Below are positions 1 to 64,000 of a stretch of DNA of 64,000 nucleotides, piece by piece; within the stretch, counting starts at the first letter, position 1; each line of letters opens with the position of its first letter. Source of the stretch: Pseudoalteromonas sp. GCY (lineage in GTDB: Bacteria > Pseudomonadota > Gammaproteobacteria > Enterobacterales > Alteromonadaceae); the NCBI RefSeq assembly GCF_016695175.1, contig NZ_CP068022.1, forward strand, positions 978,001 to 1,042,000. Reading direction: 5' to 3'. The position numbers and the translations under genes are program-made. The notes under the pieces were generated by a model, which was given only the letters and a program-made list of their open reading frames with translations, did no database searches and had not been told where the DNA came from.

Positions 1-410
1 TCTCAAATCACAAAGCGATATGCAGAGTGATTAATGCAGTATTTACAACAACAAAGATTCGAGGCGAACGTTATACTTACTGCAATCAAATCGAGAAGTA
101 AAATAATAGCCGATTGGTTTCGATGCGCACTAACGAACCTATATAACGTATACCGAAGATATGAAATATGGCTCTTCAAGGACTAGTATCGACTATGAAA
201 CAGTATTTGTTTGCACGATACTTTGGCGGCATAAAAAGGCTAATGTGAACAAAACACATCCAAACCAACCAAAACGATTTGTTTTAATCAACATTTCATT
301 ATCAGCAAGAATGAACAGCTATATCACTGAAACCTATTAAAAAATGCAATAACAGTTAACCGTTACTTAAAAACAACCACAAATTAAATTCCGTTTTTCG
401 TAACAAAAAG
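1..410. other. Non-coding start of window
   Basis: No open frame with a plausible start, ribosome binding site and coding character is visible on either strand. The stretch is AT-rich and lies upstream of the protease gene. Nothing is annotated in it apart from the promoter candidate that follows. Confidence 0.5.
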
Positions 411-440
411 TTGAAATGCCACCCAAAAAGGAACTATATT
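411..440 (+). promoter_or_regulatory. Candidate sigma-70 promoter of the S8 protease
   Basis: A -35-like TTGAAA (411-416) and a -10-like TATATT (435-440) are separated by 18 bases, about 70 bases before the protease start. This is the best hexamer pair in the upstream region. The assignment rests on pattern only. Confidence 0.35.
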
Positions 441-509
441 TGTTCAAATCCTGAAACAGGATGTAAATAAAACAATTAAAAACCATAACAAGTATGATGG
501 GGAAATCCG

Positions 510-3500
510 ATGTCAACTCTAAATAAGTCAGCACTCACCATCGCTGTAGTGACTGCTTTATCGTCTTCTACAGTTGCTGCTGCGACGTACAATCAATATA
601 ACTTTGAAAATAAACCATCTCTAAAAAGTCAATATCCAGAATTAAAGGATAAGCAGACAAGGAAATCTACACAGAACGTTGTAACATGGTTAGTTAAATT
701 ACACACACCTTCTATTGCAGAACAAAGCCTTGCTGGTATTAACTTCAAAAATGCAACATCAAGTATTCAGCAAGCTCAACAAAGCGTAGAAGCCGCAATC
801 GCTAACACTAGCCCAACACTGCAAGTTGTCGCTAAAACGTCTAAGCTATCTAATGCAATTATCGTCAATGGCGAAGAAGCTGAAGTTAACAAACTACTAC
901 ACAATCCATTGGTACATTCTGTGTTACCTGTATTTGATTATAAATTGAATGTGGCTGACAGTGCCGACTACATAAAGGCAACTCCTTTAGTTTCTACTGG
1001 TGAAGTTACAGGTGAAGGAGTTCGTGTTGCGGTACTTGATACGGGTATTGATTACACCCATCAAGCGTTTGGTGGCGCTGGCACAGTTGAAGCATATGAA
1101 GCGGCTGCAAGCAACCCTGCAGATACGCCGGCTTGGCCACAAGGCTTAGTATTAGGTGGATATGACTTTATCAACAACGATCCAGATCCAATTGATGCAG
1201 GTACTAACCACGGTACACACGTTTCTCATTCAGTAACAGGTATCGCACCAAACGTTGAATTATTTGTTTACTCCGTCTGTGCAGAAACTTGCCCTGGCTT
1301 GGCTCAACTTTTAGCGTTGGAATCTGCAATGGATCCCAATGGGGACGGTGATATTTCTGACAGAGTAGATGTTGTTAACATGTCACTAGGCGGAGACTTC
1401 GGCGATAATCGTGCAGGTGCGGTTCAAGAACTTATCGATAAAGCCGTGATGCTAGGTACTAACGTTGTTATCTCAGCAGGTAATGATGGCCCTACACCAT
1501 TTATCGTTGGTGGTCCTAGTACAACAGATAATGCACTTTCTGTCGGTGCAATGGAGCACTCTGTCATTAAAGGTCAGCACATTTTAGCAACCTTGATGGG
1601 TGAAACCACTGAAGCAGGTGCGGCAGGTTTTAACCCTGAGGGCTTTGAAGAGTTTGAATTTAGTAGTGACACAACCCCGCTAGCATTTGTTGAGACTGAA
1701 AAGAACGACCGAGGAGATGCAACATCTATTGCTTGTGATCCTTTTGCTGACGACGTCGACTTTACGGGCAAAGCGGTCCTTGTAGACCGAGGCGGCTGTA
1801 ACTTCACTCAAAAAGTGCTAAACGCCCAAGCGAAAGGCGCGAAGTTGGTGATGATCGCCAATAATGTCGAAGGTGGTGGTCCAACTGAACCGGGTGGCAG
1901 TGCTCCAGGTATTGAGATCCCGACAATTGGTTTGAGCTACAGTCAGGGTAAAGCACTTAAACAACAGTTACTAGCTGGAAACAATGTTGCCTATAATGTA
2001 AGTGCCACAATCATTCTAAAAGAAGGCATGATCGCGTCATTCACCTCTCGCGGCCCGTCTATCAGCGGAAGATTAAAACCTGAAATCACAGCACCGGGTG
2101 TTAGCATTATGACTGCACATCCAGGCCTTGGTGATGGACTTACTCCAGCAAGCGGAACTTCATTCTCTGGCCCTATTACAGCTGGTGCCATGAGTATGCT
2201 TAAAGAGGCACTGCCTAACCGTAATGGCTTTGAGCTAAAAGCAACATTAATGAATGCGGCTAACCTAGATGTTACCATGGAACCTCGCTCGCAAAACCCA
2301 AATGCAGCGCTTGCACCAATCAGCTTTATTGGTTCAGGTCTTGTAGATGTTGAAAAAGCGGCAAACCTTCCGGTTGCAGCATGGGCTGAAGATACGATGC
2401 AAGCGGCGCTATCATTTGGCTTGGTTTCACTATCTGAAACTTCATCTATCACCAAGCAGGTAGTCGTTAAAAATTTCTCGAATCAAGAACAGACCTATAC
2501 ATTGGCATATGAGCAGCGATTTGCTGACGACGCAGAGCGTGGTGCACTTAGTATGACCTTTCCTGAGTCGATCACCGTTCCTGCAGGACAAACCATTTCG
2601 TTTGACGTTACGGCAACTATAGATCCAACTAAACTGCCTGAGTGGACATTAACTTCTGCCAATATGGCATTCTTGGATGCAACACGCGACCTTACAACGT
2701 TAGAGCTTGATGGTGCATTGAACTTTATGTCTGGCGACGAAAAAGCGCTACACTTGGTTTATCATGTGCTACCAAAAGCTGCCGCTAACGCTAAAGTCAT
2801 GCCTGTCGTTGATGACCAAGGTGCTAGACACGTATTAACCAATACAGGGGCTGCGACACTAGAGCCATTTTTTGCTCCAACTGTTGCAAAAGATGAAGTA
2901 GATGATAGCGAACGTTTAGATATAATTGGTGCTTCTGTAGAAACAACTTCAGTTCCAACTAGCGTTTGTGATACCGGTTACATGCTATTCACTACCATGG
3001 TCACTAATCAACCTATTATCCACACCTATCAAGGTGGATTTATGGCTGATTTCGATTTGCCAGCAGAAGGAGGGACATCGCCAGATGGCACTTATGATGT
3101 AACTGTTCAAAACGGCAAGCAAGAATGGTTTGGCGATTTCCTATCTGGTAGCGCTATCTCATTTACTCATGGTTATGGTTCAGGAAGCGGTTTTATTACT
3201 AATATTAATTTTGCATCAGGTAATAATTTCGTCACCATGAGCAGTTGTGCCGACGCATTTGGACTTACAGCAGAGCAGGTCGCAACTGGAGTGGAAGCCA
3301 AAATTCGCTTCCGCACGGAAGAAGAGACTTGGACGCCGATCCCATCAAATTCTCTAGACGAAATGTTCGCTGATAGTTTTATGATCAAAGCACCAGCAAT
3401 GGAAGTAGCTACAACTGAAGCGGAAGGTTTAGCTATGCTCGTTGATAATGCTGGTAATGAAGTAACAGAGCTTGCTCCTGGTGAGTCAGCAAATCTAACT

Positions 3501-4013
3501 TTCTCCGACAATGATTTCATGATCCTATCAAGTAACGGGGCGGTGCCAGTTATTGTTTCTCCGTCAGAAGAGTCAACAAAAGCGCCAATCATTACCGCTG
3601 ATCAGTCATTCTCAGTCGAGGAAAATACGGCGGTAGATACCGTTATTGGCCAGTTAGAGGTTGAATATGCATCTGACTTTGCGAACCCGGTTTCTGAGTT
3701 TATTGTTATTGCTTCTACTTCTTCAGCGATCACTGTTAATTCATCAGGACAGGTCATTGTCGCCAACAGCGAGCAACTGGACTTCGATGCTGGATTAGAA
3801 ATCGTAGAGCTTGAAGTCGTGGCGACTGATACCGGAGGCAATGTGTCTGAACCTGCGAAAATTATGGTCGAGGTAACAAACTTAATGGATGAAGAGTCAG
3901 AACAGCCGACTCCAGATCCAACACCTACGCCTACACCATCAAAATCCTCAAGTGGTTCACTATTTTGGTTACTACTAGCTGCACCACTTGCGCTGCTACG
4001 TAGAAGAAAATAA
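510..4013 (+). CDS. Secreted subtilisin-like (S8) serine protease with PA domain and GlyGly-CTERM anchor
   Basis: The 1167-residue protein starts with a signal peptide (about 1-25) and an inhibitor I9-type propeptide (about 55-145). The S8 catalytic domain follows: Asp177 in VAVLDTGID, His234 in NHGTHVS and Ser551 in SGTSFSGP. A protease-associated (PA) domain is inserted at about 380-500. After the protease core come a Fn3-like region and a cadherin-like segment near 1030-1130, then a Pro/Thr linker, a hydrophobic helix and a terminal RRRK. That tail is the GlyGly-CTERM pattern processed by rhombosortase during type II secretion in Vibrio, Shewanella and Pseudoalteromonas. It should be an extracellular or surface protease feeding on proteins. 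A strong terminator follows and it appears monocistronic. The substrate is unknown. Confidence 0.93.
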   Translation: MSTLNKSALTIAVVTALSSSTVAAATYNQYNFENKPSLKSQYPELKDKQTRKSTQNVVTWLVKLHTPSIAEQSLAGINFKNATSSIQQAQQSVEAAIANTSPTLQVVAKTSKLSNAIIVNGEEAEVNKLLHNPLVHSVLPVFDYKLNVADSADYIKATPLVSTGEVTGEGVRVAVLDTGIDYTHQAFGGAGTVEAYEAAASNPADTPAWPQGLVLGGYDFINNDPDPIDAGTNHGTHVSHSVTGIAPNVELFVYSVCAETCPGLAQLLALESAMDPNGDGDISDRVDVVNMSLGGDFGDNRAGAVQELIDKAVMLGTNVVISAGNDGPTPFIVGGPSTTDNALSVGAMEHSVIKGQHILATLMGETTEAGAAGFNPEGFEEFEFSSDTTPLAFVETEKNDRGDATSIACDPFADDVDFTGKAVLVDRGGCNFTQKVLNAQAKGAKLVMIANNVEGGGPTEPGGSAPGIEIPTIGLSYSQGKALKQQLLAGNNVAYNVSATIILKEGMIASFTSRGPSISGRLKPEITAPGVSIMTAHPGLGDGLTPASGTSFSGPITAGAMSMLKEALPNRNGFELKATLMNAANLDVTMEPRSQNPNAALAPISFIGSGLVDVEKAANLPVAAWAEDTMQAALSFGLVSLSETSSITKQVVVKNFSNQEQTYTLAYEQRFADDAERGALSMTFPESITVPAGQTISFDVTATIDPTKLPEWTLTSANMAFLDATRDLTTLELDGALNFMSGDEKALHLVYHVLPKAAANAKVMPVVDDQGARHVLTNTGAATLEPFFAPTVAKDEVDDSERLDIIGASVETTSVPTSVCDTGYMLFTTMVTNQPIIHTYQGGFMADFDLPAEGGTSPDGTYDVTVQNGKQEWFGDFLSGSAISFTHGYGSGSGFITNINFASGNNFVTMSSCADAFGLTAEQVATGVEAKIRFRTEEETWTPIPSNSLDEMFADSFMIKAPAMEVATTEAEGLAMLVDNAGNEVTELAPGESANLTFSDNDFMILSSNGAVPVIVSPSEESTKAPIITADQSFSVEENTAVDTVIGQLEVEYASDFANPVSEFIVIASTSSAITVNSSGQVIVANSEQLDFDAGLEIVELEVVATDTGGNVSEPAKIMVEVTNLMDEESEQPTPDPTPTPTPSKSSSGSLFWLLLAAPLALLRRRK

Positions 4014-4040
4014 CACCCTATTTTTTGTAATTAAGTAATG

Positions 4041-4069
4041 AAATGGCGAGCATTGTGCTCGCCATTTTT
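4041..4069 (+). terminator. Rho-independent terminator after the S8 protease
   Basis: A perfect 12-bp stem (4041-4052 with 4056-4067) has a 3-base loop and is followed by a T run. It lies 28 bases after the protease stop codon. Confidence 0.85.
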
Positions 4070-4158
4070 GTTTGCTCTCACTGTATTAATTGTTTCGGAT
4101 CAAATTGCTCCTAGTTATAGCTGCTAAGCTACTATTAACTCAATCAAGGAGCAAAAAG

Positions 4159-5172
4159 ATGAAAGCAGCGTTAGTGCACCAATTTAAGCAACCGTTAGAC
4201 ATTCAAGAAATTGATAAACCGGAACTCACTCAAGGGTCGGTAATCGTTGAAATAGCAGCCTGTGGTGTTTGTCACACCGATTTACACGCTTGTCATGGTG
4301 ATTGGCCTGTTAAACCTAAATTGCCACTAATCCCCGGTCACGAAGGTGTTGGTACAGTTATAGCAAAAGCTGACGATGTTAAACATCTGGCCGTTGGAGA
4401 TAGAGTTGGTGTACCTTGGCTACATAGCGCCTGTGGTCATTGTGAACACTGTCTAAAAGGCAACGAAAACTTATGTCCAGAGCAGTTAAATAGTGGCTAT
4501 TCCGTCGACGGCGGTTACGCGCAGTACTGTAAAGCCGATGCTAACTACGTGGTAAAAATCCCTGAAGGCTTGTCATTTGTCGATTCCGCACCTCTATTCT
4601 GTGCGGGCGTCACCACCTACAAAGCACTAAAAGTATCAAAAGCCAAACCCGGTGAATGGGTTGCCATTATTGGTGTAGGTGGCCTTGGTCACTTAGCAGT
4701 TCAATACGCCAAAGCAATGGGCCTGAACGTGGTTGCGGTTGACACTGGCGAATCAAAGTTAGCGCTGGCAAAAGATCTTGGCGCCGATTTATGTATCGAC
4801 TTTAAGCACAGCGATCCCGCAGAGTTGATGCAAAATAAGCTAGGGGGCGTCCAAGCGGTAGTTTGTACCGCGGTCTCGAAGCCTGCCTTTACGACATCGT
4901 TTAACAGCGTGAAGCGGGGTGGTACTTGCGTGCTCGTTGGCTTACCACCTGAAGAAATGCCTATTCCTATATTTGATACCGTTCTTAAAGGTATTAGTGT
5001 TGTTGGCAGCATAGTTGGTACTCGTCAAGATCTCACTGAATGCTTGCAGTTTGCCGCTGAGGGCAAGGTAAAGGCCATTATTGAAACCAAACCACTTGAG
5101 CAAATCAACGATATATTTGACGATATGCTCAATAGCGACATTAACGGCAGGATCGTACTTACCTTCGACTAG
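4159..5172 (+). CDS. adhP: Zinc-dependent alcohol dehydrogenase (AdhP type)
   Basis: This 337-residue medium-chain dehydrogenase oxidises alcohols or reduces aldehydes with NAD. The catalytic zinc site is seen in [16 protein letters not shown] and PGHEGVG, the structural zinc site in the four-cysteine segment [15 protein letters not shown], and the Rossmann motif in [14 protein letters not shown]. The start at 4159 is chosen over an upstream in-frame ATG at 4090. It has AAGGAGC just before it, and the family normally begins MKAA(L/V). The 23 upstream residues would be atypical. It is followed by a terminator-like hairpin and appears to be a single-gene unit. Confidence 0.9.
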
Positions 5173-5180
5173 ACCCATCA

Positions 5181-5217
5181 AGCAGCCAAATACTTGATAG
5201 CCATTTGGCTGCTTTCT
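5181..5217 (+). terminator. Terminator-like hairpin after adhP
   Basis: Arms at 5181-5191 and 5203-5213 pair perfectly over 11 bp and are followed by a short T-rich tail. It starts 8 bases after the stop codon. Confidence 0.6.
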
Positions 5218-5319
5218 CACTTCGGCAAAGTTACAAAAGCCTAAAACGACCAACCAGAGCGTGGGATGATAACGGCTAAAGAACAAATTGTTATTCCGGA
5301 CTCAGCTTAACTATACTTT

Positions 5320-6951
5320 GTGTATTCGAGTTCTAACAACGTTGAATACATGGCAGCCAGTCAAAGCAACATGCTTCATCCTAGTCAGTCATTTAGCTTT
5401 AAGTACTTCTACCATATATCAGCGCTCTCCATGCTGCTTTTTTTTCTTTCTGTGGTGTTCACATTTTTGGCATTCGTCAATAAAGAAGCGCAAGAGCAAG
5501 AAATAGAAAGAAATTTTAATCTTGTTCGTTTATCCCAAGAGTTAAGACTCAGCTCAGATCAACTCACCATGATGGCTCGGGCTTATGCCGCCACGGGCAA
5601 CCCTAAGTTTAAGCAATTTTTTGATGAGATCTTAACGATCCGTAATGGCACTTCCCCCCGCCCTAAGCATTTGCACCGCGTCTATTGGGACATGTTGCTG
5701 GTCAAAGAGGGTCAAGCACCATTTGAAAAAGAAGCACCAAAAGCGCTGCTGACATTATTATTAGAAAACGGGGTTTCTACGGATGAATTAACTATGTTGC
5801 GAAATGCAGAGGATAAAAGTGAAGCACTCGTGTCACTTGAGCGTGAAGCCTTTGAACTAGTAGCAGCAGGGAAAAATCAACAGGCCCTCAAGATTTTGTA
5901 CAGCGAGGCTTACCTCCAAAGTAAAGTACAAATAATGACGCACATCAATGCCTTTTTAGAACGCAGAGAGCAGGATTTCAGCTCACTCCTTGCAAGCAGC
6001 AATAAAAAGGTAAAGTCCTATTATGGCGCCGCGTTTGTTTGTTTTATCTTGCTATTACTTAGTCTCATCGCGTTGTACAACTCTCGTTCGGCCATCCGTA
6101 AAAGTATTATTGATTATCTAAATACGGAGGTAAAAAGCCAAACTGAAGAGTTAATAGAAAAAAATAAAGCACTTAATCACGCGATCAGTGAACTCAGTGA
6201 GACTCAAAAGCGCCTGATAAACGCTGAAAAGTCAGCAACGCTGGTGCGATTGATCCCAGGACTTGCCCATGAGATTAACACGCCAATTGGCATCGCGATG
6301 ACCGCTTCCAGTAACCAACTATTACTTGTCGAAGGAGTAAGACAAAGGGTAAATAAAAATGAAATCGCCAAGTCTGCTTTATTGCATTCGATAGAAAATA
6401 TTGAAAGCTGTGCCAAGCTCGTCGTCAATAGTACCGAGCGGATCACCGGTATTATCGACAAGCTCAAAATTATCACCAATACTGGATTTGAGGGAGAAGT
6501 AAAGCCTGTTTACTTACAACCGCTTATCGCACATTGTGTGAGTGAGCTTGCCAATCAACACCCACATATTGATATTACCTTAGATATTCCCGAAGCATTT
6601 GCTATCACCGCCCCCGAAAGGTTGTTACAGCAGATCTTCCTTCCGGTGATCGAAAATGCGTTTTACCACGCCTTTGCTGATAACTCAGTGCAAAGCCCCT
6701 GCGTGATTATATCGGCTCAAGCCTCAAAACTTGGATATACGATTAAAGTCACGGACAATGGCGGCGGTATTCCACATGAAATCAAAGATAAAGTATTTGA
6801 TCCTTTTGTCGTCGGTAATCGCACACAAAAAGGCTTGGGTTTAGGGCTAAGTGTTGCGCTCGCTATCGTCACTCAGTATTTTAATGGTGTAATTGAGTGT
6901 GAAACGGAATCTAATTCCGGAACATGCATCATTATCAAGTTGCCGAGCTAG
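5320..6951 (+). CDS. Membrane sensor histidine kinase
   Basis: The protein has two transmembrane helices (about residues 30-50 and 230-250) bracketing a periplasmic helical sensor of about 180 residues. A coiled coil (about 265-305) and the kinase core follow. The H-box is AHEINTPIG, and the ATPase motifs are ENAFYHAF (N-box), DNGGGIP (G1) and GLGLGLSVAL (G2). No HAMP domain and no receiver domain are obvious. The track start is a GTG; ATG codons at 5350 and 5371 are alternatives, and none has a good ribosome binding site. No response regulator lies beside it, so the partner is elsewhere (orphan kinase). The signal is unknown. Confidence 0.85.
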   Translation: MYSSSNNVEYMAASQSNMLHPSQSFSFKYFYHISALSMLLFFLSVVFTFLAFVNKEAQEQEIERNFNLVRLSQELRLSSDQLTMMARAYAATGNPKFKQFFDEILTIRNGTSPRPKHLHRVYWDMLLVKEGQAPFEKEAPKALLTLLLENGVSTDELTMLRNAEDKSEALVSLEREAFELVAAGKNQQALKILYSEAYLQSKVQIMTHINAFLERREQDFSSLLASSNKKVKSYYGAAFVCFILLLLSLIALYNSRSAIRKSIIDYLNTEVKSQTEELIEKNKALNHAISELSETQKRLINAEKSATLVRLIPGLAHEINTPIGIAMTASSNQLLLVEGVRQRVNKNEIAKSALLHSIENIESCAKLVVNSTERITGIIDKLKIITNTGFEGEVKPVYLQPLIAHCVSELANQHPHIDITLDIPEAFAITAPERLLQQIFLPVIENAFYHAFADNSVQSPCVIISAQASKLGYTIKVTDNGGGIPHEIKDKVFDPFVVGNRTQKGLGLGLSVALAIVTQYFNGVIECETESNSGTCIIIKLPS

Positions 6952-7017
6952 TCGCGCTAACGGACCCAACCGATACTTTGGTTTACTTTCCATAAATGCA
7001 CACTTTAAGCTTCATTA

Positions 7018-7623
7018 TTATTGCGGCAATGCTTTGTAAATAGAATACAGAGGAACAACACACTGCCACTCGTCCTGAGAAATAGAGTACACAGCAAGGT
7101 TGAAGCACCCGTTCCGATAAACACCTTCACGACGTAATATGCCATCAAAGTGCGCACCAAGCTGCTCAACCAACCGGCGTACTAAATCATTACGCTCGTC
7201 GACTCTAAATTCAACCAAAGCGAAGCCTAGAGTATTCAAATACTCTGTTACGAATAAACAAAACACCTTGTCGAACAGAGTATCGTGGATAAGCCAACTC
7301 TCTTCTACCAGCACTTTTTTGGCCGCTGAATCATCGACTGTAATTAAGATCATGCCAAGCATTTCGCGCGTTTGAGTTTGCCGCACACAAATACAGTGCT
7401 TTGATTTATCTTCAGCTGCTTGTAAAAAAGGTACTAGCACTCTTTGTTGTCGCAACTGTAATAATTCTTGAGCCTCATACTCATCACCATACCTGAGCGA
7501 AAACAGACGCTCCAACCGTTGATATTCACCCGCTCTTAACGTTCTCAAAGCAAATGCCGAGCCCGAAAACTCAACACGGATGTCACTTATGGGGACGTTG
7601 TTTTCACCTGGTGGGACGATCAT
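7018..7623 (-). CDS. GNAT family N-acetyltransferase (RimJ/RimL-like)
   Basis: This 201-residue protein has the general layout of GNAT acetyltransferases. A central segment (EMLGMILITVDD) resembles beta strand 4. The region after about residue 130 (TLGFALVEFRVDERND, then HFDGILRREGVYRNGCFNLAVYSI) matches the end of the RimJ/RimL type, which acetylates protein N-termini or small amines. The acetyl-CoA loop is weakly conserved, so activity is not certain. It stands alone between a plus-strand kinase and the lysE-like gene. Confidence 0.65.
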   Translation of the reverse strand: MIVPPGENNVPISDIRVEFSGSAFALRTLRAGEYQRLERLFSLRYGDEYEAQELLQLRQQRVLVPFLQAAEDKSKHCICVRQTQTREMLGMILITVDDSAAKKVLVEESWLIHDTLFDKVFCLFVTEYLNTLGFALVEFRVDERNDLVRRLVEQLGAHFDGILRREGVYRNGCFNLAVYSISQDEWQCVVPLYSIYKALPQ

Positions 7624-7707
7624 TGGCTTTTCTGAGTCACGGATGCATAACCCAGACTATTACATCTATTCAAGTCTAAAAGCTATGCCTGTGAATTCCC
7701 ATCAACC

Positions 7708-8304
7708 TCAAACAACAAATAAGCCGTAAAGAACAAGCACAACCAAAGTCAACGCAAAGCCAACTCGGATCCGCTTGAGTACTGCCTCATCATTCAGTGT
7801 TTTAAAAATCACACCACCTAATACCAGCCACATTGTGTCGACCACTATCGCCACCACGTAGCACACGCTAGCGGCAAGCAAGGTAGCAACTAGGTTTGAG
7901 CCTGCAGGCACCGAAGCAGTCGCAAAAATAGCGATGCAAGCCGCGTAGGCTTTGGGGTTAAGGAGGTTAAGAATAAACCCATCTTTAAAGCTAGGTAGCT
8001 GTGCGCCAGTATTACCAAGCGCCGAGTTGTTTGCTGCAATTTTATAGGCGACGTAAATTAAGTAGCCGGCTGCAAGCCACTTTAGCACGAGCGTCACCTG
8101 AGGCTGACTTACCAGCAATCCAGCCACTCCCGTAGCCGCACAGATCACTGCTACTAACAACCCCGCCAAAATACCAGCTAAGAACGGGAAACCTTTTTTC
8201 ACTCCTTGGCTGGCGCCAGCTGCCGCAAGTGCAAGCGGCGCAGGTCCGGGAGAGCCAAGTAACACCGCGGTTGTAACCGCTACCGAAAGTAAAGCTTCAA
8301 ACAT
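7708..8304 (-). CDS. LysE family amino-acid exporter
   Basis: A polytopic membrane protein of about 198 residues with roughly six helices. The N-terminal GSPGPAPLALAAAGASQG is the hallmark of the LysE/RhtB family, and NLLNPKAYA around the middle is its second signature. It should export an amino acid or related metabolite from the cytoplasm. The start at 8304 is preferred because AAGGA lies seven bases upstream. An in-frame ATG is directly adjacent at 8307, and a longer 13-residue extension is possible but less likely. The substrate cannot be inferred. Confidence 0.85.
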   Translation of the reverse strand: MFEALLSVAVTTAVLLGSPGPAPLALAAAGASQGVKKGFPFLAGILAGLLVAVICAATGVAGLLVSQPQVTLVLKWLAAGYLIYVAYKIAANNSALGNTGAQLPSFKDGFILNLLNPKAYAACIAIFATASVPAGSNLVATLLAASVCYVVAIVVDTMWLVLGGVIFKTLNDEAVLKRIRVGFALTLVVLVLYGLFVV

Positions 8305-8411
8305 CATATCGTCCTTATGACGAGTCCGCATGCTGGAAACCAAAGATGAAGCCGAATGACAGGTACACCTTAACGACCAAGCAACAACTCGGGAGTTTTA
8401 TTATCTTGAAA

Positions 8412-8437
8412 ATAAGGCTCCTGGGGTTAGAGCCTTT
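8412..8437 (-). terminator. Terminator candidate of the prp operon
   Basis: A 7-bp inverted repeat (8414-8420 with 8430-8436) is followed on the minus strand by ATTTTC. It sits just after the prpF stop codon. Confidence 0.5.
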
Positions 8438-8451
8438 GATTTAGTATCGAG

Positions 8452-9627
8452 CTACGCCTCAGGGACGCGAACAAAGCCTTCCATTAACACGCGAGCGCTA
8501 CGGCTCATAATGGCTTTTTTAGCTTGCCAGCGACCCGACTCTTGTAGTGCTTCAGCGCCAACCTTTAAGGTGCCTGACGGATGTCCAAAGGTCACAGAGT
8601 TAAGATCACCACCACCAGCGGCTTCGTTAACTAGGGTGCCAGGAATTGCCGCCGCGGTTGCTATCGCCACAGCAGCGGTTCCCATCATCGCATGGTGCAA
8701 CTTACCCATAGATAACGCACGAACGTTTAAGTCGATGGTATTGGCTTCCACTGCTTTACCGCTCGACGCAGCATAAGATTTAGCTGGTGCAACAAAAGCA
8801 ATTTTTGGGGTATGTTGGCGAACTTTCGCTTCGTCAATATGACCTATTAAACCCATTTTAACTGCGCCATAAGCACGGATCTTTTCAAATCGCTCTAGTG
8901 CAGCTGAGTCTCCATTAATCGCTTCTTGTAACTCTGTACCTTTATAACCTAAATCGGAAGCACGGAAGAAAAGCGTTGGGATCCCGGCACTTATCATGGT
9001 CACTTCAAAAGTGCCTTCATCAGGCACTGTTAACGTATCGACGAGATTGCCCGATGGAAACATATCAACATCCGGGTCGCTTGGATCCATAAACTCAACA
9101 ACCACTTCCGCCGCTGGAAAGGTTACACCATCCAGTTCAAAATCGCCCGTCTCTTGCACTTCTCCATTGCTGATTGGAATATGCGCCACTATGGTTTTGC
9201 TAATATTCGCCTGCCAGATTTTAACGACGGCGACGCCGTTCTCTGGCACTTTATCGGCGTCGACTAAGCCATTACTAATCGCAAACGCCCCCACTGCGGC
9301 TGTTAAATTGCCGCAATTTCCGCTCCAATCGATAAAAGGTTTGTCGATAGCAACCTGACCAAAAAGATAATTCACGTCGTGGTCGGCTTTGTCGCTTTTA
9401 CTTAAAATCACCGTTTTGCTGGTACTGGAAGTTGCGCCACCCATGCCATCGGTATGTTTACCATAGGGATCTGGACTGCCAATCACACGTAACAGCAAGT
9501 TATCTCGCGCTTCACCCGGTTGCTGAGCATACTCGGGTAAATCCGTTAAATTGAAGAACACCCCTTTAGAGGTGCCGCCACGCATATAAGTAGCGGGAAT
9601 TTTAATTTGAGGCTTAAACTGGCTCAT
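8452..9627 (-). CDS. prpF: 2-methylaconitate cis-trans isomerase PrpF
   Basis: This 391-residue protein is a PrpF-type isomerase of the diaminopimelate-epimerase fold. The N-terminus (PATYMRGGTSKGVFF) and the central SGNCGNLTAAVG segment carry the family's active-site region, the latter with the conserved cysteine. PrpF supplies the isomer of 2-methylaconitate needed when AcnD, rather than PrpD, dehydrates 2-methylcitrate. It starts two bases after acnD ends, so the two are translationally close. It is the last gene of the prp operon and a terminator candidate follows. Confidence 0.95.
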   Translation of the reverse strand: MSQFKPQIKIPATYMRGGTSKGVFFNLTDLPEYAQQPGEARDNLLLRVIGSPDPYGKHTDGMGGATSSTSKTVILSKSDKADHDVNYLFGQVAIDKPFIDWSGNCGNLTAAVGAFAISNGLVDADKVPENGVAVVKIWQANISKTIVAHIPISNGEVQETGDFELDGVTFPAAEVVVEFMDPSDPDVDMFPSGNLVDTLTVPDEGTFEVTMISAGIPTLFFRASDLGYKGTELQEAINGDSAALERFEKIRAYGAVKMGLIGHIDEAKVRQHTPKIAFVAPAKSYAASSGKAVEANTIDLNVRALSMGKLHHAMMGTAAVAIATAAAIPGTLVNEAAGGGDLNSVTFGHPSGTLKVGAEALQESGRWQAKKAIMSRSARVLMEGFVRVPEA

Positions 9628-9629
9628 GG

Positions 9630-12224
9630 TTATACGCCTTCCGCTTCGAGGAAGTCTTGAGCAAAGCGTTGTAACACGCCGCCAGCAGAGTAAATAGAGA
9701 CTTCTTCAAAGGTATCTAATCGACAAGTCACAGGCACCTCTACACGCTCACCACTTTGACGGTTAATCACGAGAGTTAATGTAGCACCTGGTGCAGGTTC
9801 ACCCTCAACGTCATAGGTTTCTGTACCATCGAGTTCAAGCGTTTTACGGGTAGTGCCCGCTTTAAACTCAAGCGGTAGTACACCCATACCAATTAAGTTG
9901 GTACGGTGAATACGCTCAAATCCTTCTGCTGCGATAACTTCTACCCCAGCTAAACGCACACCTTTTGCAGCCCAGTCACGAGACGAACCTTGGCCGTAAT
10001 CTGCACCAGCGACGATGATCAGTGGCTGTTTACGCTCCATGTAGGTTTCGATTGCTTCCCACATTCTGGTGACTTTGCCCTCAGGTTCAACACGCGCCAG
10101 TGAACCTTGTACCACTTCACCGTTTTCAACCACCATTTCGTTTAACAGTTTAGGGTTGGCGAATGTCGCACGTTGCGCCGTTAAGTGATCACCTCGGTGT
10201 GTGGCGTATGAGTTAAAATCTTCCTCTGGTAAGCCCATCTTGGCTAGATATTCACCCGCCGCACTGCTTGCCAAAATCGCATTCGATGGCGACAAATGGT
10301 CAGTCGTGATGTTGTCACCTAAAATCGCTAATGGACGCATGCCTTTCATAGTACGCTCGCTCGCGAGTGCCCCTTCCCAATAAGGAGGGCGACGAATATA
10401 GGTACTCGTTGGACGCCACTGATAAAGTGGGTCGTTGTCTTCACCATAGTCTACCGTGAGGTCAAACATTGGCTCATAAACAGCGCGGAACTGCTCTGGT
10501 TTTACGCTTTCTTTAATCACCGCATCGATTTCTTCATCGCTTGGCCAGATATCTTTAAGCGTGACCGGATTGCCCTCTTGGTCGCGACCTAAAACACCAT
10601 TTTCAATATCAAAGCGCACGGTGCCAGCAATTGCATAGGCCACAACTAGTGGCGGTGAAGCTAAGAAGGCTTGTTTTGCGTAAGGGTGAATTCGACCGTC
10701 AAAGTTACGGTTACCCGATAACACTGCCGTTGAGTATAAATCGCGGTCAATCACTTCTTGTTGAATTTTCGGGTCAAGTGCGCCACTCATGCCGTTACAG
10801 GTCGTACAAGCGAAAGCGACAATACCAAAGCCAAGTTGCTCAAGTTCAGATAACAGATTTGCTTCTTCCATATAGGAGCGTACCGTTTTTGAACCTGGTG
10901 CAAATGACGTTTTCACCCAAGGTTTACGGGCAAGGCCTAATTTGTTGGCATTACGCGCCAGCAGACCTGCGGCAACCACGTTACGTGGGTTACTGGTATT
11001 GGTACAGCTAGTGATCGCAGCGATGATCACGGCACCATCTGGCATCAAGCCCTCTTTTGGCGCTTCAATCTCTTTGACGATACCTTGATTAGCAAGGTCG
11101 TTGGTTGCAACACGGCGATGCGGATTTGAAGGACCCGCAATATTACGCGTCACCGTTGACAAATCGAACTTAAGTACACGCTCGTACTGCACGTTTTCTA
11201 GGGAATCAGCCCAAAGCCCTGTTAGCTTAGCGTATTTTTCCACCAACTTGATTTGCTCGTCATCACGGCCTGTGAGCTTCAAATAATCAATGGTTTGCTC
11301 ATCGATGTAAAACATGGCCGCTGTTGCGCCATACTCTGGCGTCATGTTTGAAATTGTCGCACGGTCACCTAAATTAAGGTCTTGCGTACCTTCACCAAAA
11401 AACTCTAAGTAGCTAGAAACCACACGCTCTTTACGCAAAAACTCAGTGATCGCCAAGACGATATCCGTTGCGGTGATCCCCGGTTGGCGTTTGCCAACGA
11501 TTTCAACCCCGACAATATCCGGCAGTCGCATGTAGGATGCACGACCGAGCATCACGCTTTCCGCCTCAAGGCCACCTACACCAACAGCAATAACACCGAG
11601 TGCATCAACGTGTGGCGTGTGGCTGTCGGTACCAACAAGCGTATCAGGAAACGCAACGCCGTCGCGCGCTTGAATAACCGGCGACATTTTTTCCAAATTG
11701 ATTTGGTGCAAAATACCGTTGCCAGGCGGGATCACATCGACGTTTTTAAATGCCGTTTTGGTCCAGTTGATAAAGTGAAAACGGTCGTCATTTCGACGAT
11801 CTTCAATCGCGCGGTTTTTCTCAAAAGCATCTTCTTCATAACCGGCGTGCTCTACAGCTAAGCTGTGATCTACAATCAGCTGAGTCGGTACGACTGGGTT
11901 GACTTTAGCCGGATCGCCGCCTTTTTCAGCGATAGCATCACGCAAACCCGCAAGGTCGACTAGCGCGGTTTGTCCCAAAATATCGTGACACACAACGCGT
12001 GAAGGAAACCACGGAAAGTCCAAATCGCGACGACGCTCGATGATCTGTTCAAGATAATCATTCAGTTTTTCAGGCTCAGCGCGGCGAACTAAGTTTTCAG
12101 CAAGGACGCGCGAGGTGTAAGGTAAAGTCTCGTAGCTACCTGGTTTGATGGCTTCTACCGCTTCTTTTGTATCGTAATAGCAAAGCTCAGAATCAGGTAA
12201 ACGTTTACGGAATTGAGTATTCAT
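9630..12224 (-). CDS. acnD: Fe/S-dependent 2-methylisocitrate dehydratase AcnD
   Basis: An aconitase-superfamily protein of 864 residues that dehydrates 2-methylcitrate in the propionate-degrading methylcitrate cycle. The three [4Fe-4S] cysteines are visible in ITSCTNTSNP and FACTTCNGMSG. The swivel domain carries GADYGQGSSRDWAAKG, a typical aconitase C-terminal motif. The start at 12224 (MNTQFRKRLP) is chosen because GGAAG precedes it at suitable distance; a start five codons upstream is possible. Pairing with prpF is diagnostic for AcnD rather than a housekeeping aconitase. Confidence 0.95.
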   Translation of the reverse strand: MNTQFRKRLPDSELCYYDTKEAVEAIKPGSYETLPYTSRVLAENLVRRAEPEKLNDYLEQIIERRRDLDFPWFPSRVVCHDILGQTALVDLAGLRDAIAEKGGDPAKVNPVVPTQLIVDHSLAVEHAGYEEDAFEKNRAIEDRRNDDRFHFINWTKTAFKNVDVIPPGNGILHQINLEKMSPVIQARDGVAFPDTLVGTDSHTPHVDALGVIAVGVGGLEAESVMLGRASYMRLPDIVGVEIVGKRQPGITATDIVLAITEFLRKERVVSSYLEFFGEGTQDLNLGDRATISNMTPEYGATAAMFYIDEQTIDYLKLTGRDDEQIKLVEKYAKLTGLWADSLENVQYERVLKFDLSTVTRNIAGPSNPHRRVATNDLANQGIVKEIEAPKEGLMPDGAVIIAAITSCTNTSNPRNVVAAGLLARNANKLGLARKPWVKTSFAPGSKTVRSYMEEANLLSELEQLGFGIVAFACTTCNGMSGALDPKIQQEVIDRDLYSTAVLSGNRNFDGRIHPYAKQAFLASPPLVVAYAIAGTVRFDIENGVLGRDQEGNPVTLKDIWPSDEEIDAVIKESVKPEQFRAVYEPMFDLTVDYGEDNDPLYQWRPTSTYIRRPPYWEGALASERTMKGMRPLAILGDNITTDHLSPSNAILASSAAGEYLAKMGLPEEDFNSYATHRGDHLTAQRATFANPKLLNEMVVENGEVVQGSLARVEPEGKVTRMWEAIETYMERKQPLIIVAGADYGQGSSRDWAAKGVRLAGVEVIAAEGFERIHRTNLIGMGVLPLEFKAGTTRKTLELDGTETYDVEGEPAPGATLTLVINRQSGERVEVPVTCRLDTFEEVSIYSAGGVLQRFAQDFLEAEGV

Positions 12225-12298
12225 AACAACTTCCAACAATCTGTGACGGAGAACAGGCGGCCATGGCGACCGCCAGAATAGATTCGAACAGTGTTCGA

Positions 12299-13420
12299 TT
12301 AACGCTCAGAAATGGCAGGAACTGGACGTAGCTCCTCGCCGGTGTATTCCGCCGATGGACGAATGATACGGTTATCTGCGCGCTGCTCCATAACGTGTGC
12401 AGCCCAACCAGTTAAGCGTGACATAACAAAGATTGGTGTGAACAATTTAGTCGGGATCTTCATGAAGTTATAGGCTGATGCATGGAAGAAATCGGCATTA
12501 CAGAATAGTTTTTTCTCGCGCCACATGACTTCTTCACAGCGTACAGACACAGGGTAAAGTACTGTGTCACCGACATCTGCCGCTAGTTTTTCAGACCAAC
12601 GTTTGATGATTTCGTTACGAGGGTCACATTCTGAATAGATAGCGTGGCCAAAGCCCATGATCTTCTCTTTACGCTCAAGCATACCCATCATTTCTTGCTC
12701 TGCGTGATCCGCAGATTCAAAGCGCTCAATCATTTCCATTGCCGCTTCGTTAGCACCACCGTGAAGAGGACCTCGTAGAGAGCCAATTGCACCGGTAATA
12801 CAAGAATGCATATCAGAAAGCGTTGAGGCACAAACACGAGCAGTAAAGGTCGACGCGTTAAATTCGTGCTCTGCATAAAGGATAAGTGATACGTGCATCA
12901 CACGTTCATGGAGTTCACTTGGTTTTTCGCCGTGCAATAAGTGTAAGAAATGTGCACCGATTGAATCGTCATCCGTCTCCACATCGATACGAACGCCATC
13001 ATGGCTAAAGCGATACCAGTAACAAATAATGCTTGGAAAGCTTGCTAGCATGCGATCAGTTACTTTACCTTGCTCATCAAAGCTTGCTTCACCTTCAAGA
13101 TTGCCAAGCATTGAACAACCCGTACGTAATACGTCCATTGGATGTGCGTCAGCAGGAATACGTTCTAATACTTCTTTTAACGCCTGCGGCAAACCGCGCA
13201 TTGCTTTTAGCTCGCTTTTATAAGCGTCTAGTTCAGTTTGATTTGGTAAGTTACCTTTAAGGATAAGGTGAGCAACCTCCTCAAACTGACAATTTTCAGC
13301 TAGATCCTTTACATCGTAACCACGATAAGTCAAACCTGAGCCCGACTTACCTACCGTTGATAGTGCTGTTTTTCCTGCTACTTGACCACGAAGACCCGCG
13401 CCACTTAGTACTTTAGCCAT
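12299..13420 (-). CDS. prpC: 2-methylcitrate synthase PrpC
   Basis: A citrate-synthase family protein of 373 residues that condenses propionyl-CoA with oxaloacetate. Catalytic histidine regions are visible in GPLHGGANEAAM and MGFGHAIYSECDPR, and the substrate-arginine segment lies near the C-terminus (EQRADNRIIRPSAEY). The length suits the short methylcitrate-synthase group rather than the housekeeping GltA of about 430 residues. It is third in the operon, between prpB and acnD, with gaps of about 75 bases on each side. Confidence 0.95.
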   Translation of the reverse strand: MAKVLSGAGLRGQVAGKTALSTVGKSGSGLTYRGYDVKDLAENCQFEEVAHLILKGNLPNQTELDAYKSELKAMRGLPQALKEVLERIPADAHPMDVLRTGCSMLGNLEGEASFDEQGKVTDRMLASFPSIICYWYRFSHDGVRIDVETDDDSIGAHFLHLLHGEKPSELHERVMHVSLILYAEHEFNASTFTARVCASTLSDMHSCITGAIGSLRGPLHGGANEAAMEMIERFESADHAEQEMMGMLERKEKIMGFGHAIYSECDPRNEIIKRWSEKLAADVGDTVLYPVSVRCEEVMWREKKLFCNADFFHASAYNFMKIPTKLFTPIFVMSRLTGWAAHVMEQRADNRIIRPSAEYTGEELRPVPAISER

Positions 13421-13498
13421 ATTATTATCTCCTGAATTTTTTACCTGCTGGGTATTGATATTTTGTGCTGCTGAGCAACCCTGAACAGCTTTAATTTT

Positions 13499-14377
13499 TT
13501 ACTTATTTTTACCTTCGGCAAATAATGCATCAAGCTTTTGCTCATAACCGTGATAGCCAAGGTAATCATACAAATCCATACGGGTTTGCATGGTATCGAG
13601 TACCGCTTTCTGGTCTCCATTTTCTAAAATAGATTGATACACCAGCTCTGCCGCTTTGTTCATCGCTCTGAACGCACTCAATGGGTAAAGCACCATATCT
13701 ACGCCCCACTCACCCAGCTCAGCTTTGTTCCAAAGTTCTGTCTTACCAAACTCAGTGATATTCGCGAGGATGGGCACATCAAGTGCTTCGCTGAATGCGC
13801 GATAGTGTTCTTCAGTTTGTACCGCTTCTGCAAAAATGCCATCAGCGCCTGCCGCAACATAGGCTTTTGCACGCTCAATTGCCGCTTCTAACCCTTCTTG
13901 CGCAAACGAATCCGTTCTCGCCATAATGAAAAAGTCAGGATCAGTGCGCGCATCGACTGCCGCTTTAATGCGGTCAACCATTTCTTCGGTCGACACGATT
14001 TCTTTATTTGGACGGTGACCACAACGCTTTTGCGCTACTTGATCTTCCATATGTACCGCGGCTGCACCTGCTTTTTCCATATCTCGGATGGTTTTTGCAA
14101 TATTGAATGCGCCGCCCCATCCAGTATCAATGTCGACCATTAAAGGTAGATCACAAGCCGAGGTAATGCGACTTACATCTGCAATTACATCATTTAGAGA
14201 TGTCATTCCTAAGTCAGGTAAACCATAAGATGCATTAGCAACGCCACCACCAGAAAGATAGATAGCTTGATGACCGATTTTCTTTGCCATCATCGCGCTA
14301 TATGCGTTGATAGTGCCGACGATTTGAAGCGGTTTATTGGCTTTTAGTGCTTCACGAAATTTTTTTCCTGCGCTCAT
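13499..14377 (-). CDS. prpB: 2-methylisocitrate lyase PrpB
   Basis: A 292-residue isocitrate-lyase superfamily protein that cleaves 2-methylisocitrate to pyruvate and succinate. The catalytic KRCGH motif is at residues 117-121 (Cys119), and the Mg-binding DIDTGWGG and MEDQ segments are present. It follows the GntR gene by 14 bases and leads the enzyme genes of the operon. Confidence 0.95.
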
Positions 14378-14391
14378 GATGATGCTCTCTC

Positions 14392-15069
14392 TTAAAAGTG
14401 TGATTGATTGCTTGCTAACTTGGTTGCGATATTATTTTTAGAATATTGAATATGTCGACGCATCAGTATTTCTGCCAGTTCTGGGTCGCGGTTGCTGATC
14501 GCACGAACGATATGTTTATGCTCGTCAAATGCCGTGGTGACGCGGGGACCGGCCATCCCTAACTGCACACGATACATACGTACCAAGTGGTACAGTCCAT
14601 TGACTAGCATTGAGATAAGGCTCGCATTTTTACTACCAAGAATAATGCGGTAATGAAAGTCGAGATCGCCCGCTTCTTGATAATAAGAATGTTGGTTTTT
14701 GACTTCATCGAATTGACTCGACAACAAACCTTCTAAGTCTTGGATTTCAGCTTCAGTCATGTGCTGTGCAGCAAGTCTTGCCGCCATACCTTCTAGTGCT
14801 TCACGGATCTGATAAAGCTCCATCAGCCCTTCCGGTGTGAGGGTAACAACGCGTGCTCCTACATTGGCTTTACGCTCAACTAAGTGACATGACTCCAAGC
14901 GATTGATAGCCTCGCGGACAACCGCTCTGCTGACTTCATACTTTGTCGACAATTCCATTTCGCTGAGCTTAGAACCTGCAGCTATTTCACCTTCTACAAT
15001 TTCCTTTCGCATGCGAAAGAATGCTTTATCAGAAGAAGTAACCGCTTGCTCGTCAAAAAAGCTCATCAT
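14392..15069 (-). CDS. GntR/FadR-type regulator of the prp operon
   Basis: The 225-residue protein has an N-terminal winged helix-turn-helix (about 15-75, with [25 protein letters not shown]) and a helical FCD ligand domain (about 85-215) with conserved acidic and histidine positions ([18 protein letters not shown]). It is the first gene of the prp operon, so it probably controls its own operon in response to a methylcitrate-cycle metabolite (inference). Perfect TTGTCGACAA palindromes lie upstream (15149-15158) and inside this gene (14943-14952). The start is one of two adjacent ATG codons (15069 or 15066). Confidence 0.88.
14943..14952. promoter_or_regulatory. Intragenic copy of the GntR-type palindrome
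   Basis: A perfect TTGTCGACAA lies inside the gntR reading frame, encoding part of ELSTK. It repeats the core of the upstream operator at 15149-15158. It may be a roadblock-type autoregulatory site; chance is the alternative. Confidence 0.35.
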
Positions 15070-15095
15070 TAGTTAGTCAGTCTTAGTAATTTAAG

Positions 15096-15161
15096 TTGTA
15101 GACAATATAGTGCTGGTTGACGTGAACGTCAACCAGCCCCGCCACAAATTGTCGACAATTT
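15096..15161. promoter_or_regulatory. Operator region of the gntR-prp operon
   Basis: A perfect 16-bp palindrome AAATTGTCGACAATTT is at 15146-15161 and a related TTGTAGACAA at 15096-15105, 44-53 bases before the gntR start. A weaker TTGTCGCGAA follows near 15194. Spacing and symmetry fit binding of a dimeric GntR-family regulator. The assignment to this particular regulator is inference. Confidence 0.55.
15112..15137. repeat. 26-bp near-perfect palindrome
   Basis: Arms of 12 bp (15112-15123 and 15126-15137) pair perfectly around a 2-base centre. It sits between the two TTGTNGACAA boxes in the gntR upstream region. It has no T run and is too symmetric for a typical terminator, so a regulatory site is more likely. 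Confidence 0.6.
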
Positions 15162-15312
15162 TCAATATAAGCAGTATTCACCATATTTATAGTTTGTCGC
15201 GAATAATCAGTCTGATGTATTTATCTCGACACGGGATCAGGTCAGGATTAATTGCATCGCTTAAAAATCATGCATATTATGAAGATACCTTTACTTTAGC
15301 CTGAAGATTGCG

Positions 15313-16053
15313 ATGCGGTGTTTTCAAATGGTAATGCTTACCCTTATACTAATAACCGGCTTAGCGCAGGCGAAAACCTATACCGTACTGGTCTATCACG
15401 GTGCCAATCCTCCTTACTATTTTGAAGAACAGGGAAAACCCAAAGGTATTTTTGTCGACATTTTTCAAGAGTTGGCAAAACTGACTTCACACCAATTTGA
15501 GTTTACGCCGCTCTCTGTCGCCAGAGGACAGCGCTATTTCGACCAAGGTAAAATAGATATTGAACCGGGGATAAACAAAGTTTGGCGGGCTGAAGCGGAC
15601 GTTCCTGGAATTTACAGCATCGACTACGCCTTCTCAACAGAAGTACTGCTTGGTTATCAATCTCGCTGTGTGGGCAAGCATAGGCCCGAGCAGTTTTATG
15701 GCGCATTAATCGGCAAAGTAAGAGGATATCGTTACGATAACTTTGAAGCGCACTTAGGTGAAGACAAGATCGTAGTTTATGAAAATGTATCGGAAAAAGA
15801 ACTGTTAGCACAGCTTGAACATGAGCGTTTAGACTACATCATGATTGGCTCGGTGACAGCAGACTACTATATTTCACAACAACCAAAGTATCGCAAATTT
15901 CAGTCTTGCTATGAAATAAGCCGATTACCTGTACATATGCGCTTGCAGCCTCATCTAACTGAGTTACAAACGGAAATAAATATCGCCTTGCGACGAATGG
16001 TTAATGACGGAAAAATAAAATCCATCTATGCTAAGTATAGATTAACGCATTAA
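15313..16053 (+). CDS. Periplasmic solute-binding protein (SBP_bac_3 type)
   Basis: This 246-residue protein has a signal peptide ending around AQA (residue 20) and the two-lobed periplasmic binding fold of family 3 proteins (TVLVYHGANPPYYFEEQGKPKG at the start, YIMIGSVTADYYI in lobe 2). Such stand-alone members bind amino acids or similar small polar molecules. No ABC permease is nearby. Start choice among ATG codons at 15313, 15328 and 15334 is uncertain because no clear ribosome binding site is seen. It is followed closely by a related gene. Confidence 0.8.
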   Translation: MRCFQMVMLTLILITGLAQAKTYTVLVYHGANPPYYFEEQGKPKGIFVDIFQELAKLTSHQFEFTPLSVARGQRYFDQGKIDIEPGINKVWRAEADVPGIYSIDYAFSTEVLLGYQSRCVGKHRPEQFYGALIGKVRGYRYDNFEAHLGEDKIVVYENVSEKELLAQLEHERLDYIMIGSVTADYYISQQPKYRKFQSCYEISRLPVHMRLQPHLTELQTEINIALRRMVNDGKIKSIYAKYRLTH

Positions 16054-16072
16054 CGTGTGGAGTTGTTTGGTA

Positions 16073-16798
16073 ATGACGATTACTGTTGTTGGACGTCTAA
16101 TACTGTTTATTTTGCTGATTAGCCCGTTGCCATTATGGGCGAAATTACAGGTTGTTACGGAACTTTCTCCACCCAATCAAACCATAGAAAACCACCAAGT
16201 TGCGGGCTCAAGTACCAATCTGGTCAAAGCGATTTTAAAAGCTGCTGAACTCGAGGGACAATTTTCTATTTACCCTTGGGCTAGAGCTTTTAAATTAGCG
16301 CAGCATGACAAACATACCTTAATTTATAGCATCGCAAAGACCCCCGCGAGAGAAGACAGTTTTCATTGGATTGGCCCTGTTGCTGTATTTCATTTAGGGT
16401 TTGTTACCAATCGCTATCGTGAGGACATAAAAATCCAATCACTTGAGGATGCCAAACAATACAAAATAGCAGTTCAGCGTGGTGATATCGCCGAAGGCAC
16501 ACTTAAAGCACTCGGGTTTAACTTTGTTCAAACCAGCGACATCGAAAAGTCATATGAATTACTCGTCGCAAATCGCGTTGATTTGGTGATTGATGACCCG
16601 CGTTATATCAAAACCATGGCCATGGAGCTTAATCTTCCAGCCGACCACTTTGCCTTTTTATACGATGTGGAAGCACTCTCGGTACAAGGTTACCTTGCAA
16701 CGAATAATCAGTTACCAGCCGATATTGTCGAACGATTACGTATTGCGTTTGCGAAAGTAAGTAAAACAGAAGCTTACCGTAAGGTATTGGAGCTCTAG
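16073..16798 (+). CDS. Second periplasmic solute-binding protein (SBP_bac_3 type)
   Basis: A 241-residue relative of the preceding gene with its own signal peptide (MTITVVGRLILFILLISPLP) and family-3 binding fold (LVKAILKAAELEGQFSIYPWARAF is typical of the group). The ATG at 16073 is preferred because a GGAG lies about ten bases upstream; a GTG at 16055 is possible. It starts 19 bases after the previous stop, so the two form a tandem pair. The ligand is unknown and no permease is seen. Confidence 0.8.
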   Translation: MTITVVGRLILFILLISPLPLWAKLQVVTELSPPNQTIENHQVAGSSTNLVKAILKAAELEGQFSIYPWARAFKLAQHDKHTLIYSIAKTPAREDSFHWIGPVAVFHLGFVTNRYREDIKIQSLEDAKQYKIAVQRGDIAEGTLKALGFNFVQTSDIEKSYELLVANRVDLVIDDPRYIKTMAMELNLPADHFAFLYDVEALSVQGYLATNNQLPADIVERLRIAFAKVSKTEAYRKVLEL

Positions 16799-16851
16799 CT
16801 AAACCCAATTGCTTTAATTCAAAATACTCTCACGTATCTTGGTTTGTATGG

Positions 16852-16875
16852 GTAGCACTTAACCGTGCTGCTTTT
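16852..16875 (+). terminator. Weak terminator candidate
   Basis: A short stem GTAGCAC/GTGCTGC (one wobble pair) with a 6-base loop is followed by TTTTC, 53 bases after the solute-binding protein gene. Confidence 0.4.
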
Positions 16876-16974
16876 CATAAAAACCAATACCAAGCAAGTA
16901 GCTCATCTCAATAAAAAGAGATAACATTTCAGCCTAAACCTGCCGATTACAGTAACGATTAGAAAGGAAAAACA

Positions 16975-17322
16975 GTGATTGAACGAATTGACACCAAACA
17001 ACGAATGAGCCGTATTGTAAAACACAATGGTACCATTTATTTATGTGGCCAAGTGTGTAAAGACGCCGAGCAAGGAATTAAGGAACAAACTGAAACCATG
17101 CTTGAGAAAGTTGATGAGCTACTTATTCAAGCAGGCAGCGACCGCAAACACATTCTCTCTGCGACAATTTATATTAAAGACATGAAGTATTTTGCAGAAA
17201 TGAACGAGGTTTGGGATGCATGGGTGCCTGAAGGTTATGCACCAGCTCGCGCTTGTGTAGAAGCGAGCATGGCTCGTGATGCATTGCTTGTTGAGATTTC
17301 GGTCGTAGCTGCGGAAATCTAG
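16975..17322 (+). CDS. RidA/YjgF family protein
   Basis: A 115-residue protein of the RidA family, which deaminates reactive imine/enamine intermediates. The signature end region with the conserved arginine is present ([23 protein letters not shown]). The start is GTG with AAAGGAAA in front. The subgroup with an [17 protein letters not shown] beginning is usually a stand-alone cytoplasmic enzyme. The neighbours give no pathway clue. Confidence 0.88.
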
Positions 17323-17367
17323 TCTATTAAGGACATAAATCTGATTTAGACAAGGCTTGCCGTTAAT

Positions 17368-17700
17368 CTGTCAGATTTGATTTTTAGATGTTAATCAAAT
17401 TTGACAGACGTATTTGTAGCTGCAGCGTATGATGGTAGACATACCAACGCTGCATTAAATGGTGAGCAACGTAGACCAAAGAATTAGTATAAGAATTAGT
17501 ATAAGAATTAGTATGACATATATGTCACCGTTGTTCACACACACACGGTTAAAGATAACCGTCAATTTCCCTTGGTAATTAGCGATTACGACAAAGTCGC
17601 GTGGTAATTAAAGTACGACAAAATCGCTTGGTGTTAACATTGAATCTTGTACTAGCTCAGACTTGACCTGACAGTTACCAGTTTTTCAATCTGGTGACTA
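17368..17700. repeat. Repeat- and hairpin-dense intergenic region
   Basis: This 417-base gene-free gap contains a 15-bp inverted repeat with one mismatch (17368-17382/17393-17407), an 8-bp inverted repeat TGCAGCGT/ACGCTGCA near 17423-17455, and three perfect tandem copies of AAGAATTAGTAT (17479-17514). It also has a hairpin CGGTTA-AAGA-TAACCG (17546-17561), two diverged 27-29 bp direct repeats with TGGTAATTA and ACGACAAA cores (17571-17599, 17600-17626), and a last hairpin near 17676-17702. No frame is coding. Confidence 0.65.
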
Positions 17701-17739
17701 TCAGCCTAGATTTGGGCTAAATTTTTTCAACTTATTCAC

Positions 17740-18081
17740 TTAAGTATTTGCTTTCTTAACAAATTTCGCCGTAACCATCATTTCACCAACGCCATCAACC
17801 TTGCAGTCAAGTTCGTGGTCTTTTTTATCTAGCACGCGTCTTACCAAAGCCTTAGTACCAATCTTAATGACTTGTGAGCTGCCTTTAATCTTAAGATCTT
17901 TAATCACAGTGACTTTATCGCCATCCGCTAATAATGTGCCATTGGCATCTTTTACTTGAATGTCGTCCTCGGTAGCAGTCACGTTTGGATCCCATTCGTA
18001 AGCACATTCAGGGCATACTAGATGACTTTGATCTTGATAAACATATTCAGAATTGCACTTGGGGCAAGAAGGTAAAGACAT
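17740..18081 (-). CDS. yjdM: YjdM/PhnA-like zinc-ribbon protein
   Basis: This 113-residue protein begins with a zinc ribbon (Cys6, Cys9, Cys23, Cys26), followed by the YjdM C-terminal domain ([21 protein letters not shown]). The family was formerly called PhnA but is not a phosphonate hydrolase, and its role is not established. It appears monocistronic. Confidence 0.88.
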
Positions 18082-18247
18082 ATACTGTCCATTCGCTAAT
18101 TCAATTTAAAGCACATAGTAATATCAACGTTCTGAATTTAATAGGGATAATGTCAACTCTTTCGATCCGAGACTTTAGGGTGAGCTTTTGGCACTCAATT
18201 TGCAAACTAATAATCGTATTTAACCAAATGCATGGAAGGAATTCTCA

Positions 18248-18694
18248 ATGATTATTAATCAATCTAGTAATGTCAGTGCCGTATACTCTCAACTTGCACA
18301 ACAGCAGTCCACGTCTCGACAAGATGAGAAACAGGAAGTAGTAGCCACAGATACTGTAGCAATCAGTGAGGCTGGCAAACAAGCGCACCAGAACTGGCAA
18401 AATATTGCCTCTAAATATGATGTAAATAATATTTCAGCTCAAGAAACTCGCGCTATGTCTAAAGATTTGTTTGAAGGGGGGTTTATCAGTACTGGTCAAA
18501 TGATGGCGATCGGTGCACCAACTTCCATGGTGGAAAATCCATCTCAAAAATACAATCTACTTAATGACATGAAGCATACTTTTAGTTTATCAAACTCGCT
18601 TTCAGCTCCAACCAAAGAGGCTAGGGCCAACTATTTAAATTCGATATCGATTTTGGAAAGGCTCAACAGTGAAAGAAAGGGACTAAATGGCTAA
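18248..18694 (+). CDS. Conserved-type hypothetical protein
   Basis: A 148-residue soluble protein with GGAAGGAATT in front of the ATG. It is rich in Gln, Ser and Asn, and the N-terminal 45 residues look disordered (NVSAVYSQLAQQQSTSRQDE). A short patch VAISEAGK resembles the VXLSXXAK patch of small exported or flagellum-associated bacterial proteins, which is suggestive only. No signal peptide or membrane helix is visible. A convergent stem-loop follows. Function not recognised. Confidence 0.7.
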   Translation: MIINQSSNVSAVYSQLAQQQSTSRQDEKQEVVATDTVAISEAGKQAHQNWQNIASKYDVNNISAQETRAMSKDLFEGGFISTGQMMAIGAPTSMVENPSQKYNLLNDMKHTFSLSNSLSAPTKEARANYLNSISILERLNSERKGLNG

Positions 18695-18705
18695 AATATT
18701 CTAGA

Positions 18706-18737
18706 AAGGTGCATTTAGTATTATTCAAATGCACCTT
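18706..18737. terminator. Bidirectional stem-loop between convergent genes
   Basis: Perfect 11-bp arms (18706-18716 and 18727-18737) lie between the convergent genes ending at 18694 and 18758. T runs are weak, but position and symmetry fit a shared terminator. Confidence 0.55.
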
Positions 18738-18757
18738 AGCGTTTAGTTCAAACCAAA

Positions 18758-19327
18758 CTAATTAATATAAAGCGAGTCGCTTGACGTACCAAATGGCGAA
18801 GCTGTTGAATTTGACGAAACTTTAACTTGACCAGATTCTTGACCTGAGAAGTCCCAACCGTACAACCAACCCGTGACAGTTTCCCCAACCGAACAACGGT
18901 GTAAATCGTTGCCACACCGAACTTCACTCAATCCAGTTGATTTAGAGATCCCATTCATCACAGCATTATTCGGATTACCATAACCAAACTGCCAAGCGTA
19001 GATAAATAGATAGCTGCCGCCGTGGTTGGTTCCTGTAGAAAGTTGACTTTGTGAAATAGTCTGATCGCCACCTAATTGCGAACGTACGATACCCAGCTCA
19101 AAATACGTGATCCCTTGAGCCGGAGCCATTGGCGTGATCTCAGCACTGCTCGTTGAAAACTCATCTCTAGCGACAGGTGCATGCATGGCAAGTGGGGTTT
19201 GTTCAAAGTCTAACGAATAGTAAGTAGTCGGATTTTTCATCACACCTTGCTCAATATCTCCAGCAACAGCAGAAAATGCGGAGGTGAGAGCCAACATTAG
19301 TAGCATTGAATAGCTTTTTTTCTTCAT
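18758..19327 (-). CDS. Secreted DUF4879 (YolA-like) protein
   Basis: A 189-residue exported protein: a lysine-rich start, hydrophobic stretch and AVAG cleavage site give a clear signal peptide. The mature C-terminal part has the pattern I associate with DUF4879/YolA proteins: ITYFELGIVRSQLGG, then NHGGSYLFIYAWQFGYG, RCGNDLHRCSVGETVTGWLYG and a SDSLYIN end. The family is secreted and of unknown role. The start at 19327 is chosen because AAGGA lies eight bases upstream and the signal peptide then begins MKKK. Two cysteines around residue 145 could form a disulfide. Confidence 0.65.
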   Translation of the reverse strand: MKKKSYSMLLMLALTSAFSAVAGDIEQGVMKNPTTYYSLDFEQTPLAMHAPVARDEFSTSSAEITPMAPAQGITYFELGIVRSQLGGDQTISQSQLSTGTNHGGSYLFIYAWQFGYGNPNNAVMNGISKSTGLSEVRCGNDLHRCSVGETVTGWLYGWDFSGQESGQVKVSSNSTASPFGTSSDSLYIN

Positions 19328-19348
19328 CTTAATTGTCCTTTTAAACAC

Positions 19349-19762
19349 TGTTTAAGTTATCGATGCCAGTTATGTCAATTCGTTTTAGCTTATTCACATT
19401 AGCAAGCTATGGATGACGCTTTCAAAATTAAAACAAGCTCTTAGGTTAATCTTGAAATGTATATGGCTTAGCAAAAATTAAAGCATTATCTACTTAAAGA
19501 TAGATAACTTCATTACGAGGATTGATATAAACCGCCGCTGGCAGTTACAAACAATAACACGAAAATAACACCAAACAACAAAACAAACCAATATATTTAC
19601 ATATTTATGTTTATAACAGGATCTGGATCAAGTGATAAAAAGCCAAGCACGTACGACATCAGTAATGCCAATGCGTTATAAAGTCGAGAAGAAATAAGTA
19701 ATAGTCAAAACTGAAGCAATTACATTTATCGACTGAGCGGGAAGGTTTCTTGATATTCAGGC
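19349..19762. other. AT-rich gap with no recognised feature
   Basis: No coding frame, long inverted repeat or mobile-element remnant was recognised. It presumably holds the promoter of the DUF4879 gene. Confidence 0.4.
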
Positions 19763-19793
19763 ACAAAAAAAGCAAGCCTTAGCTTGCTTTTTC
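19763..19793 (-). terminator. Terminator of the cold-shock gene
   Basis: Stem AAGCAAGC/GCTTGCTT (19770-19777 with 19782-19789) has a 4-base loop and a seven-base T run on the minus strand. It lies 16 bases past the stop codon. Confidence 0.85.
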
Positions 19794-19809
19794 TTCATCA
19801 ATTAAGCGA

Positions 19810-20019
19810 TTAAAGCTTAACGATGTTCTCAGCTTGAGGACCTTTCTGGCCGTCAGTTACTGTGAATTCTACTCTCTCGCCTTCAGCAAGTGTACGGAAA
19901 CCGTCACCTTTGATTGCGCTGAAGTGTGCGAACACGTCAGGGCCATTTTCTTGAGCGATGAAACCAAAACCTTTAGACTCGTTAAACCACTTAACGGTAC
20001 CTGTAAGAGTGCTAGACAT
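19810..20019 (-). CDS. CspA-family cold-shock protein
   Basis: A 69-residue single cold-shock domain that binds single-stranded RNA/DNA. The RNP1 motif KGFGFI and RNP2 motif DVFAHFSAI are intact. The start at 20019 ([17 protein letters not shown]) gives the usual family length; the longer frame extends into the leader. The 350-base gene-free stretch upstream suggests the long 5' leader typical of cspA-type mRNAs. Confidence 0.95.
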
Positions 20020-20369
20020 AATACTAATCCTGATATAAAAACAAAAACCAATGCTGCGCATTGATGAGCTATGCCCATGTGGGCGCATAGACCTAAATTT
20101 GTAGAGTGGATAAAACTTCAGGACGGTACTACTACAAGCAAACACTTATACAACAACGTAATGGAGATTTTAAAACACTGACTCAAATTCTGTCTATGAA
20201 CATCATATAGGGATTCCGCCCTAAGTCAATGTATTTTTAATCATCAATATGACTTGCTAATGACAAATATCAATATTTTTTTGACCGCTTTTTCAACACC
20301 CTATTTTTAAAAATATTATTCCGCTAACCCCCCGTAAACAATAGAGATTGCAATAAAATATTCATAAAA
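20020..20369 (-). other. Gene-free stretch: cold-shock leader and gap
   Basis: The first part should be the 5' untranslated leader of the cold-shock gene. No independent coding frame is credible here. The exact promoter was not identified. Confidence 0.4.
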
Positions 20370-21200
20370 CTAAAGAGGCTTTTTTGACTCTAATTCCCGA
20401 ATTAATTGCACCACTTGCTCCACGACCACTTGCGGGGCATTCATAGGTACAGTATGGTCACTTCCTTTGGCAATAATTAGCTCAGAATCACAATGTGATG
20501 CCAACGCTTCTTGTCCTTCTCGCCATGCTTTAACATCACGCTGAGTTGGATCAAATGGTCTTTGGGCAACGATGACACGACACGGAATATGATCAGGAGC
20601 TTGATGCGCCCGAACACTCGCAACGGTTTCACTTAGCGCTTGAGTTTCACGACGTAGTGCTTCACCGAAGGTATTTTCTGGCAGTGTACTTAAGGGCTTA
20701 AGTAGCTTATCCTGCCCTAGGGCGTGGGTTTTATCGATGAAGTAAACAGTCACAGGGTCAACATACAACAAGGCTGCAACTTGCTCAGGATAATAGGTGA
20801 TGTAGTTTTGCATTACATAGTATGCGTATGAATGACCGACATAGATAAACGGCGGCCGAATATCAAGCGTTTTCAGCACTTCACGAAGATTACGATTATC
20901 CGTATCAACACTATAGGCTCTGCGGCTAAGCTCGCTTTTACCATAACCTTCGCGATTATAGGCCACCAACGCATTGGGTACTTGCTGTGCGAGACCCATC
21001 ATTACTGGTGTCCAATAAATTGCAGGCGCTGCAGAACCGCTTTCAAAAACAATGGCAGGTTCATTGCCTGCAACATGATAAACCTGCAAAGATACTTTGT
21101 TCGCAACCACGATATGCTCTTGAATATCGCGTTCAAGCGCAACTTGTGCATAGGCACTATTAACAAACAAAAAACCCAATAAAGTTAGCGTGCGATACAT
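20370..21200 (-). CDS. Secreted alpha/beta hydrolase
   Basis: This 276-residue protein has a signal peptide (about 1-18) and the alpha/beta-hydrolase layout. An oxyanion region is at IVFESGSAAPAIYW, the nucleophile elbow is GHSYAYYV with serine at about residue 122, and a late histidine lies in GSDHTVPMN. Substrate unknown; esterase-type activity is likely. It is separated from the downstream operon by about 110 bases and probably has its own promoter. Confidence 0.8.
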   Translation of the reverse strand: MYRTLTLLGFLFVNSAYAQVALERDIQEHIVVANKVSLQVYHVAGNEPAIVFESGSAAPAIYWTPVMMGLAQQVPNALVAYNREGYGKSELSRRAYSVDTDNRNLREVLKTLDIRPPFIYVGHSYAYYVMQNYITYYPEQVAALLYVDPVTVYFIDKTHALGQDKLLKPLSTLPENTFGEALRRETQALSETVASVRAHQAPDHIPCRVIVAQRPFDPTQRDVKAWREGQEALASHCDSELIIAKGSDHTVPMNAPQVVVEQVVQLIRELESKKPL

Positions 21201-21312
21201 ATCGTTTCCTTGATATCTATAGTTCGACTCTAAAGTTAGCAGCTAGATGCACCATAAGCCAATGACATTTTTGCTGCATCTCCCCCTCTTTTAAACAAAG
21301 TAAAAGCAACAC

Positions 21313-22020
21313 TTAAAACTCAAATTCCAATGCGAGTCTAAAGCTATGATCTTTGCCGGATTGGCTGATCTCCGAAATAAAACCCGCTTCCCATTTCAGC
21401 TGTTTTTGACCTTCGAATCGATGTAGTCCGATAAACCCTGGACCAACACCAAAGAAGTCTTCTCCGACATAGACTTCAATTGCTGGCTGAAAAGCACTAT
21501 ACAAGCGGTAGCGCAGTTGCGCTCTAAACTCAGATTCCCACTCATCCTCAATGTCCTTGCCCCACTCCCTCACCAAAAATGCATTCATGGTGAGGCTCGT
21601 GCGACCAAATTCCTTCTCAAATAAAAACCCAGCGGTAGCTTCATAGGCATCGAACTTATGGCGTTTTTCAAGCTCAAACAACATGCCAATATCCGCCCAG
21701 TAGCGCCCTTGCTCTACAAATTGCCACCGCGACTCTAACTCGTAAGCAGCCAAGTCAAAGTTGCCCTCATCGTCGCGCTCACCTATCGCGTAACCTTCGA
21801 TGGTCATCGTCTCGGTGAGGCTCCAACCAAGCCCTAAGCGCTGTGCCAACACATTCCCTTGCTCGGTTTGGCGAGATAGTAGTCGCCACTCCAACTCACG
21901 TTCAAGCGGCATCACATAAGGATGATAAACTTTGTCCACCACCATACCATCCGCTTTTGCGCTAAACGCCACAACCCCAAAAACACTCACCAGCAGCGCG
22001 AGTAAAACATTATTTCGCAT
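21313..22020 (-). CDS. Outer-membrane beta-barrel-like protein, last gene of the ten-gene operon
   Basis: A 235-residue protein with a signal peptide ending at SAKA (about residue 22) and alternating amphipathic strands ending in FRLALEFEF, a terminal aromatic residue typical of outer-membrane barrels. I do not recognise a specific family. It overlaps the gene before it by 11 bases, so it is translationally coupled to the membrane protein and cupredoxin. Context suggests an envelope partner in metal or small-molecule transfer (inference). Confidence 0.7.
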   Translation of the reverse strand: MRNNVLLALLVSVFGVVAFSAKADGMVVDKVYHPYVMPLERELEWRLLSRQTEQGNVLAQRLGLGWSLTETMTIEGYAIGERDDEGNFDLAAYELESRWQFVEQGRYWADIGMLFELEKRHKFDAYEATAGFLFEKEFGRTSLTMNAFLVREWGKDIEDEWESEFRAQLRYRLYSAFQPAIEVYVGEDFFGVGPGFIGLHRFEGQKQLKWEAGFISEISQSGKDHSFRLALEFEF

Positions 22021-22741
22021 GCGCTGTTCTCCAATATGTACATCCCAAGAACGTAATCAACGCGCCTCCAAACCCTGCAAGCGTCGCAGCATTTGGTGTT
22101 GCTTCATACCCCACTAATACTCTCAGCACTCGACCAATAACACTGTGTTCGTCCACAATTTGTCGCAAGTCTATTTCAAGTCTAGCGGCACTAATTAAGT
22201 CCACTTGAAGCGCTAAGTCCAATGCAATCGACACCTTACTCGCACCGTGTAAAGCCAGTAACAACAGCAACAACCAAGGTAAGTGCTTACTCTTCAGCCA
22301 ATCTAGGAAAAAGAAGAGTAGAATAGAAAAGCTCAAACAGATCCCTACACCGAGCGAGGTGCCAATGGCGAGGGTTTGACCATCCGCAGGCTTTGAATAA
22401 GAGAACGCAAAGCTTGCCAAATGGTGCAAATACAGTACCACGGCTAAGCCAAAAGCCGATGCAGCAAGTGCCGTATGTCCGGTGCGTTTTGTTGCAATCA
22501 TTAAGCAAAATAAACTGAGCAACAGACCTATTTGCAATAACTCAAACCCGCGATAATCAAAACTCGAGGCTATTTCTCCACCCAAAAACCATATGCCAAA
22601 GCAGCCGACTAGCCCCGCACTTAACGCGATGAGTGTCGTTTTAAGCGGTAAAGCTGCATTGGTACATTGTGCTAATAGTACCCAAAGTACAGTTACTGGT
22701 AATAATTGGTTCACGCTCACCACCACCGCATTAAGAAGCAT
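22010..22741 (-). CDS. Polytopic membrane protein, possibly a degenerate FTR1-like permease
   Basis: A 243-residue protein with about seven predicted transmembrane helices. Size, topology and the preceding cupredoxin gene resemble FTR1/EfeU iron permeases. The REXXE iron-binding motifs that define that family are not visible: the expected first-helix site reads VNQLLP. So either it is a diverged non-canonical member or a different permease. It overlaps both neighbours by 11 bases. Confidence 0.6.
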   Translation of the reverse strand: MLLNAVVVSVNQLLPVTVLWVLLAQCTNAALPLKTTLIALSAGLVGCFGIWFLGGEIASSFDYRGFELLQIGLLLSLFCLMIATKRTGHTALAASAFGLAVVLYLHHLASFAFSYSKPADGQTLAIGTSLGVGICLSFSILLFFFLDWLKSKHLPWLLLLLLALHGASKVSIALDLALQVDLISAARLEIDLRQIVDEHSVIGRVLRVLVGYEATPNAATLAGFGGALITFLGCTYWRTAHAK

Positions 22742-23090
22742 TGTTTGGCTCCTTCACGATAACGATACCTTGTGCTGTATTTGGTGAAAATTCACCAAAA
22801 AAACTATATTCACCGGGTGCTAACGGACCGATATAAATCACACTTTTACGGTTTGGAAAGAGCACTTTTTCACGATTAAGATCAAAACTGTCAAACTCTT
22901 CAACCTGAGGGTCTTGATTCTCGATGATGAGCTTTACTTTGCGATTTGCAGGCACCTCAACTTGTGCAGGTGTAAATAAATGATTTTTAAGAATAATGGT
23001 AAAACTTTCTTCCGCCCACAAGGCGAAACTACAGGTCGCCAAAGGCAAACCAAGCGCGAAAGACAGCGAAGAGACCTTAGTCCTTAGCAT
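22731..23090 (-). CDS. Periplasmic cupredoxin-like protein
   Basis: A 119-residue exported protein. After the signal peptide (about 1-27) the mature part has the single cupredoxin fold pattern seen in EfeO N-domains (FTIILKNHLFTPAQVEVPAN, then PGEYSFFGEF). The Cys-His-Met copper ligands are missing in the usual loop, so a classical type-1 copper site is unlikely. It overlaps the sensor kinase gene by 14 bases and the next gene by 11. Confidence 0.75.
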   Translation of the reverse strand: MLRTKVSSLSFALGLPLATCSFALWAEESFTIILKNHLFTPAQVEVPANRKVKLIIENQDPQVEEFDSFDLNREKVLFPNRKSVIYIGPLAPGEYSFFGEFSPNTAQGIVIVKEPNNAS

Positions 23091-24408
23091 CCTGCCCCCT
23101 CGGTAAATTTACACAAACTCTAAGCCCGCCTAAATGACTACGAGCAAAAGAGATATCTGCATGATAAATTGCAATTATATGATTGACTATCGCCATTCCT
23201 AAACCAGCCCCTTTTTCCCCTGAAGGGTGTTTATCTCCACCAACGCGATAAAACCTGTCAAAAATCCGCTCTATTTCCGCATCCGACATACCACAACCCG
23301 AATCATCGATTTGCCATACAACCCGCTGCGCATGCTGCTGAATTTTTACTTCTATGTCACCTTCAATTGGCGTGTATTTAATCGCATTACCAATTAGATT
23401 AGAAAATAATGTGGTTAATGTGAACTCACAGCCCTCTAAGGTCGCTTCTGATGCATCTAAGCTGATATTTTGTGATTTTTGTTCAATTCTCGGGTAACAG
23501 TTAGCAATCAAGTGTTGAGTTAATGCCACTAAGTCTTGCTGCGCAAATTGTTTATGCCACAGTTCTGGTTCTGTACGTGCTAAAGTCAGCATTTGCTCAA
23601 CCACATGGTTTAGCTGCTCAAGCCCTTTTGACATAGCAATGGCACTGGGATGCTTAGTGTCGTGCGTTAAATTATGCAGATGGATTTTTAAGCTTGCGAT
23701 CGGCGTTTTTAACTCATGAGCGGCATCGGAAGCAAAATAACGCTCTTTAAGATACGCGACCTCAACTTTTTGAAAGAGGTCATTTAGCGTCGCGATAACG
23801 ATTGCCACTTCCGCTTTGTCGCTTTGCACTTCCAGCTGCGTAAAGTCTTTGGGGTTACGTCGTCTAAGCTCTTTAGAAAGATCTCGTAAAGGCTTTAACG
23901 CCGTATAAATAATCCATGCAATAAACACCGCAAGAAACGGCATGATCACCACCAGCGGCGTCATTGCGGAGACAATCATGCCTTCAGCAAGGGCAAAACG
24001 CTTTTGTACCGGCTCTGCTACCAGTATTTGCCTGTCACCAAACGCTTCACTGAAGGTTCTGAGTCTAGTCGCCCCCACATTTTGGGTGCTAAATCCAGCA
24101 TGATAATTAAGCTTATTTTTGTACTTAGCAAGTAGCTCACTGCCTGCGACAACTTGATTGCGCTCAAGGACTAAAAAGTAAAATGCGCTATTACCCGCAC
24201 CACTGGGCAAGGTAGTCGCGGTGACTTGAGCATTAACGAGTATAGCGATGGACTCTAAATGGCTGTCTAATTGTGCTTGTGCCATCGCCATGCTGGAGTG
24301 ATAACCCCGTAGCAGCGCCATGGATGCACTCAGCACCAAAGCTGACACTAAAATTAGGGTCAACTTTCTCGTTATTGAAGCACCTCCAAGCGAGCTTTTC
24401 GTGCCCAC
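23077..24408 (-). CDS. Sensor histidine kinase of the operon
   Basis: This 443-residue kinase is of the QseC/PmrB type: two membrane helices (about 15-33 and 145-170), a periplasmic sensor between them, the H-box ASDAAHELKTP (His231), N-box NLIGNAIKYTP, G1 DSGCGMS and G2 KGAGLGMAI. It starts with GTG, overlapping the response-regulator stop codon by one base (TAGTG). It is predicted to phosphorylate that regulator. Confidence 0.93.
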   Translation of the reverse strand: MGTKSSLGGASITRKLTLILVSALVLSASMALLRGYHSSMAMAQAQLDSHLESIAILVNAQVTATTLPSGAGNSAFYFLVLERNQVVAGSELLAKYKNKLNYHAGFSTQNVGATRLRTFSEAFGDRQILVAEPVQKRFALAEGMIVSAMTPLVVIMPFLAVFIAWIIYTALKPLRDLSKELRRRNPKDFTQLEVQSDKAEVAIVIATLNDLFQKVEVAYLKERYFASDAAHELKTPIASLKIHLHNLTHDTKHPSAIAMSKGLEQLNHVVEQMLTLARTEPELWHKQFAQQDLVALTQHLIANCYPRIEQKSQNISLDASEATLEGCEFTLTTLFSNLIGNAIKYTPIEGDIEVKIQQHAQRVVWQIDDSGCGMSDAEIERIFDRFYRVGGDKHPSGEKGAGLGMAIVNHIIAIYHADISFARSHLGGLRVCVNLPRGQDAKD

Positions 24409-25070
24409 TAAGCCCCCTTGCCAACAACATAGCCAATGCCACGCAGCGTTTTAATAAATCCGTCGGGCATTTTCTTGCGTAGGTGGTGAATATGCACCTC
24501 AATAGCATTAGAACCCAAAGCTTCTCCCCAATCATAGAGCTTAGATTCTAACTGAGTTTTTGAAAGCACACGGCCGCTGTTTTCCATCAGCGCCTTGAGT
24601 AGCATATATTCTTTACGAGGTAATTCTTGAGCGCTACCACTTACAAGCACCTCGTGACTGGCGAGATCTAACACCACGTCATTACAACTCAACGTGCTGC
24701 TCACTTGTTTAGTGAAGCGTCGACCAATCACCCGTAAACGCGCAAATAGTTCTTTAGGCTCAAACGGCTTAGCCAAATAGTCATCAGCCCCTAAATCCAG
24801 CCCTGCAATTTTATCATCAAGACTATTTCTTGCCGTTAGAATGAGCGCAGCGGTTTGCGATTTGGTTTTCTTTAGCGCCTTGAGTACCGCCAAACCGTCT
24901 CCATCGGGTAGACCTAGGTCAAGCACCACCAGCTCAAATTCGCCAGATTCAACAAAACTGATTGCTTGTCTTTGCGTCGGCGCATGCTCGATGGCGTACC
25001 CTTCTTTTTTAAGTGATGCGATGAGCCCCTGTGCCAGTAGCTCATCGTCCTCTACAAGTAATAGCCTCAT
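24408..25070 (-). CDS. OmpR-family response regulator
   Basis: A 220-residue regulator with an N-terminal receiver domain (acidic pair at 7-9, phospho-acceptor Asp51 in VVLDLGLPDGDG, lysine in LAKPF) and a C-terminal winged helix (IEVHIHHLRKKM, TLRGIGYVV). It overlaps the TPR gene by four bases and the kinase by one. Its likely target is this operon's promoter upstream of 29323 (inference). Confidence 0.93.
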   Translation of the reverse strand: MRLLLVEDDELLAQGLIASLKKEGYAIEHAPTQRQAISFVESGEFELVVLDLGLPDGDGLAVLKALKKTKSQTAALILTARNSLDDKIAGLDLGADDYLAKPFEPKELFARLRVIGRRFTKQVSSTLSCNDVVLDLASHEVLVSGSAQELPRKEYMLLKALMENSGRVLSKTQLESKLYDWGEALGSNAIEVHIHHLRKKMPDGFIKTLRGIGYVVGKGA

Positions 25071-25723
25071 TTATTCCTTCTTTTTAGCTTTTTTTCGACT
25101 TTCGCCAATAGCTGTGCCACTTCTTCTTGACGGTATTCATCCGCTTTTTCTCTACCCGGACGACTTGGCGCATTCTGCGCTTTTTTTAAGTGTGCAAGCG
25201 CGGCACTATAATCACGTTCGTCATATAAAAACTGTGCATAGAAATAGTTTACATCAATTCCTGCCGGATTAAGCGCTAATGATTCTTGGAACAGCTTTTT
25301 CGCCTTTTTATCGCTGCCAAACCCAATTGGCCAGCCTGGGACCTGAGCATAGAGCGTCCCTAAACTCGTTAATGCAGAACCAGACAGTGCGTTTTTATCA
25401 AGTTCAATGGCTTTTTCGAATGAGGCTTTCGCATCTTTGGCAAGACCAAGCGCCCCCAAGCCACCTTTCGCTCCAGCAAAGCTCGACTGCACAATACCAC
25501 GCCAGATGTAAGCTTCTGCGCGATCTGGATATTGTTCAACAAATGCCACGCACTGCTTAACCAATTCTTCAAATGCTTTTTCTTGGGCATCGCCCTCGGT
25601 TTCATAATTTACCGTTGCCCATTTAGTTTGGACTTGGCTAAGATCATCGTCAAATGCTGCCCAAGCACCTTGACTGAATACCAGTAATGTTGCTGAAGCT
25701 AACAAGGTTTTTAGTGCGTTCAT
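25067..25723 (-). CDS. Exported TPR-repeat protein
   Basis: This 218-residue protein has a signal peptide (about 1-22, ending GAWA) and two to three tetratricopeptide-like helical repeats (around 65-95, 100-135 and 140-175, including ALAHLKKAQNAP). Such proteins scaffold envelope complexes. It overlaps its neighbours by four bases on each side. No enzyme signature is present. Confidence 0.75.
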   Translation of the reverse strand: MNALKTLLASATLLVFSQGAWAAFDDDLSQVQTKWATVNYETEGDAQEKAFEELVKQCVAFVEQYPDRAEAYIWRGIVQSSFAGAKGGLGALGLAKDAKASFEKAIELDKNALSGSALTSLGTLYAQVPGWPIGFGSDKKAKKLFQESLALNPAGIDVNYFYAQFLYDERDYSAALAHLKKAQNAPSRPGREKADEYRQEEVAQLLAKVEKKLKRRNK

Positions 25724-26511
25724 CGTAATGACTCCTTAGTGGAAAAAATGGTTTGGATGGTTTTTACTTTTTTGATTAATGCGTTATCAACAAACTCTGG
25801 CATCAAGCCATTGAGTCTCGCAAAAAACCGTTCAGGAAAACCAATGGCAGCGCGTTTGGTGTTGCTATGGAGCAATTTCATAAAGGCTTGTGCAACGACT
25901 TCTGGCGAGTCCATCTGATTGCCTAGTGCATGGTTTACGGCCGTCGCGCGGTCGTCATTCATTTCAGTTGTGGTTGCGCGCGGCGCAAGATATTTAACCG
26001 CCACTTGGTCATCGAGTTCCCGCGTCAGTGCCTCTGTAAAACCACGCAGACCGAACTTGCTAGCGCAATAGCTGCTTTGATATGGAAAGCCGATAGAACC
26101 AAACGCTGAACCTACGTTAACTATGGTGCCATGACTGGAGATCAGCTGTGGTAAACACGCTTGGCTAACTAGCATGGGCGCCAATAAATTCGTCTCCATC
26201 TGCTTTTTTAAGTCAGTAGGTAAAATTTCAGCAAACCCAGCCATGGTATTAATGCCCGCGTTGTTGACGAGTAAGTCAACCCCACCCATAGTCGCTGCTT
26301 TTCTCGCGATTTGTGTCGCTGCATCCTCAGCTGTGATGTCTAAAGCAAGATAATCGTGTTCTCCCGATAACCCCGCTATCACCTGCTTTAATTTTTCGCT
26401 GTCCCGACCAATCAGCAAACAATGCCAATTATGCATGGCCAACTGTTTACTAATGGCCCGACCGATCCCCCGAGATCCCCCAGTGATAACGGCAAGTTTT
26501 GTTGCTTTCAT
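25720..26511 (-). CDS. Short-chain dehydrogenase/reductase
   Basis: A 263-residue SDR oxidoreductase with the NAD(P)-binding GGSRGIGR motif near the N-terminus, NNAG, catalytic Ser in VGSAFGS and Tyr/Lys in YQSSYCASKFGL. It starts inside the stop codon of the diiron-protein gene (TGATG overlap). It probably reduces or oxidises an intermediate of the small pathway encoded here; the substrate is unknown. Confidence 0.9.
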   Translation of the reverse strand: MKATKLAVITGGSRGIGRAISKQLAMHNWHCLLIGRDSEKLKQVIAGLSGEHDYLALDITAEDAATQIARKAATMGGVDLLVNNAGINTMAGFAEILPTDLKKQMETNLLAPMLVSQACLPQLISSHGTIVNVGSAFGSIGFPYQSSYCASKFGLRGFTEALTRELDDQVAVKYLAPRATTTEMNDDRATAVNHALGNQMDSPEVVAQAFMKLLHSNTKRAAIGFPERFFARLNGLMPEFVDNALIKKVKTIQTIFSTKESLR

Positions 26512-27194
26512 CAGCCTACCTCCGCAAATTCAACACCTGCAGGCACCGCTTCAATGTTGCGGAATATGTCGCCGTACAAGCGATAAAACTGTTTAGCGCT
26601 GTGAATAATGATCGCTTGCTCTTTTTCACAGCTGATCTTGTTCATCAGCCCTGCAAAAAAGTCAATATGCTCAACATCTAACGCGCCATGAGATGTTAAA
26701 TAGGAAAATGCGCTACGAGGCAGACCAAGTTTATTCGCAATTTGACGAGCTGCATCATCGGCAAGTGCGATGGAAGTGCCCTCAAGCACATTAACCATGC
26801 CAAAAAAGCTCAATGGGTGTTTACGAGCGATACTGTCGTAGGCGTAAGACACCATCATTTCAGTTGCGAAGCTTGGCATACTATGACGTATTACTTCTTT
26901 ATCCACACCACAGGCGGCAATATCATTAAGGATCCACTCTTGGTGTCCCATTTCTTCTTCGATGTAATGCCCTATTGCTTCTCGCAACCATTCTTTACTG
27001 TCATCTAGCCTTGCGCCACACGCCATAAGGAGTGGTACTGTGTGCTTTACGTGGTGAAATGCCTGTTGCAAAAATGAAACGTATTGGCCTTTGGTGATCT
27101 GACCATGAAAAACATCATGAATAATTGGTGCGCTTAGTAGATATTGGCGCGCTTGTTCCGTTTCTAATTGTAAGGTTTGGTAAAAATTGCTCAT
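26511..27194 (-). CDS. Haem-oxygenase-like diiron (TenA/PqqC/CADD-type) protein
   Basis: A 227-residue all-helical protein of the haem-oxygenase-like iron-containing redox family. Candidate ligands are His84 (in EEEMGHQEW), Glu138 (VLEG) and the His169-x3-Asp173-x2-His176 set. This spacing equals the His-x3-Asp-x2-His end of the diiron protein CADD, and the 54-residue step from His84 to Glu138 also fits. Related enzymes use O2 to cleave or rearrange amino-acid or fatty-acid substrates. It lies between the AMP ligase and the SDR. Confidence 0.8.
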   Translation of the reverse strand: MSNFYQTLQLETEQARQYLLSAPIIHDVFHGQITKGQYVSFLQQAFHHVKHTVPLLMACGARLDDSKEWLREAIGHYIEEEMGHQEWILNDIAACGVDKEVIRHSMPSFATEMMVSYAYDSIARKHPLSFFGMVNVLEGTSIALADDAARQIANKLGLPRSAFSYLTSHGALDVEHIDFFAGLMNKISCEKEQAIIIHSAKQFYRLYGDIFRNIEAVPAGVEFAEVG

Positions 27195-27207
27195 CGTTGT
27201 TTTCCTT

Positions 27208-28683
27208 TTAAACCGAAGCCGCAGGCTCTGCCGCTTCGTATTGATTCTGGGAGTAAAGCGCTGAAATTTGCTGCGCGAAATTAGCTAAAATCACGTCGCG
27301 TTTAGGTCTACCGTTCGCGGTAAGCATGCCGTTACCTACCGAAAAGGCTTCATCTACGCGCACATAACGTTTTATTTTTGCGTAATCAGGGAGTTGCTGG
27401 TTGGCAAGCTCAATGGCGTTGTCAATCACAGCTGCTGTTAGTTGTGTCGGGGTGTAAATAAGCGCCGTTAAAAATGGCTTGCCATCACCCACCACAACGC
27501 ATTGCAGTAAAGGTACATAGGCAAGCAAAACGGACTCCGGCCACTCAGGAGAAATATTGCGTCCAAAGCTGTTGATCAGAAGATTTTTTAGCCGGCCTTC
27601 GATGACAAAATGCTGCTCACGCTTGGACACTCTGTCGCCGGTTTTTAACCACGCATCTTGGGCTATCGCTTCGCCGCCTAAGTAACCTAAAAAGTTATTA
27701 CCTTTGATCTCTAACTCATCTGCCACAATACGTGCCTGAATATGGGGCAGTAACTTACCAACGCTGCCATCTTGCTCACCCGTATTCAGTGCAACAACAG
27801 ACCCCGACTCGGAAAGCCCATACCCTTGAAACACAGGTAAGCCCAGCTGTTTAGCTTGCTGTAGCAGTTCAGTGTCAACTTTCGCGCCACCGACCGCAAT
27901 AAAACGTAAACTTGCAGGGGGTTGCCATCCTTGCTGCGTGGCACTTAGCAGGCAACGCAGTAGCTCAGGCACTAAAATTAAGCTATTTGGTTGTACTTCA
28001 CTTATCTTTTGCAGTAACTTTTGTGGATATAGCAACTGGCTGCCCGAAAAGCCTAGAGACGCAAGTTCGGTTACCTCAACCATGCCACCACTCAGTAGCG
28101 GCGCATACACACCCGCGATGTTTTCTAGCAACACAGGTAGCGGTAATAAACACAAGTGCTTAGGGCGATTAAGTGCGATGGTTTCGCATAAACTGCTCGC
28201 CACGACAAGCTGGTTTTCAACCGACAGACATACACCTTTTGGTGCGCCTGTTGAACCTGACGTATAGGTGATCTTTTGCGTTTTAGGAAAATAGGTTCCT
28301 GTGCTTTCGCACCTAGTTTGATACACATAGATTGCTTGACCATAGACATCTAACACCGAAAATTCAGCGCTATTTTCAAGCTTGGTATCGCTGATAAACC
28401 AGTTTGCTTTTGATTGCTCAAGGGTGTGTTCAACTTGCGCTGTGGTAAAGAAATGAGGTACAGGAATAGACACTTTATTCGCTTGTAATAGTGCAAAATC
28501 TACCAATAGCCAAGCGATAGAGTTGTCTAGAGAAACCGCAACACTCTCGCCATTCATCACAATAAAGCGCTCTGCCAATGCTTGCGTGTAAGATTTTACC
28601 TCAGCAAAAGTGAGACGAGTTTGCCCTTGTTGTAAAATCACATCACTGTCTTGATGTGGCAGTTTTTTTAAGAAATCACACAT
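27208..28683 (-). CDS. AMP-binding acyl/aryl ligase
   Basis: A 491-residue adenylate-forming enzyme with the P-loop YTSGSTGAPKGV, the GYGLSESGS motif, TGDR and a C-terminal NGRPKRD lysine region. It should activate a carboxylic acid as its adenylate or CoA thioester. It is shorter than FadD-type ligases and closer to biosynthetic-cluster members. It overlaps the preceding gene by eight bases and is followed after 13 bases by the diiron-protein gene. Confidence 0.88.
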   Translation of the reverse strand: MCDFLKKLPHQDSDVILQQGQTRLTFAEVKSYTQALAERFIVMNGESVAVSLDNSIAWLLVDFALLQANKVSIPVPHFFTTAQVEHTLEQSKANWFISDTKLENSAEFSVLDVYGQAIYVYQTRCESTGTYFPKTQKITYTSGSTGAPKGVCLSVENQLVVASSLCETIALNRPKHLCLLPLPVLLENIAGVYAPLLSGGMVEVTELASLGFSGSQLLYPQKLLQKISEVQPNSLILVPELLRCLLSATQQGWQPPASLRFIAVGGAKVDTELLQQAKQLGLPVFQGYGLSESGSVVALNTGEQDGSVGKLLPHIQARIVADELEIKGNNFLGYLGGEAIAQDAWLKTGDRVSKREQHFVIEGRLKNLLINSFGRNISPEWPESVLLAYVPLLQCVVVGDGKPFLTALIYTPTQLTAAVIDNAIELANQQLPDYAKIKRYVRVDEAFSVGNGMLTANGRPKRDVILANFAQQISALYSQNQYEAAEPAASV

Positions 28684-29323
28684 ATAAAAATGCCTCTTTT
28701 AAGCTCGCAATTTCCACCTCGAGTCCTTGTAGTAAGTGTTGATACATTTCAGTGTTTGTGATCACTTGCAGGGCTTGATGTAAATCCACCGAACAAACCA
28801 TGGGAGCACATTGGTAATAGCTGCCATAATCTTTGGCTGAGGCGATAGTGCCATGTGCCAAAGAAATCTTGTTAACCTCGACTTGGCATAACTTCATCAA
28901 TGCGCGTACTTGTTTGGTCGCCGTAAACACCAAGTAGCGGATGTCACTCTCAAGCAGTGCTTGAGTCAGTACAATAAAGTGGCTTAACGTTGCCATTCGG
29001 CCTGTTGAGAACAAATTGCCAAGTTCTGCGATATGACTACGCTCTGAAACCGTTGAGAAGCACTGCTCTACCGGACGATTAAGATACTGCTCCACAAATA
29101 AAGTGTCTTTGGCTGCAAATCTAAGGCCTAAAAAACAATCGCTTTGGCGGTAGTTTAAATGACTTAAAAGGGGATAATACTCATGAATATCAGCGCCAAA
29201 AGCATGGGCAAAACCACTGTGGATAGCGTGCTCCAATTCACCGCGCGCGCCGCAAGTTTTGTTTGCCCATCTAAGACGACTTTGGGAGTTTACTGCTTGT
29301 AGTGCTTCGCCCATCGTTTTCAC
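28676..29323 (-). CDS. Thermostable-hemolysin (T_hemolysin) family protein
   Basis: A 215-residue protein recognised by its overall pattern: YPLLSHLNYRQSDCFLGLR, VEQYLNRPVEQCF and ELGNLFSTGRMATLSHF. The family is named for Vibrio delta-VPH. Its layout resembles N-acyltransferase or autoinducer-synthase-like folds, so a biosynthetic acyl transfer is at least as likely as haemolysis (inference). It is the first gene of the operon, and the promoter should lie in the gap upstream of 29323. Confidence 0.75.
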   Translation of the reverse strand: MKTMGEALQAVNSQSRLRWANKTCGARGELEHAIHSGFAHAFGADIHEYYPLLSHLNYRQSDCFLGLRFAAKDTLFVEQYLNRPVEQCFSTVSERSHIAELGNLFSTGRMATLSHFIVLTQALLESDIRYLVFTATKQVRALMKLCQVEVNKISLAHGTIASAKDYGSYYQCAPMVCSVDLHQALQVITNTEMYQHLLQGLEVEIASLKEAFLYV

Positions 29324-29397
29324 ACCTTTCCCGTTCTGATGTAAAAACTTTAAAAGGCGAAAATTAAGAAAACCTTAAGTTTGAAAAAAGTAGGAAA

Positions 29398-29448
29398 AAA
29401 ATTTTGCGGTCTGTACAAATCAACTCATGAGCTTGACTGCAAAATTTT
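29398..29448. repeat. Inverted repeat, 14-bp arms
   Basis: AAAATTTTGCGGTC (29398-29411) pairs with GACTGCAAAATTTT (29435-29448) apart from one G-T position. It overlaps the end of the transporter remnant, so it may be the old terminator of that lost gene, read on the minus strand. Confidence 0.5.
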
Positions 29449-29493
29449 AATACCCTTGCTTTCGGCTATTTACGAATATTACAACGAGCGAAA
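29447..29493 (-). pseudogene. Orphan 3' tail of an MFS transporter gene
   Basis: The 47 bases match the last 47 bases of the MFS gene at 42187-42233 with 39 identities. They still read in frame as SLVVIFVNSRKQGY before a stop, against SLVAVFVISRKQAF in the intact gene. The upstream part of the gene is gone. Confidence 0.65.
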
Positions 29494-29722
29494 GGTGAGC
29501 TTTGGTCAGCTGTTTGTTGCTATGCTGTTCAATGGTCTTGGCTTTACTAGCCGTACGTAGCACATGTAAAGCGAATATTTTGAAAGCAGGCTGTTACCTG
29601 ATAGGCGATACTGCGTTGTATGTGCAAGAAACCATCGCCCATTTAAATGAATTAGCCCAGCTCTTTATCATCTGGGTTCCACAAACACTCCAGGAAGCTA
29701 AAACACTAATCGCTCAGGTGCC

Positions 29723-29944
29723 CTAACTCTCCCATGTCTTTCTAGAGTTTTTGTGCGTTAGATCGACTTTCACTGTCTCAAATAACGTGTATTGATTGGC
29801 TTTGAGTGTCAATAGATAGTCGCATTCTTTATCTACTATGGTGCGCGCAATTGCTGTTTAGCAACCCATGATTTCAATAGAAATCAGTGCACCGCTGATA
29901 TCAGGTTTATCCGACAGTGCGTGTATAGCAGTAATTTCGTTCGA
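29723..29944 (-). pseudogene. ISAs1 (H-repeat) family transposase remnant
   Basis: Minus-strand translation from 29944 reads SNEITAIHALSDKPDISG, then ALISIEIMGC, a stop, and TAIARTIVDKECDYLLTLKA, NQYTLFETVKVDL. This matches the ISAs1/H-repeat transposase core (NEI.AIP, IDAMGCQ..IA..I, DY.L.LK.NQ). A CAA codon has become TAA, and the catalytic Asp of IDAMG is Glu here. Both ends are missing, so this is decayed debris. Confidence 0.75.
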
Positions 29945-30068
29945 CTTTGCAATTTTTTAATCAAATTGCAATGCTTTGGTTGTGTGACTCAAAAAAGTTG
30001 CAACTTGAGCGTAGTAAAATCATTGAGATCTTAAATTAATTCAAAGCATTTAATTGTTTCCAGGTGAA

Positions 30069-31628
30069 CTATTTACGTAGCGCTCTGCGCAATGTTTTAC
30101 CCACGGTAGATTTTGGTAATTTTTCCATAATCGTTACCTTTTTTGGTACTTTATAGTTTGTTAATTTCTCGCGACAAAAAAGTATAATGTCTTTCTCTTC
30201 AACAGTTGACTTTAATGTAACATAAGCGTGTACTGATTCACCCGTTTTCTCATCAGCTTTACCAACTACAGCTGCTTCTAATACTGCTGGGTGAGACACC
30301 AATATTTCTTCTATTTCGTTGGGGTAAACGTTGAAACCAGAAACGATTATCATGTCCTTTAATCGGTCAACAATTTTAATATGACCATTCGATAATCTCA
30401 GACCAATATCACCTGTTTTAAAAAAGCCTTCAGCCGTCATTACCTCAGCGGTTTGCTCCGGCATATTCCAATACCCTTTCATCACCTGTTCACCTCGCAC
30501 AACTATTTGGCCACATTTGCCGTCGGGTACTGGAACATCATTTTCATCCCAGAACTCAACATCAGTACCTATAACAGGAAAACCAACCGTGCCAATTTCT
30601 TCGCTACCAGGCGTACTTAATGTCACCACGGGCGAAGTCTCAGATAAGCCAAATCCTTCAGCAATATTACAGCCCGTAACGTCTCGCCAAATTGAAGCGG
30701 CAGTGCTCGTTAATGCTGTACCGCCAGAAAGAGTTAACCTTAGCTTACTAAAATCCAACTGACGAAATTTTGATTGATTGCATAAACCAACAAATAAAGT
30801 ATTGATACCAGAGAATCCAGTAATAGAAAATGGTTCTATCGCGTCAATAAATGCATCATAATCACGCGGATTTGGTATAAGTACGTTCAAGTTACCTTTA
30901 GAGAAAATCAGCAACATATTTACCATAAGCGCGTATATATGATACAAAGGAAGTGGACAAACAAAAACCTCTTGCCCTTCTTTTAAATACTCACCAAGGC
31001 GTTCGGATGCTTGAAAAGTATTTGCAATTAAGTTGCGATGCGTTAGCTGTGCTCCTTTTGATACCCCTGTGGTACCTCCGGTATATTGTAATATAGCTAC
31101 ATCATCAAGCATTGCATTAGGGCTAAGTAACGGTAAAGCTTCGCCCTTTTTAATCGCGTAGTTAAAGCTAACCACCTTATCATTAGATATTTCACTTCCA
31201 CCACTTATCAAATCAAAGACGTCAGTAACAATTACGTATTCGATAAGTGTTTCAGCGTATATTTCTGCTAACGTCGGATATAAATCCGTCAATATAACAA
31301 TCGCTTTAGCACCTGAATCATTAAATTGATGCTTCATTTCTCTAGGTGTATAAAAGGGATTAGTATTAACAACAATAAGTCCAGCTTTAAATGCAGCATA
31401 GGTCGCAATAGGATACTGAATTAAATTAGGTAACTGAATAGCAATACGATCTCCGGCCTGTAAACCTAGTGATTGATAGTATGCGGCTAGAGCAGTTGAC
31501 TTTTTATCAATGTATTCAAACGTTACGGTTTGACCCAAACAACTGAATGACGGCAGTTTAGCGAAACGTTCCATTGCATCACAGATAAACTGATTGAGAT
31601 TTTTATATTTACTAATACTGGAAAGCAT
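30069..31628 (-). CDS. Long-chain fatty-acid-type acyl-CoA ligase
   Basis: A 519-residue adenylate-forming ligase of the FadD/4-coumarate-CoA type. Motifs seen are YTGGTTGVSKGAQLTHRN (P-loop), EGFGLSETSPV, KTGDIG, DMIIVSGFNVYPNEIEE and the terminal PKSTVGKTLRR with the catalytic lysine. It should form a CoA thioester. It is the last gene of the minus-strand catabolic island, 89 bases after the cupin gene, and the substrate is presumably what the island degrades. Confidence 0.9.
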   Translation of the reverse strand: MLSSISKYKNLNQFICDAMERFAKLPSFSCLGQTVTFEYIDKKSTALAAYYQSLGLQAGDRIAIQLPNLIQYPIATYAAFKAGLIVVNTNPFYTPREMKHQFNDSGAKAIVILTDLYPTLAEIYAETLIEYVIVTDVFDLISGGSEISNDKVVSFNYAIKKGEALPLLSPNAMLDDVAILQYTGGTTGVSKGAQLTHRNLIANTFQASERLGEYLKEGQEVFVCPLPLYHIYALMVNMLLIFSKGNLNVLIPNPRDYDAFIDAIEPFSITGFSGINTLFVGLCNQSKFRQLDFSKLRLTLSGGTALTSTAASIWRDVTGCNIAEGFGLSETSPVVTLSTPGSEEIGTVGFPVIGTDVEFWDENDVPVPDGKCGQIVVRGEQVMKGYWNMPEQTAEVMTAEGFFKTGDIGLRLSNGHIKIVDRLKDMIIVSGFNVYPNEIEEILVSHPAVLEAAVVGKADEKTGESVHAYVTLKSTVEEKDIILFCREKLTNYKVPKKVTIMEKLPKSTVGKTLRRALRK

Positions 31629-31717
31629 TTAATTACCTCTACATTTTCTCTTGATACAGCCTCCTTAATAACTTTTTATAAAAAGAAATTAAGGAAGCAG
31701 AAAAAAGATGACTACTT

Positions 31718-32221
31718 TTATTCATTATAATTAGCAAGACCGCTAGGTTTAATATATTTTACTTTCTCATCATTGCGCTTTGCGGCTTCAATTATCACCC
31801 TTTCTATCCAGCCTGCATCCATGATATTTATAAAGTTTCCATCTTCGTCAAAATTAATATTTGCACCTTGTATGAACATAACCGTATCAGTCACATCCTC
31901 ATTAGATTCTGGTGTATGAAACTGGTGTATTGAACCACCAGGTTCATATAAATAACTGCCCGCAGTTTGAGGCTGATCAGGATATTCGAGATAATGCCAG
32001 CTGCCACTCATAGTGTACAAATGCACAACACCCGTGTGAAAGTGTTTGGGTAATGTGACACCCGGTTCAAATAAGACCCTTAATACCCAGACCCCATTCT
32101 CAGTATCCAGAAATAATGGTGACACATGCACACCTGGCAATGCATCTCTTACAAATCCTTCATCAATAGTATTTACTGTTAATAATGATACTTGATGATT
32201 AATTACAGTAGGTAGTTGCAT
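31718..32221 (-). CDS. Cupin dioxygenase-like protein (2,4'-dihydroxyacetophenone dioxygenase family)
   Basis: A 167-residue single cupin. Metal ligands are visible in LPKHFHTGVVHLYTMSGSW and in the second motif SIHQFHTP. The pattern matches the 2,4'-dihydroxyacetophenone dioxygenase/ChrR-like group, whose characterised member cleaves a C-C bond beside a carbonyl in an aromatic ketone. The true substrate is not known. Confidence 0.75.
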   Translation of the reverse strand: MQLPTVINHQVSLLTVNTIDEGFVRDALPGVHVSPLFLDTENGVWVLRVLFEPGVTLPKHFHTGVVHLYTMSGSWHYLEYPDQPQTAGSYLYEPGGSIHQFHTPESNEDVTDTVMFIQGANINFDEDGNFINIMDAGWIERVIIEAAKRNDEKVKYIKPSGLANYNE

Positions 32222-32234
32222 AACTCTCTCCTAA

Positions 32235-33224
32235 TTAATTACAACTCTTTTTTGAGTAATACTGCTTTATTTCTTCCATAGCTTTATCAAGCGTTATGGT
32301 AGGCTTATAGCCTAATTTTTGCTTGGCCTTCTTATTAACAAAAATGCTTTCGACACCCAATAAGCGATAAGCCAAGTGGGTCACCAAAGGGGCATTCTTT
32401 TGATTAACTAGATGTCCGACCCCTTCCAATATCGGTGCTAATATTTTCGCTAGCCAATTCGGAATTCCCTTTGCTTTTGGCAGTTCCAGTGCTTCTGATA
32501 ACGCGGCTAAATAGCTTTGCCAAGTAACGCCTGGCTCATCAGCAATGATAAAAATCTCTCCACTGGCTATGTCTGCCTTTTCCGCTGCAAGAATAAGCGC
32601 TTGAACAACGTGTTGGACATGAACTAAACCTGCATCCCATTTTCCATCTCCCATTAACACGGGCTTTTGCTTGTTCATTAAATCAATAAAACGTGTTACC
32701 CATACGCTGCCTATCCCATAGACATTGGCAGGGCGAATAATGACGGCATTTAGCCCGCTTTGCTTGACTGCATCTAGCGTTACTTGCTCTTGGAGCTGTT
32801 TAACATATTCATAATTTGATGCCGGTTTACCGCATGGAGTACTTTCGTCTAAAAAGCCACTTCCCATAGCACTACCAAATGCCGCAACACTGGTAGTAAC
32901 GACAAAACGAGCACTGTTTTTAACTGCCAGTTTGATCGCCTGCTCTGTGCCATTGACGGTAATGTCAACATGCTCTTGCTTCCCTCCCCAATCACTAACA
33001 ATCGCGGCTAAGTGAAAAATAGTATCAAACGAGCCTATTTCATCACCAAGCTCAACCAATTCCCTTACGTCACCAGTAATAATCCGTACTTTACTGTTCC
33101 ATTCTGTCGGTACAGACTCACCCGGCAACATTAATGCCGTGATCACCAAGTCCCTTTTTAATAGTTCAGCAACCAAATGACGACCGATAAAGCCACCTGC
33201 ACCTGTAATAAATATCTTTCGCAT
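32235..33224 (-). CDS. NAD-dependent epimerase/dehydratase (3-beta-HSD-like)
   Basis: A 329-residue extended SDR with the N-terminal GAGGFIGRHL dinucleotide motif, NYEYVKQLQE (catalytic YxxxK) and PANVYG. This shape is shared by sugar epimerases, dihydroflavonol reductases and 3-beta-hydroxysteroid dehydrogenases. In this catabolic setting an alcohol dehydrogenase role is more likely than sugar epimerisation (inference). It lies 13 bases after the cupin start and nine bases before the zinc dehydrogenase. Confidence 0.85.
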   Translation of the reverse strand: MRKIFITGAGGFIGRHLVAELLKRDLVITALMLPGESVPTEWNSKVRIITGDVRELVELGDEIGSFDTIFHLAAIVSDWGGKQEHVDITVNGTEQAIKLAVKNSARFVVTTSVAAFGSAMGSGFLDESTPCGKPASNYEYVKQLQEQVTLDAVKQSGLNAVIIRPANVYGIGSVWVTRFIDLMNKQKPVLMGDGKWDAGLVHVQHVVQALILAAEKADIASGEIFIIADEPGVTWQSYLAALSEALELPKAKGIPNWLAKILAPILEGVGHLVNQKNAPLVTHLAYRLLGVESIFVNKKAKQKLGYKPTITLDKAMEEIKQYYSKKSCN

Positions 33225-33233
33225 CTTGTTTCC

Positions 33234-34298
33234 CTATTTTCCAACTTGCATTAATGTTCCATTGCGCCATGGTTCAATGATTATTTTAATGTGATCATTT
33301 GGCTTCAATAATGTGTCAATCGCTTCAGTAACACCGTCAATACCGACTTTACCGGTGCACATTTTTTGCCAATCAACTTTACCATCTGCAATGTGCTGTA
33401 AAGATTCAGAAAATTCTTCGGGGTTATAGTAATAAGAACATTTAATATCCATTTCTTTTACCGTTGCATAGCCGAAGTTGACTTGCGTGTCCGCGGTGTG
33501 AATGCCCGTAATTACAAGAGTTGCTCTCATTGGCGCACGCACAATAAAGCTATTTATTAACTGATGAACACCAATACACTCAAAGATCACAACACGATTT
33601 TCGCCGGCAAGTTTTGCGGCAAAAGTAACCTCGTCTGTTTGAATCGGATCCACGGTGTGAGTGGCTCCAAACTGCTGCGCCACTTTCCTTTTATTCTCTT
33701 TGGGATCTGATGCAATAATATGCTTTACCCCGCGAATTCTTAATGCGGCGATAGCAGCCAAACCAATAGAGCCACAACCAGCAACCAACGCAACGTCCTC
33801 GGTTTTAATCTCTGAACGATTCACTGCGTGCAGCCCTACCGCCAAAGGTTCAGTAAGCGCAGCCGCTTCCGAAGAGACTGTTTCCGGTATCGGAAGCAAC
33901 AATGCTTCATCAACGATAAAATACTCAGAATAAGCGCCATATACACCCGGGGTAACACCGACTCCAACCCCTCCTTGGGTCATTAGTAAAGGCACACATG
34001 TGACTCGAGTACCTATTGCAATATTGCCTTTAGTATTCGCACCGAAAGATACCACTTCAGCCGCAAATTCATGACCTAACATAATATCTGTACTTGCACC
34101 TGCAACATCGGACATGACTCCCAGCTTTTTGTATATGTCGAATACTTCATCTCCATGACGTGTGATATGTAAGTCTGAACCACAAATACCACACGCCAGA
34201 CTCTTCACCAGCACCTGTCCCGATTTTGGTATTGGTATATCTATTTCATTGAGAATGATTGCACCCTCACGCATACAAATGGATTTCATTGAAGTCAT
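33234..34298 (-). CDS. Zinc-binding medium-chain dehydrogenase
   Basis: A 354-residue MDR-family dehydrogenase with CGICGSDLHI and GHEFAAEV (catalytic zinc) and ALVAGCGSIGLAAIAAL (NAD site). The structural-zinc four-cysteine lobe is absent, which is a recognised subgroup. AAGGAG precedes the ATG at 34298. It is three bases after the DUF3604 gene and follows the island's direction. Confidence 0.88.
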   Translation of the reverse strand: MTSMKSICMREGAIILNEIDIPIPKSGQVLVKSLACGICGSDLHITRHGDEVFDIYKKLGVMSDVAGASTDIMLGHEFAAEVVSFGANTKGNIAIGTRVTCVPLLMTQGGVGVGVTPGVYGAYSEYFIVDEALLLPIPETVSSEAAALTEPLAVGLHAVNRSEIKTEDVALVAGCGSIGLAAIAALRIRGVKHIIASDPKENKRKVAQQFGATHTVDPIQTDEVTFAAKLAGENRVVIFECIGVHQLINSFIVRAPMRATLVITGIHTADTQVNFGYATVKEMDIKCSYYYNPEEFSESLQHIADGKVDWQKMCTGKVGIDGVTEAIDTLLKPNDHIKIIIEPWRNGTLMQVGK

Positions 34299-34301
34299 CG
34301 T

Positions 34302-36152
34302 CTACTTCTCCTTATTCAATGGCGTATACCAAATAGGCGAGCTATAAGCGCGTTCTTGTATTGTTGCAGGGTAATGTTCGGGGTGTTTAACGTTTAAAGC
34401 GACTGCGTCATATAAGGTATGCCTAGGTGTTGGAATTTCTAACACCCGTACGTAGTAAAACGCATGTTGCTCTGATTTGAATTCGGGATCTTGCCAAACA
34501 CTCGCTAAACGAGGCTCGCCGCTTCGATTGTCATAAGTGAGGTTGGTGAGATTTACCGTGTTCTCTATTTTAGGTACATTGCCGCTGGCGTTTCTTTTGC
34601 GATCGCCCGACCAAACGACATCAAAGATCTTTTCGTGGCTATGTCCTTGAGGATCAACCCAACCTTTTATCACTTGTACACGATCAAGTGTTGCCCCTTT
34701 TGGGTCTTTAACGGCCTCAATTAAAAACCTTGGTGCCTGTCCCTCTGGCGCTACCGGTAAGTCGCTGCCCATGGGCTCACCTTTGGCATAACCAATTCTC
34801 GCTAAATTGGGGTGACTTGCATCTTGTTCGGTGAATTGATAACCGGCAAACACACGTAACTTAATGCGTGGGCCTGTGGTTGCGTATACTTCCTTACGCT
34901 TAAATGCAGCAATGATACTTTCACGGGTATTTTCTTCAGCCCATACACCTGCGATACCCGCAGCACTCATATCCATACCTGTTGAATGAGGTGGGATAAT
35001 AATCTTAGAAGGATCTAACGTATTGACAGGGGTAGAATCTATCGCCATTTTTCCCCAAAAGTTATCTTCTTCTACTGTAGAAAGCGCAGTGTGTGAATCA
35101 GACGCTCCTATCATACCGACTTTATATGGGTTAGCGCCGAGTTCTTCTTGCAGCTCAATACCACGGCGCAGCGCAGAACGAACATAATTAGCTTTTGTAT
35201 CTTCTTCTTTTACCAGTAGGCCTGATTCCTTCACTCCTACTTGCATCGCTTGTTCATACTTTTCATACCCTGAAAACTCATCATTTGGTGACAAACTTGG
35301 ATGCGTTTCCGAGTCTCCTTTAATTTGCGTAACTTCTACGATCGGCTCCCAGCGCATACGGGTTTTGGCATAGCTTTTGTCAATTGGCCTACCGTTACTG
35401 TCTGTTATCGGAAACATTAACCCCTTACTGATATTTGAGTTATGTGGAATAGCCACAAAATCAACACCTGTTCGTGCCGATGTTTGCTCTAACCATTGCC
35501 AAAGATCTTCTGGTTTGTCGCTGTCAAATAAGGTGTAAGGTAAAAATGTTTTTGCCGAACTTTTATCCGCATCAGAAATTACGACTCGGTGCAAATTGGC
35601 ACCATCTGTTATTGAGCTCCACTCCCAACCAACAAAGGTGGTGAAGTTACCCGGTTGATAATGACGCTCAGCCGCGTCAACAATTTCACTCCATACGCTC
35701 GCTCGTACATCCTCTTGCTGCAATTCTGGCGAGGGTTTGCGCTTATTGGCATGCTCACCCAAAGCTTCAAAATATACTTGTCGCCCTTTGCCACTATTCG
35801 CTAACTGGTTCCAACGTCGACCTATTTCCGTTTGCATCAATAACGGATCGCCCGCAAACACTTTTTGAATGATCCCCAAATATTCACCGTGATCAGACAC
35901 AACTAGAAAGTCGAGAGGGGTATTTGTCCGCACTTTAACCCCAGAGTAAGGGTGCACCACAGGTAAACCTTTAGCGAAGCGATAAGCTGTGTCCGGCGTG
36001 GCATCTTTATTACCCATTAAATAGGCATCAATAGAATATGAGGTATGTAAATGTGTATCACCCCATAATAACTGGCGTTCGCCTCCTTTCACCTCCCCTG
36101 CGAGAATAAATAGAGAAAGCACTATCAGTTTTAAAGAAATTATCTTGTGCAT
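34302..36152 (-). CDS. DUF3604 (PHP-like metallohydrolase) protein, exported
   Basis: A 616-residue protein with a signal peptide (about 1-23). Metal-site motifs of the PHP/amidohydrolase-like DUF3604 family are clear: LLWGDTHLHTSYSIDAY, DFLVVSDHGEYLG, VAIPHNSNIS and MIGASDSHTAL. The start at 36152 is chosen because AGAGG precedes it and the signal peptide starts there. Family activity is not established. It follows the HupE/UreJ gene by two bases. Confidence 0.88.
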   Translation of the reverse strand: MHKIISLKLIVLSLFILAGEVKGGERQLLWGDTHLHTSYSIDAYLMGNKDATPDTAYRFAKGLPVVHPYSGVKVRTNTPLDFLVVSDHGEYLGIIQKVFAGDPLLMQTEIGRRWNQLANSGKGRQVYFEALGEHANKRKPSPELQQEDVRASVWSEIVDAAERHYQPGNFTTFVGWEWSSITDGANLHRVVISDADKSSAKTFLPYTLFDSDKPEDLWQWLEQTSARTGVDFVAIPHNSNISKGLMFPITDSNGRPIDKSYAKTRMRWEPIVEVTQIKGDSETHPSLSPNDEFSGYEKYEQAMQVGVKESGLLVKEEDTKANYVRSALRRGIELQEELGANPYKVGMIGASDSHTALSTVEEDNFWGKMAIDSTPVNTLDPSKIIIPPHSTGMDMSAAGIAGVWAEENTRESIIAAFKRKEVYATTGPRIKLRVFAGYQFTEQDASHPNLARIGYAKGEPMGSDLPVAPEGQAPRFLIEAVKDPKGATLDRVQVIKGWVDPQGHSHEKIFDVVWSGDRKRNASGNVPKIENTVNLTNLTYDNRSGEPRLASVWQDPEFKSEQHAFYYVRVLEIPTPRHTLYDAVALNVKHPEHYPATIQERAYSSPIWYTPLNKEK

Positions 36153-36154
36153 TT

Positions 36155-37168
36155 TTATACCTCTGGATAAAAAAGTGATATTGAGCGTTGCCAAAACCAA
36201 AATGCCGCAACACTGCCAATTACGTAGATACAAGTCTGATATGGAATATGTTTAACCCTTTGCTGCAATGGGATCTGAGAAGTCATCTTGAAGACAGTAA
36301 CAACCGTGATAATAAAAGCGAGTTGACCCAGCTCTATACCAAGATTAAAAGACACCAATCCCCAAAATAGCTCTATTTGCGGTAAGCCAATTTCATCAAG
36401 AACTGAAGCAAAGCCAAAGCCATGTAACAAGCCAAAACTAGTAGCGACCAATACTGGTTGGCGATAGCCCCATAACTGTTTGTCTTCCTTTGCAATTTCT
36501 ACCGCCATGAACACAATGCTCAAAGCAATTAATATCTCGCAAAACGCTGTTGGTACACTAATCCAATTAAGCGCTGTGGCGATCAGCGTAACTGAGTGAC
36601 CAAAGGTAAAGCCCGTAGCGGTAATAGCAATACGACGCGGGCTGCCGGCCAGTATTATTAGACACAACACGAATAATAGATGGTCCCAGCCTGCTAAAAT
36701 GTGTAAAGCGCCCATTTGAGTATATTGCCAAGCAATCCCTTTAGCGCTTTCTTCGCTTGGTATCTGCCAATCAGTTTGCTGTGGTGCTAATAATTGCGAA
36801 TGCTGTTGACCATTTTCTAGGTTCAGCGTAACAAGAGTCGATAATGACGGGTTACTGGCTGGAAAGTGGACATTGAGTTGACGACCAGCTATAGACTGTT
36901 CACACTGCACAGTTTGTGACATGAGAAACGCGCCTGACTGATGTCGGAGGCGACTTTCCGATTTTCCCTTACACTGAGCATCAATGGTTATTCTCGGTAA
37001 GGAATCAGCTGACATTGACGCTGGTACTTTAATATTAATATCTACCAATTGCGCACGTTGATTTATTTCAATCACAATGGGCCGAGCGTCATGAGCACAG
37101 ATCTGCTGACTATAAGCAACCAAACACAGGGTCGAATACAGTATCAAAATTCGACTGATCAACATCAT
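36155..37168 (-). CDS. HupE/UreJ-type membrane protein
   Basis: A 337-residue protein with a signal peptide, a periplasmic beta-rich domain of about 130 residues and then five to six membrane helices. The helical part has the HupE/UreJ_2 signature (GALHILAGWDHLLFVLCLI, FTFGHSVTLIA, GLLHGFGFASVL). Histidines in it suggest metal binding. Members in hydrogenase or urease loci import nickel; here neither is present, so the role is open. It overlaps the parvulin gene by four bases. Confidence 0.85.
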   Translation of the reverse strand: MMLISRILILYSTLCLVAYSQQICAHDARPIVIEINQRAQLVDINIKVPASMSADSLPRITIDAQCKGKSESRLRHQSGAFLMSQTVQCEQSIAGRQLNVHFPASNPSLSTLVTLNLENGQQHSQLLAPQQTDWQIPSEESAKGIAWQYTQMGALHILAGWDHLLFVLCLIILAGSPRRIAITATGFTFGHSVTLIATALNWISVPTAFCEILIALSIVFMAVEIAKEDKQLWGYRQPVLVATSFGLLHGFGFASVLDEIGLPQIELFWGLVSFNLGIELGQLAFIITVVTVFKMTSQIPLQQRVKHIPYQTCIYVIGSVAAFWFWQRSISLFYPEV

Positions 37169-38064
37169 TGAGTGTCCCCCTTGACTTCGTTGCCCATTAC
37201 GTCGCTTAAATTGACGATATGGTAACCATCAATGAGTCCTGCTATCAGTTCATCTGAAACCTTCCTACGATAAAAGTTGCGGGCATCAGCAATAACGTCA
37301 TCTTTAATTTCGTCAAGCTTTGGTAACCTCGCGGCTTCTCTATCTAACAAAAATACTAGGTGCCAACCATGATCCGATGCGATTGGTCCTAACCATTTTC
37401 CACTCGCAACCGGTAGCTGTTGTAGGTTTTGGATAAATAGTGAGCCAAAGTGGCTTTTAACCACATCAACATTACGCTTCATATAATGACGGTTGTATAG
37501 AAATGCTTCACCAAGTTCGCCTGCACGATCTGGCGTCACCAGCTCACCATTTAGTTGCTCCCGTAATTCAAACAGGCTTCCTTGTTGCACAGTGTCAGCA
37601 GTGTTGCTAAAAAATATATGGCTAAATGTTAATGATGCAGGTTTACGGTAATTTTGTTGATGGCTTTGATAGTATGAATTTACCTGCACTTCAGACAGCT
37701 CCGTCTCAGAAAAGTCACGACTGAGAAATTCCATTTTCTGAACAAGACGTTGGCGAATAACAAAGTCATTTTTTGCTAATTCCAAATTATTTGCTTCTCG
37801 AAATAACACTTCTTCACGAACATAGTCTTGGACTAACTGCTGCTTCTGTGTCGAAGATAAGATGCCAAATTCTGCCTCAACCGCCTCCGCGTCGAAGCGT
37901 TTGATTCGGAATTGCAAATAATTTTTTAGTCGTTGATCACTGATCTCTATAGTCCGCTCTTGGATCTGATCAGGAGCGACATACTGGCGATACGCGATAA
38001 ATAATGTAAAACCAACAAGTAGAAACTGAGCAAGCGGTTGACGTAATAATGAAACCATAATCAC
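37165..38064 (-). CDS. PpiC-type (parvulin) peptidyl-prolyl isomerase, membrane-anchored
   Basis: A 299-residue protein with one N-terminal membrane helix (about 8-25), a SurA-like helical region and a parvulin domain around 135-255 (SLTFSHIFFSN, LGEAFLYNRHYM, LGPIASDHGWHLVFLLDRE). It should act in the periplasm on a folding client, perhaps the TonB receptor or the HupE/UreJ partner. It is coupled to the next gene by a four-base overlap. Confidence 0.85.
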   Translation of the reverse strand: MIMVSLLRQPLAQFLLVGFTLFIAYRQYVAPDQIQERTIEISDQRLKNYLQFRIKRFDAEAVEAEFGILSSTQKQQLVQDYVREEVLFREANNLELAKNDFVIRQRLVQKMEFLSRDFSETELSEVQVNSYYQSHQQNYRKPASLTFSHIFFSNTADTVQQGSLFELREQLNGELVTPDRAGELGEAFLYNRHYMKRNVDVVKSHFGSLFIQNLQQLPVASGKWLGPIASDHGWHLVFLLDREAARLPKLDEIKDDVIADARNFYRRKVSDELIAGLIDGYHIVNLSDVMGNEVKGDTQ

Positions 38065-38127
38065 AAGACCTTAAAAGTTTACTGATTGAAGAAAGTCCAT
38101 CCCCATAAAACCAGAACTACCCCTTGG

Positions 38128-40692
38128 TTATTCGCCAAATGTATAATCGAATCGTAATGCAAAAGAACGCCCTGCAAGCGGCATGAAGTTATGTGCACCA
38201 GCAAATAGCGGTACATCATTTATGTAGTCAAAATGCTCTACATCTGTTAGGTTTTTACCCGTTAATGAAAGAGACCAGCCTTCCTGTAAATCTGAAAGCG
38301 TCACGTTGGCATTGAGGAATGTTTGTGATGGCTCTTTACCAATAGGATCAAGGTCATCTACTCGATATACCGAACTGTGATAGTTCAAATCTAAACTTGA
38401 ATTTAGTTCGAAGTCGCCAAAGTCAGTAACGTAATTCGCGGTTAATGATGAAGTAAACTTAGGGGCATTTGAGGCAGTGCGCCCCGACATATCGTTGATA
38501 CCTGCATTTGCACAGTTAGCATTGCTATAACCCATGGCAATACCAATTTGTGAAGCGATATCATCAGTAGCGGAGTCAAATAACGCCTGTCTTTGGGCAA
38601 TAAATTGATCACTGGTGCAGGCTTGATTAATAAACTCATCATATTCAAAATTAAGTAACCCTATCGCCCCGGTCAAAGTTAATGCTTCCGTTGCGCGCCA
38701 ACGACCATCGACCTCAAGACCATAGCTCACCGCTTTCGCTGCATTTTTTACCTCAAAAGTCGTATTTCCACTAAATACCGACACCTGAATATCATCAAAA
38801 GTTGAGTGAAATGTAGCCATATTTAACTCCGCAGTCCCCTCAAACAATTCCGTTTTTAACCCAAGTTCAAAAGCCAACACATTTTCATCTTCAAATGAGA
38901 CGTCTCTGGAGTCAGCGACATTGTCACGCTTGGAGCTACGCATATAAAACGAGTTAAAACCACCGGACTTAAAACCTGTACTTGCGGTGGCATAAGTCAT
39001 GGAGTCGCCACTTACATCGTATTGGATGCTGACTGACCAAGTTGGGCTTTTCTCATTTCGCTTCATACCCGGGTCTGAACTGGTAAAGTGGTGTGTTGCA
39101 AATTCACCGACTTGTTGAGAAACGGCGATCACAAGCGGATTCGAAGATTCTGTGCGGTTATTTACAGTAAAGTCTGTTGCATAACCGTCTTTGGCGCCCG
39201 ACTTATCTTCTTTGGTGTATCGCACACCAACCGTTGCACGCAATTGCTCAGATATGTGCCAAGTACCTTGGGCAAAAATACCCAAAGTGTCAGTGTCTTG
39301 ATCTAACAATGCATAACGCCCAACTCCAGTTGGAATGCCGTCAAATGCCGCTGCGGTACCACACACATTAACTAATGAAGCGAAACCACCTAAACCGATA
39401 ACACCAGCTCCGGTGGCTTCCACATTTCCTGAAACGTAGACCTTATTAAAATCCCCCCCAAAGGCACTAATCCCTTGCTTACAGCCCGCCATTAATACCT
39501 GCTGTAAAGTTGGAATGTTAAAGAGTGACAATCCGTCTAGCACTAAATCTTGGTGCTGCCAATATAGCCCCGTCATGTACTCAAATTGACTGCCAATTGT
39601 TGAGGCAAAACGAATTTCTAGACTAGTTTGACTAAAATCCTCACTATCGCTGAAACGCAAACCGTCCAACCCTGAATAATCGGCATCTAAATTACGGTCA
39701 AATTGGTAAGCCGAGTAACCCGCCGTAATGGTTAAATCACCAGCGTCAAAGTTAGATTCACTGATTAACGTAAATTCACTTGCATCTCCAATCATTGTTT
39801 GATTGGAACCAAAATCAATCACCGGATTGCTATTACCAATAAATGACCCGGTATAACTTGAAAATGAACCTAATGGCGCTAGAGGCCCAGGTTTTTTCAT
39901 GGCGTGTGGAAAGCTATTGATATCAAAGTCGCTGGTCTCATAAACAAGCGTAACCAGAGTGTTGTCCGCGGCATCCCACTCTAAGGTTAAACGCCCCATC
40001 ATCTCCTCACTTTGGGGAGTGTCGCTATCGTAGTACTTATTGTATACCCATCCCTCATCCACCTCCCTTGACATAACAAATACTCTACCTCGGAGGCCGC
40101 TAGACAATGCACCAGTTACCATGCCACTCAATTCTGTTTGCCCAAACGTCGGTGAATAAGCCACTGAGACTTTGCCATTGAAAGTCTCGTCTGGCTTAGC
40201 TGTTGTAATGTTTAAAGCACCGGCGACGGTATTCTTACCAAATAATATACTCTGCGGCCCACGCATTACCTCTACACGTTCAACATCAACAAATGAGAAA
40301 CGTGATTGAGCACCACGCCCCCTGTAAATACCGTTAACAAACGTACCAACTGACTGTTCAAAACCTGCTAGGTTACCTGACTGCATACCACGTATATTAA
40401 TACGATCAGCGATGGAATCTTTTGCAACTTTAAAATTGGGAATATATGAAGATAAATCTTCCATGCGCTCAATGCCTACCTGCTCCATTTTTTCAGCATT
40501 CATTGCCGAAACTGATAAGGGCACTTCTCGCAAAGATTGGACACGCTTCTGTGATGTAACAATGATCCGTTCTAATTTATTAGACTTGGTGTTTTCGAGC
40601 TCTTCAGCATTTATGACTCTATGACTCAGCGCACTTAAAATTACTGCACTTGCTAATGTCTTTCTAGCCATTAAACCTTGGTTATATATCAT
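38128..40692 (-). CDS. TonB-dependent outer-membrane receptor
   Basis: An 854-residue receptor with a signal peptide, TonB box region (ERIIVTSQKR), plug domain (about 55-170, with VERVEVMRGPQSILFGKNTVAGALNI in part) and a 22-strand barrel ending in FDYTFGE. It probably imports the substrate handled by the catabolic island. GGAG lies eight bases before the ATG at 40692. It is the first gene of the island, divergent from the AraC regulator. Confidence 0.92.
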   Translation of the reverse strand: MIYNQGLMARKTLASAVILSALSHRVINAEELENTKSNKLERIIVTSQKRVQSLREVPLSVSAMNAEKMEQVGIERMEDLSSYIPNFKVAKDSIADRINIRGMQSGNLAGFEQSVGTFVNGIYRGRGAQSRFSFVDVERVEVMRGPQSILFGKNTVAGALNITTAKPDETFNGKVSVAYSPTFGQTELSGMVTGALSSGLRGRVFVMSREVDEGWVYNKYYDSDTPQSEEMMGRLTLEWDAADNTLVTLVYETSDFDINSFPHAMKKPGPLAPLGSFSSYTGSFIGNSNPVIDFGSNQTMIGDASEFTLISESNFDAGDLTITAGYSAYQFDRNLDADYSGLDGLRFSDSEDFSQTSLEIRFASTIGSQFEYMTGLYWQHQDLVLDGLSLFNIPTLQQVLMAGCKQGISAFGGDFNKVYVSGNVEATGAGVIGLGGFASLVNVCGTAAAFDGIPTGVGRYALLDQDTDTLGIFAQGTWHISEQLRATVGVRYTKEDKSGAKDGYATDFTVNNRTESSNPLVIAVSQQVGEFATHHFTSSDPGMKRNEKSPTWSVSIQYDVSGDSMTYATASTGFKSGGFNSFYMRSSKRDNVADSRDVSFEDENVLAFELGLKTELFEGTAELNMATFHSTFDDIQVSVFSGNTTFEVKNAAKAVSYGLEVDGRWRATEALTLTGAIGLLNFEYDEFINQACTSDQFIAQRQALFDSATDDIASQIGIAMGYSNANCANAGINDMSGRTASNAPKFTSSLTANYVTDFGDFELNSSLDLNYHSSVYRVDDLDPIGKEPSQTFLNANVTLSDLQEGWSLSLTGKNLTDVEHFDYINDVPLFAGAHNFMPLAGRSFALRFDYTFGE

Positions 40693-40961
40693 AGCAATTA
40701 CTCCACCTTAGTCTTTCGCATTTGACGTAGCCATCATTATTTCACTAGAAAAAGTGATGCGATTCTTATTAGTTGGTTTTATTTTTTTAAAAATGACAAC
40801 GGTTCTATTGTTAGCACCAATATCACAATAATTACTTGACAATTTGAGACATTAAATTGACATTAAGAGACAGAAAGGCAACTTAAAATAAATAAACTAG
40901 AAAATATAATGATAAATAATATTAATTATAAGAAATAAGGGTTGCTAAATAAGGAGGGATA
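40693..40961. promoter_or_regulatory. Divergent promoter region between the TonB receptor and AraC genes
   Basis: The 269-base AT-rich gap separates divergent genes and must hold both promoters and probably AraC operators. Two near-copies of a TTGA-CAtt motif, in TTGACAATTTGAGACATTAA and ATTGACATTAAGAGACA, lie around 40838-40872. An AAGGAGGGAT ribosome binding site is directly before the regulator's ATG. Confidence 0.45.
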
Positions 40962-41975
40962 ATGCAGTATTTTGTTAGATCAGCGTCTCTATCTGGCTAT
41001 GTTGAATTGGTCAATGAGCTGGGTGGAGATCCCATCGCGCTGCTCACTGCTGCTAACATTATTCCTGCACAGTTAAATAATCCAGACAACATGATTTTGT
41101 ATCGCCAACTTGGTGATTTACTTGAAAACTCAGCAAAGCATCTCAATTCTCCTACTTTTGGTACAGCACTCAGTTTAAAGCAAAATATCACTACCATAGG
41201 GCTAATCGGTGCTTATATGTGTCAGCAGAATACAATTGGTGACGCACTAAGGGTTGCACGCAGATATACTTATATGCATGCACAAGGTGCATCTTTTGAT
41301 ATCGTAGAAGAGGCATCAGACTATTGTATGATTAAGTTTGAGCTGCTAATAGATAAAGAACAGCATTACACACAGCTTGTTCAACTCAGTTTGGGTCTAA
41401 TTTTCCGCGTAATTCAAGATATGGTTGGCAACAATTGGAAAGCTGATTGCATTTATTTTCGCCAGCCAAATCCCTTTTTCAATAATCATGATTTTTTATC
41501 CGTATGCAGACAAAAAATTCAGTTTGAGAAAGAAATGGATGCATTACGCTTCCCGTCAAAAGTATTAACGTACAAACCTCAAATGCCGATAAACTTGATA
41601 AATGACATCGTTGCCAATCAATTTCGTCAAAATGGCCCCACCACAGAGCTGATTAACATTGACGTGATCCGTCATGCAATCAACATGCTACTATCTACGG
41701 GAGATTGCAATAAGAAAAATATCGCCTTGAGCTTAGGATTACACCCAAAAAAACTTGAACGAACACTTCAAGAGCATCAAACATCTTATAGAGGTTTATT
41801 GGAAGAAACGAGAAAGGAAATAGCCTTAAGAATGCTACAATTAGGAGATGTTTCGATGACAACATTGGCATTAAACTTAGGTTATTCCGAGCTCTCGGCG
41901 TTTAGCCGTAGCTTCAAAACATGGTTTGGTGTATCACCGCATCATTATAAAAACCGGGTAAAGGATATCCAGTAA
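40962..41975 (+). CDS. AraC-family regulator (OruR/arabinose-binding-like N-domain)
   Basis: A 337-residue regulator with a ligand domain of the Arabinose_bd type (about 1-215) and a C-terminal double helix-turn-helix (about 235-332, with ALNLGYSELSAFSRSFKTWFGVSP). It sits divergent to the island, so it is the likely substrate-responsive activator of the TonB receptor to ligase genes. Confidence 0.9.
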   Translation: MQYFVRSASLSGYVELVNELGGDPIALLTAANIIPAQLNNPDNMILYRQLGDLLENSAKHLNSPTFGTALSLKQNITTIGLIGAYMCQQNTIGDALRVARRYTYMHAQGASFDIVEEASDYCMIKFELLIDKEQHYTQLVQLSLGLIFRVIQDMVGNNWKADCIYFRQPNPFFNNHDFLSVCRQKIQFEKEMDALRFPSKVLTYKPQMPINLINDIVANQFRQNGPTTELINIDVIRHAINMLLSTGDCNKKNIALSLGLHPKKLERTLQEHQTSYRGLLEETRKEIALRMLQLGDVSMTTLALNLGYSELSAFSRSFKTWFGVSPHHYKNRVKDIQ

Positions 41976-42010
41976 AATAAAGCTATCAGCGGATAAAAAA
42001 CTGTTATTAA

Positions 42011-42177
42011 TTAATCTGAGGTTTGGAGAAGGAATGAGCTAAATTATTGTTTTTGAAGTTCACCTTAAATTACATCTTTGTCTAGCCAGAGAGTTTTACT
42101 GATAACCAGGCGAATTTACGTAGTTAGCGCTAAAACTGGCAGCTAGAAGGACATTAGTTATCCGAAGCTTAGGTTAA
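42011..42177. mobile_element. MITE-like repeat, copy A
   Basis: A 167-bp non-coding element with imperfect terminal inverted repeats: left TTAATCTGAGGTTTGGAG, right reverse TTAACCTAAGCTTCGGAT. It aligns along its length with the inverted copy at 47519-47719. It ends ten bases from the MFS stop codon. No coding capacity. Confidence 0.7.
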
Positions 42178-42186
42178 ATTCTACTT

Positions 42187-43605
42187 TTAAAACGCTTGCT
42201 TTCGGCTAATCACAAATACGGCAACGAGCGAAACCAAAATAAACAGTGCAGCGAGTAAAAAAGTCAGTGAAAATGCCATATTAAGTTGTGCAGAGCTTGC
42301 TAAGGCCGCACTCTTTACCTGCAACAACACGCTAAATACACCACCAAGTAATGAGGCTCCGGTCATTAGCCCTAAGTTTTTACATAAATTAATGAGCCCA
42401 GATCCCATGCCCTTTTCTTTTTCGGCTACTGTCGTCATCACAAAGGTATGGTGGGCCGCTAGAAACAACTGCCTTCCGGGAGTTAATACAAATAACGCCA
42501 CAACATAGCCATAAAGTCCAAATAATGAAGGTAAGATTGCAAAGCTAATTGTCCCAATGAGGATCATCAGCAAGCCCAAAAACATAGCAAACGCGATACC
42601 AAAATGATCAACCACCTCGCCTGACGGATAACCAGCAACAGCAGCAATACAAGGTCCAATAGACACAATAAGACCAACCGTGACTGGGCTTAGCTCTAAC
42701 GCATAAGTAAGATAAAAAGGCCCGACAACTAATGTCGACATCGCGATGGCGTCAACAATAAAGCTCACGATTAACGAGGTATTGCGTAGCTTGTGTTTAA
42801 GAAAAGCCAAACTCACAAGTGGAAATTGAGCACGCTTTTGGCTTTGTACAAACCAGTAGATAAAAGCCACAGAAAATAAGAAAAATATGCTATGCAAGAC
42901 AAGACTAAACGAACTACTCGATGGCATAGCCAACACATAAAATAGGCATGACGCCGACAGCCACACGCTTCCAATAACATCAAAACGCTGTAGCTCAGGT
43001 GGACTTGCGACATCATCAGGCAGAAACCTTGCTATTAAAAAGTAAGCTGCACCACCGAGCAATATCATCAACCAAAAAGTGAACTGCCATGATAACCATT
43101 CTAGCATTGCGCCACTTAGCAATGGTCCCAGTGCCGTGCCAATTGCAGCGGTAGTACCGAGTAACCCCATTGCAAGTCCAACTTTACGCTTTGGCATCGC
43201 AACGCTTGCCAGTGCAAATACTTGGGATAATAACAGCGCAGCACCAATGCCTTGGAACAGCCTAGCAGCAATCAACATCCAAAGATTTACACTCAGCCCA
43301 GCGACAATGGAGCCCACACAAAAGACACCAATCCCAATGCGAAGTGCCCTTTTTCGGCCAACACTATCTCCAACAGCGCCAGCACCAAGAATAAACGCGG
43401 TAAGCGAAAGCAAATATGCCACAACTACCCAATTCACCAATGCCTGCCCAACGCCAAACTCCTCCGCAAGTGTTGGCAATAAGACATTGATACTACTCAT
43501 GCCAAGCGTTGGCAAAATGAGTACCACAGCCAAGCTGAACAACACCCGCTTTTGTCCGGCTCCCAGGGCAGTTTTATCCTCTGTATTTACCGTATCTTCT
43601 AACAT
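42187..43605 (-). CDS. MFS drug-resistance-type transporter (DHA2, 14 helices)
   Basis: A 472-residue membrane protein with about 14 helices. The motif-A loop (GDSVGRKRAL) and the motif-C segment in helix 5 (GLLGTTAAIGTALGPLLSG) mark a proton-coupled exporter. It probably pumps a toxic compound out of the cytoplasm. The promoter at 43647-43677 has the 19-base spacer and dyad of MerR-family control, so expression is likely induced by that regulator's ligand. Confidence 0.9.
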   Translation of the reverse strand: MLEDTVNTEDKTALGAGQKRVLFSLAVVLILPTLGMSSINVLLPTLAEEFGVGQALVNWVVVAYLLSLTAFILGAGAVGDSVGRKRALRIGIGVFCVGSIVAGLSVNLWMLIAARLFQGIGAALLLSQVFALASVAMPKRKVGLAMGLLGTTAAIGTALGPLLSGAMLEWLSWQFTFWLMILLGGAAYFLIARFLPDDVASPPELQRFDVIGSVWLSASCLFYVLAMPSSSSFSLVLHSIFFLFSVAFIYWFVQSQKRAQFPLVSLAFLKHKLRNTSLIVSFIVDAIAMSTLVVGPFYLTYALELSPVTVGLIVSIGPCIAAVAGYPSGEVVDHFGIAFAMFLGLLMILIGTISFAILPSLFGLYGYVVALFVLTPGRQLFLAAHHTFVMTTVAEKEKGMGSGLINLCKNLGLMTGASLLGGVFSVLLQVKSAALASSAQLNMAFSLTFLLAALFILVSLVAVFVISRKQAF

Positions 43606-43646
43606 GCGTTACCACTCCTACCATTGTGCCATGCTAACAAGTGGTG

Positions 43647-43677
43647 ACTGTACTACTTCAAGTGAACTTGAGGTCAA
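43647..43677 (-). promoter_or_regulatory. MerR-type promoter of the MFS transporter
   Basis: On the minus strand TTGACC (43672-43677) and TACAGT (43647-43652) are separated by exactly 19 bases. The dyad CTTCAAGTGAACTTGAGG (43656-43673) fills the spacer. Long spacers with such dyads are typical of MerR/SoxR-activated promoters. Confidence 0.7.
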
Positions 43678-43866
43678 GTGTGGTAGGAGCCTACACATTT
43701 TTGTATGAATTAGGTTTTTGACAACTTATTAATAAGGTTAGCGACAAGAGAAGTTTGATATTTATTAGATAAAGTGGCGAAAAATAATGAAGAGTGGGTC
43801 AAGTGCCATTTCTTATTTGCAACTACAGAAATGACACTGTGTTGGTACTTTGAGATTAAAGTAGTT

Positions 43867-44193
43867 TTACAACCCCATTGCGGCCATATGCATTTTTGAT
43901 TTTGTCTTTACCGCAACTGCGCTCACGCATACTTTATAGTGTTGCTTTTCATTTTTTAGTTTTCTGAGTAACAACTCTCGCGCAGACTTTTTAATATAAT
44001 TAATTGGGGATTGTCCTATGGTCATTGGCCTAGGCACCAAATCCATCAAATCGGAACACTTCTTCGACTGTTGCAGCATTTTAACAGTTTGATCAAACAC
44101 AGCGTCGTTTATATCCCAGCTGTCTACTTGTGCTCCATAAAGGCTTGAGAGAAAAGTTCTCAAGTTGTCTTTTTCTTTATCACTTAATGCCAT
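43867..44193 (-). CDS. Hypothetical protein
   Basis: A 108-residue basic protein, lysine-rich and without membrane helices. An apparent helix 40-70 contains MTIGQSPINYIKKSARELLL. It follows the exported protein gene after five bases, so the two form an operon. Family not recognised. Confidence 0.6.
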   Translation of the reverse strand: MALSDKEKDNLRTFLSSLYGAQVDSWDINDAVFDQTVKMLQQSKKCSDLMDLVPRPMTIGQSPINYIKKSARELLLRKLKNEKQHYKVCVSAVAVKTKSKMHMAAMGL

Positions 44194-44198
44194 GATTA

Positions 44199-44693
44199 CT
44201 AACTCCTTTTAACTATTTTGTTTATCACATTTTGAAACTGTATTTGTTGTCCAAAAACCTCTATTTTATGAATAACTTGTGCTTCAAGAACAAACACTAT
44301 TCCATGCGCTTCCTCTTTGTTGTAACTACTAAATATCGTAATATCGTCAATTGATTTCTGCTGAACATTCTGTATTGGAAAAGAGTTTGCGATCTCTTCT
44401 GAAAGTACCTGGAGCCAAGCAGGCAATTTCATTCTTGAATCGACCTCAAACAAACTCCGTATAAATTGATGTTCATGCCCAGATAAATCAACAGCAGGTA
44501 TAAATTTTTGCGGATCTAACGTTTCGTGAAGCAACTTATTATCTTCAAACGTCAACACTAACGTTTCAGATACATGCGAAATAATAATAGGTGAGTCGAC
44601 ATTTAACTTGATGACCTTCGATAGGATCAACTCTTGAGCGCTAAGACTGGTTGCCCAAAAGAAAAAAATGAGTGTAAATACGGTCCTTATCAT
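44199..44693 (-). CDS. Exported hypothetical protein
   Basis: A 164-residue protein with a clear signal peptide (about 1-19, FFFWATSLSAQ). The mature part is mixed alpha/beta with no motif I recognise and no cysteine. First gene of a two-gene minus-strand unit. Confidence 0.65.
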   Translation of the reverse strand: MIRTVFTLIFFFWATSLSAQELILSKVIKLNVDSPIIISHVSETLVLTFEDNKLLHETLDPQKFIPAVDLSGHEHQFIRSLFEVDSRMKLPAWLQVLSEEIANSFPIQNVQQKSIDDITIFSSYNKEEAHGIVFVLEAQVIHKIEVFGQQIQFQNVINKIVKRS

Positions 44694-44882
44694 ACCATTA
44701 CTCCTTTAAATTAATTCAAAATAGTATAGCGCTAGGTTAACGAGTTACTGACTTTCCTCTATCAATAACTCGCCCTTAATTACAAAAACCTTAACTTTGA
44801 CATGCTATGAGCACATAAATTAACTTAACCTTAATGCTGTTCTGACACTTCAGAGTTCGGTTTTATTCCATGGTAGGGAAAT

Positions 44883-45086
44883 ATGAGAGATACCCTTTTT
44901 AGAAAGCTATTTATCGGTCCATTACCACCTAGAATAGATCCACCCGCATCACTAGGAAAATCACAATTGGTAGGCCCTGACTATCCTTATCCAGTATGTG
45001 CAGCTTACCCGTACGCTGACAATATAAATAACAAAACATACATAGCTATCATACTGGCTCTAATTCTATCGGGAATATTAAACTAA
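44883..45086 (+). CDS. Small proline-rich protein with C-terminal hydrophobic helix
   Basis: A 67-residue frame. The first half is rich in Pro and Tyr (PLPPRIDPPAS, GPDYPYPVCAAYPYAD) and the last 20 residues form a hydrophobic helix (YIAIILALILSGILN). GGTAGGG lies shortly before the ATG and a terminator-like hairpin follows. A small membrane protein is plausible; no relative is recognised. Confidence 0.45.
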   Translation: MRDTLFRKLFIGPLPPRIDPPASLGKSQLVGPDYPYPVCAAYPYADNINNKTYIAIILALILSGILN

Positions 45087-45123
45087 CGACAATAACGGAA
45101 AGTTAAAGACTAACAAGGAATTA

Positions 45124-45174
45124 GCTTGGGTACGCTACCGCATTTGTAATATGTAAGTAGCCCCCAAGCCTTTT
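45124..45174 (+). terminator. Terminator candidate after the small proline-rich protein
   Basis: A two-part stem, GCTTGGG/CCCAAGC and GCTAC/GTAGC, lies at 45124-45169 and is followed by CTTTT. Confidence 0.5.
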
Positions 45175-45255
45175 AGTTTAGCATTAGCAATACATCATAA
45201 CGAAGGAACAAAGATATAAGAGTTGTCAAGCAGCTTTAAATATAGTGCTTAATAC

Positions 45256-46164
45256 TTAATCTATTGGTTTCAGATCCTTTATAAACTGCGCATCAATCCA
45301 ATAAAGATCTGATTGAGAACCTTTTTTACCGTTTGCATGCGGCACCATTCTACTAAAAAGGAAATACTTTCCGTCAGGTGTAAAATGTGGTCCACCTTCT
45401 TCAGCTTCCGTATTGACTTTATCTCCCAAATTAATAGCTTCTCCCCAAGAGCCATCTTTTGCACGAAAACTAATATAAAGATCACTACTACCAAAGCCAG
45501 TTTCTCTTACACTATCCCACATGATGTAACTTTCATCTGGCGCAATATAAGGGTGTGCATTCCATTTACCTGTATTGATTGCTTTACTTAGCGGTTCAGG
45601 TGGTTGTCGTTTCCCGTCAATTAGCAGCGAATAACGGAGCACCCCATTGCCATCTGAAGTTCTCTCATCAAAAACTAGCGTGCCCTTAGCCGATGCTGAA
45701 AGCCCCATGATGGGGTACTTTTCAAATTCGGGGCCTAAGCTTTTCATCTCGGACCACCCTTCAGCGGTACGCTCCTTATATTTGGCTCCATAACGGAGCG
45801 TTTTCCCATCTGGCGAGAAAAATGGCCTACGCTCTCCTTTTGCCATCACTGCCCTTTGCCAGCTATCACCCACTCTTGTAAAAACAAGAGACTCAGGCTC
45901 TTTGGCATCAGAGGTGTGCTTCCACCTGCTAACATAGAATTTGTTCATATCAAGAGAGAAGCCACCAGAGTCTCCCCATTCTTCGGTATTCACAATACCA
46001 GGAGCAAAAGGCTTAGCGATTAGGCCTGGTGGCGTTTGCCCAAGATAAGGACCTTTGAGTATTCCAGAAGTCGCTTCAAACGGTCCTTTAGCTTCTGCCA
46101 CTTCGCAGCTGCTCATAAGTATGGCTAGAGTGACAAAGCTTTTTTGTACTATTTTATTGGTCAT
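45256..46164 (-). CDS. TolB-like (PD40) beta-propeller protein, exported
   Basis: A 302-residue protein with a signal peptide and possible lipobox (LMSSC). It carries PD40/TolB-type propeller blades: FFSPDGKTLRYGA, AYIAPDESYIMWDS (variant) and HFTPDGKYFLFSRM. Such proteins bind partners or ligands in the envelope. No enzyme site is seen. Confidence 0.8.
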   Translation of the reverse strand: MTNKIVQKSFVTLAILMSSCEVAEAKGPFEATSGILKGPYLGQTPPGLIAKPFAPGIVNTEEWGDSGGFSLDMNKFYVSRWKHTSDAKEPESLVFTRVGDSWQRAVMAKGERRPFFSPDGKTLRYGAKYKERTAEGWSEMKSLGPEFEKYPIMGLSASAKGTLVFDERTSDGNGVLRYSLLIDGKRQPPEPLSKAINTGKWNAHPYIAPDESYIMWDSVRETGFGSSDLYISFRAKDGSWGEAINLGDKVNTEAEEGGPHFTPDGKYFLFSRMVPHANGKKGSQSDLYWIDAQFIKDLKPID

Positions 46165-46577
46165 AACGTGCCTCTTTATTTAATAGAGTTTATTTGTAAA
46201 GCTTCCTCAAAAGCTGCTGCTCAGCCTAATAAAACCGACCTTTAAGCACTTGTAATATTGGTGATTTCTTCATGATTTTTGCTGACGTTTCCCTGACGGC
46301 AACATTCAACGGGTAAGGTGTAAATCGACACTGTAGCTGGTTTGGTTGCAGAACATATTGCTAACTTCCCCCAACTAATTTGCAATATTTTTGGCGTCAT
46401 AGCATGACAATAACCATTTGTTTTTATTTCTTTTAATCTCGTGAGCGTACAGATATTTTTGAAGGAGAGAGCATCATAAAAAAATAGGTACATTTATTAA
46501 TGCATTGAAAAGAAAGTTTCAGTATGATGATTTATTGGCCTCTTTGGAAATAATAACAACATAATAAATAAGGAATA
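46165..46577. other. Gene-free stretch upstream of the trypsin-like protease
   Basis: No convincing gene. A minus-strand frame at 46242-46493 (inner ATG reading MTPKILQISWGKLAICS) lacks a good ribosome binding site and family match and is not called. A ribosome binding site AAGGAATA lies right before 46578. Confidence 0.35.
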
Positions 46578-47453
46578 ATGATGAAATACCTTGCCATTTT
46601 TTTGCTCATGTTTGCCTCTTTTCAGAACCATGCGGTTGTCAAAAGACATGATGTTGACCCTGACTTGTATAAGGTTAAAAGCATCCCGCAGTTTTATGTT
46701 GATATGCCATTTCAAGGCGGATCGGTGTTAATCGATAAGCATTGGTTATTGGCACCAGCTCACGTAATTTATACGTTTATGTATGACTACCAAGACAAAC
46801 CTATCATGGTGCATGGCGTTGAAAATCAAATTGCACAAATCATTATTCATCCGGATTACAAAAAGGTGGAAGGTGATTGGAGTGAAGGCGACCCAGCACC
46901 GCTTATGGAGCAGCTAAATAACGCCAAAGACATTGCATTAATTCGCTTAAGTAAGCCGGTAACACACATTCAACCCATCGCCATATATGAGGGAAATGAA
47001 GAGTTAGGCATGGAAATAACCGGGTTTGGTCGCGGCGCTATCGGAACGGGGATAACAGGTGAAGAGCACGACTCTGAAGGACCAAGCTTAACTACCTATG
47101 CATGGTATCAAGTCACCAAATATTTCTCAGATTGGGCTTTCACTCAAGACGACTATCAAATGCATGTTTACAACAACGTGATCACAGAAGCAAAAGCACA
47201 CTGGCTCAGATTTACCTTCGAACAAGGAGCCGATGCGTTGCCATTAGAAGGCACCATCGGTTCTGGAGATAGCGGCGGCGCAGCAATCATTTATCAAGGC
47301 TCAACACCGGTATTGGTTGGATTAGCAGCGTGGAGAGAAATTGAAGGCGATTTGGAAAATTATACTTTAGGCAAATACGGGTCAACCGCAGTATTAACGC
47401 GTGTATCTTATTACCAAGATTGGATAAATAAGCATATCAATAAAGGCCAGTAG
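46578..47453 (+). CDS. Secreted trypsin-like serine protease (S1)
   Basis: A 291-residue protein with a signal peptide (about 1-19) and a chymotrypsin-fold catalytic triad: His62 in LAPAHV, Asp118 in NAKDIALIRL and Ser232 in GSGDSGGAA. The usual disulfide cysteines are missing, as in some bacterial S1 proteases. Aspartate or glutamate near the S1 pocket is not obvious, so specificity is open. Confidence 0.88.
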   Translation: MMKYLAIFLLMFASFQNHAVVKRHDVDPDLYKVKSIPQFYVDMPFQGGSVLIDKHWLLAPAHVIYTFMYDYQDKPIMVHGVENQIAQIIIHPDYKKVEGDWSEGDPAPLMEQLNNAKDIALIRLSKPVTHIQPIAIYEGNEELGMEITGFGRGAIGTGITGEEHDSEGPSLTTYAWYQVTKYFSDWAFTQDDYQMHVYNNVITEAKAHWLRFTFEQGADALPLEGTIGSGDSGGAAIIYQGSTPVLVGLAAWREIEGDLENYTLGKYGSTAVLTRVSYYQDWINKHINKGQ

Positions 47454-47518
47454 CAAGTATAGCGCGTCTAAAAAGCAGACCATAAGACGGTTGTTAAGTG
47501 TACCAGAGTCTAATCTAG

Positions 47519-47719
47519 TTAACCTGAGCTTCGGATAATTAATGCCTTTCTAGCAGCCAGTTTTTGCGCTAACAGCGTTGAATTTACGTACCAATAGCCA
47601 GCTATTGGTACGTAAATTCGCCTTGTTATCCCCAAAACTCTCTGGCTAGATAAGGAAATAATTTAATGTAATATTAAAAACAATGAATTAGCTCATTCCT
47701 TATCCAAACCTCAGGTTAG
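47519..47719. mobile_element. MITE-like repeat, copy B (inverted relative to copy A)
   Basis: A 201-bp element with terminal inverted repeats (TTAACCTGAGCTTCGGATAA and reverse CTAACCTGAGGTTTGGATAA) that aligns in reverse with 42011-42177. It is longer because of an extra 19-bp perfect palindrome (47580-47598 with 47601-47619, centre CA) not present in copy A. Confidence 0.75.
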
Positions 47720-47769
47720 TTTTTATTTGCTCTAAATTTCAACCGTCCATAGCTAGATGCGGAGGTTTT

Positions 47770-48582
47770 ATGGATTACAAAAAATTTTTACCTAGTGAAA
47801 ATTTATCCTCATTTATCAATTGCTTTTGGACATTGGAAATTACTGTAGATAAAAATGCTGCAAAGCAACGCATTGTCCCCGACGGCTGCATTGAGCTGGC
47901 CTTTATATTGGGCGACGATATTAAGCGCTATACATCAGAACATGACTACATACTGCAACCGCGCGCAATGGTACTAGGACAAACCGTTTCACCTTTTTAT
48001 ATTCAACCAACCGGATACGTTCACACCTTTGCAGCCAGCTTTTTTCCTTATGCCTTTTCCCACTTTATTTCGAAACCTATAAAAAACTTAAAAAATCAGG
48101 AAACATCGATTTACGAATTATTTAAACACGATGAGGCCGCAAAGCTTGAAAGCGATATCATCCAAGCGCGAAACACAAGCCAAAGGATTGAGATTTTAGA
48201 GGCCTTTCTCCTTCACAAGCTGAGCGACCCGCGGACAATTGAGCACATTGTAAAAGCAACGGTAGACATTATCTTTGCACAAAATGGCGATATATCGGTT
48301 AATGCAATCACCAAATCAAATCCCAATAAAAGGCGCCAACTAGAGCGGAAGTTTTTAGACCTTGTCGGTATCAGTCCAAAACATTTAAGTAAACTTGTGC
48401 GCTTGCAAAGCGCTTTAACACTCATCATAAATCGTGAAGACAATCTCACCAACATCGCTTATAAAAGCAATTATTATGATCAGTCTCACTTTATTAAGGA
48501 CTTTAAAGCGCTTACAGGGGTAAACCCGCGAGAGTTTCTCGATGACGAAAGCATGACGCTTTCACGGCTTTTCTATAAATAG
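47770..48582 (+). CDS. AraC-family regulator (DUF6597-type N-domain)
   Basis: A 270-residue regulator. The N-terminal part (FLPSENLSSFINCFWTLEI, IVPDGCIELAFILGD) resembles DUF6597 and the C-terminal part is an AraC helix-turn-helix (TNIAYKSNYYDQSHFIKDFKALTGVNPREF). It lies 129 bases before the VOC gene on the same strand and is likely to control it. Confidence 0.85.
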   Translation: MDYKKFLPSENLSSFINCFWTLEITVDKNAAKQRIVPDGCIELAFILGDDIKRYTSEHDYILQPRAMVLGQTVSPFYIQPTGYVHTFAASFFPYAFSHFISKPIKNLKNQETSIYELFKHDEAAKLESDIIQARNTSQRIEILEAFLLHKLSDPRTIEHIVKATVDIIFAQNGDISVNAITKSNPNKRRQLERKFLDLVGISPKHLSKLVRLQSALTLIINREDNLTNIAYKSNYYDQSHFIKDFKALTGVNPREFLDDESMTLSRLFYK

Positions 48583-48711
48583 TCCTGTCGCTTTTTTACA
48601 ATTAATTGTTGTCTCCCCACGCTATCTTAAAGTCGAACTCGTTGAATCTTAAACGAGTCCAGCCTAATCACCAATAGCTAGCCGACACACATAGAAAATA
48701 AGGACGACAAC

Positions 48712-49080
48712 ATGCACAGCTTCGCATCAATTTTTGAAATTCCAGCAACCGACATAACGCGCGCCGTAAAGTTCTACAGCCGCATTTTTGCGGTCTCCAT
48801 TGAAACCATAGATATGCCTGAAATGACAATGGCACTCTTCCCGTACGAAGGGCAATCTACCGTAGGTGTGATTGTTCAAGGCGAAGGTTACACTCCTTCC
48901 AGCACTGGCGTCACTCTGTATTTAAACGCGGGTGAAGACTTACAGCAAGTGCTATCAAAAGTAGAAGAAAGCGGTGGGAAAATACTGACCCCCAAAACCC
49001 CACATGCAGACGAAAGCGGTTTCTTCGCGTTATTTATAGATACAGAAGGTAATCGCTTAGGTCTGCACTCACCGAAGTGA
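48712..49080 (+). CDS. VOC-family (glyoxalase/bleomycin-resistance-like) protein
   Basis: A 122-residue protein with the paired beta-alpha-beta-beta-beta modules of the VOC superfamily (FEIPATDITRAVKFYSRIF, LFIDTEGNRLGLHSP). Such single-domain proteins bind metal or sequester small toxic molecules. Preceded by an AraC regulator gene. Confidence 0.85.
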   Translation: MHSFASIFEIPATDITRAVKFYSRIFAVSIETIDMPEMTMALFPYEGQSTVGVIVQGEGYTPSSTGVTLYLNAGEDLQQVLSKVEESGGKILTPKTPHADESGFFALFIDTEGNRLGLHSPK

Positions 49081-49155
49081 ATTCGCGCTTTCATGGTAAT
49101 TGGAATAAGTTAATACTTGCGATATAACTCTGCCCATAAGCAGAGTTTAATTTTT

Positions 49156-49279
49156 AACAGAGGTAAGTTTGCCATATTCGCTTATCCCATAATACTTTGC
49201 TTGGATAGTGCTGTTTTTGCGCCGCTTTGGGCTTTACTACTTTTTCCCGTCTTTCTGTTGGTTGACTTTGATTAATCAT
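49156..49279 (-). CDS. Very small hypothetical protein (uncertain)
   Basis: A minus-strand frame with GAGG upstream of an internal ATG near 49279 would give about 41 basic residues starting MINQSQPTERREKV and ending WQTYLC. Nothing supports it beyond the ribosome-binding-like site and basic composition. Low confidence. Confidence 0.25.
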
Positions 49280-49681
49280 TATTGTGCCCTCGAGTATGAC
49301 CTCTTCGAAGTGCACATAAAGGGCAGTGAAGATTTGCATGTTTTCGCTCAAGACTAAAGTAATTGCATTGCCCGCTTAGCATGATGTACAGCAACTTAAA
49401 GTATGATTCTTTTGGTTTTACTTTCTGAGTTTGTTCCTTCATCGCTCACCATCTTAAAAGTTAAAAAAGTGTGAATAAATAGTCTTATGAATACTTGAAC
49501 GCATATTGCACTCACCTGCACTAATAATTATCACATGCTCTAGAAGTAAGAGAATATATGAGCTTTTGTCCAATGTGTTTGACGATTCATAGTGGTTACA
49601 GTTAAAAATAAAACATTGACAGTAAGAAACATAAATTTCACAATTATACATATTCACCCATTCATAAATTTGGCAAGGACG

Positions 49682-50059
49682 ATGACAGAGCAGGAAAAAG
49701 GCAAGACGAAAATGATCGAAGATCTTAGCTTAATTGGCTCTAAGTTCAGTGGTGAAAATATTCTCTACATGCGTTTATCGCTCGGCCTTAGTCTTCGAGG
49801 TTTTGCTAAATTCTTAAATATGGGTGTCTCTCACCAAACAATCAGTAATTGGGAAAACGAATATTGCAAACCTTCTCATGGTGCTTATGAGGAGTGTGTA
49901 AACAAGTATTTGGCTAAAAAACATAAAGTAAAACAAAACCCTGCTAGAGTACTGTTACTAAACCCAGCTACTGTGCGATACTTAAAATCGTTACTCAGTT
50001 CGGTTTCGAAAGAGGAACGCCAACAATTTTTAGATAAGCTAGACGATGGAGACCGCTAA
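49682..50059 (+). CDS. HTH (XRE-like) regulator leading a peptide/membrane mini-operon
   Basis: A 125-residue DNA-binding protein with a Cro/C1-type helix-turn-helix around 28-65 (LGLSLRGFAKFLNMGVSHQTISNWE). AAGGA precedes the ATG at 49682, and a GTG at 49592 is in frame but less likely. Its stop is three bases before the next start codon, so it probably governs this small operon. Repressor-type relatives act on their own promoters (inference). Confidence 0.75.
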   Translation: MTEQEKGKTKMIEDLSLIGSKFSGENILYMRLSLGLSLRGFAKFLNMGVSHQTISNWENEYCKPSHGAYEECVNKYLAKKHKVKQNPARVLLLNPATVRYLKSLLSSVSKEERQQFLDKLDDGDR

Positions 50060-50062
50060 GCG

Positions 50063-50155
50063 ATGAACTGCATGCGTAAAAACCAACAAGAAAATCTAAA
50101 GGCGCGGCAATGTGAATATGTTTTTGCAGAGTTTAATGGAGACTTACCGCAATGA
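50063..50155 (+). CDS. 30-residue peptide, first of two related peptides
   Basis: A short frame starting three bases after the regulator stop: MNCMRKNQQENLKARQCEYV, then FAEFNGDLPQ. Its TGA overlaps the start of the next frame (ATGA). It shares the core QC-x-(Y/H)-VF with the next peptide. The tight spacing argues for real translation despite the length. Confidence 0.45.
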   Translation: MNCMRKNQQENLKARQCEYVFAEFNGDLPQ

Positions 50156-50328
50156 AACCTCATTCAAGACACGAAAAAACAAAGTTAAACATACAACAAT
50201 GTAAACATGTATTTGGCGGTGTTGGTGGCGGCGGAGATGTCGGTGGAGACCCTCAAGCTGTTTACAAGAAAGTGACTGAAACAGTGACCTTTCCAACTGT
50301 ACAGTGGGATAAAAAATGCAATATTTAG
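50152..50328 (+). CDS. 58-residue glycine-rich peptide
   Basis: A frame coupled to the one before (ATGA) and overlapping the next gene by 13 bases. Its N-part ends in NIQQCKHVFGGVGGGGDVGG, with five of the next residues charged, and it ends KKCNI. The QCKHVF core matches QCEYVF in the preceding 30-residue peptide. Two cysteines and a Gly-rich centre recall processed peptides, but no cleavage enzyme is near. Confidence 0.45.
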   Translation: MKPHSRHEKTKLNIQQCKHVFGGVGGGGDVGGDPQAVYKKVTETVTFPTVQWDKKCNI

Positions 50329-50912
50329 CGAGCTTATTCGACAGTCCGAGAATTTCAGTTACTGAAATAATCTTCTTTATTTTACTCATCAATATAATAA
50401 TCCTATGCCGCAAAGATGGACATAGAGTATATTTGGCTTGGGTGCTATTTTTTGAAAAGATTATCGACCTATCGATAAAGCCTATTTTGCCATGGGATTT
50501 AATCATATCTCAAAGCGTATATTTTTCTCTAAACATCATGACTCTGCTTTTAATTGTTTATCGTGTTTCACTCATTAATTATTTACGCAGTATCACGCCT
50601 TTCAAATTCAAGCTTTTCAATAACAATAATACAGCCAAAGAACAAATTGCGATCTCGTATATTTATGGCTTTGTCGCCATACTCTGCCTTGGAATGATTG
50701 GTGAACATATTCTTAGGCATCCAGAATTGATAGGCCTCTCAGAAAGCTTGGCTATTCCAATTCGTTTACTGTACGACTCATATCCTTTAATAGTAACAGC
50801 CCTTACATATTTGCTAATACTAATCTTATTTATTATGACCATTGATGGCTGGGCCATTAGGAAAATGCGAGCGATGGAAGAGAAAAGAAACGCCAAAAAA
50901 CGCTTAGGTTAA
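50316..50912 (+). CDS. Polytopic membrane protein of the mini-operon
   Basis: A 198-residue protein with about four to five membrane helices (residues ~17-32, ~62-82, ~112-130, ~155-175) and a basic C-terminus (RAMEEKRNAKKRLG). It overlaps the glycine-rich peptide gene. Family not recognised. Topology and context suggest transport, sensing or immunity for the peptides (inference). Confidence 0.6.
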   Translation: MQYLASLFDSPRISVTEIIFFILLINIIILCRKDGHRVYLAWVLFFEKIIDLSIKPILPWDLIISQSVYFSLNIMTLLLIVYRVSLINYLRSITPFKFKLFNNNNTAKEQIAISYIYGFVAILCLGMIGEHILRHPELIGLSESLAIPIRLLYDSYPLIVTALTYLLILILFIMTIDGWAIRKMRAMEEKRNAKKRLG

Positions 50913-50936
50913 GTGTCTTACTCACGATATAAAAAC

Positions 50937-50976
50937 AGTAGAGTAATGGCTCCCACATAGGACTCATTACTCTACT
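50937..50976 (+). terminator. Strong hairpin after the mini-operon
   Basis: Perfect 12-bp arms AGTAGAGTAATG/CATTACTCTACT (50937-50948 with 50965-50976) lie 25 bases after the stop codon. There is no T run, so termination would be weak or by another mechanism. Confidence 0.5.
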
Positions 50977-51031
50977 AAACGCAGCACGGGAGTCATTATG
51001 GGTTTAGACCATATAGTTAGCTGGAAGCATC

Positions 51032-51343
51032 ATGGAAATAATTAGAAGCAAAACATTCACAGCACAACGCGCTTGGGGCGCAAAAGACATCGCCAATATG
51101 AATGGTATTACAACCCGCCTGCATTGGACTGATCAGCCTTATAAGTGGCATGTTAATGACGGTGAAGAAGTCTTTGTCGTGTTAGATGGCACGGTTGACA
51201 TGTTTTATAAAGAGAATGGCGTTGAGCAATCAACCCTATTGCAAACTGGTGATATTTTTTATGCGTCAATTGGCACTGAGCATGTTGCCCATCCTCGTGG
51301 CGAGGCGAGAATTTTGGTCATAGAATCAGAAGGTAGCGTATAA
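51032..51343 (+). CDS. Small single-domain cupin
   Basis: A 103-residue cupin with motif-1 residues in WHVNDGEEVFVVLDG and motif-2 region in GDIFYASIGTEHVAHPRG. GGAAG lies five bases before the ATG. Small cupins of this kind bind a metal or a ligand; role unknown. A partial copy of its 3' end appears at 52789-52871. Confidence 0.85.
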   Translation: MEIIRSKTFTAQRAWGAKDIANMNGITTRLHWTDQPYKWHVNDGEEVFVVLDGTVDMFYKENGVEQSTLLQTGDIFYASIGTEHVAHPRGEARILVIESEGSV

Positions 51344-51554
51344 GGTTTGGGCCGGTGTTAAACACCGATACCCGTTAAACTGGACAAGTCTAAACTTGAA
51401 CTATCAGAAGCGGAGATTCATTTAGGGTGCTCATATAGTCGACCTAGCAGCAAGAGAGCTCAGTGACGCTCGGCATAGCCGCTTCGTCACATTTGAGCCA
51501 TTAGTTAACTACGCTCTTCTATTTGATCAACATCAGCAAAACAACAATTGCGAA

Positions 51555-52448
51555 TTAGTGGGAAAAATTATTTTGCTTTATCCATTGTATCGCAATATCT
51601 AGAGGCTCTGCTTTATTAGTATTGTGGCCTAGCGATGGAAATAATACATATTCAAAAGGCTTGCCTTTAGCTTTCATCCTATTCAGTTGCTCGATACACA
51701 TTTTGACTGGGACTTGTATGTCCTGCTCTCCGAAGAGCCAGAGCCCAGGTATCGATAAAGAATTCAAAGAAATTTTCGGGTCCGTTGCTTTAAAATCATA
51801 TCTGTCAGGATCATTTAAAGTATGTTCACGCGATTCTTCATCAGTATGAGTTTTCCAAAAGTCTTCTCTACCATTTGTATAAAACTGAAATCTAAGTTGT
51901 TCCAGAGTTGTGATTGTAGGGCTACTGAAGAGAACCATAAACTCTACTGATTGATTATTGAGTGCGGCAATTGGAATAATCCAGCCAGCCTGACTCGCGC
52001 CAATAAGTCCAATCGATAACTCTTTGTCATAGCCATGAACGACATCTACCGCAGCACTTGCATCTTTCGCAAGCAAAGTTAAATTATCAACACTTATATT
52101 ATTGGTTCCCACCTGAGGCCCTACGTAAACGCCACCAGATTCACCAACCCCACGCTTGTCGTACGTCAAAACTAGTAAGTCTCTCTTAGCCAGTGACTGT
52201 GCTAACTTAGTCATTCGTGGGACAGGATCAGAGCCGTGCACTAATACTACCGCAGCTCGCGCATCTTTAGGTATATACATGCTCCCTGATAATTGTACAC
52301 CTTCGCTTTCAAAAACGACCTCTTCTACAATAGTAACGTCATTTGGTTGGTGTTTTTCTTCGTTGAGAGTGTGACTTTGGTCTCTATTGTTTGTAGTACA
52401 ACCTGACGCAAAAATTAGTAAAAACAAAAAATATCCGAGGTTTCTCAT
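51555..52448 (-). CDS. Alpha/beta-hydrolase lipoprotein
   Basis: A 297-residue protein with a lipobox (LIFASGC), so it is probably anchored to a membrane. The hydrolase core has the oxyanion stretch VLVHGSDPVP, nucleophile elbow IGASQAGW and a late histidine in SLGHNTN. This outline fits the dienelactone/acyl hydrolase group. Substrate unknown. Confidence 0.8.
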   Translation of the reverse strand: MRNLGYFLFLLIFASGCTTNNRDQSHTLNEEKHQPNDVTIVEEVVFESEGVQLSGSMYIPKDARAAVVLVHGSDPVPRMTKLAQSLAKRDLLVLTYDKRGVGESGGVYVGPQVGTNNISVDNLTLLAKDASAAVDVVHGYDKELSIGLIGASQAGWIIPIAALNNQSVEFMVLFSSPTITTLEQLRFQFYTNGREDFWKTHTDEESREHTLNDPDRYDFKATDPKISLNSLSIPGLWLFGEQDIQVPVKMCIEQLNRMKAKGKPFEYVLFPSLGHNTNKAEPLDIAIQWIKQNNFSH

Positions 52449-52788
52449 TTTTTAATCCATAATGAAATTAAAGAAACCTTGAGACAGCAAGGTTTGCGCC
52501 AACATAAAAACCAATGATTTCATAACGTTAACATTCTCACTTTTGACTAGATTACTCAATAGAACCACTAATTAGTCATATTGACCACCTATTGAAAACC
52601 CGTGTGAAATTGGTCGTTTTTTGAAAATGTAAGTCCATGCCTAAATGAACTACACGAAGGGATATTTTGAATGCCCGTTCATTGCTCAAATCTGACCCTT
52701 AGTTCATTTATGCTAACGGATTTTGTAGCAAGAAGAAATCGCTGACACTCACCACTAACTTGCCCTATTGCACACAGGTGGTTTTTTT

Positions 52789-52871
52789 ATGCGTCATTTG
52801 GCACTGAGCATATTGCCCATCCTCGTGGAAAGGCGAGAATTTTGGTCATAGAATCAGAGGGAAGTGTATAA
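52789..52871 (+). pseudogene. Orphan 3' fragment of the small cupin gene
   Basis: About 83 bases match the 3' end of the cupin gene (51261-51343) with roughly seven differences, including the stop codon. Homology fades upstream near 52778. The 655-base gap around it holds no other recognised gene. Confidence 0.8.
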
Positions 52872-53104
52872 AAAATTAGTGTAGCTATGATCCACTACCT
52901 TTATTTAGACAAACAAAGAAGTGGTTTAGATGAGCGAACTAATGTAGGGTTTGTTCAGATGAATTAGTTAAGATAAACGCTAATTTTGCTATATTAGCTT
53001 TTGGTTCATTCCTTGAACTTTGCAACTCAGGTAAGCAAATTTAAAGCGGGATTAAAGGCAGATACATGCCTTGTCATTTGCTTTAATGTTGAAGTTTATG
53101 AGTC

Positions 53105-53308
53105 TTAAGACTGTCTATTGATGAAACGTTCAGCACGCGCAAAGAGCTTGTCACACTTATCTTTTTGCTCGCTATATTCGACCGAATCTTCCGTAAGAGC
53201 ATCAAGCACTTCTTTTGCTTGACGATATTCACCTACCACTTGTTCAAGTTTACCTTCAAAATCCTCTTTCCGTGTTCTTTTACTACTTTGTCTTCTTGGT
53301 CTAGCCAT
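53105..53308 (-). CDS. Small charged hypothetical protein
   Basis: A 67-residue, highly charged helical protein starting MARPRRQSSKRTRKEDFEGK. It is the last of three minus-strand small genes after the cold-shock gene. GAGAAGTGAGCT precedes the ATG. Family not recognised. Confidence 0.6.
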   Translation of the reverse strand: MARPRRQSSKRTRKEDFEGKLEQVVGEYRQAKEVLDALTEDSVEYSEQKDKCDKLFARAERFINRQS

Positions 53309-53326
53309 AGCTCACTTCTCTTTAAA

Positions 53327-53464
53327 TCAAAGTCCCAATAATTTCTTTCGCTCTCGTTCAGACAGAATATCTTCGATTTTTCTTCTTACAACGTGAATAT
53401 TATTTGACTTACTTTTATCAAGAGTCGCATCTTCGCCACTCTTTTTTTTCGACTGTTTTTTCAA
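53327..53464 (-). CDS. Tiny lysine-rich protein (45 residues), TTG start
   Basis: A frame reading KKQSKKKSGEDATLDKSKSN then NIHVVRRKIEDILSERERKK. AGGA lies seven bases before the TTG. It sits between the cold-shock gene and the 67-residue gene. The charged RRKIEDILSERE end is reminiscent of small envelope or nucleic-acid-binding proteins, but no firm family call is possible. Confidence 0.4.
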   Translation of the reverse strand: MKKQSKKKSGEDATLDKSKSNNIHVVRRKIEDILSERERKKLLGL

Positions 53465-53650
53465 TTTAAAATCCTACCTCTCAAAACAAAATAATATGAA
53501 CGAAAAACGCATAAAACTCCCTATCAATGTGAGTTAAAAAACGCACATCGATTAAATGGAGTTTTATGAAATTATGGTGTTAATATTGAAATGGACTTTT
53601 ACTTTGAGAGATGGATATTGACTGGAAGTCCTCTCCAGTCTATTCGCTAC

Positions 53651-53863
53651 TTATACCAAAGTAACGTTAGCAGCATTTGGACCTTTAGCCCCTTGCTCAA
53701 CATCAAAAGCCACTTTTTGACCTTCATTCAGTGTTTTAAAGCCTTCACTTACAATTGATTTAAAGTGAACAAAAACATCTGGACTACCATTTTCAGGTGT
53801 AATAAAGCCAAAACCTTTTAACTCATTAAACCATTTTACTGAACCTAAAATCTTGTTAGACAT
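53651..53863 (-). CDS. CspA-family cold-shock protein (second copy)
   Basis: A 70-residue cold-shock domain with intact KGFGFI and [12 protein letters not shown]-binding motifs. It differs from the copy at 19810 and leads a chain of small minus-strand genes. Confidence 0.93.
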
Positions 53864-54119
53864 ATATACCTCGATATATTAAAAAATATTAGTTACTAAG
53901 TATGTAATAAAGGAAAAGATATCGCAGAGCATATATGACGAACTGGTTCGAAAGGAAACTGAGAAGAACTTGAACTAAATGTTACATTAATAGGTAACTT
54001 ATTGAGTCACCCACTATACACGAAATATAACTAATAGATATAAGTTTCTTTATTATTTTATTTATTCAACAAAATCAACAGCAAAACCTTTAGTATTAGA
54101 CTCTCGACTATAGGTGCTT

Positions 54120-54331
54120 ACTACACCTCACTCAAATACTAGATCATCCGTCCAGAGCGTTTCTCTTCTTTAAAGTCACAACTGGTTAGACGATATTAAA
54201 CGAAGTTATCTGTTAAGCAGCGGGTGTCGTGGATTTCGCCGGGTAGAAACACTCGGCAATCGCCGGCTTTGAGCGTGTCTGTTCCTCGGGATACAGGGTG
54301 GGTTTCGCCGTTTGCTAATTGTGATGGGTGT
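54120..54331 (-). pseudogene. Duplicated 3' end of the cysteine-dioxygenase-like gene
   Basis: About 212 bases closely match 58583-58793, the 3' part of the gene at 58584-59099, including its stop codon. The upstream 5' part is absent. Substitutions and small indels show it is a non-functional copy in the same orientation as the gene. Confidence 0.85.
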
Positions 54332-54344
54332 CAGTTATTTTCCT

Positions 54345-55221
54345 TTGTAACCCTTGCAAACAGCTTCATCGTAAAAATCGTAGAAGATCTTACAAGCAAC
54401 TTATTCCCCCTCCATCACACCCGAAAAGCGTAAGCCGATATGCAATGTGCCGACAGGATGTCGGCCAAGTCTTGTCTGGCATCATGGACGTGCCTTACAA
54501 GACGGTTGCGATACCAATTGTATTAGGTAAATGAGCAATTTGAAGCGGAGAAATAGCTTTAGTAGCTCCGCTCTCGCGTCCTGCTACCGCCAAGGTACCT
54601 ATATCCATATAGGCAAGGCAAAAATTTTGCTATTTAGTTGTTCTAAATGAGAAATTTTTAACGACGCTAATATGGTATTTCACCCTTCAAATTGATTGGA
54701 GACTTAGTGCAATTGGTATTATATATCGGCTTAGGATTTGAGGATTGAGTGTGATGCTGGGGCGACGTTTTCTTGGTTCGCTCGATCGCGTCGTTTAAAA
54801 AGAATGAACGAGAAGCGTATGGATGCGCTTTGATACGTACCATGGAAGGTGATTTTTCCAAAAGACTCGAGACGATGAGTTAAGTCAGCCCGTCCTCCTG
54901 ACTGGTTTCGACGCCCCTCCATGGGCTACGACTTACTTTTCTTTGATGCCCAAAGAATCGTTGCGCAAAAGAAAGGGCACTCCCAACATCACACTGACTC
55001 CTCAAGTAAATCGCCAATATGAACGCCACCGCTGTGTAAGGGCCATCCTTGGCCCTGTCACAGCTTTTCACGCATCCATGCGTTGAAATGACTCATTGGC
55101 ACTTTACTTTCGGGTGTGATGAGGGAGGAAAACGGTGCTGATAGTGTTGTTTGGTGCTTGCAGGCAAATTTGCTGCTTTAGTAGATAAAACCAGAAACAA
55201 CGGTCAATACCACGCCCGAAA
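54345..55221. repeat. Structured repeat unit 1 (split by a MITE)
   Basis: First copy of the hairpin-rich unit (see the findings). Hairpins: 54449-54465, 54471-54501, 54813-54830, 54913-54926, 55031-55064 and 55066-55088. Its outer arms CATCACACCCGAAA/TTTCGGGTGTGATG are at 54413-54426 and 55108-55121. Short frames in it are not counted as genes. Confidence 0.85.
54510..54719. mobile_element. MITE inserted in repeat unit 1
   Basis: A 210-base insert bounded by ATACCAATTG (54511-54520) and CAATTGGTAT (54710-54719), absent at the same position in units 2 and 3. It has internal hairpins (AGCGGAG/CTCCGCT at 54544-54572; CCTATAT/ATATAGG at 54598-54613) and no coding frame. Confidence 0.8.
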
Positions 55222-55860
55222 AGCGTAGAAGATCTTACAAGCAACTTTATTCCCCCTCCATCACACCCGAAAAGCATAAGCCGATATGCAATGTGCCGAC
55301 AGGATGTCGGCCAAGTCTTGTCTGGCATCATGGATGTGCCATACAAGGCGGTTGCACTATATCGGCTTAGGATTTGAGGATTGAGTGTGATGCTGGGGCG
55401 ACGTTTTCTTGGTTCGCTCGATCGCGTCGTTTAAAAAGAATGAACGAGAAGCGTATGGATGCGCTTTGATACGAGCCATGGAAGGTGATTTTTCCAAAAG
55501 ACTCGAGACGACGAGTTAAGTCAGCCCGTCCTCCTGACTGGTTTCGACGCCCATCCATGGGCTACGACATACTTTTCTTTGATGCCCAAAGAACAAGTAT
55601 GCAAAAGAAAGGGCACTCCCGACATCACACTGACTCCTCAAGTAAATCGCCAATATGAACGTCACCGCTGTGTAAGGGCCATCCTTGGCCCTGTCACAGC
55701 TTTTCACGCATCCATGCGTTGAAATGACTCATTGGCACTTTACTTTCGGGTGTGATGAGGGAGGAAAACGGTGCTGATAGTGTTGTTTGGTGCTTGCAGG
55801 CAAATTTGCTGCTTTAGTAGATAAAACCAGAAACAACGGTCAATACCACGCCCGAAAAGC
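55222..55860. repeat. Structured repeat unit 2 (intact)
   Basis: Complete unit, about 636 bases downstream of unit 1 for the right half. Hairpins: 55295-55311, 55317-55347, 55449-55466, 55549-55562, 55667-55700 and 55702-55724. An 11-bp stem, 55277-55287 with 55359-55369, encloses the first two; a 14-bp outer stem is at 55259-55272 with 55744-55757. Confidence 0.85.
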
Positions 55861-55933
55861 GTAACTTCTCGGCGGGTGAACCGCCTCCCACAAAACGATT
55901 CAGATTGTGAGTTAGGAGACTATGCTGATAGTT

Positions 55934-56213
55934 TTTGTAACCCTTGCAAACAGCTTCATCGTAAAAACGTAGAAGATCTTACAAGCAACTTATTCCCCCT
56001 CCATCACACCCGAAAAGCGTAAGCCGATATGCAATGTGCCGACAGGATGTCGGCCAAGTCTTGTCTGGCACAGGGACGTGCCTTACAAGACGGTTGCACT
56101 ATATCGGCTTAGGATTTGAGGATTGAGTGTGATGCTGGGGCGACGTTTTCTTGGTTCGTTCTTTTTCGTCGTTTAAAAAGAATGAACGAGAAGCGCATGG
56201 ATGCGCTTTGATA
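55934..56213. repeat. Structured repeat unit 3 (truncated)
   Basis: Left half only: hairpins at 56038-56054 and 56191-56208 and the GGCA/TGCC hairpin between them. The right half with the second hairpin group and the outer arm is missing. The h4 hairpin here has a C-G pair where units 1 and 2 have U-G. Confidence 0.8.
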
Positions 56214-56349
56214 TTAGCCAAGGAGGGGATGCTTGATTAGGGCTGCTTTATAAAATCAAGTAGTTAACCTACTTAATTGCTCAGGCTAGCGGCCTCTGTG
56301 CGCGTAAAAAATATAATTGCTTATTAAGGCCAATTTAGGTGTAATGAAT

Positions 56350-56566
56350 ACATAACAAACGCTGAGCGATGCAGGGAAGCTTACATAACACTAGCTAAAC
56401 TGATTACACTAGCTAGGAAAGTGAGAGCCTCCAAAAAGCCTGTTTTTTCTAAGTAAGCCATAGCATAAACAACACCAACTCTGACACACCGAGCAGGTAG
56501 CGGCTCAGTCCAACAAGCGATTATGCAACACAAACTGCGTGTCGCATAAATACTAAAATGTTATGT
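56350..56566 (+). repeat. Possible degenerate attC region before the 56582 gene
   Basis: ACATAAC at 56350 and again at 56383, and its reverse complement GTTATGT at 56560-56566 directly before the next gene's ribosome binding site (AAGGAG). A strong hairpin (56521-56549) lies between. The layout resembles the end of an integron attC site but is longer than normal. Confidence 0.3.
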
Positions 56567-56581
56567 TTCTAAGGAGTATCG

Positions 56582-57529
56582 ATGACATTAGTTGTTGCCG
56601 GATATAATTTTGATCAAAACCCATGGCGAAGCATTGATAATATTAAAGAAAATACAGGGGTAAGGCAGGAAGGATTATTTGCAATAGCTGACAGTATAAT
56701 TACAAGCCTTAGTTCAAATGGACATTCTCCACTATTATCTGGATTCAAAAAAATTAAAGAAATACCTGTCAAGCTTTGGCAGCCTTACTTCATAGGGGAA
56801 AACTTCAAGTCATATAACAATGTTTTTTTGCAGTTTGAATGTTTTGTCGCTTTCGCTGGGAGCACCTTAACTGCACAGCATGTGATTGATTTAATATCTA
56901 ATCATTTAGCAACATTAAGAATAGATTTTCAAAGTGGAAACTTTGAAACCGATGGTAAGTATGTTGTAAAAAAAATCTGTGACTCCAATAACTTAATAAA
57001 AAATGCTCGTAGTTCAGTGTATGGCGATAATATGTTTATTCCTGAAAAACACTATCGCGGTATATTGACTGCAGAATACATCGCTGAAGTTGTCGAGCAC
57101 TCAATAAACAAGGCTTTAAGTTCAGCTCAAAAACATAAGCTAGATGAAAACTCACTGAAGGAAATGTACACAGAGTTCATTCTTGGTGTGAATTGTCCTT
57201 CATCTGAATCTGACCTTTTAATCAAATACACAATGAAGCAGCGGATAACCCTTGAGGGGATGATTGAAGTATATGTTGTGGGGGAGAAAATCCAAGAAGG
57301 TGATGTCGCAGTGATTGGGATGACTTCTCGATTTGGTGATTTAGCGCAAGATGCTGCTAAATCAGCAATTGAAAATGGATTGTCGCTAAAAAGCGAGATG
57401 ACTTCTTTCGTTAAAAAAGCAATAAGTGAAGTAAATGCCGAAGGCTCCTTTCAAATTGCTATGCCTGTAGTGGTTAAAAGCTTAAAAAGTAGAAGAATTA
57501 CAAAACAGGTAATCGCAGAAGAAACATAA
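56582..57529 (+). CDS. Possible proteasome-like Ntn-hydrolase
   Basis: A 315-residue protein beginning MTLVVAGYNF with GLFAIADSIIT about 30 residues later. This is like the start of proteasome beta/HslV/Ntn-hydrolases, where Thr2 becomes the N-terminal nucleophile and a DS pair follows. The rest (around 90-260) has no motif I can name. The stop TAA lies inside the 7-base ACATAAC box of the following attC-like site, as in cassette genes. Family assignment is tentative. Confidence 0.5.
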   Translation: MTLVVAGYNFDQNPWRSIDNIKENTGVRQEGLFAIADSIITSLSSNGHSPLLSGFKKIKEIPVKLWQPYFIGENFKSYNNVFLQFECFVAFAGSTLTAQHVIDLISNHLATLRIDFQSGNFETDGKYVVKKICDSNNLIKNARSSVYGDNMFIPEKHYRGILTAEYIAEVVEHSINKALSSAQKHKLDENSLKEMYTEFILGVNCPSSESDLLIKYTMKQRITLEGMIEVYVVGEKIQEGDVAVIGMTSRFGDLAQDAAKSAIENGLSLKSEMTSFVKKAISEVNAEGSFQIAMPVVVKSLKSRRITKQVIAEET

Positions 57530-57555
57530 CACATATGAACCTTATCCGGTCAAGT
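57524..57555 (+). repeat. Truncated attC-like site after the 56582 gene
   Basis: ACATAAC (57524-57530), a five-base spacer and TGAAC match the left half of the site at 58332-58397. The repeat shared with 58324-58363 covers 57515-57555. The right half is replaced by IS110-derived DNA. Confidence 0.4.
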
Positions 57556-57565
57556 AAGCATAACG

Positions 57566-57732
57566 ATATCTTTGAGATAGGGCGAAATCAGTCTAAGTAA
57601 TTCATGTTTATCAGCTTTTATTTTCTGATGAACAACTTTATTACCACGCTCATCAATAATGCAAACGTATAAAGTGCGTGCATGAAGGTCAATTCCACAA
57701 TAATATTTATGAAAAGTAGTATAGAATTTCAT
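57566..57732 (-). pseudogene. IS110-family transposase, N-terminal remnant
   Basis: Minus-strand translation gives YCGIDLHARTLYVCIIDERG, then NKVVHQKIKADKHELLRLIS and PYLKDIV before homology stops. This is the DEDD RuvC-like N-terminus of IS110/IS1111 transposases, of about 340 residues, with only 55-60 left. The first catalytic Asp is in GIDLH. It is not functional. Confidence 0.9.
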
Positions 57733-57894
57733 TGAGCTTTCTCCTTTGGGTTTCGTCGCCTTGAAGTTTAGCTGTTCGCTAAACTTCGGGGAGAAGGTTC
57801 AATAAGTATCAAACGCTTCAACCAAGGACGCAAAACAGCAGGCTAGCGCTCCTTCGTCGCTAATTTTAGCCTGCTATTTTGCGCCGGTTAAGCG
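57733..57894 (-). ncRNA. Structured IS110 left-end-like region (possible bridge-RNA remnant)
   Basis: Upstream of the transposase start there is a 9-bp hairpin GAAGTTTAG/CTAAACTTC (57762-57786) and a strong 81-base hairpin (57814-57894) whose 17-bp arms 57829-57845 and 57867-57883 differ at one position. IS110-group elements encode their bridge RNA in this position. The second hairpin also looks like an attC site (CGCTTCAAC/GTTAAGCG ends), so the call is open. Confidence 0.35.
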
Positions 57895-57926
57895 AGGCTT
57901 TAGATTCATGGAGCATGGAATCAAAA

Positions 57927-58337
57927 ATGAACGTTGAGTCTGTAAAAGAAGCAATAGCTGAATTTGATACTAAATTTAAACGTCCAGGGATAGATTCCCT
58001 AGTTGAATGCTTTCAATCAACTACTGTGACTCAAAGCAACTGGTCCTCGCTTTGGGCTGATAAAGGATTACTACGTACTTATACTGATGAGCCTTGTGTG
58101 TATTTCTTTTTTAATAATAAAGAAGAACTACAGTATATTGGTAAAGCTGAGATCCTCGGTTACCGCATGAGTAAGCACTTCGCTAAAAACTCTAAGTGGT
58201 ATGATGAGGTTAAAACAATCGGTATTCTGCCAGTCCCAAGGGATTCGTGGTTTGAAATTGTGGCTATCGAGGCGTATTTAATTGATTTATTGCGACCCCC
58301 AGCAAATAGTATAGGGAAAAATAGCAGAAGAACCTAA
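57927..58337 (+). CDS. GIY-YIG nuclease-like protein
   Basis: A 136-residue protein. The GIY-YIG core reads CVYFFF...LQYIGKAEILGYRMSKHF, with EAYLIDLL and PANS giving the late Glu and Asn. The first Gly of GIY is Cys here. The start at 57927 has GGAA six bases in front; upstream in-frame codons would run into the hairpin at 57814-57894. Its stop TAA lies in the next attC-like box. Likely a small nuclease or restriction-like cassette protein. Confidence 0.7.
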   Translation: MNVESVKEAIAEFDTKFKRPGIDSLVECFQSTTVTQSNWSSLWADKGLLRTYTDEPCVYFFFNNKEELQYIGKAEILGYRMSKHFAKNSKWYDEVKTIGILPVPRDSWFEIVAIEAYLIDLLRPPANSIGKNSRRT

Positions 58338-58397
58338 CACATATGAACCTTCTCCGGTCAAGTTGCCAACGCTTAAACCTGTTCAACTTCGTTATGT
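58332..58397 (+). repeat. Integron attC-like site after the GIY-YIG gene
   Basis: R''-type box ACCTAAC (58332-58338), five-base spacer, TGAAC; then GTTCA, five-base spacer and R'-type box GTTATGT (58391-58397). The boxes pair at six of seven positions and the total of 66 bases is in the attC range. The TAA stop codon lies in the first box. Confidence 0.5.
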
Positions 58398-58583
58398 CAG
58401 TTAGCCGTTAAAATCGCTTACGGCAAACACATATAGGGGCGTTACGCCATAATCTCCTATTGCGTTCCAATCGCTACCTAAATCAGTAGATACAACTTAT
58501 TGTTTATAGCCCCTTCAAAACTGCATGATTAGATGTCAGCAACGACAATTAAACCAACTATCGCCTTGAGTTTTTGCAAACCA

Positions 58584-59099
58584 CTACACCTCACTCAAAT
58601 ACTGGATCATCCGTCCTGAGCGTTTCTCTTCTTTAAAGTCACAACTGGTTAAACGATATTGAACGAAGTTATCTGTTAAGCAGCGGGTGTCGTGTATATC
58701 GCCGGGTAGAAACACTCGGCAATCGCCGGCTTTGAGCGTGTCTGTTCCTCTGGATACGAGGTGGGTTTCGCCGTTTGCTGTGGTGATGGGTTTGTAAGTT
58801 GTCATTTTCATTTCACCAGATTGCACGGCATAAAATACCCAACCTGCGCCGTGATCATGGGGCGGGCGGTACGTGCCCTTTTCTTCGGCATGGACTAGCA
58901 GCATAAAACCATATTCAGGGTCTTGGTAGAGTGTTTTTGATGCCAGCCTTTCACGCATAATGCTCGCAAGCCAAGGCTCGTGCGGTGAAGACTGAGTAAG
59001 TTCGCTTAACAACTCACGTACTGTTACTGTGGTGCTTGAATTTAACCCGCTCCAGTTGGCTTTTATATCATTGACGATTTTATCTAAGCTATTTTGCAT
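58584..59099 (-). CDS. Cysteine-dioxygenase-family cupin
   Basis: A 171-residue protein of the CDO/PCYF fold, a non-haem iron thiol dioxygenase. Iron ligands His81 and His83 are in PPHDHGAGW and His136 is in GDIHDTR, the three-His pattern of the family. It probably oxidises cysteine or a thiol such as mercaptopropionate. A promoter with the MerR-type 19-base spacer precedes it. Its 3' end is duplicated at 54120-54331. Confidence 0.85.
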   Translation of the reverse strand: MQNSLDKIVNDIKANWSGLNSSTTVTVRELLSELTQSSPHEPWLASIMRERLASKTLYQDPEYGFMLLVHAEEKGTYRPPHDHGAGWVFYAVQSGEMKMTTYKPITTANGETHLVSRGTDTLKAGDCRVFLPGDIHDTRCLTDNFVQYRLTSCDFKEEKRSGRMIQYLSEV

Positions 59100-59144
59100 T
59101 GCCTCTGCCTCTTATCGTTTGTTCACTGTGATTCGTTAAAGAGG

Positions 59145-59175
59145 AGCATACAACTTCAAGTTCACTTTAAGTCAA
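59145..59175 (-). promoter_or_regulatory. MerR-type promoter of the cysteine-dioxygenase-like gene
   Basis: On the minus strand TTGACT (59170-59175) and TATGCT (59145-59150) are 19 bases apart, with the dyad CTTCAAGTTCACTTTAAG (59154-59171) in the spacer. It closely resembles the site before the MFS gene at 43647-43677. Confidence 0.7.
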
Positions 59176-59208
59176 GGAATAGAATCACTCGAATAAGAGC
59201 GGTTTTGT

Positions 59209-61881
59209 TTAAAACTGATAACTTAACGAAAGTTTGATGGTGCGACCAAAAATAGGTCTAGCGTAAAAAATGGCCTCTTGATGGCTTAGATCGTCCCTAG
59301 GATTGCCCTCAGTCAATCCCAAAGCATTGGTGAGGTTTTTAACCTCAAGCTGTGCGCTGAGCTGCTCATTAATTGCCAACTCGGTAAATAAGTCCCATGT
59401 TTGATAGGCTGGTAAGGCAAACCGATTAGCGATATCCGAATAGCGCTTACCAACATACGACCAGGTGATGGCCGCGGTAATAGGTCCTGCTTTGTATTCC
59501 GGCGTCAGTCGTAGTTGTAACTCCGGCGTCCGCGTTATTTGATTGCCATTAAATTCGCTTTGTGGCAATTGCGTAGGAATACCGTAAAACCCAGCGTCTT
59601 GCCACACACCTATCGCTCTAAATTGCAAGGCCGGACTATATTGATAGTCAAATTCGAACTCCAACCCTCGTGTTTGGGTATTGATTGAAACGGCTTGTTG
59701 AGTCGTAGCCGCGCCGCGATATACCGTAAGCGGGAGCGGATCAAACTTGGTTTCAAATAACGCACCACTAAACTGCCAATCAGCGGTTTGATAACGCAGT
59801 CCAACTTCACCTAACGCCAAGCGAATGGGTTGACCAAAATCTTGTTGTACGCGCGCTTCTTCACTTTTGGCCCACCCGCGGCCATTGCCGTAATTAATGA
59901 GCCGTGGCATTTCAAAGGCATCGGAATAACGTGCAAATATCGCCATAGCGTCGCCGATTTGGTAATTTGCGCCAATACTGAGCGCATTTTGCGTAAAGGA
60001 ATCACGTAAAGTGGCAGCCGGGAGATAGTGAGAATAAGCGGCTTTTGATGAGTCGGTGTACGACTTTACCCCCTCTAGTAGCGTGCTGGTGAGATTCAGG
60101 TGTTCATTACGAAGCGCCAAGTCAACCCTAAGGTTTTCAGTGAGCTGCCAGTCAATATTGGCATACAGCGAATGTGATTGAGACAAGCCGCTACCGCTTA
60201 AATAAACGGGGCCGGCGTAAGATAAAAAGCCTTGCTCGGTAAAATTGGCAATCACCTTTTCTTGCGTATCAACCAGTACGATGTCCAGCCGCTCTGGTTG
60301 ATGCTTTACATCCGTTAGTAACGCGCCAAGCCATTTATCTAGTGGTAACTCGTCGAAATTACTTCGTGCGTAAATATGGCCGAGGGTCAGTGACCACTGC
60401 GCGTCGAGATAATCCACACTAAAATGATTTACCAGCTGCTGTTGCTTGTAACGTGAATATAAAGGATAGCTAGCAGTCACGAGACCATTACCATTAAGCG
60501 TTGCGGGGTTGGCAACTAAGGTGTTATCTGAATAACGTAAGTATCGAGGACGCAATGCGCTATTTGCAAAATGGCGTTTAAATTCCATGATATCAGCGTG
60601 TTGCAATCGGCTTGTGGCGTCGACTATGGTTTGGTTGCCCAAATTCATTAAGGTATACAAGTCATTGTTTAGGCTTGAAAATCGCGCACGATTGCTCAGG
60701 TTAAGGTGTTCAAAAAGCGGCGTATTAAACAGTAAAGTGTAGCTATTTAGGCGTGTTTGCTGAGCGTCTTCTAAGTCACGCTGCACACGTCCTTCCGGAG
60801 TGAAGAAGGTGAGCGACCTTAGGTCGTCGCTCAGTAGGGTTCCATCGTCATAAGGCAGGCTCGCCAGCTCTCGAATTTCATCGCTGTTTTGCATCACTAA
60901 AGGCGCGTAAAAGCTGGTTTTATCGTTTAAATGTTTATAGCTAAAATCAAGCTCAAATGCATCGGTTAACCAGCTCACGCGCGCACTCACCTGGCCGCCT
61001 AAGTCGCTTTGATAGCCCGGCTCCCGAATACCGTCGGAAGTACGATAAAACCCGCCTACAGTATAAAACCATTCATCATTCAAAGCTCCGCTAAACACGC
61101 CATCAAAACGAGTGTAGTCATAGCTCAATCCCTGACTCACTTTCACTAAATTAAAAGGATTTTCTGAGCCTCGCCTGCCGATATAGTTCACCATTGCCGC
61201 AGGCCCGTTCACTGTAAAAATACCGCTACTGCCGCCACGCACCGCTTCAATAGCTTGATGGGTTAAGTCTGGACGTAAAAAAAAGTCCCCCCAAATGCCG
61301 TCATAGGTCACGGGCAATCCATCTTCCATCAGGCTGATAAATCTAAACCCCTCGCCGCCTCTAAGTCCCCTTGGTGCAACATTATTGTTAGTTTCACCAC
61401 CCGAGTCTTCAACCCAAAAGCCGGTGATATTTTTAAGCGCTTCTGCACTGGAATACGGTGTTTGTTTTTCAAGTTGTAGGCTTGCAAGCTGAGTGATTGA
61501 AATAGACGAGTTTAAAATGCTACGGTTTTTGCCGCTTACACCCGTTACGATAATGCGCTCAAAGTGTTGTGCAGACTCAAGTTTTTTAGGAGTCACAAAA
61601 ATACGCTGCTGCTCTGGGTCTAGGGAAAAGTCGTAGGCGGCTTGTTGAAAGCTGGTGAGCAAGATTTGTTCGAGGGTGAAGCGGCCAGTTACCTGCTCAA
61701 CGCTAATGTTATCTGGAATTTCAGCTGCACTTAACTGCCAGCCACTTTGCGCAGCAATATCGAGTAAACGCTGCTGCAAAGTCGCTTTAGGCAAGTTAAA
61801 TTGATGATCCGTGGTAGCAAATGCAACGCCACCAAACCATATTAACCACGCTAACAGCGGGATTAATAGCTTGAATAACAT
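59209..61881 (-). CDS. TonB-dependent (FecA-type) siderophore receptor with STN signalling domain
   Basis: An 890-residue receptor. After the signal peptide an STN domain (about 25-95, NLPKATLQQRLLDIAAQSG) marks a transducer that signals through a FecR anti-sigma. A plug domain and 22-strand barrel follow, ending in KLSLSYQF. Gene order sigma-FecR-receptor on the same strand shows a surface-signalling iron uptake set. The ligand is unknown. Confidence 0.93.
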   Translation of the reverse strand: MLFKLLIPLLAWLIWFGGVAFATTDHQFNLPKATLQQRLLDIAAQSGWQLSAAEIPDNISVEQVTGRFTLEQILLTSFQQAAYDFSLDPEQQRIFVTPKKLESAQHFERIIVTGVSGKNRSILNSSISITQLASLQLEKQTPYSSAEALKNITGFWVEDSGGETNNNVAPRGLRGGEGFRFISLMEDGLPVTYDGIWGDFFLRPDLTHQAIEAVRGGSSGIFTVNGPAAMVNYIGRRGSENPFNLVKVSQGLSYDYTRFDGVFSGALNDEWFYTVGGFYRTSDGIREPGYQSDLGGQVSARVSWLTDAFELDFSYKHLNDKTSFYAPLVMQNSDEIRELASLPYDDGTLLSDDLRSLTFFTPEGRVQRDLEDAQQTRLNSYTLLFNTPLFEHLNLSNRARFSSLNNDLYTLMNLGNQTIVDATSRLQHADIMEFKRHFANSALRPRYLRYSDNTLVANPATLNGNGLVTASYPLYSRYKQQQLVNHFSVDYLDAQWSLTLGHIYARSNFDELPLDKWLGALLTDVKHQPERLDIVLVDTQEKVIANFTEQGFLSYAGPVYLSGSGLSQSHSLYANIDWQLTENLRVDLALRNEHLNLTSTLLEGVKSYTDSSKAAYSHYLPAATLRDSFTQNALSIGANYQIGDAMAIFARYSDAFEMPRLINYGNGRGWAKSEEARVQQDFGQPIRLALGEVGLRYQTADWQFSGALFETKFDPLPLTVYRGAATTQQAVSINTQTRGLEFEFDYQYSPALQFRAIGVWQDAGFYGIPTQLPQSEFNGNQITRTPELQLRLTPEYKAGPITAAITWSYVGKRYSDIANRFALPAYQTWDLFTELAINEQLSAQLEVKNLTNALGLTEGNPRDDLSHQEAIFYARPIFGRTIKLSLSYQF

Positions 61882-61955
61882 AGTTTAAATCAATGTCTTT
61901 ATTATTGTATAAACTTTGTACCACTTATATTGTGACTTTGCTATGACACTTTTAG

Positions 61956-62999
61956 CTAATTTGCGATTAGGGTGTATTCCTCGCCTTTTTGCATCACGGT
62001 GATTGGATAAATTTTTTCTAAACTGCTGAGCCAATCGCCTATTTCAGTGGTTAAAAAGGTGCCATTGTAGGTCAGTTTTGCTAGGCGTTGATCGCTTAAC
62101 TTCACTTTGATTTCGCTATATCGCGACACATCATTAAGCACATTGCCCAACTGTGCGTTTTGATACACCAAGTAGCCTTTCTGCCACGCCATGGTCAACG
62201 CTTCACCTTGGGCTTTACTGCGGGTAACTTCGCCTTGCTGCGTGACTTCTACCGCTTGCCCTTGGGTCAATTTGATTGCTTGTTGCTGAGTCACAGCCAC
62301 GCTGCCTTCAAGCACATCGACTCTAATTGAAGCCGGATTGGCGCGAACATTAAACACTGTGCCTAGCGCCTCAACTTGGCTGTTTTGGTAGCGCACGATA
62401 AACGGGCGCTGCTTGTCTTTACTCACGCTAAACAGCGCCTCACCTTGGTACAACAGTAGTTCTCTTGAAGTGTTGCTGTAGCGTACAGCCAATTGGCTAT
62501 TGGCCCCTAAATCAACCTGACTATTATCATCAAGGGTAATGGTGCGATGCTCATTGACCTTAGTTTGGAAGAACTCGCTGTACACTGTATCGACTGGTGC
62601 TGGCTTAGCACTGGCAACAGGTGCTTGCTGTAGTGGCTGCTCTGGTGCCATAAAAGTCACCAAACCAACCAGCAGCAAAGTCGCGGCAATCGCAAGATAC
62701 CAAGGCTGAGCGCGGCGTTTGGATGGTGGCTTAATGTCAGTTACAGCCGTGGTGTTTTGTGCATCCAGCTGTGCAAGCTGCTGAGTAACATAGTCATCGT
62801 CAAGTTGGGCTGAAAGCGTCCAAAGCTCCAACATTTTGTTGAACACGTCACTGTGTTGCGGATGTTCAGCTAACCAAGCGTTTAGCGGCTGTGGATATTG
62901 AGTGCTGTCATGAGGTGAGATCTGCTGCTCGTCTAAGACTAATAACCAATCAGCGGCTTGTTCTTCAATTATTGCTAAATCGTCAGATAATGGAGTCAT
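61956..62999 (-). CDS. FecR-type anti-sigma factor
   Basis: A 347-residue inner-membrane regulator: DUF4880-like N-domain with the EEQAADWLL motif, one membrane helix (about 103-120) and a periplasmic FecR domain (about 140-240, HRTITLDDNSQVDLGANSQLAVRY). It relays receptor state to the sigma factor. The start at 62999 has AAGGA seven bases upstream; an ATG at 63020, overlapping the sigma gene, is possible. Confidence 0.9.
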   Translation of the reverse strand: MTPLSDDLAIIEEQAADWLLVLDEQQISPHDSTQYPQPLNAWLAEHPQHSDVFNKMLELWTLSAQLDDDYVTQQLAQLDAQNTTAVTDIKPPSKRRAQPWYLAIAATLLLVGLVTFMAPEQPLQQAPVASAKPAPVDTVYSEFFQTKVNEHRTITLDDNSQVDLGANSQLAVRYSNTSRELLLYQGEALFSVSKDKQRPFIVRYQNSQVEALGTVFNVRANPASIRVDVLEGSVAVTQQQAIKLTQGQAVEVTQQGEVTRSKAQGEALTMAWQKGYLVYQNAQLGNVLNDVSRYSEIKVKLSDQRLAKLTYNGTFLTTEIGDWLSSLEKIYPITVMQKGEEYTLIAN

Positions 63000-63022
63000 G
63001 TTTATATCCTTAACACTCATGA

Positions 63023-63598
63023 TCAAAGCTCATGCTGTAACTGCTGGTAGCAATGACGAACTGCACGTAATACATATTTTCTTACCATACTTGGGGATAT
63101 CTGTAAGGTCAAAGCTATCTCCTCATAGCTTTGACCACGTATTTTATACAACAAAAAAGCCAGCCTACATTTTTCGGGTAAGCTTGCGAGAGACTTTTCC
63201 ATTTCTTTAAGTAGCTCTTGGTTGTGGTGGTTTTGTTCAGGGTTAGCACCTGCGTAAGGCTGTGGCATTCGATCGCTATCGTGCTCACGATCATCAAATG
63301 GGCTACGCGCTTTGCGCCGCAGCTTATCAATGGCCAAATTGGTTGCAATTTTATACAAGTACGCGGCGATGTAGTTGCTGACATTATCCTGCTCAAGTCC
63401 AAGCAACTTCACAAACGCCTCTTGGGCAACATCTTCCGCCTCACGTTTGTCTAACCCTTTGCCCATAATGTGGCGGATCAGCTTTTGCTGTTGTTTTAAA
63501 AACAGCTGCTCTACTTGCTGACGACGTGCAAGGTCGTCGTTTGCAGCTACCTTAGTGGTATCGACTGCTTTACGCTTAAAAGATAATAACGGTGGCAT
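63023..63598 (-). CDS. ECF-type sigma factor (FecI-like)
   Basis: A 191-residue sigma factor of the ECF group. Region 2 holds RHIMGKGLDKREAEDVAQEAFVKLL and region 4 holds GQSYEEIALTLQISPSMVRKYV. It should transcribe iron-uptake genes such as the receptor downstream when released by FecR. The ATG at 63598 has AGGA upstream; a longer in-frame start at 63646 lacks one. Confidence 0.9.
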   Translation of the reverse strand: MPPLLSFKRKAVDTTKVAANDDLARRQQVEQLFLKQQQKLIRHIMGKGLDKREAEDVAQEAFVKLLGLEQDNVSNYIAAYLYKIATNLAIDKLRRKARSPFDDREHDSDRMPQPYAGANPEQNHHNQELLKEMEKSLASLPEKCRLAFLLYKIRGQSYEEIALTLQISPSMVRKYVLRAVRHCYQQLQHEL

Positions 63599-63695
63599 GA
63601 ATACGCATCCTACTCTTCCATTTGTGTTAGCGTGCAGCGAACCCATAAATAGCCAAAAATTAATGGGTTCGCTGGCGTTGCTTAAACCAATTTGC

Positions 63696-64000
63696 TTAAT
63701 TAACCGTCGCGACTCGGCTTACTTTGCCCGAATCACTCACCGTTCTGAGTTGTACTTTAGATGACGCAGTCAATGTCACAGGCCCTTCATAGCGCTGCCA
63801 TGTTACGCCTTCGTCAACCGAATACTCCGTAGCCATGCCAACAAACCGGGTATTGACGATTAACTTACCACCTTCAATCGCGCCTCCAGGTAATGGAATA
63901 CGATAATTTACCCCTACCTGCTGTGGTATTTGAGCATTAATATCGACCACTTGGTAATAATCCAATAGTGGTAGAGCGTATTGTCCTAAAGTGTTGGTAA
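63696..64000 (-). CDS. GH20 beta-N-acetylhexosaminidase (chitobiase), 3' end only
   Basis: The C-terminal fragment runs in frame off the window edge (TNTLGQYALPLLDYYQVVDI and so on) and ends in SDSGKVSRVATVN. The ending (PLPGGAIEGGKLIVNTRF, ATEYSVDEGVTWQRYEGP) matches the CHB_HEX_C region of chitobiases that hydrolyse chitin oligomers. The 5' part lies beyond 64000. Confidence 0.75.
   Translation of the reverse strand, partial: TNTLGQYALPLLDYYQVVDINAQIPQQVGVNYRIPLPGGAIEGGKLIVNTRFVGMATEYSVDEGVTWQRYEGPVTLTASSKVQLRTVSDSGKVSRVATVN

Follow-up and report, generated by a model that had tools for sequence, protein, structure and literature searches.

TwoAYGGAY hairpin arms as candidate boundaries of exchangeable defence-gene islands in Pseudoalteromonas

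Does an array of stacked, GGA-looped hairpins, found in a 64,000-nt stretch of contig NZ_CP068022.1 of Pseudoalteromonas sp. GCY (the window, meaning here the whole stretch analysed), act as an RNA, as a mobile element, or as both? The sequence-only reading of this locus had offered a CsrA sponge and a mobile element, and of the two the mobile element is the better supported: copies are dispersed, pair outward, bracket variable cargo and are more alike than an adjacent gene, while movement itself is what we infer. In our judgement there is an even chance, on comparative sequence evidence, that the arms of this repeat, each built around the TwoAYGGAY RNA motif, are the structured ends of an exchangeable module that brackets cargo and has no integrase of its own.

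TwoAYGGAY RNA was reportedly described by Weinberg in 2010. The accessible portion of PMC2864571 presents it as probably an RNA and probably not cis-regulatory, with occurrences in the human gut, gammaproteobacteria and Clostridiales, and two further papers add covarying pairs by which a helix is lengthened (PMC11701678, PMC7657543). What the window arms have in common with the Rfam family, RF01731, is a shared base stem that carries two hairpins with GGA loops; unlike the family as annotated by Rfam, which is cis-regulatory, they form one half of an inverted pair within a larger palindrome, carry extra outer hairpins and, in relatives, bracket cargo.

Between positions 54344 and 56227 the window contains three copies of a non-coding unit, the last of them partial (Table 1). 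Copies 1 and 2 are 96% identical across 300 nt, and over 157 nt copy 1 is 82% and copy 3 91% identical to copy 2. The open reading frames of the array encode only 60–80 amino acids and overlap one another, so the region is non-coding as far as the list of frames shows. The repeated hairpin unit of about 0.6 kb described from the sequence stands, as do its named plus-strand hairpins, and folding places NGGA-loop hairpins on the minus strand as well; copy 1, however, is not intact but interrupted by an insertion of about 210 nt. Two finer claims did not hold. The change from U-G to C-G in the third hairpin, put forward as a paired change, is one-sided and involves no compensatory double change, compensation being seen in homologues instead, and the supposed outer inverted repeat enclosing a unit, CATCACACCCGAAA / TTTCGGGTGTGATG, consists of the inner edges of two separate arms, each of which has a base stem of its own.

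Five RF01731 matches were found in the window, three above and two below the gathering score, and each unit of about 650 nt contains two TwoAYGGAY copies in opposite orientation. On the basis of these matches on both strands, the unit is read as a plus arm followed by a minus arm, joined via their outer parts. In seven of the eight loci of this genome (the exception being L031), the copy that lies closest to the gene downstream, or the sole copy, matches only to unit position 266–267, so that the natural unit looks like an arm and not like the 0.6-kb period. The window array is a tandem pile of arms, and it forms the left end of a small island in which the array and two genes lie between 197-nt direct repeats that are 95% identical. 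Neither gene matched PADLOC. In P. piscicida 2515 the 197-nt repeat occurs three times, the third copy within the gene itself, with other DNA between the copies, which indicates that the site itself is modular.

Table 1. Positions of the repeat units, TwoAYGGAY matches and island features in the window. TwoAYGGAY calls are from cmscan against Rfam 15 (RF01731, gathering score 43 bits).
Feature	Position	Strand	Remarks
Left 197-nt direct repeat	54120..54316		
Unit copy 1: plus-oriented arm, outer parts, minus-oriented arm	54344..55219	+	
TwoAYGGAY core, plus arm of copy 1	54442..54509	+	41.1 bits, below gathering score
MITE-like insertion of ~210 nt splitting copy 1, with CAATTGGTAT-type inverted ends	54510..54721		absent from copy 2
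Third hairpin AAGCGTA-TGGA-TGCGCTT, outer part of plus arm, copy 1	54813..54830	+	read from sequence
TwoAYGGAY, minus arm of copy 1	54993..55121	-	53.3 bits
Unit copy 2, complete	55220..55869	+	
TwoAYGGAY, plus arm of copy 2	55270..55376	+	42.8 bits, just under gathering score
Third hairpin, copy 2	55449..55466	+	read from sequence
TwoAYGGAY, minus arm of copy 2	55629..55757	-	55.4 bits
Unit copy 3, plus arm only	55934..56227	+	match stops at unit position 266
TwoAYGGAY core, copy 3	56031..56097	+	48.8 bits
Third hairpin, copy 3	56191..56208	+	C-G where copies 1 and 2 have U-G; read from sequence
315-aa protein downstream of array, no family assigned	56582..57529	+	0 Pfam, 0 PADLOC, 0 PDB matches
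Short IS110-transposase-like fragment	57550..57732	-	reading of translation
GIY-YIG domain protein, second gene of island	57879..58337	+	PF01541, 31.3 bits; 0 PADLOC matches
Right 197-nt direct repeat	58583..58779		3' end of minus-strand gene 58584-59099

The unit at 55220–55870 folds at -259.8 kcal/mol (z -10.3, 20 shuffles), far more stably than its shuffled versions. Taken singly, the plus-strand arm has a z of -5.4, with none of 200 shuffles as good, and the minus-strand arm a z of -4.5, with one of 200 as good. The arm fold consists of a base stem, CATCACAC/GTGTGATG, followed by a long internal stem and then two GGA-loop hairpins, and the plus arm has an additional third GGA hairpin further out. 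Among 24 arms, nearly all of Pseudoalteromonas type, a compensatory double change is present in 26 of 40 consensus pairs, and in 24 of the 40 the Watson-Crick types differ on both sides; the count is limited to these arms because MAFFT misaligned the hairpins across all lineages. Loop-anchored hairpins (n=131) have Watson-Crick pairs at a rate of 95%, and all four pair types occur at each of stem positions 3–6. The loops of 147 strict core hairpins, chance ones included, are GGA in 93 cases, CGA in 10 and other in 44, eight of the ten CGA loops coming from Guyparkeria-type genomes and G145. The stems are thus kept paired in homologues, and for this reason, together with the short, overlapping frames of the array, an origin as degraded protein genes was rejected. 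Neither of the two sequence-based findings named in advance as refuting the earlier reading, a lack of pair-preserving changes and an origin from protein genes, was therefore observed. It counts against the module reading proposed below that template switching by polymerase could yield perfect DNA palindromes that serve no function.

The window genome (5.47 Mb, two contigs) contains 29 BLAST matches that group into eight loci, seven of which hold 21 TwoAYGGAY matches. Five of these seven adjoin T6SS effector or defence genes. In three, an arm lies immediately upstream of a vgrG-type gene with a Phage_GPD domain, followed by immunity genes, and two of the three genes have nuclease-type C-terminal domains; a further locus adjoins a DNase-type effector and another a HEC-08/DUF3644 defence gene. 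The three vgrG blocks are duplicates, 94–95% identical over arm, upstream region and gene start and 98–99% over the first 2600 nt of vgrG. Outside this genome, P. piscicida 2515 has 94% identity along the entire unit, and among 72,556 plasmid records BLAST (E ≤ 1e-5) found related DNA only in Pseudoalteromonas. A phage origin was rejected, as one arm used as query matched none of 50,697 phage records.

An RF01731 search of 35 other genomes of the genus gave a match at E ≤ 1e-3 in at least 23; the true number is higher, because an arm used as BLAST query also picked up a copy in G013. Of matches that neighbour each other within 20 kb, the order was minus-then-plus, that is outward, in 14 cases and plus-then-minus in none, with five minus-minus and six plus-plus pairs, and 12 of the 14 outward pairs span 2–17 kb. 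With the distant genomes considered below, opposite-strand neighbours within 20 kb outside the window genome number 35 outward and five inward, with 14 same-strand. Within the window genome the split is seven outward to five inward, which counts against reading the arms as module ends, as do the common same-strand tandems and solo arms and the position of the three vgrG genes, which sit just outside an arm's outer end.

The 12 outward-bracketed islands larger than 2 kb contain 62 listed frames of at least 90 amino acids, and among the proteins picked from them by hand a known or candidate anti-phage gene was recognised in 11 of the 12. For PADLOC we used 30 hand-picked cargo proteins, 28 of them inside 11 islands and two between same-strand arms in L072. 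Matches at E ≤ 1e-5 were obtained for 25 of the 30 and for four of ten likewise hand-picked flanking proteins, none of the latter above 63 bits; at 80 bits or more the counts are 23 of 30 versus 0 of 10 (Fisher 2e-5). Across all 12 islands 24 of 35 proteins matched, covering 35 of the 62 frames, and because the proteins were hand-picked this is no unbiased rate. The cargo identified by PADLOC comprises SIR2, HerA and a type IV restriction enzyme (L067), RdrB together with RdrA in two pieces, i.e. RADAR (L068), PDC-M11B (L069), restriction-modification (L070 and L076), NsnA (L071), Lamassu (L072, L073 and L075), PDC-S20 (L074) and SspA, C and D (L077); the pair of proteins between same-strand arms in L072 is a viperin and a member of the PADLOC 'Ankyrin' family. 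In the twelfth island, L078, one of seven proteins matched (best score 135.9 bits), and since the match is spread over 19 ATPase-type models it was read as a generic transporter ATPase and the cargo as not defence-like. IS-like frames are present in L068.

Named strains share a hotspot that extends from a LysR gene to a methyltransferase/HNH gene pair and houses Dnd, ABC-three-component systems, DEAD/DEAH helicases and others. In 18 loci compared, 17 of which have at least one flanking gene of the hotspot, arms occur on both sides in 14, outward in all 14, and on one side only in four; this set overlaps that of the 14 pairs, and its members L067 and L195 are near-duplicates. The 12 islands have 24 arm ends, and at 20 of these the closest cargo frame, judged by eye, is directed inward and encoded on the other strand from the arm, so that the arm is not the leader of that frame. 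As a general rule, a role of the arm as simple 5' leader of the cargo was rejected on this ground, though it may apply at vgrG. In the open-access literature searched we found no published link between TwoAYGGAY and defence islands.

Evidence on exchange comes from the HNH side of the hotspot, where, in 54 of 55 pairwise comparisons among 11 strains, identity is higher between arms than between copies of the neighbouring methyltransferase gene (median 0.91 versus 0.81), although arm identity may be inflated because the arms were chosen by similarity to one of them. The pattern fits horizontal exchange or an unusually strong constraint on sequence. No linked recombinase was found in the portion of cargo scanned. 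PADLOC was also applied to ten proteins encoded in the window, elsewhere in its genome and at L137, L080 and L085, with four matches, two of them below 27 bits. Pfam, run on ten additional proteins, returned a single mobility-type match, weak and relaxase-like (23.6 bits against a cut-off of 24.6), which adjoins a solo arm. Separate comparisons with candidate empty sites, made for a Guyparkeria-type unit and for the G009 island, yielded no clean empty site, target duplication or exact ends. The absence of a linked recombinase and of a clean empty site was counted against the module reading.

The arrangement extends beyond the genus. Under strict filters, 24 of 369 genomes of the class, the window genome included, have an RF01731 match at E ≤ 1e-3, and full scans of six genomes returned 15, 10, 14, 30, 20 and 6 matches. 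In six distant genomes outward neighbours outnumber inward ones by 19 to 0 within 600 nt and by 21 to 5 within 20 kb. Many of the distant copies are compact palindromic units of about 600–690 nt with a short centre and two different arms, whose folds are alike by eye, and in Guyparkeria-type genomes and G145 such units are dispersed and free of cargo. BLAST counts for the Guyparkeria group, 12–48 in all but one of 11 genomes, reflect fragments of a query with flanks included and do not represent copy numbers. One Guyparkeria-type site has the unit and two open frames at a place occupied in a relative by 135 nt; both frames lie beside the unit, not inside it, and this was counted against the module reading. 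The Guyparkeria-type units have TTTCGC termini in common (read by eye), and the G006 island has a 204-nt inverted repeat of 85% identity.

In the scheme that we propose, TwoAYGGAY would be the conserved core of an arm of about 250–400 nt of nested hairpins, and each arm would form an end of a palindromic element that has two of them. Facing outward, such a pair would enclose either a short centre, giving the empty unit of about 600–690 nt, or, in Pseudoalteromonas, 2–17 kb of cargo, often anti-phage. The arms may adopt their GGA-loop structure as single-stranded DNA, as an extruded cruciform or as a transcript, and would be recognised and recombined as the ends of modules without a recombinase of their own. 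Cargo could be swapped through a factor supplied in trans, or RecA-dependent recombination could act between arms already in the genome and newly arriving ones, for instance when DNA has been taken up. Outward pairing, cargo bracketing, dispersal, arm identity, stem compensation and the strand counts in strict hairpins (see below) were all counted in favour of these module ends. If the proposal is correct, RF01731, a family from 2010 for which we found no tested function, would mark where mobile modules of immunity and weapon genes begin and end instead of a presumed regulatory or CsrA-binding RNA, uncharacterised defence genes could be sought between outward arm pairs, which would serve as their signature in DNA, and the question would arise of how islands without integrases move. 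A bolder version, on the whole unlikely, is that the arms define an undescribed class of integrase-less cassette, whose GGA-loop structure would be recognised in the form of single-stranded DNA, and perhaps by CsrA in the form of RNA too, with anti-phage and T6SS modules exchanged between species across the arms, so that mobility and Gac/Rsm control would reside in one structure.

Known mobile systems resemble the proposed modules in part. Integron cassettes carry defence and T6SS cargo next to folded recombination sites, attC, and have no integrase of their own. The likeness to the arms lies in just these features; attC sites, however, are direct and occur once per cassette, whereas the arms are mostly inverted pairs with a different fold. 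Gamma-Mobile-Trio islands, reportedly described by Mahata in 2024, are likewise mobile, rich in defence and T6SS genes and found in gammaproteobacteria. They encode their own mobility proteins, whereas none were recognised in the part of the cargo scanned here, with models that included none specific for gmt. Bacterial MITEs, in the section of PMC3733652 that treats them, measure 70–300 bp and have terminal repeats of 15–30 bp; like the arms they are non-coding and dispersed and have inverted-repeat ends, but terminal repeats are usually much shorter than the arms, and no target duplication or parent transposase was found for them.

Whether the arms are constrained as RNA or as DNA was approached through mismatched pairs, on the logic that selection of one strand as RNA should make G-U exceed A-C. 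Terminator-like hairpins, the first control, for which asymmetry was expected, gave none (G-U 32, A-C 27), and for this reason CsrB RNAs became the control (the best 20 of 29 RF00018 matches). Strict arm hairpins (n=145) gave 38 G-U and 44 A-C, whereas CsrB hairpins of the same order (n=82), counted with the same script, gave 43 and 14 (Fisher versus arms 8e-4). A preceding count of strict hairpins had given 37 and 43 in the core and 26 and 25 in the outer region. Strict hairpins replaced a noisy and contradictory count of loose hairpins, in which core (G-U 320 versus A-C 272, p 0.05) and outer parts (906 versus 1106) pulled in opposite directions. Loop-anchored hairpins showed 27 G-U and 21 A-C (Fisher versus CsrB 0.06), and fixed columns 28 and 14 (p 0.04), which become 20 and 8 without L078 and 13 and 8 when one column pair is removed too. 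These mixed counts lean towards a constraint at the DNA level or on two strands, short of proof.

Binding of CsrA or RsmA is a live rival, or a second role of the arms, although as the explanation of the locus we consider it doubtful. Transcribed arms would offer their NGGA loops to CsrA, whether they belong to a leader or serve as a sponge by which mRNAs for T6SS and defence are released, and modules would thereby bring their own link to Gac/Rsm. Rfam lists RF01731 in clan CL00106, which we take to be the CsrA clan; the genome has one csrA gene, GGA is the prevailing core loop, a weak Bacillaceae-1 match (25 bits, gathering score 35, E 0.1) lies opposite a core in the window, and at the three vgrG loci a sense-oriented arm stops about 208 nt before the gene start. 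The fixed-column count also leans to the sense strand. TwoAYGGAY and the reverse-complemented Bacillaceae-1 motif have both been proposed as CsrA-binding, according to the available part of a 2014 motif study (PMC4333381), and extracts of a preprint on Pseudomonas describe T6SS and defence as coordinated by Gac/Rsm (PMC11888443). With CsrB/CsrC and RsmX/Y/Z the arms share several GGA-loop hairpins, but they differ from them as dispersed inverted pairs at island edges, and the strict hairpins do not have the G-U excess of CsrB. Nor does the window array show an excess of terminators or promoters: a simple sigma-70 consensus scan of 54300–56600 and the accompanying terminator search gave 0 terminator-like and 1 promoter-like site, compared with 2.2 and 3.0 in shuffles. 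A sponge accounts for neither outward pairing nor cargo bracketing, a leader is at odds with the 20 opposite-strand arm ends, and some loops are CGA rather than GGA. An RF00018 search of the window genome found no CsrB at the sensitivity of that search.

Improbable, in our view, is a role as bidirectional transcription insulators, structured boundaries that would halt read-through into and out of costly cargo and hence be kept at its edges. Strong hairpins on both strands and their location would agree with this, as would the rough balance of G-U and A-C among strict hairpins, which is what a need for RNA from either strand would predict, but the window array has no U-tract terminator, insulation needs neither conserved GGA loops nor a two-hairpin core, and the dispersed units of the Guyparkeria-type genomes and G145 have no cargo to insulate.

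More improbable still is a REPIN/BIME-like or TIRtron-like repeat mobilised by a Y1 transposase of RAYT type. The arms are arranged like REP dimers, as dispersed inverted pairs of palindromes whose structure is kept, and GTAG REP-like palindromes adjoin some of them; the pertinent section of PMC3733652, which covers REP dimers and TIRtrons, also describes CGTC REPs without a dedicated transposase. REPs measure 20–40 bp, whereas the arms are about ten times that size, multibranched and able to enclose multi-kb cargo. Of 12 genomes in which RF01731 was matched, nine have Y1 transposases, as do all ten tested genomes that lacked a match, a comparison weakened by G013, which was chosen as arm-free and has an arm by BLAST. 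There is no Y1 match in three of the 12, including the single-contig G421 with its 10 RF01731 matches, and among the arms entered the nearest Y1 gene lies 7.8 kb away. With no association between Y1 genes and arms seen, RAYT mobilisation was rejected, within the limit set by G013.

Passive hitchhiking, in which an old, ordinary repeat would be carried along with duplicated intergenic DNA in hotspots exchanged by homology of their flanking genes, has in its favour that the vgrG-proximal arms belong to one duplicated block and that the hotspot flanks are conserved, but it is scarcely credible, since it predicts neither the outward bias nor the pairing retained in distant genomes nor arms more alike than the flanking gene. 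As a minor observation, the GTAG palindromes beside some arms were noticed in the flanks only.

Both in the window and at L196, a locus from another genome, successive modules are bounded by a repeat, 197-280 nt long, that corresponds to the 3' end of gene 58584-59099. This pattern looks like repeated insertion at that 3' end; no integrase was noticed. Within the island, a 33-nt repeat (94% identity) lies immediately 3' of each of the two genes and is possibly a cassette-end or downstream element common to both.

Coordinates of repeats, RNA matches and neighbouring features
Feature	Locus	Position (strand)
Repeat of 3' end of gene 58584-59099	window	54120-54316, 58583-58779
Repeat of 3' end of gene 58584-59099	L196	1268-1489, 6345-6565, 12684-12913
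33-nt repeat	window	57523-57555, 58331-58363
614-aa protein	L067	3746-5590
614-aa protein	L070	7908-9752
REP-like palindromes	L092, L093, L097	host gene–arm interval
REP-like palindromes	L074/L247	flanks
MITE-like insertion	window	54510-54721
TwoAYGGAY core	window	56031-56097 (plus)
Bacillaceae-1, weak match	window	56039-56102 (minus)
cspA thermoregulator RNA	window	19764-20212 (minus)

A 614-aa protein recurrently adjoins arms in Pseudoalteromonas relatives, its two copies being identical over the first 30 residues; Pfam and PADLOC searches with the L067 copy returned no matches, and we regard it as a candidate new defence gene. Palindromes of a REP-like kind (GTAGGCGCAGAGCTTGCTCGCGCG and similar) adjoin the hotspot arms.

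The weak Bacillaceae-1 match opposite a plus-strand TwoAYGGAY core echoes the reverse-complement relation of these Rfam families described in PMC4333381. The cspA thermoregulator match scores 83.5 bits.

Copy 1 of the array is split by the MITE-like element, with inverted ends of CAATTGGTAT type, and the centre of a compact unit in the distant genome G145 (L164) holds an inserted hairpin repeat of a different kind, beginning GTAGCCTGGATGG.
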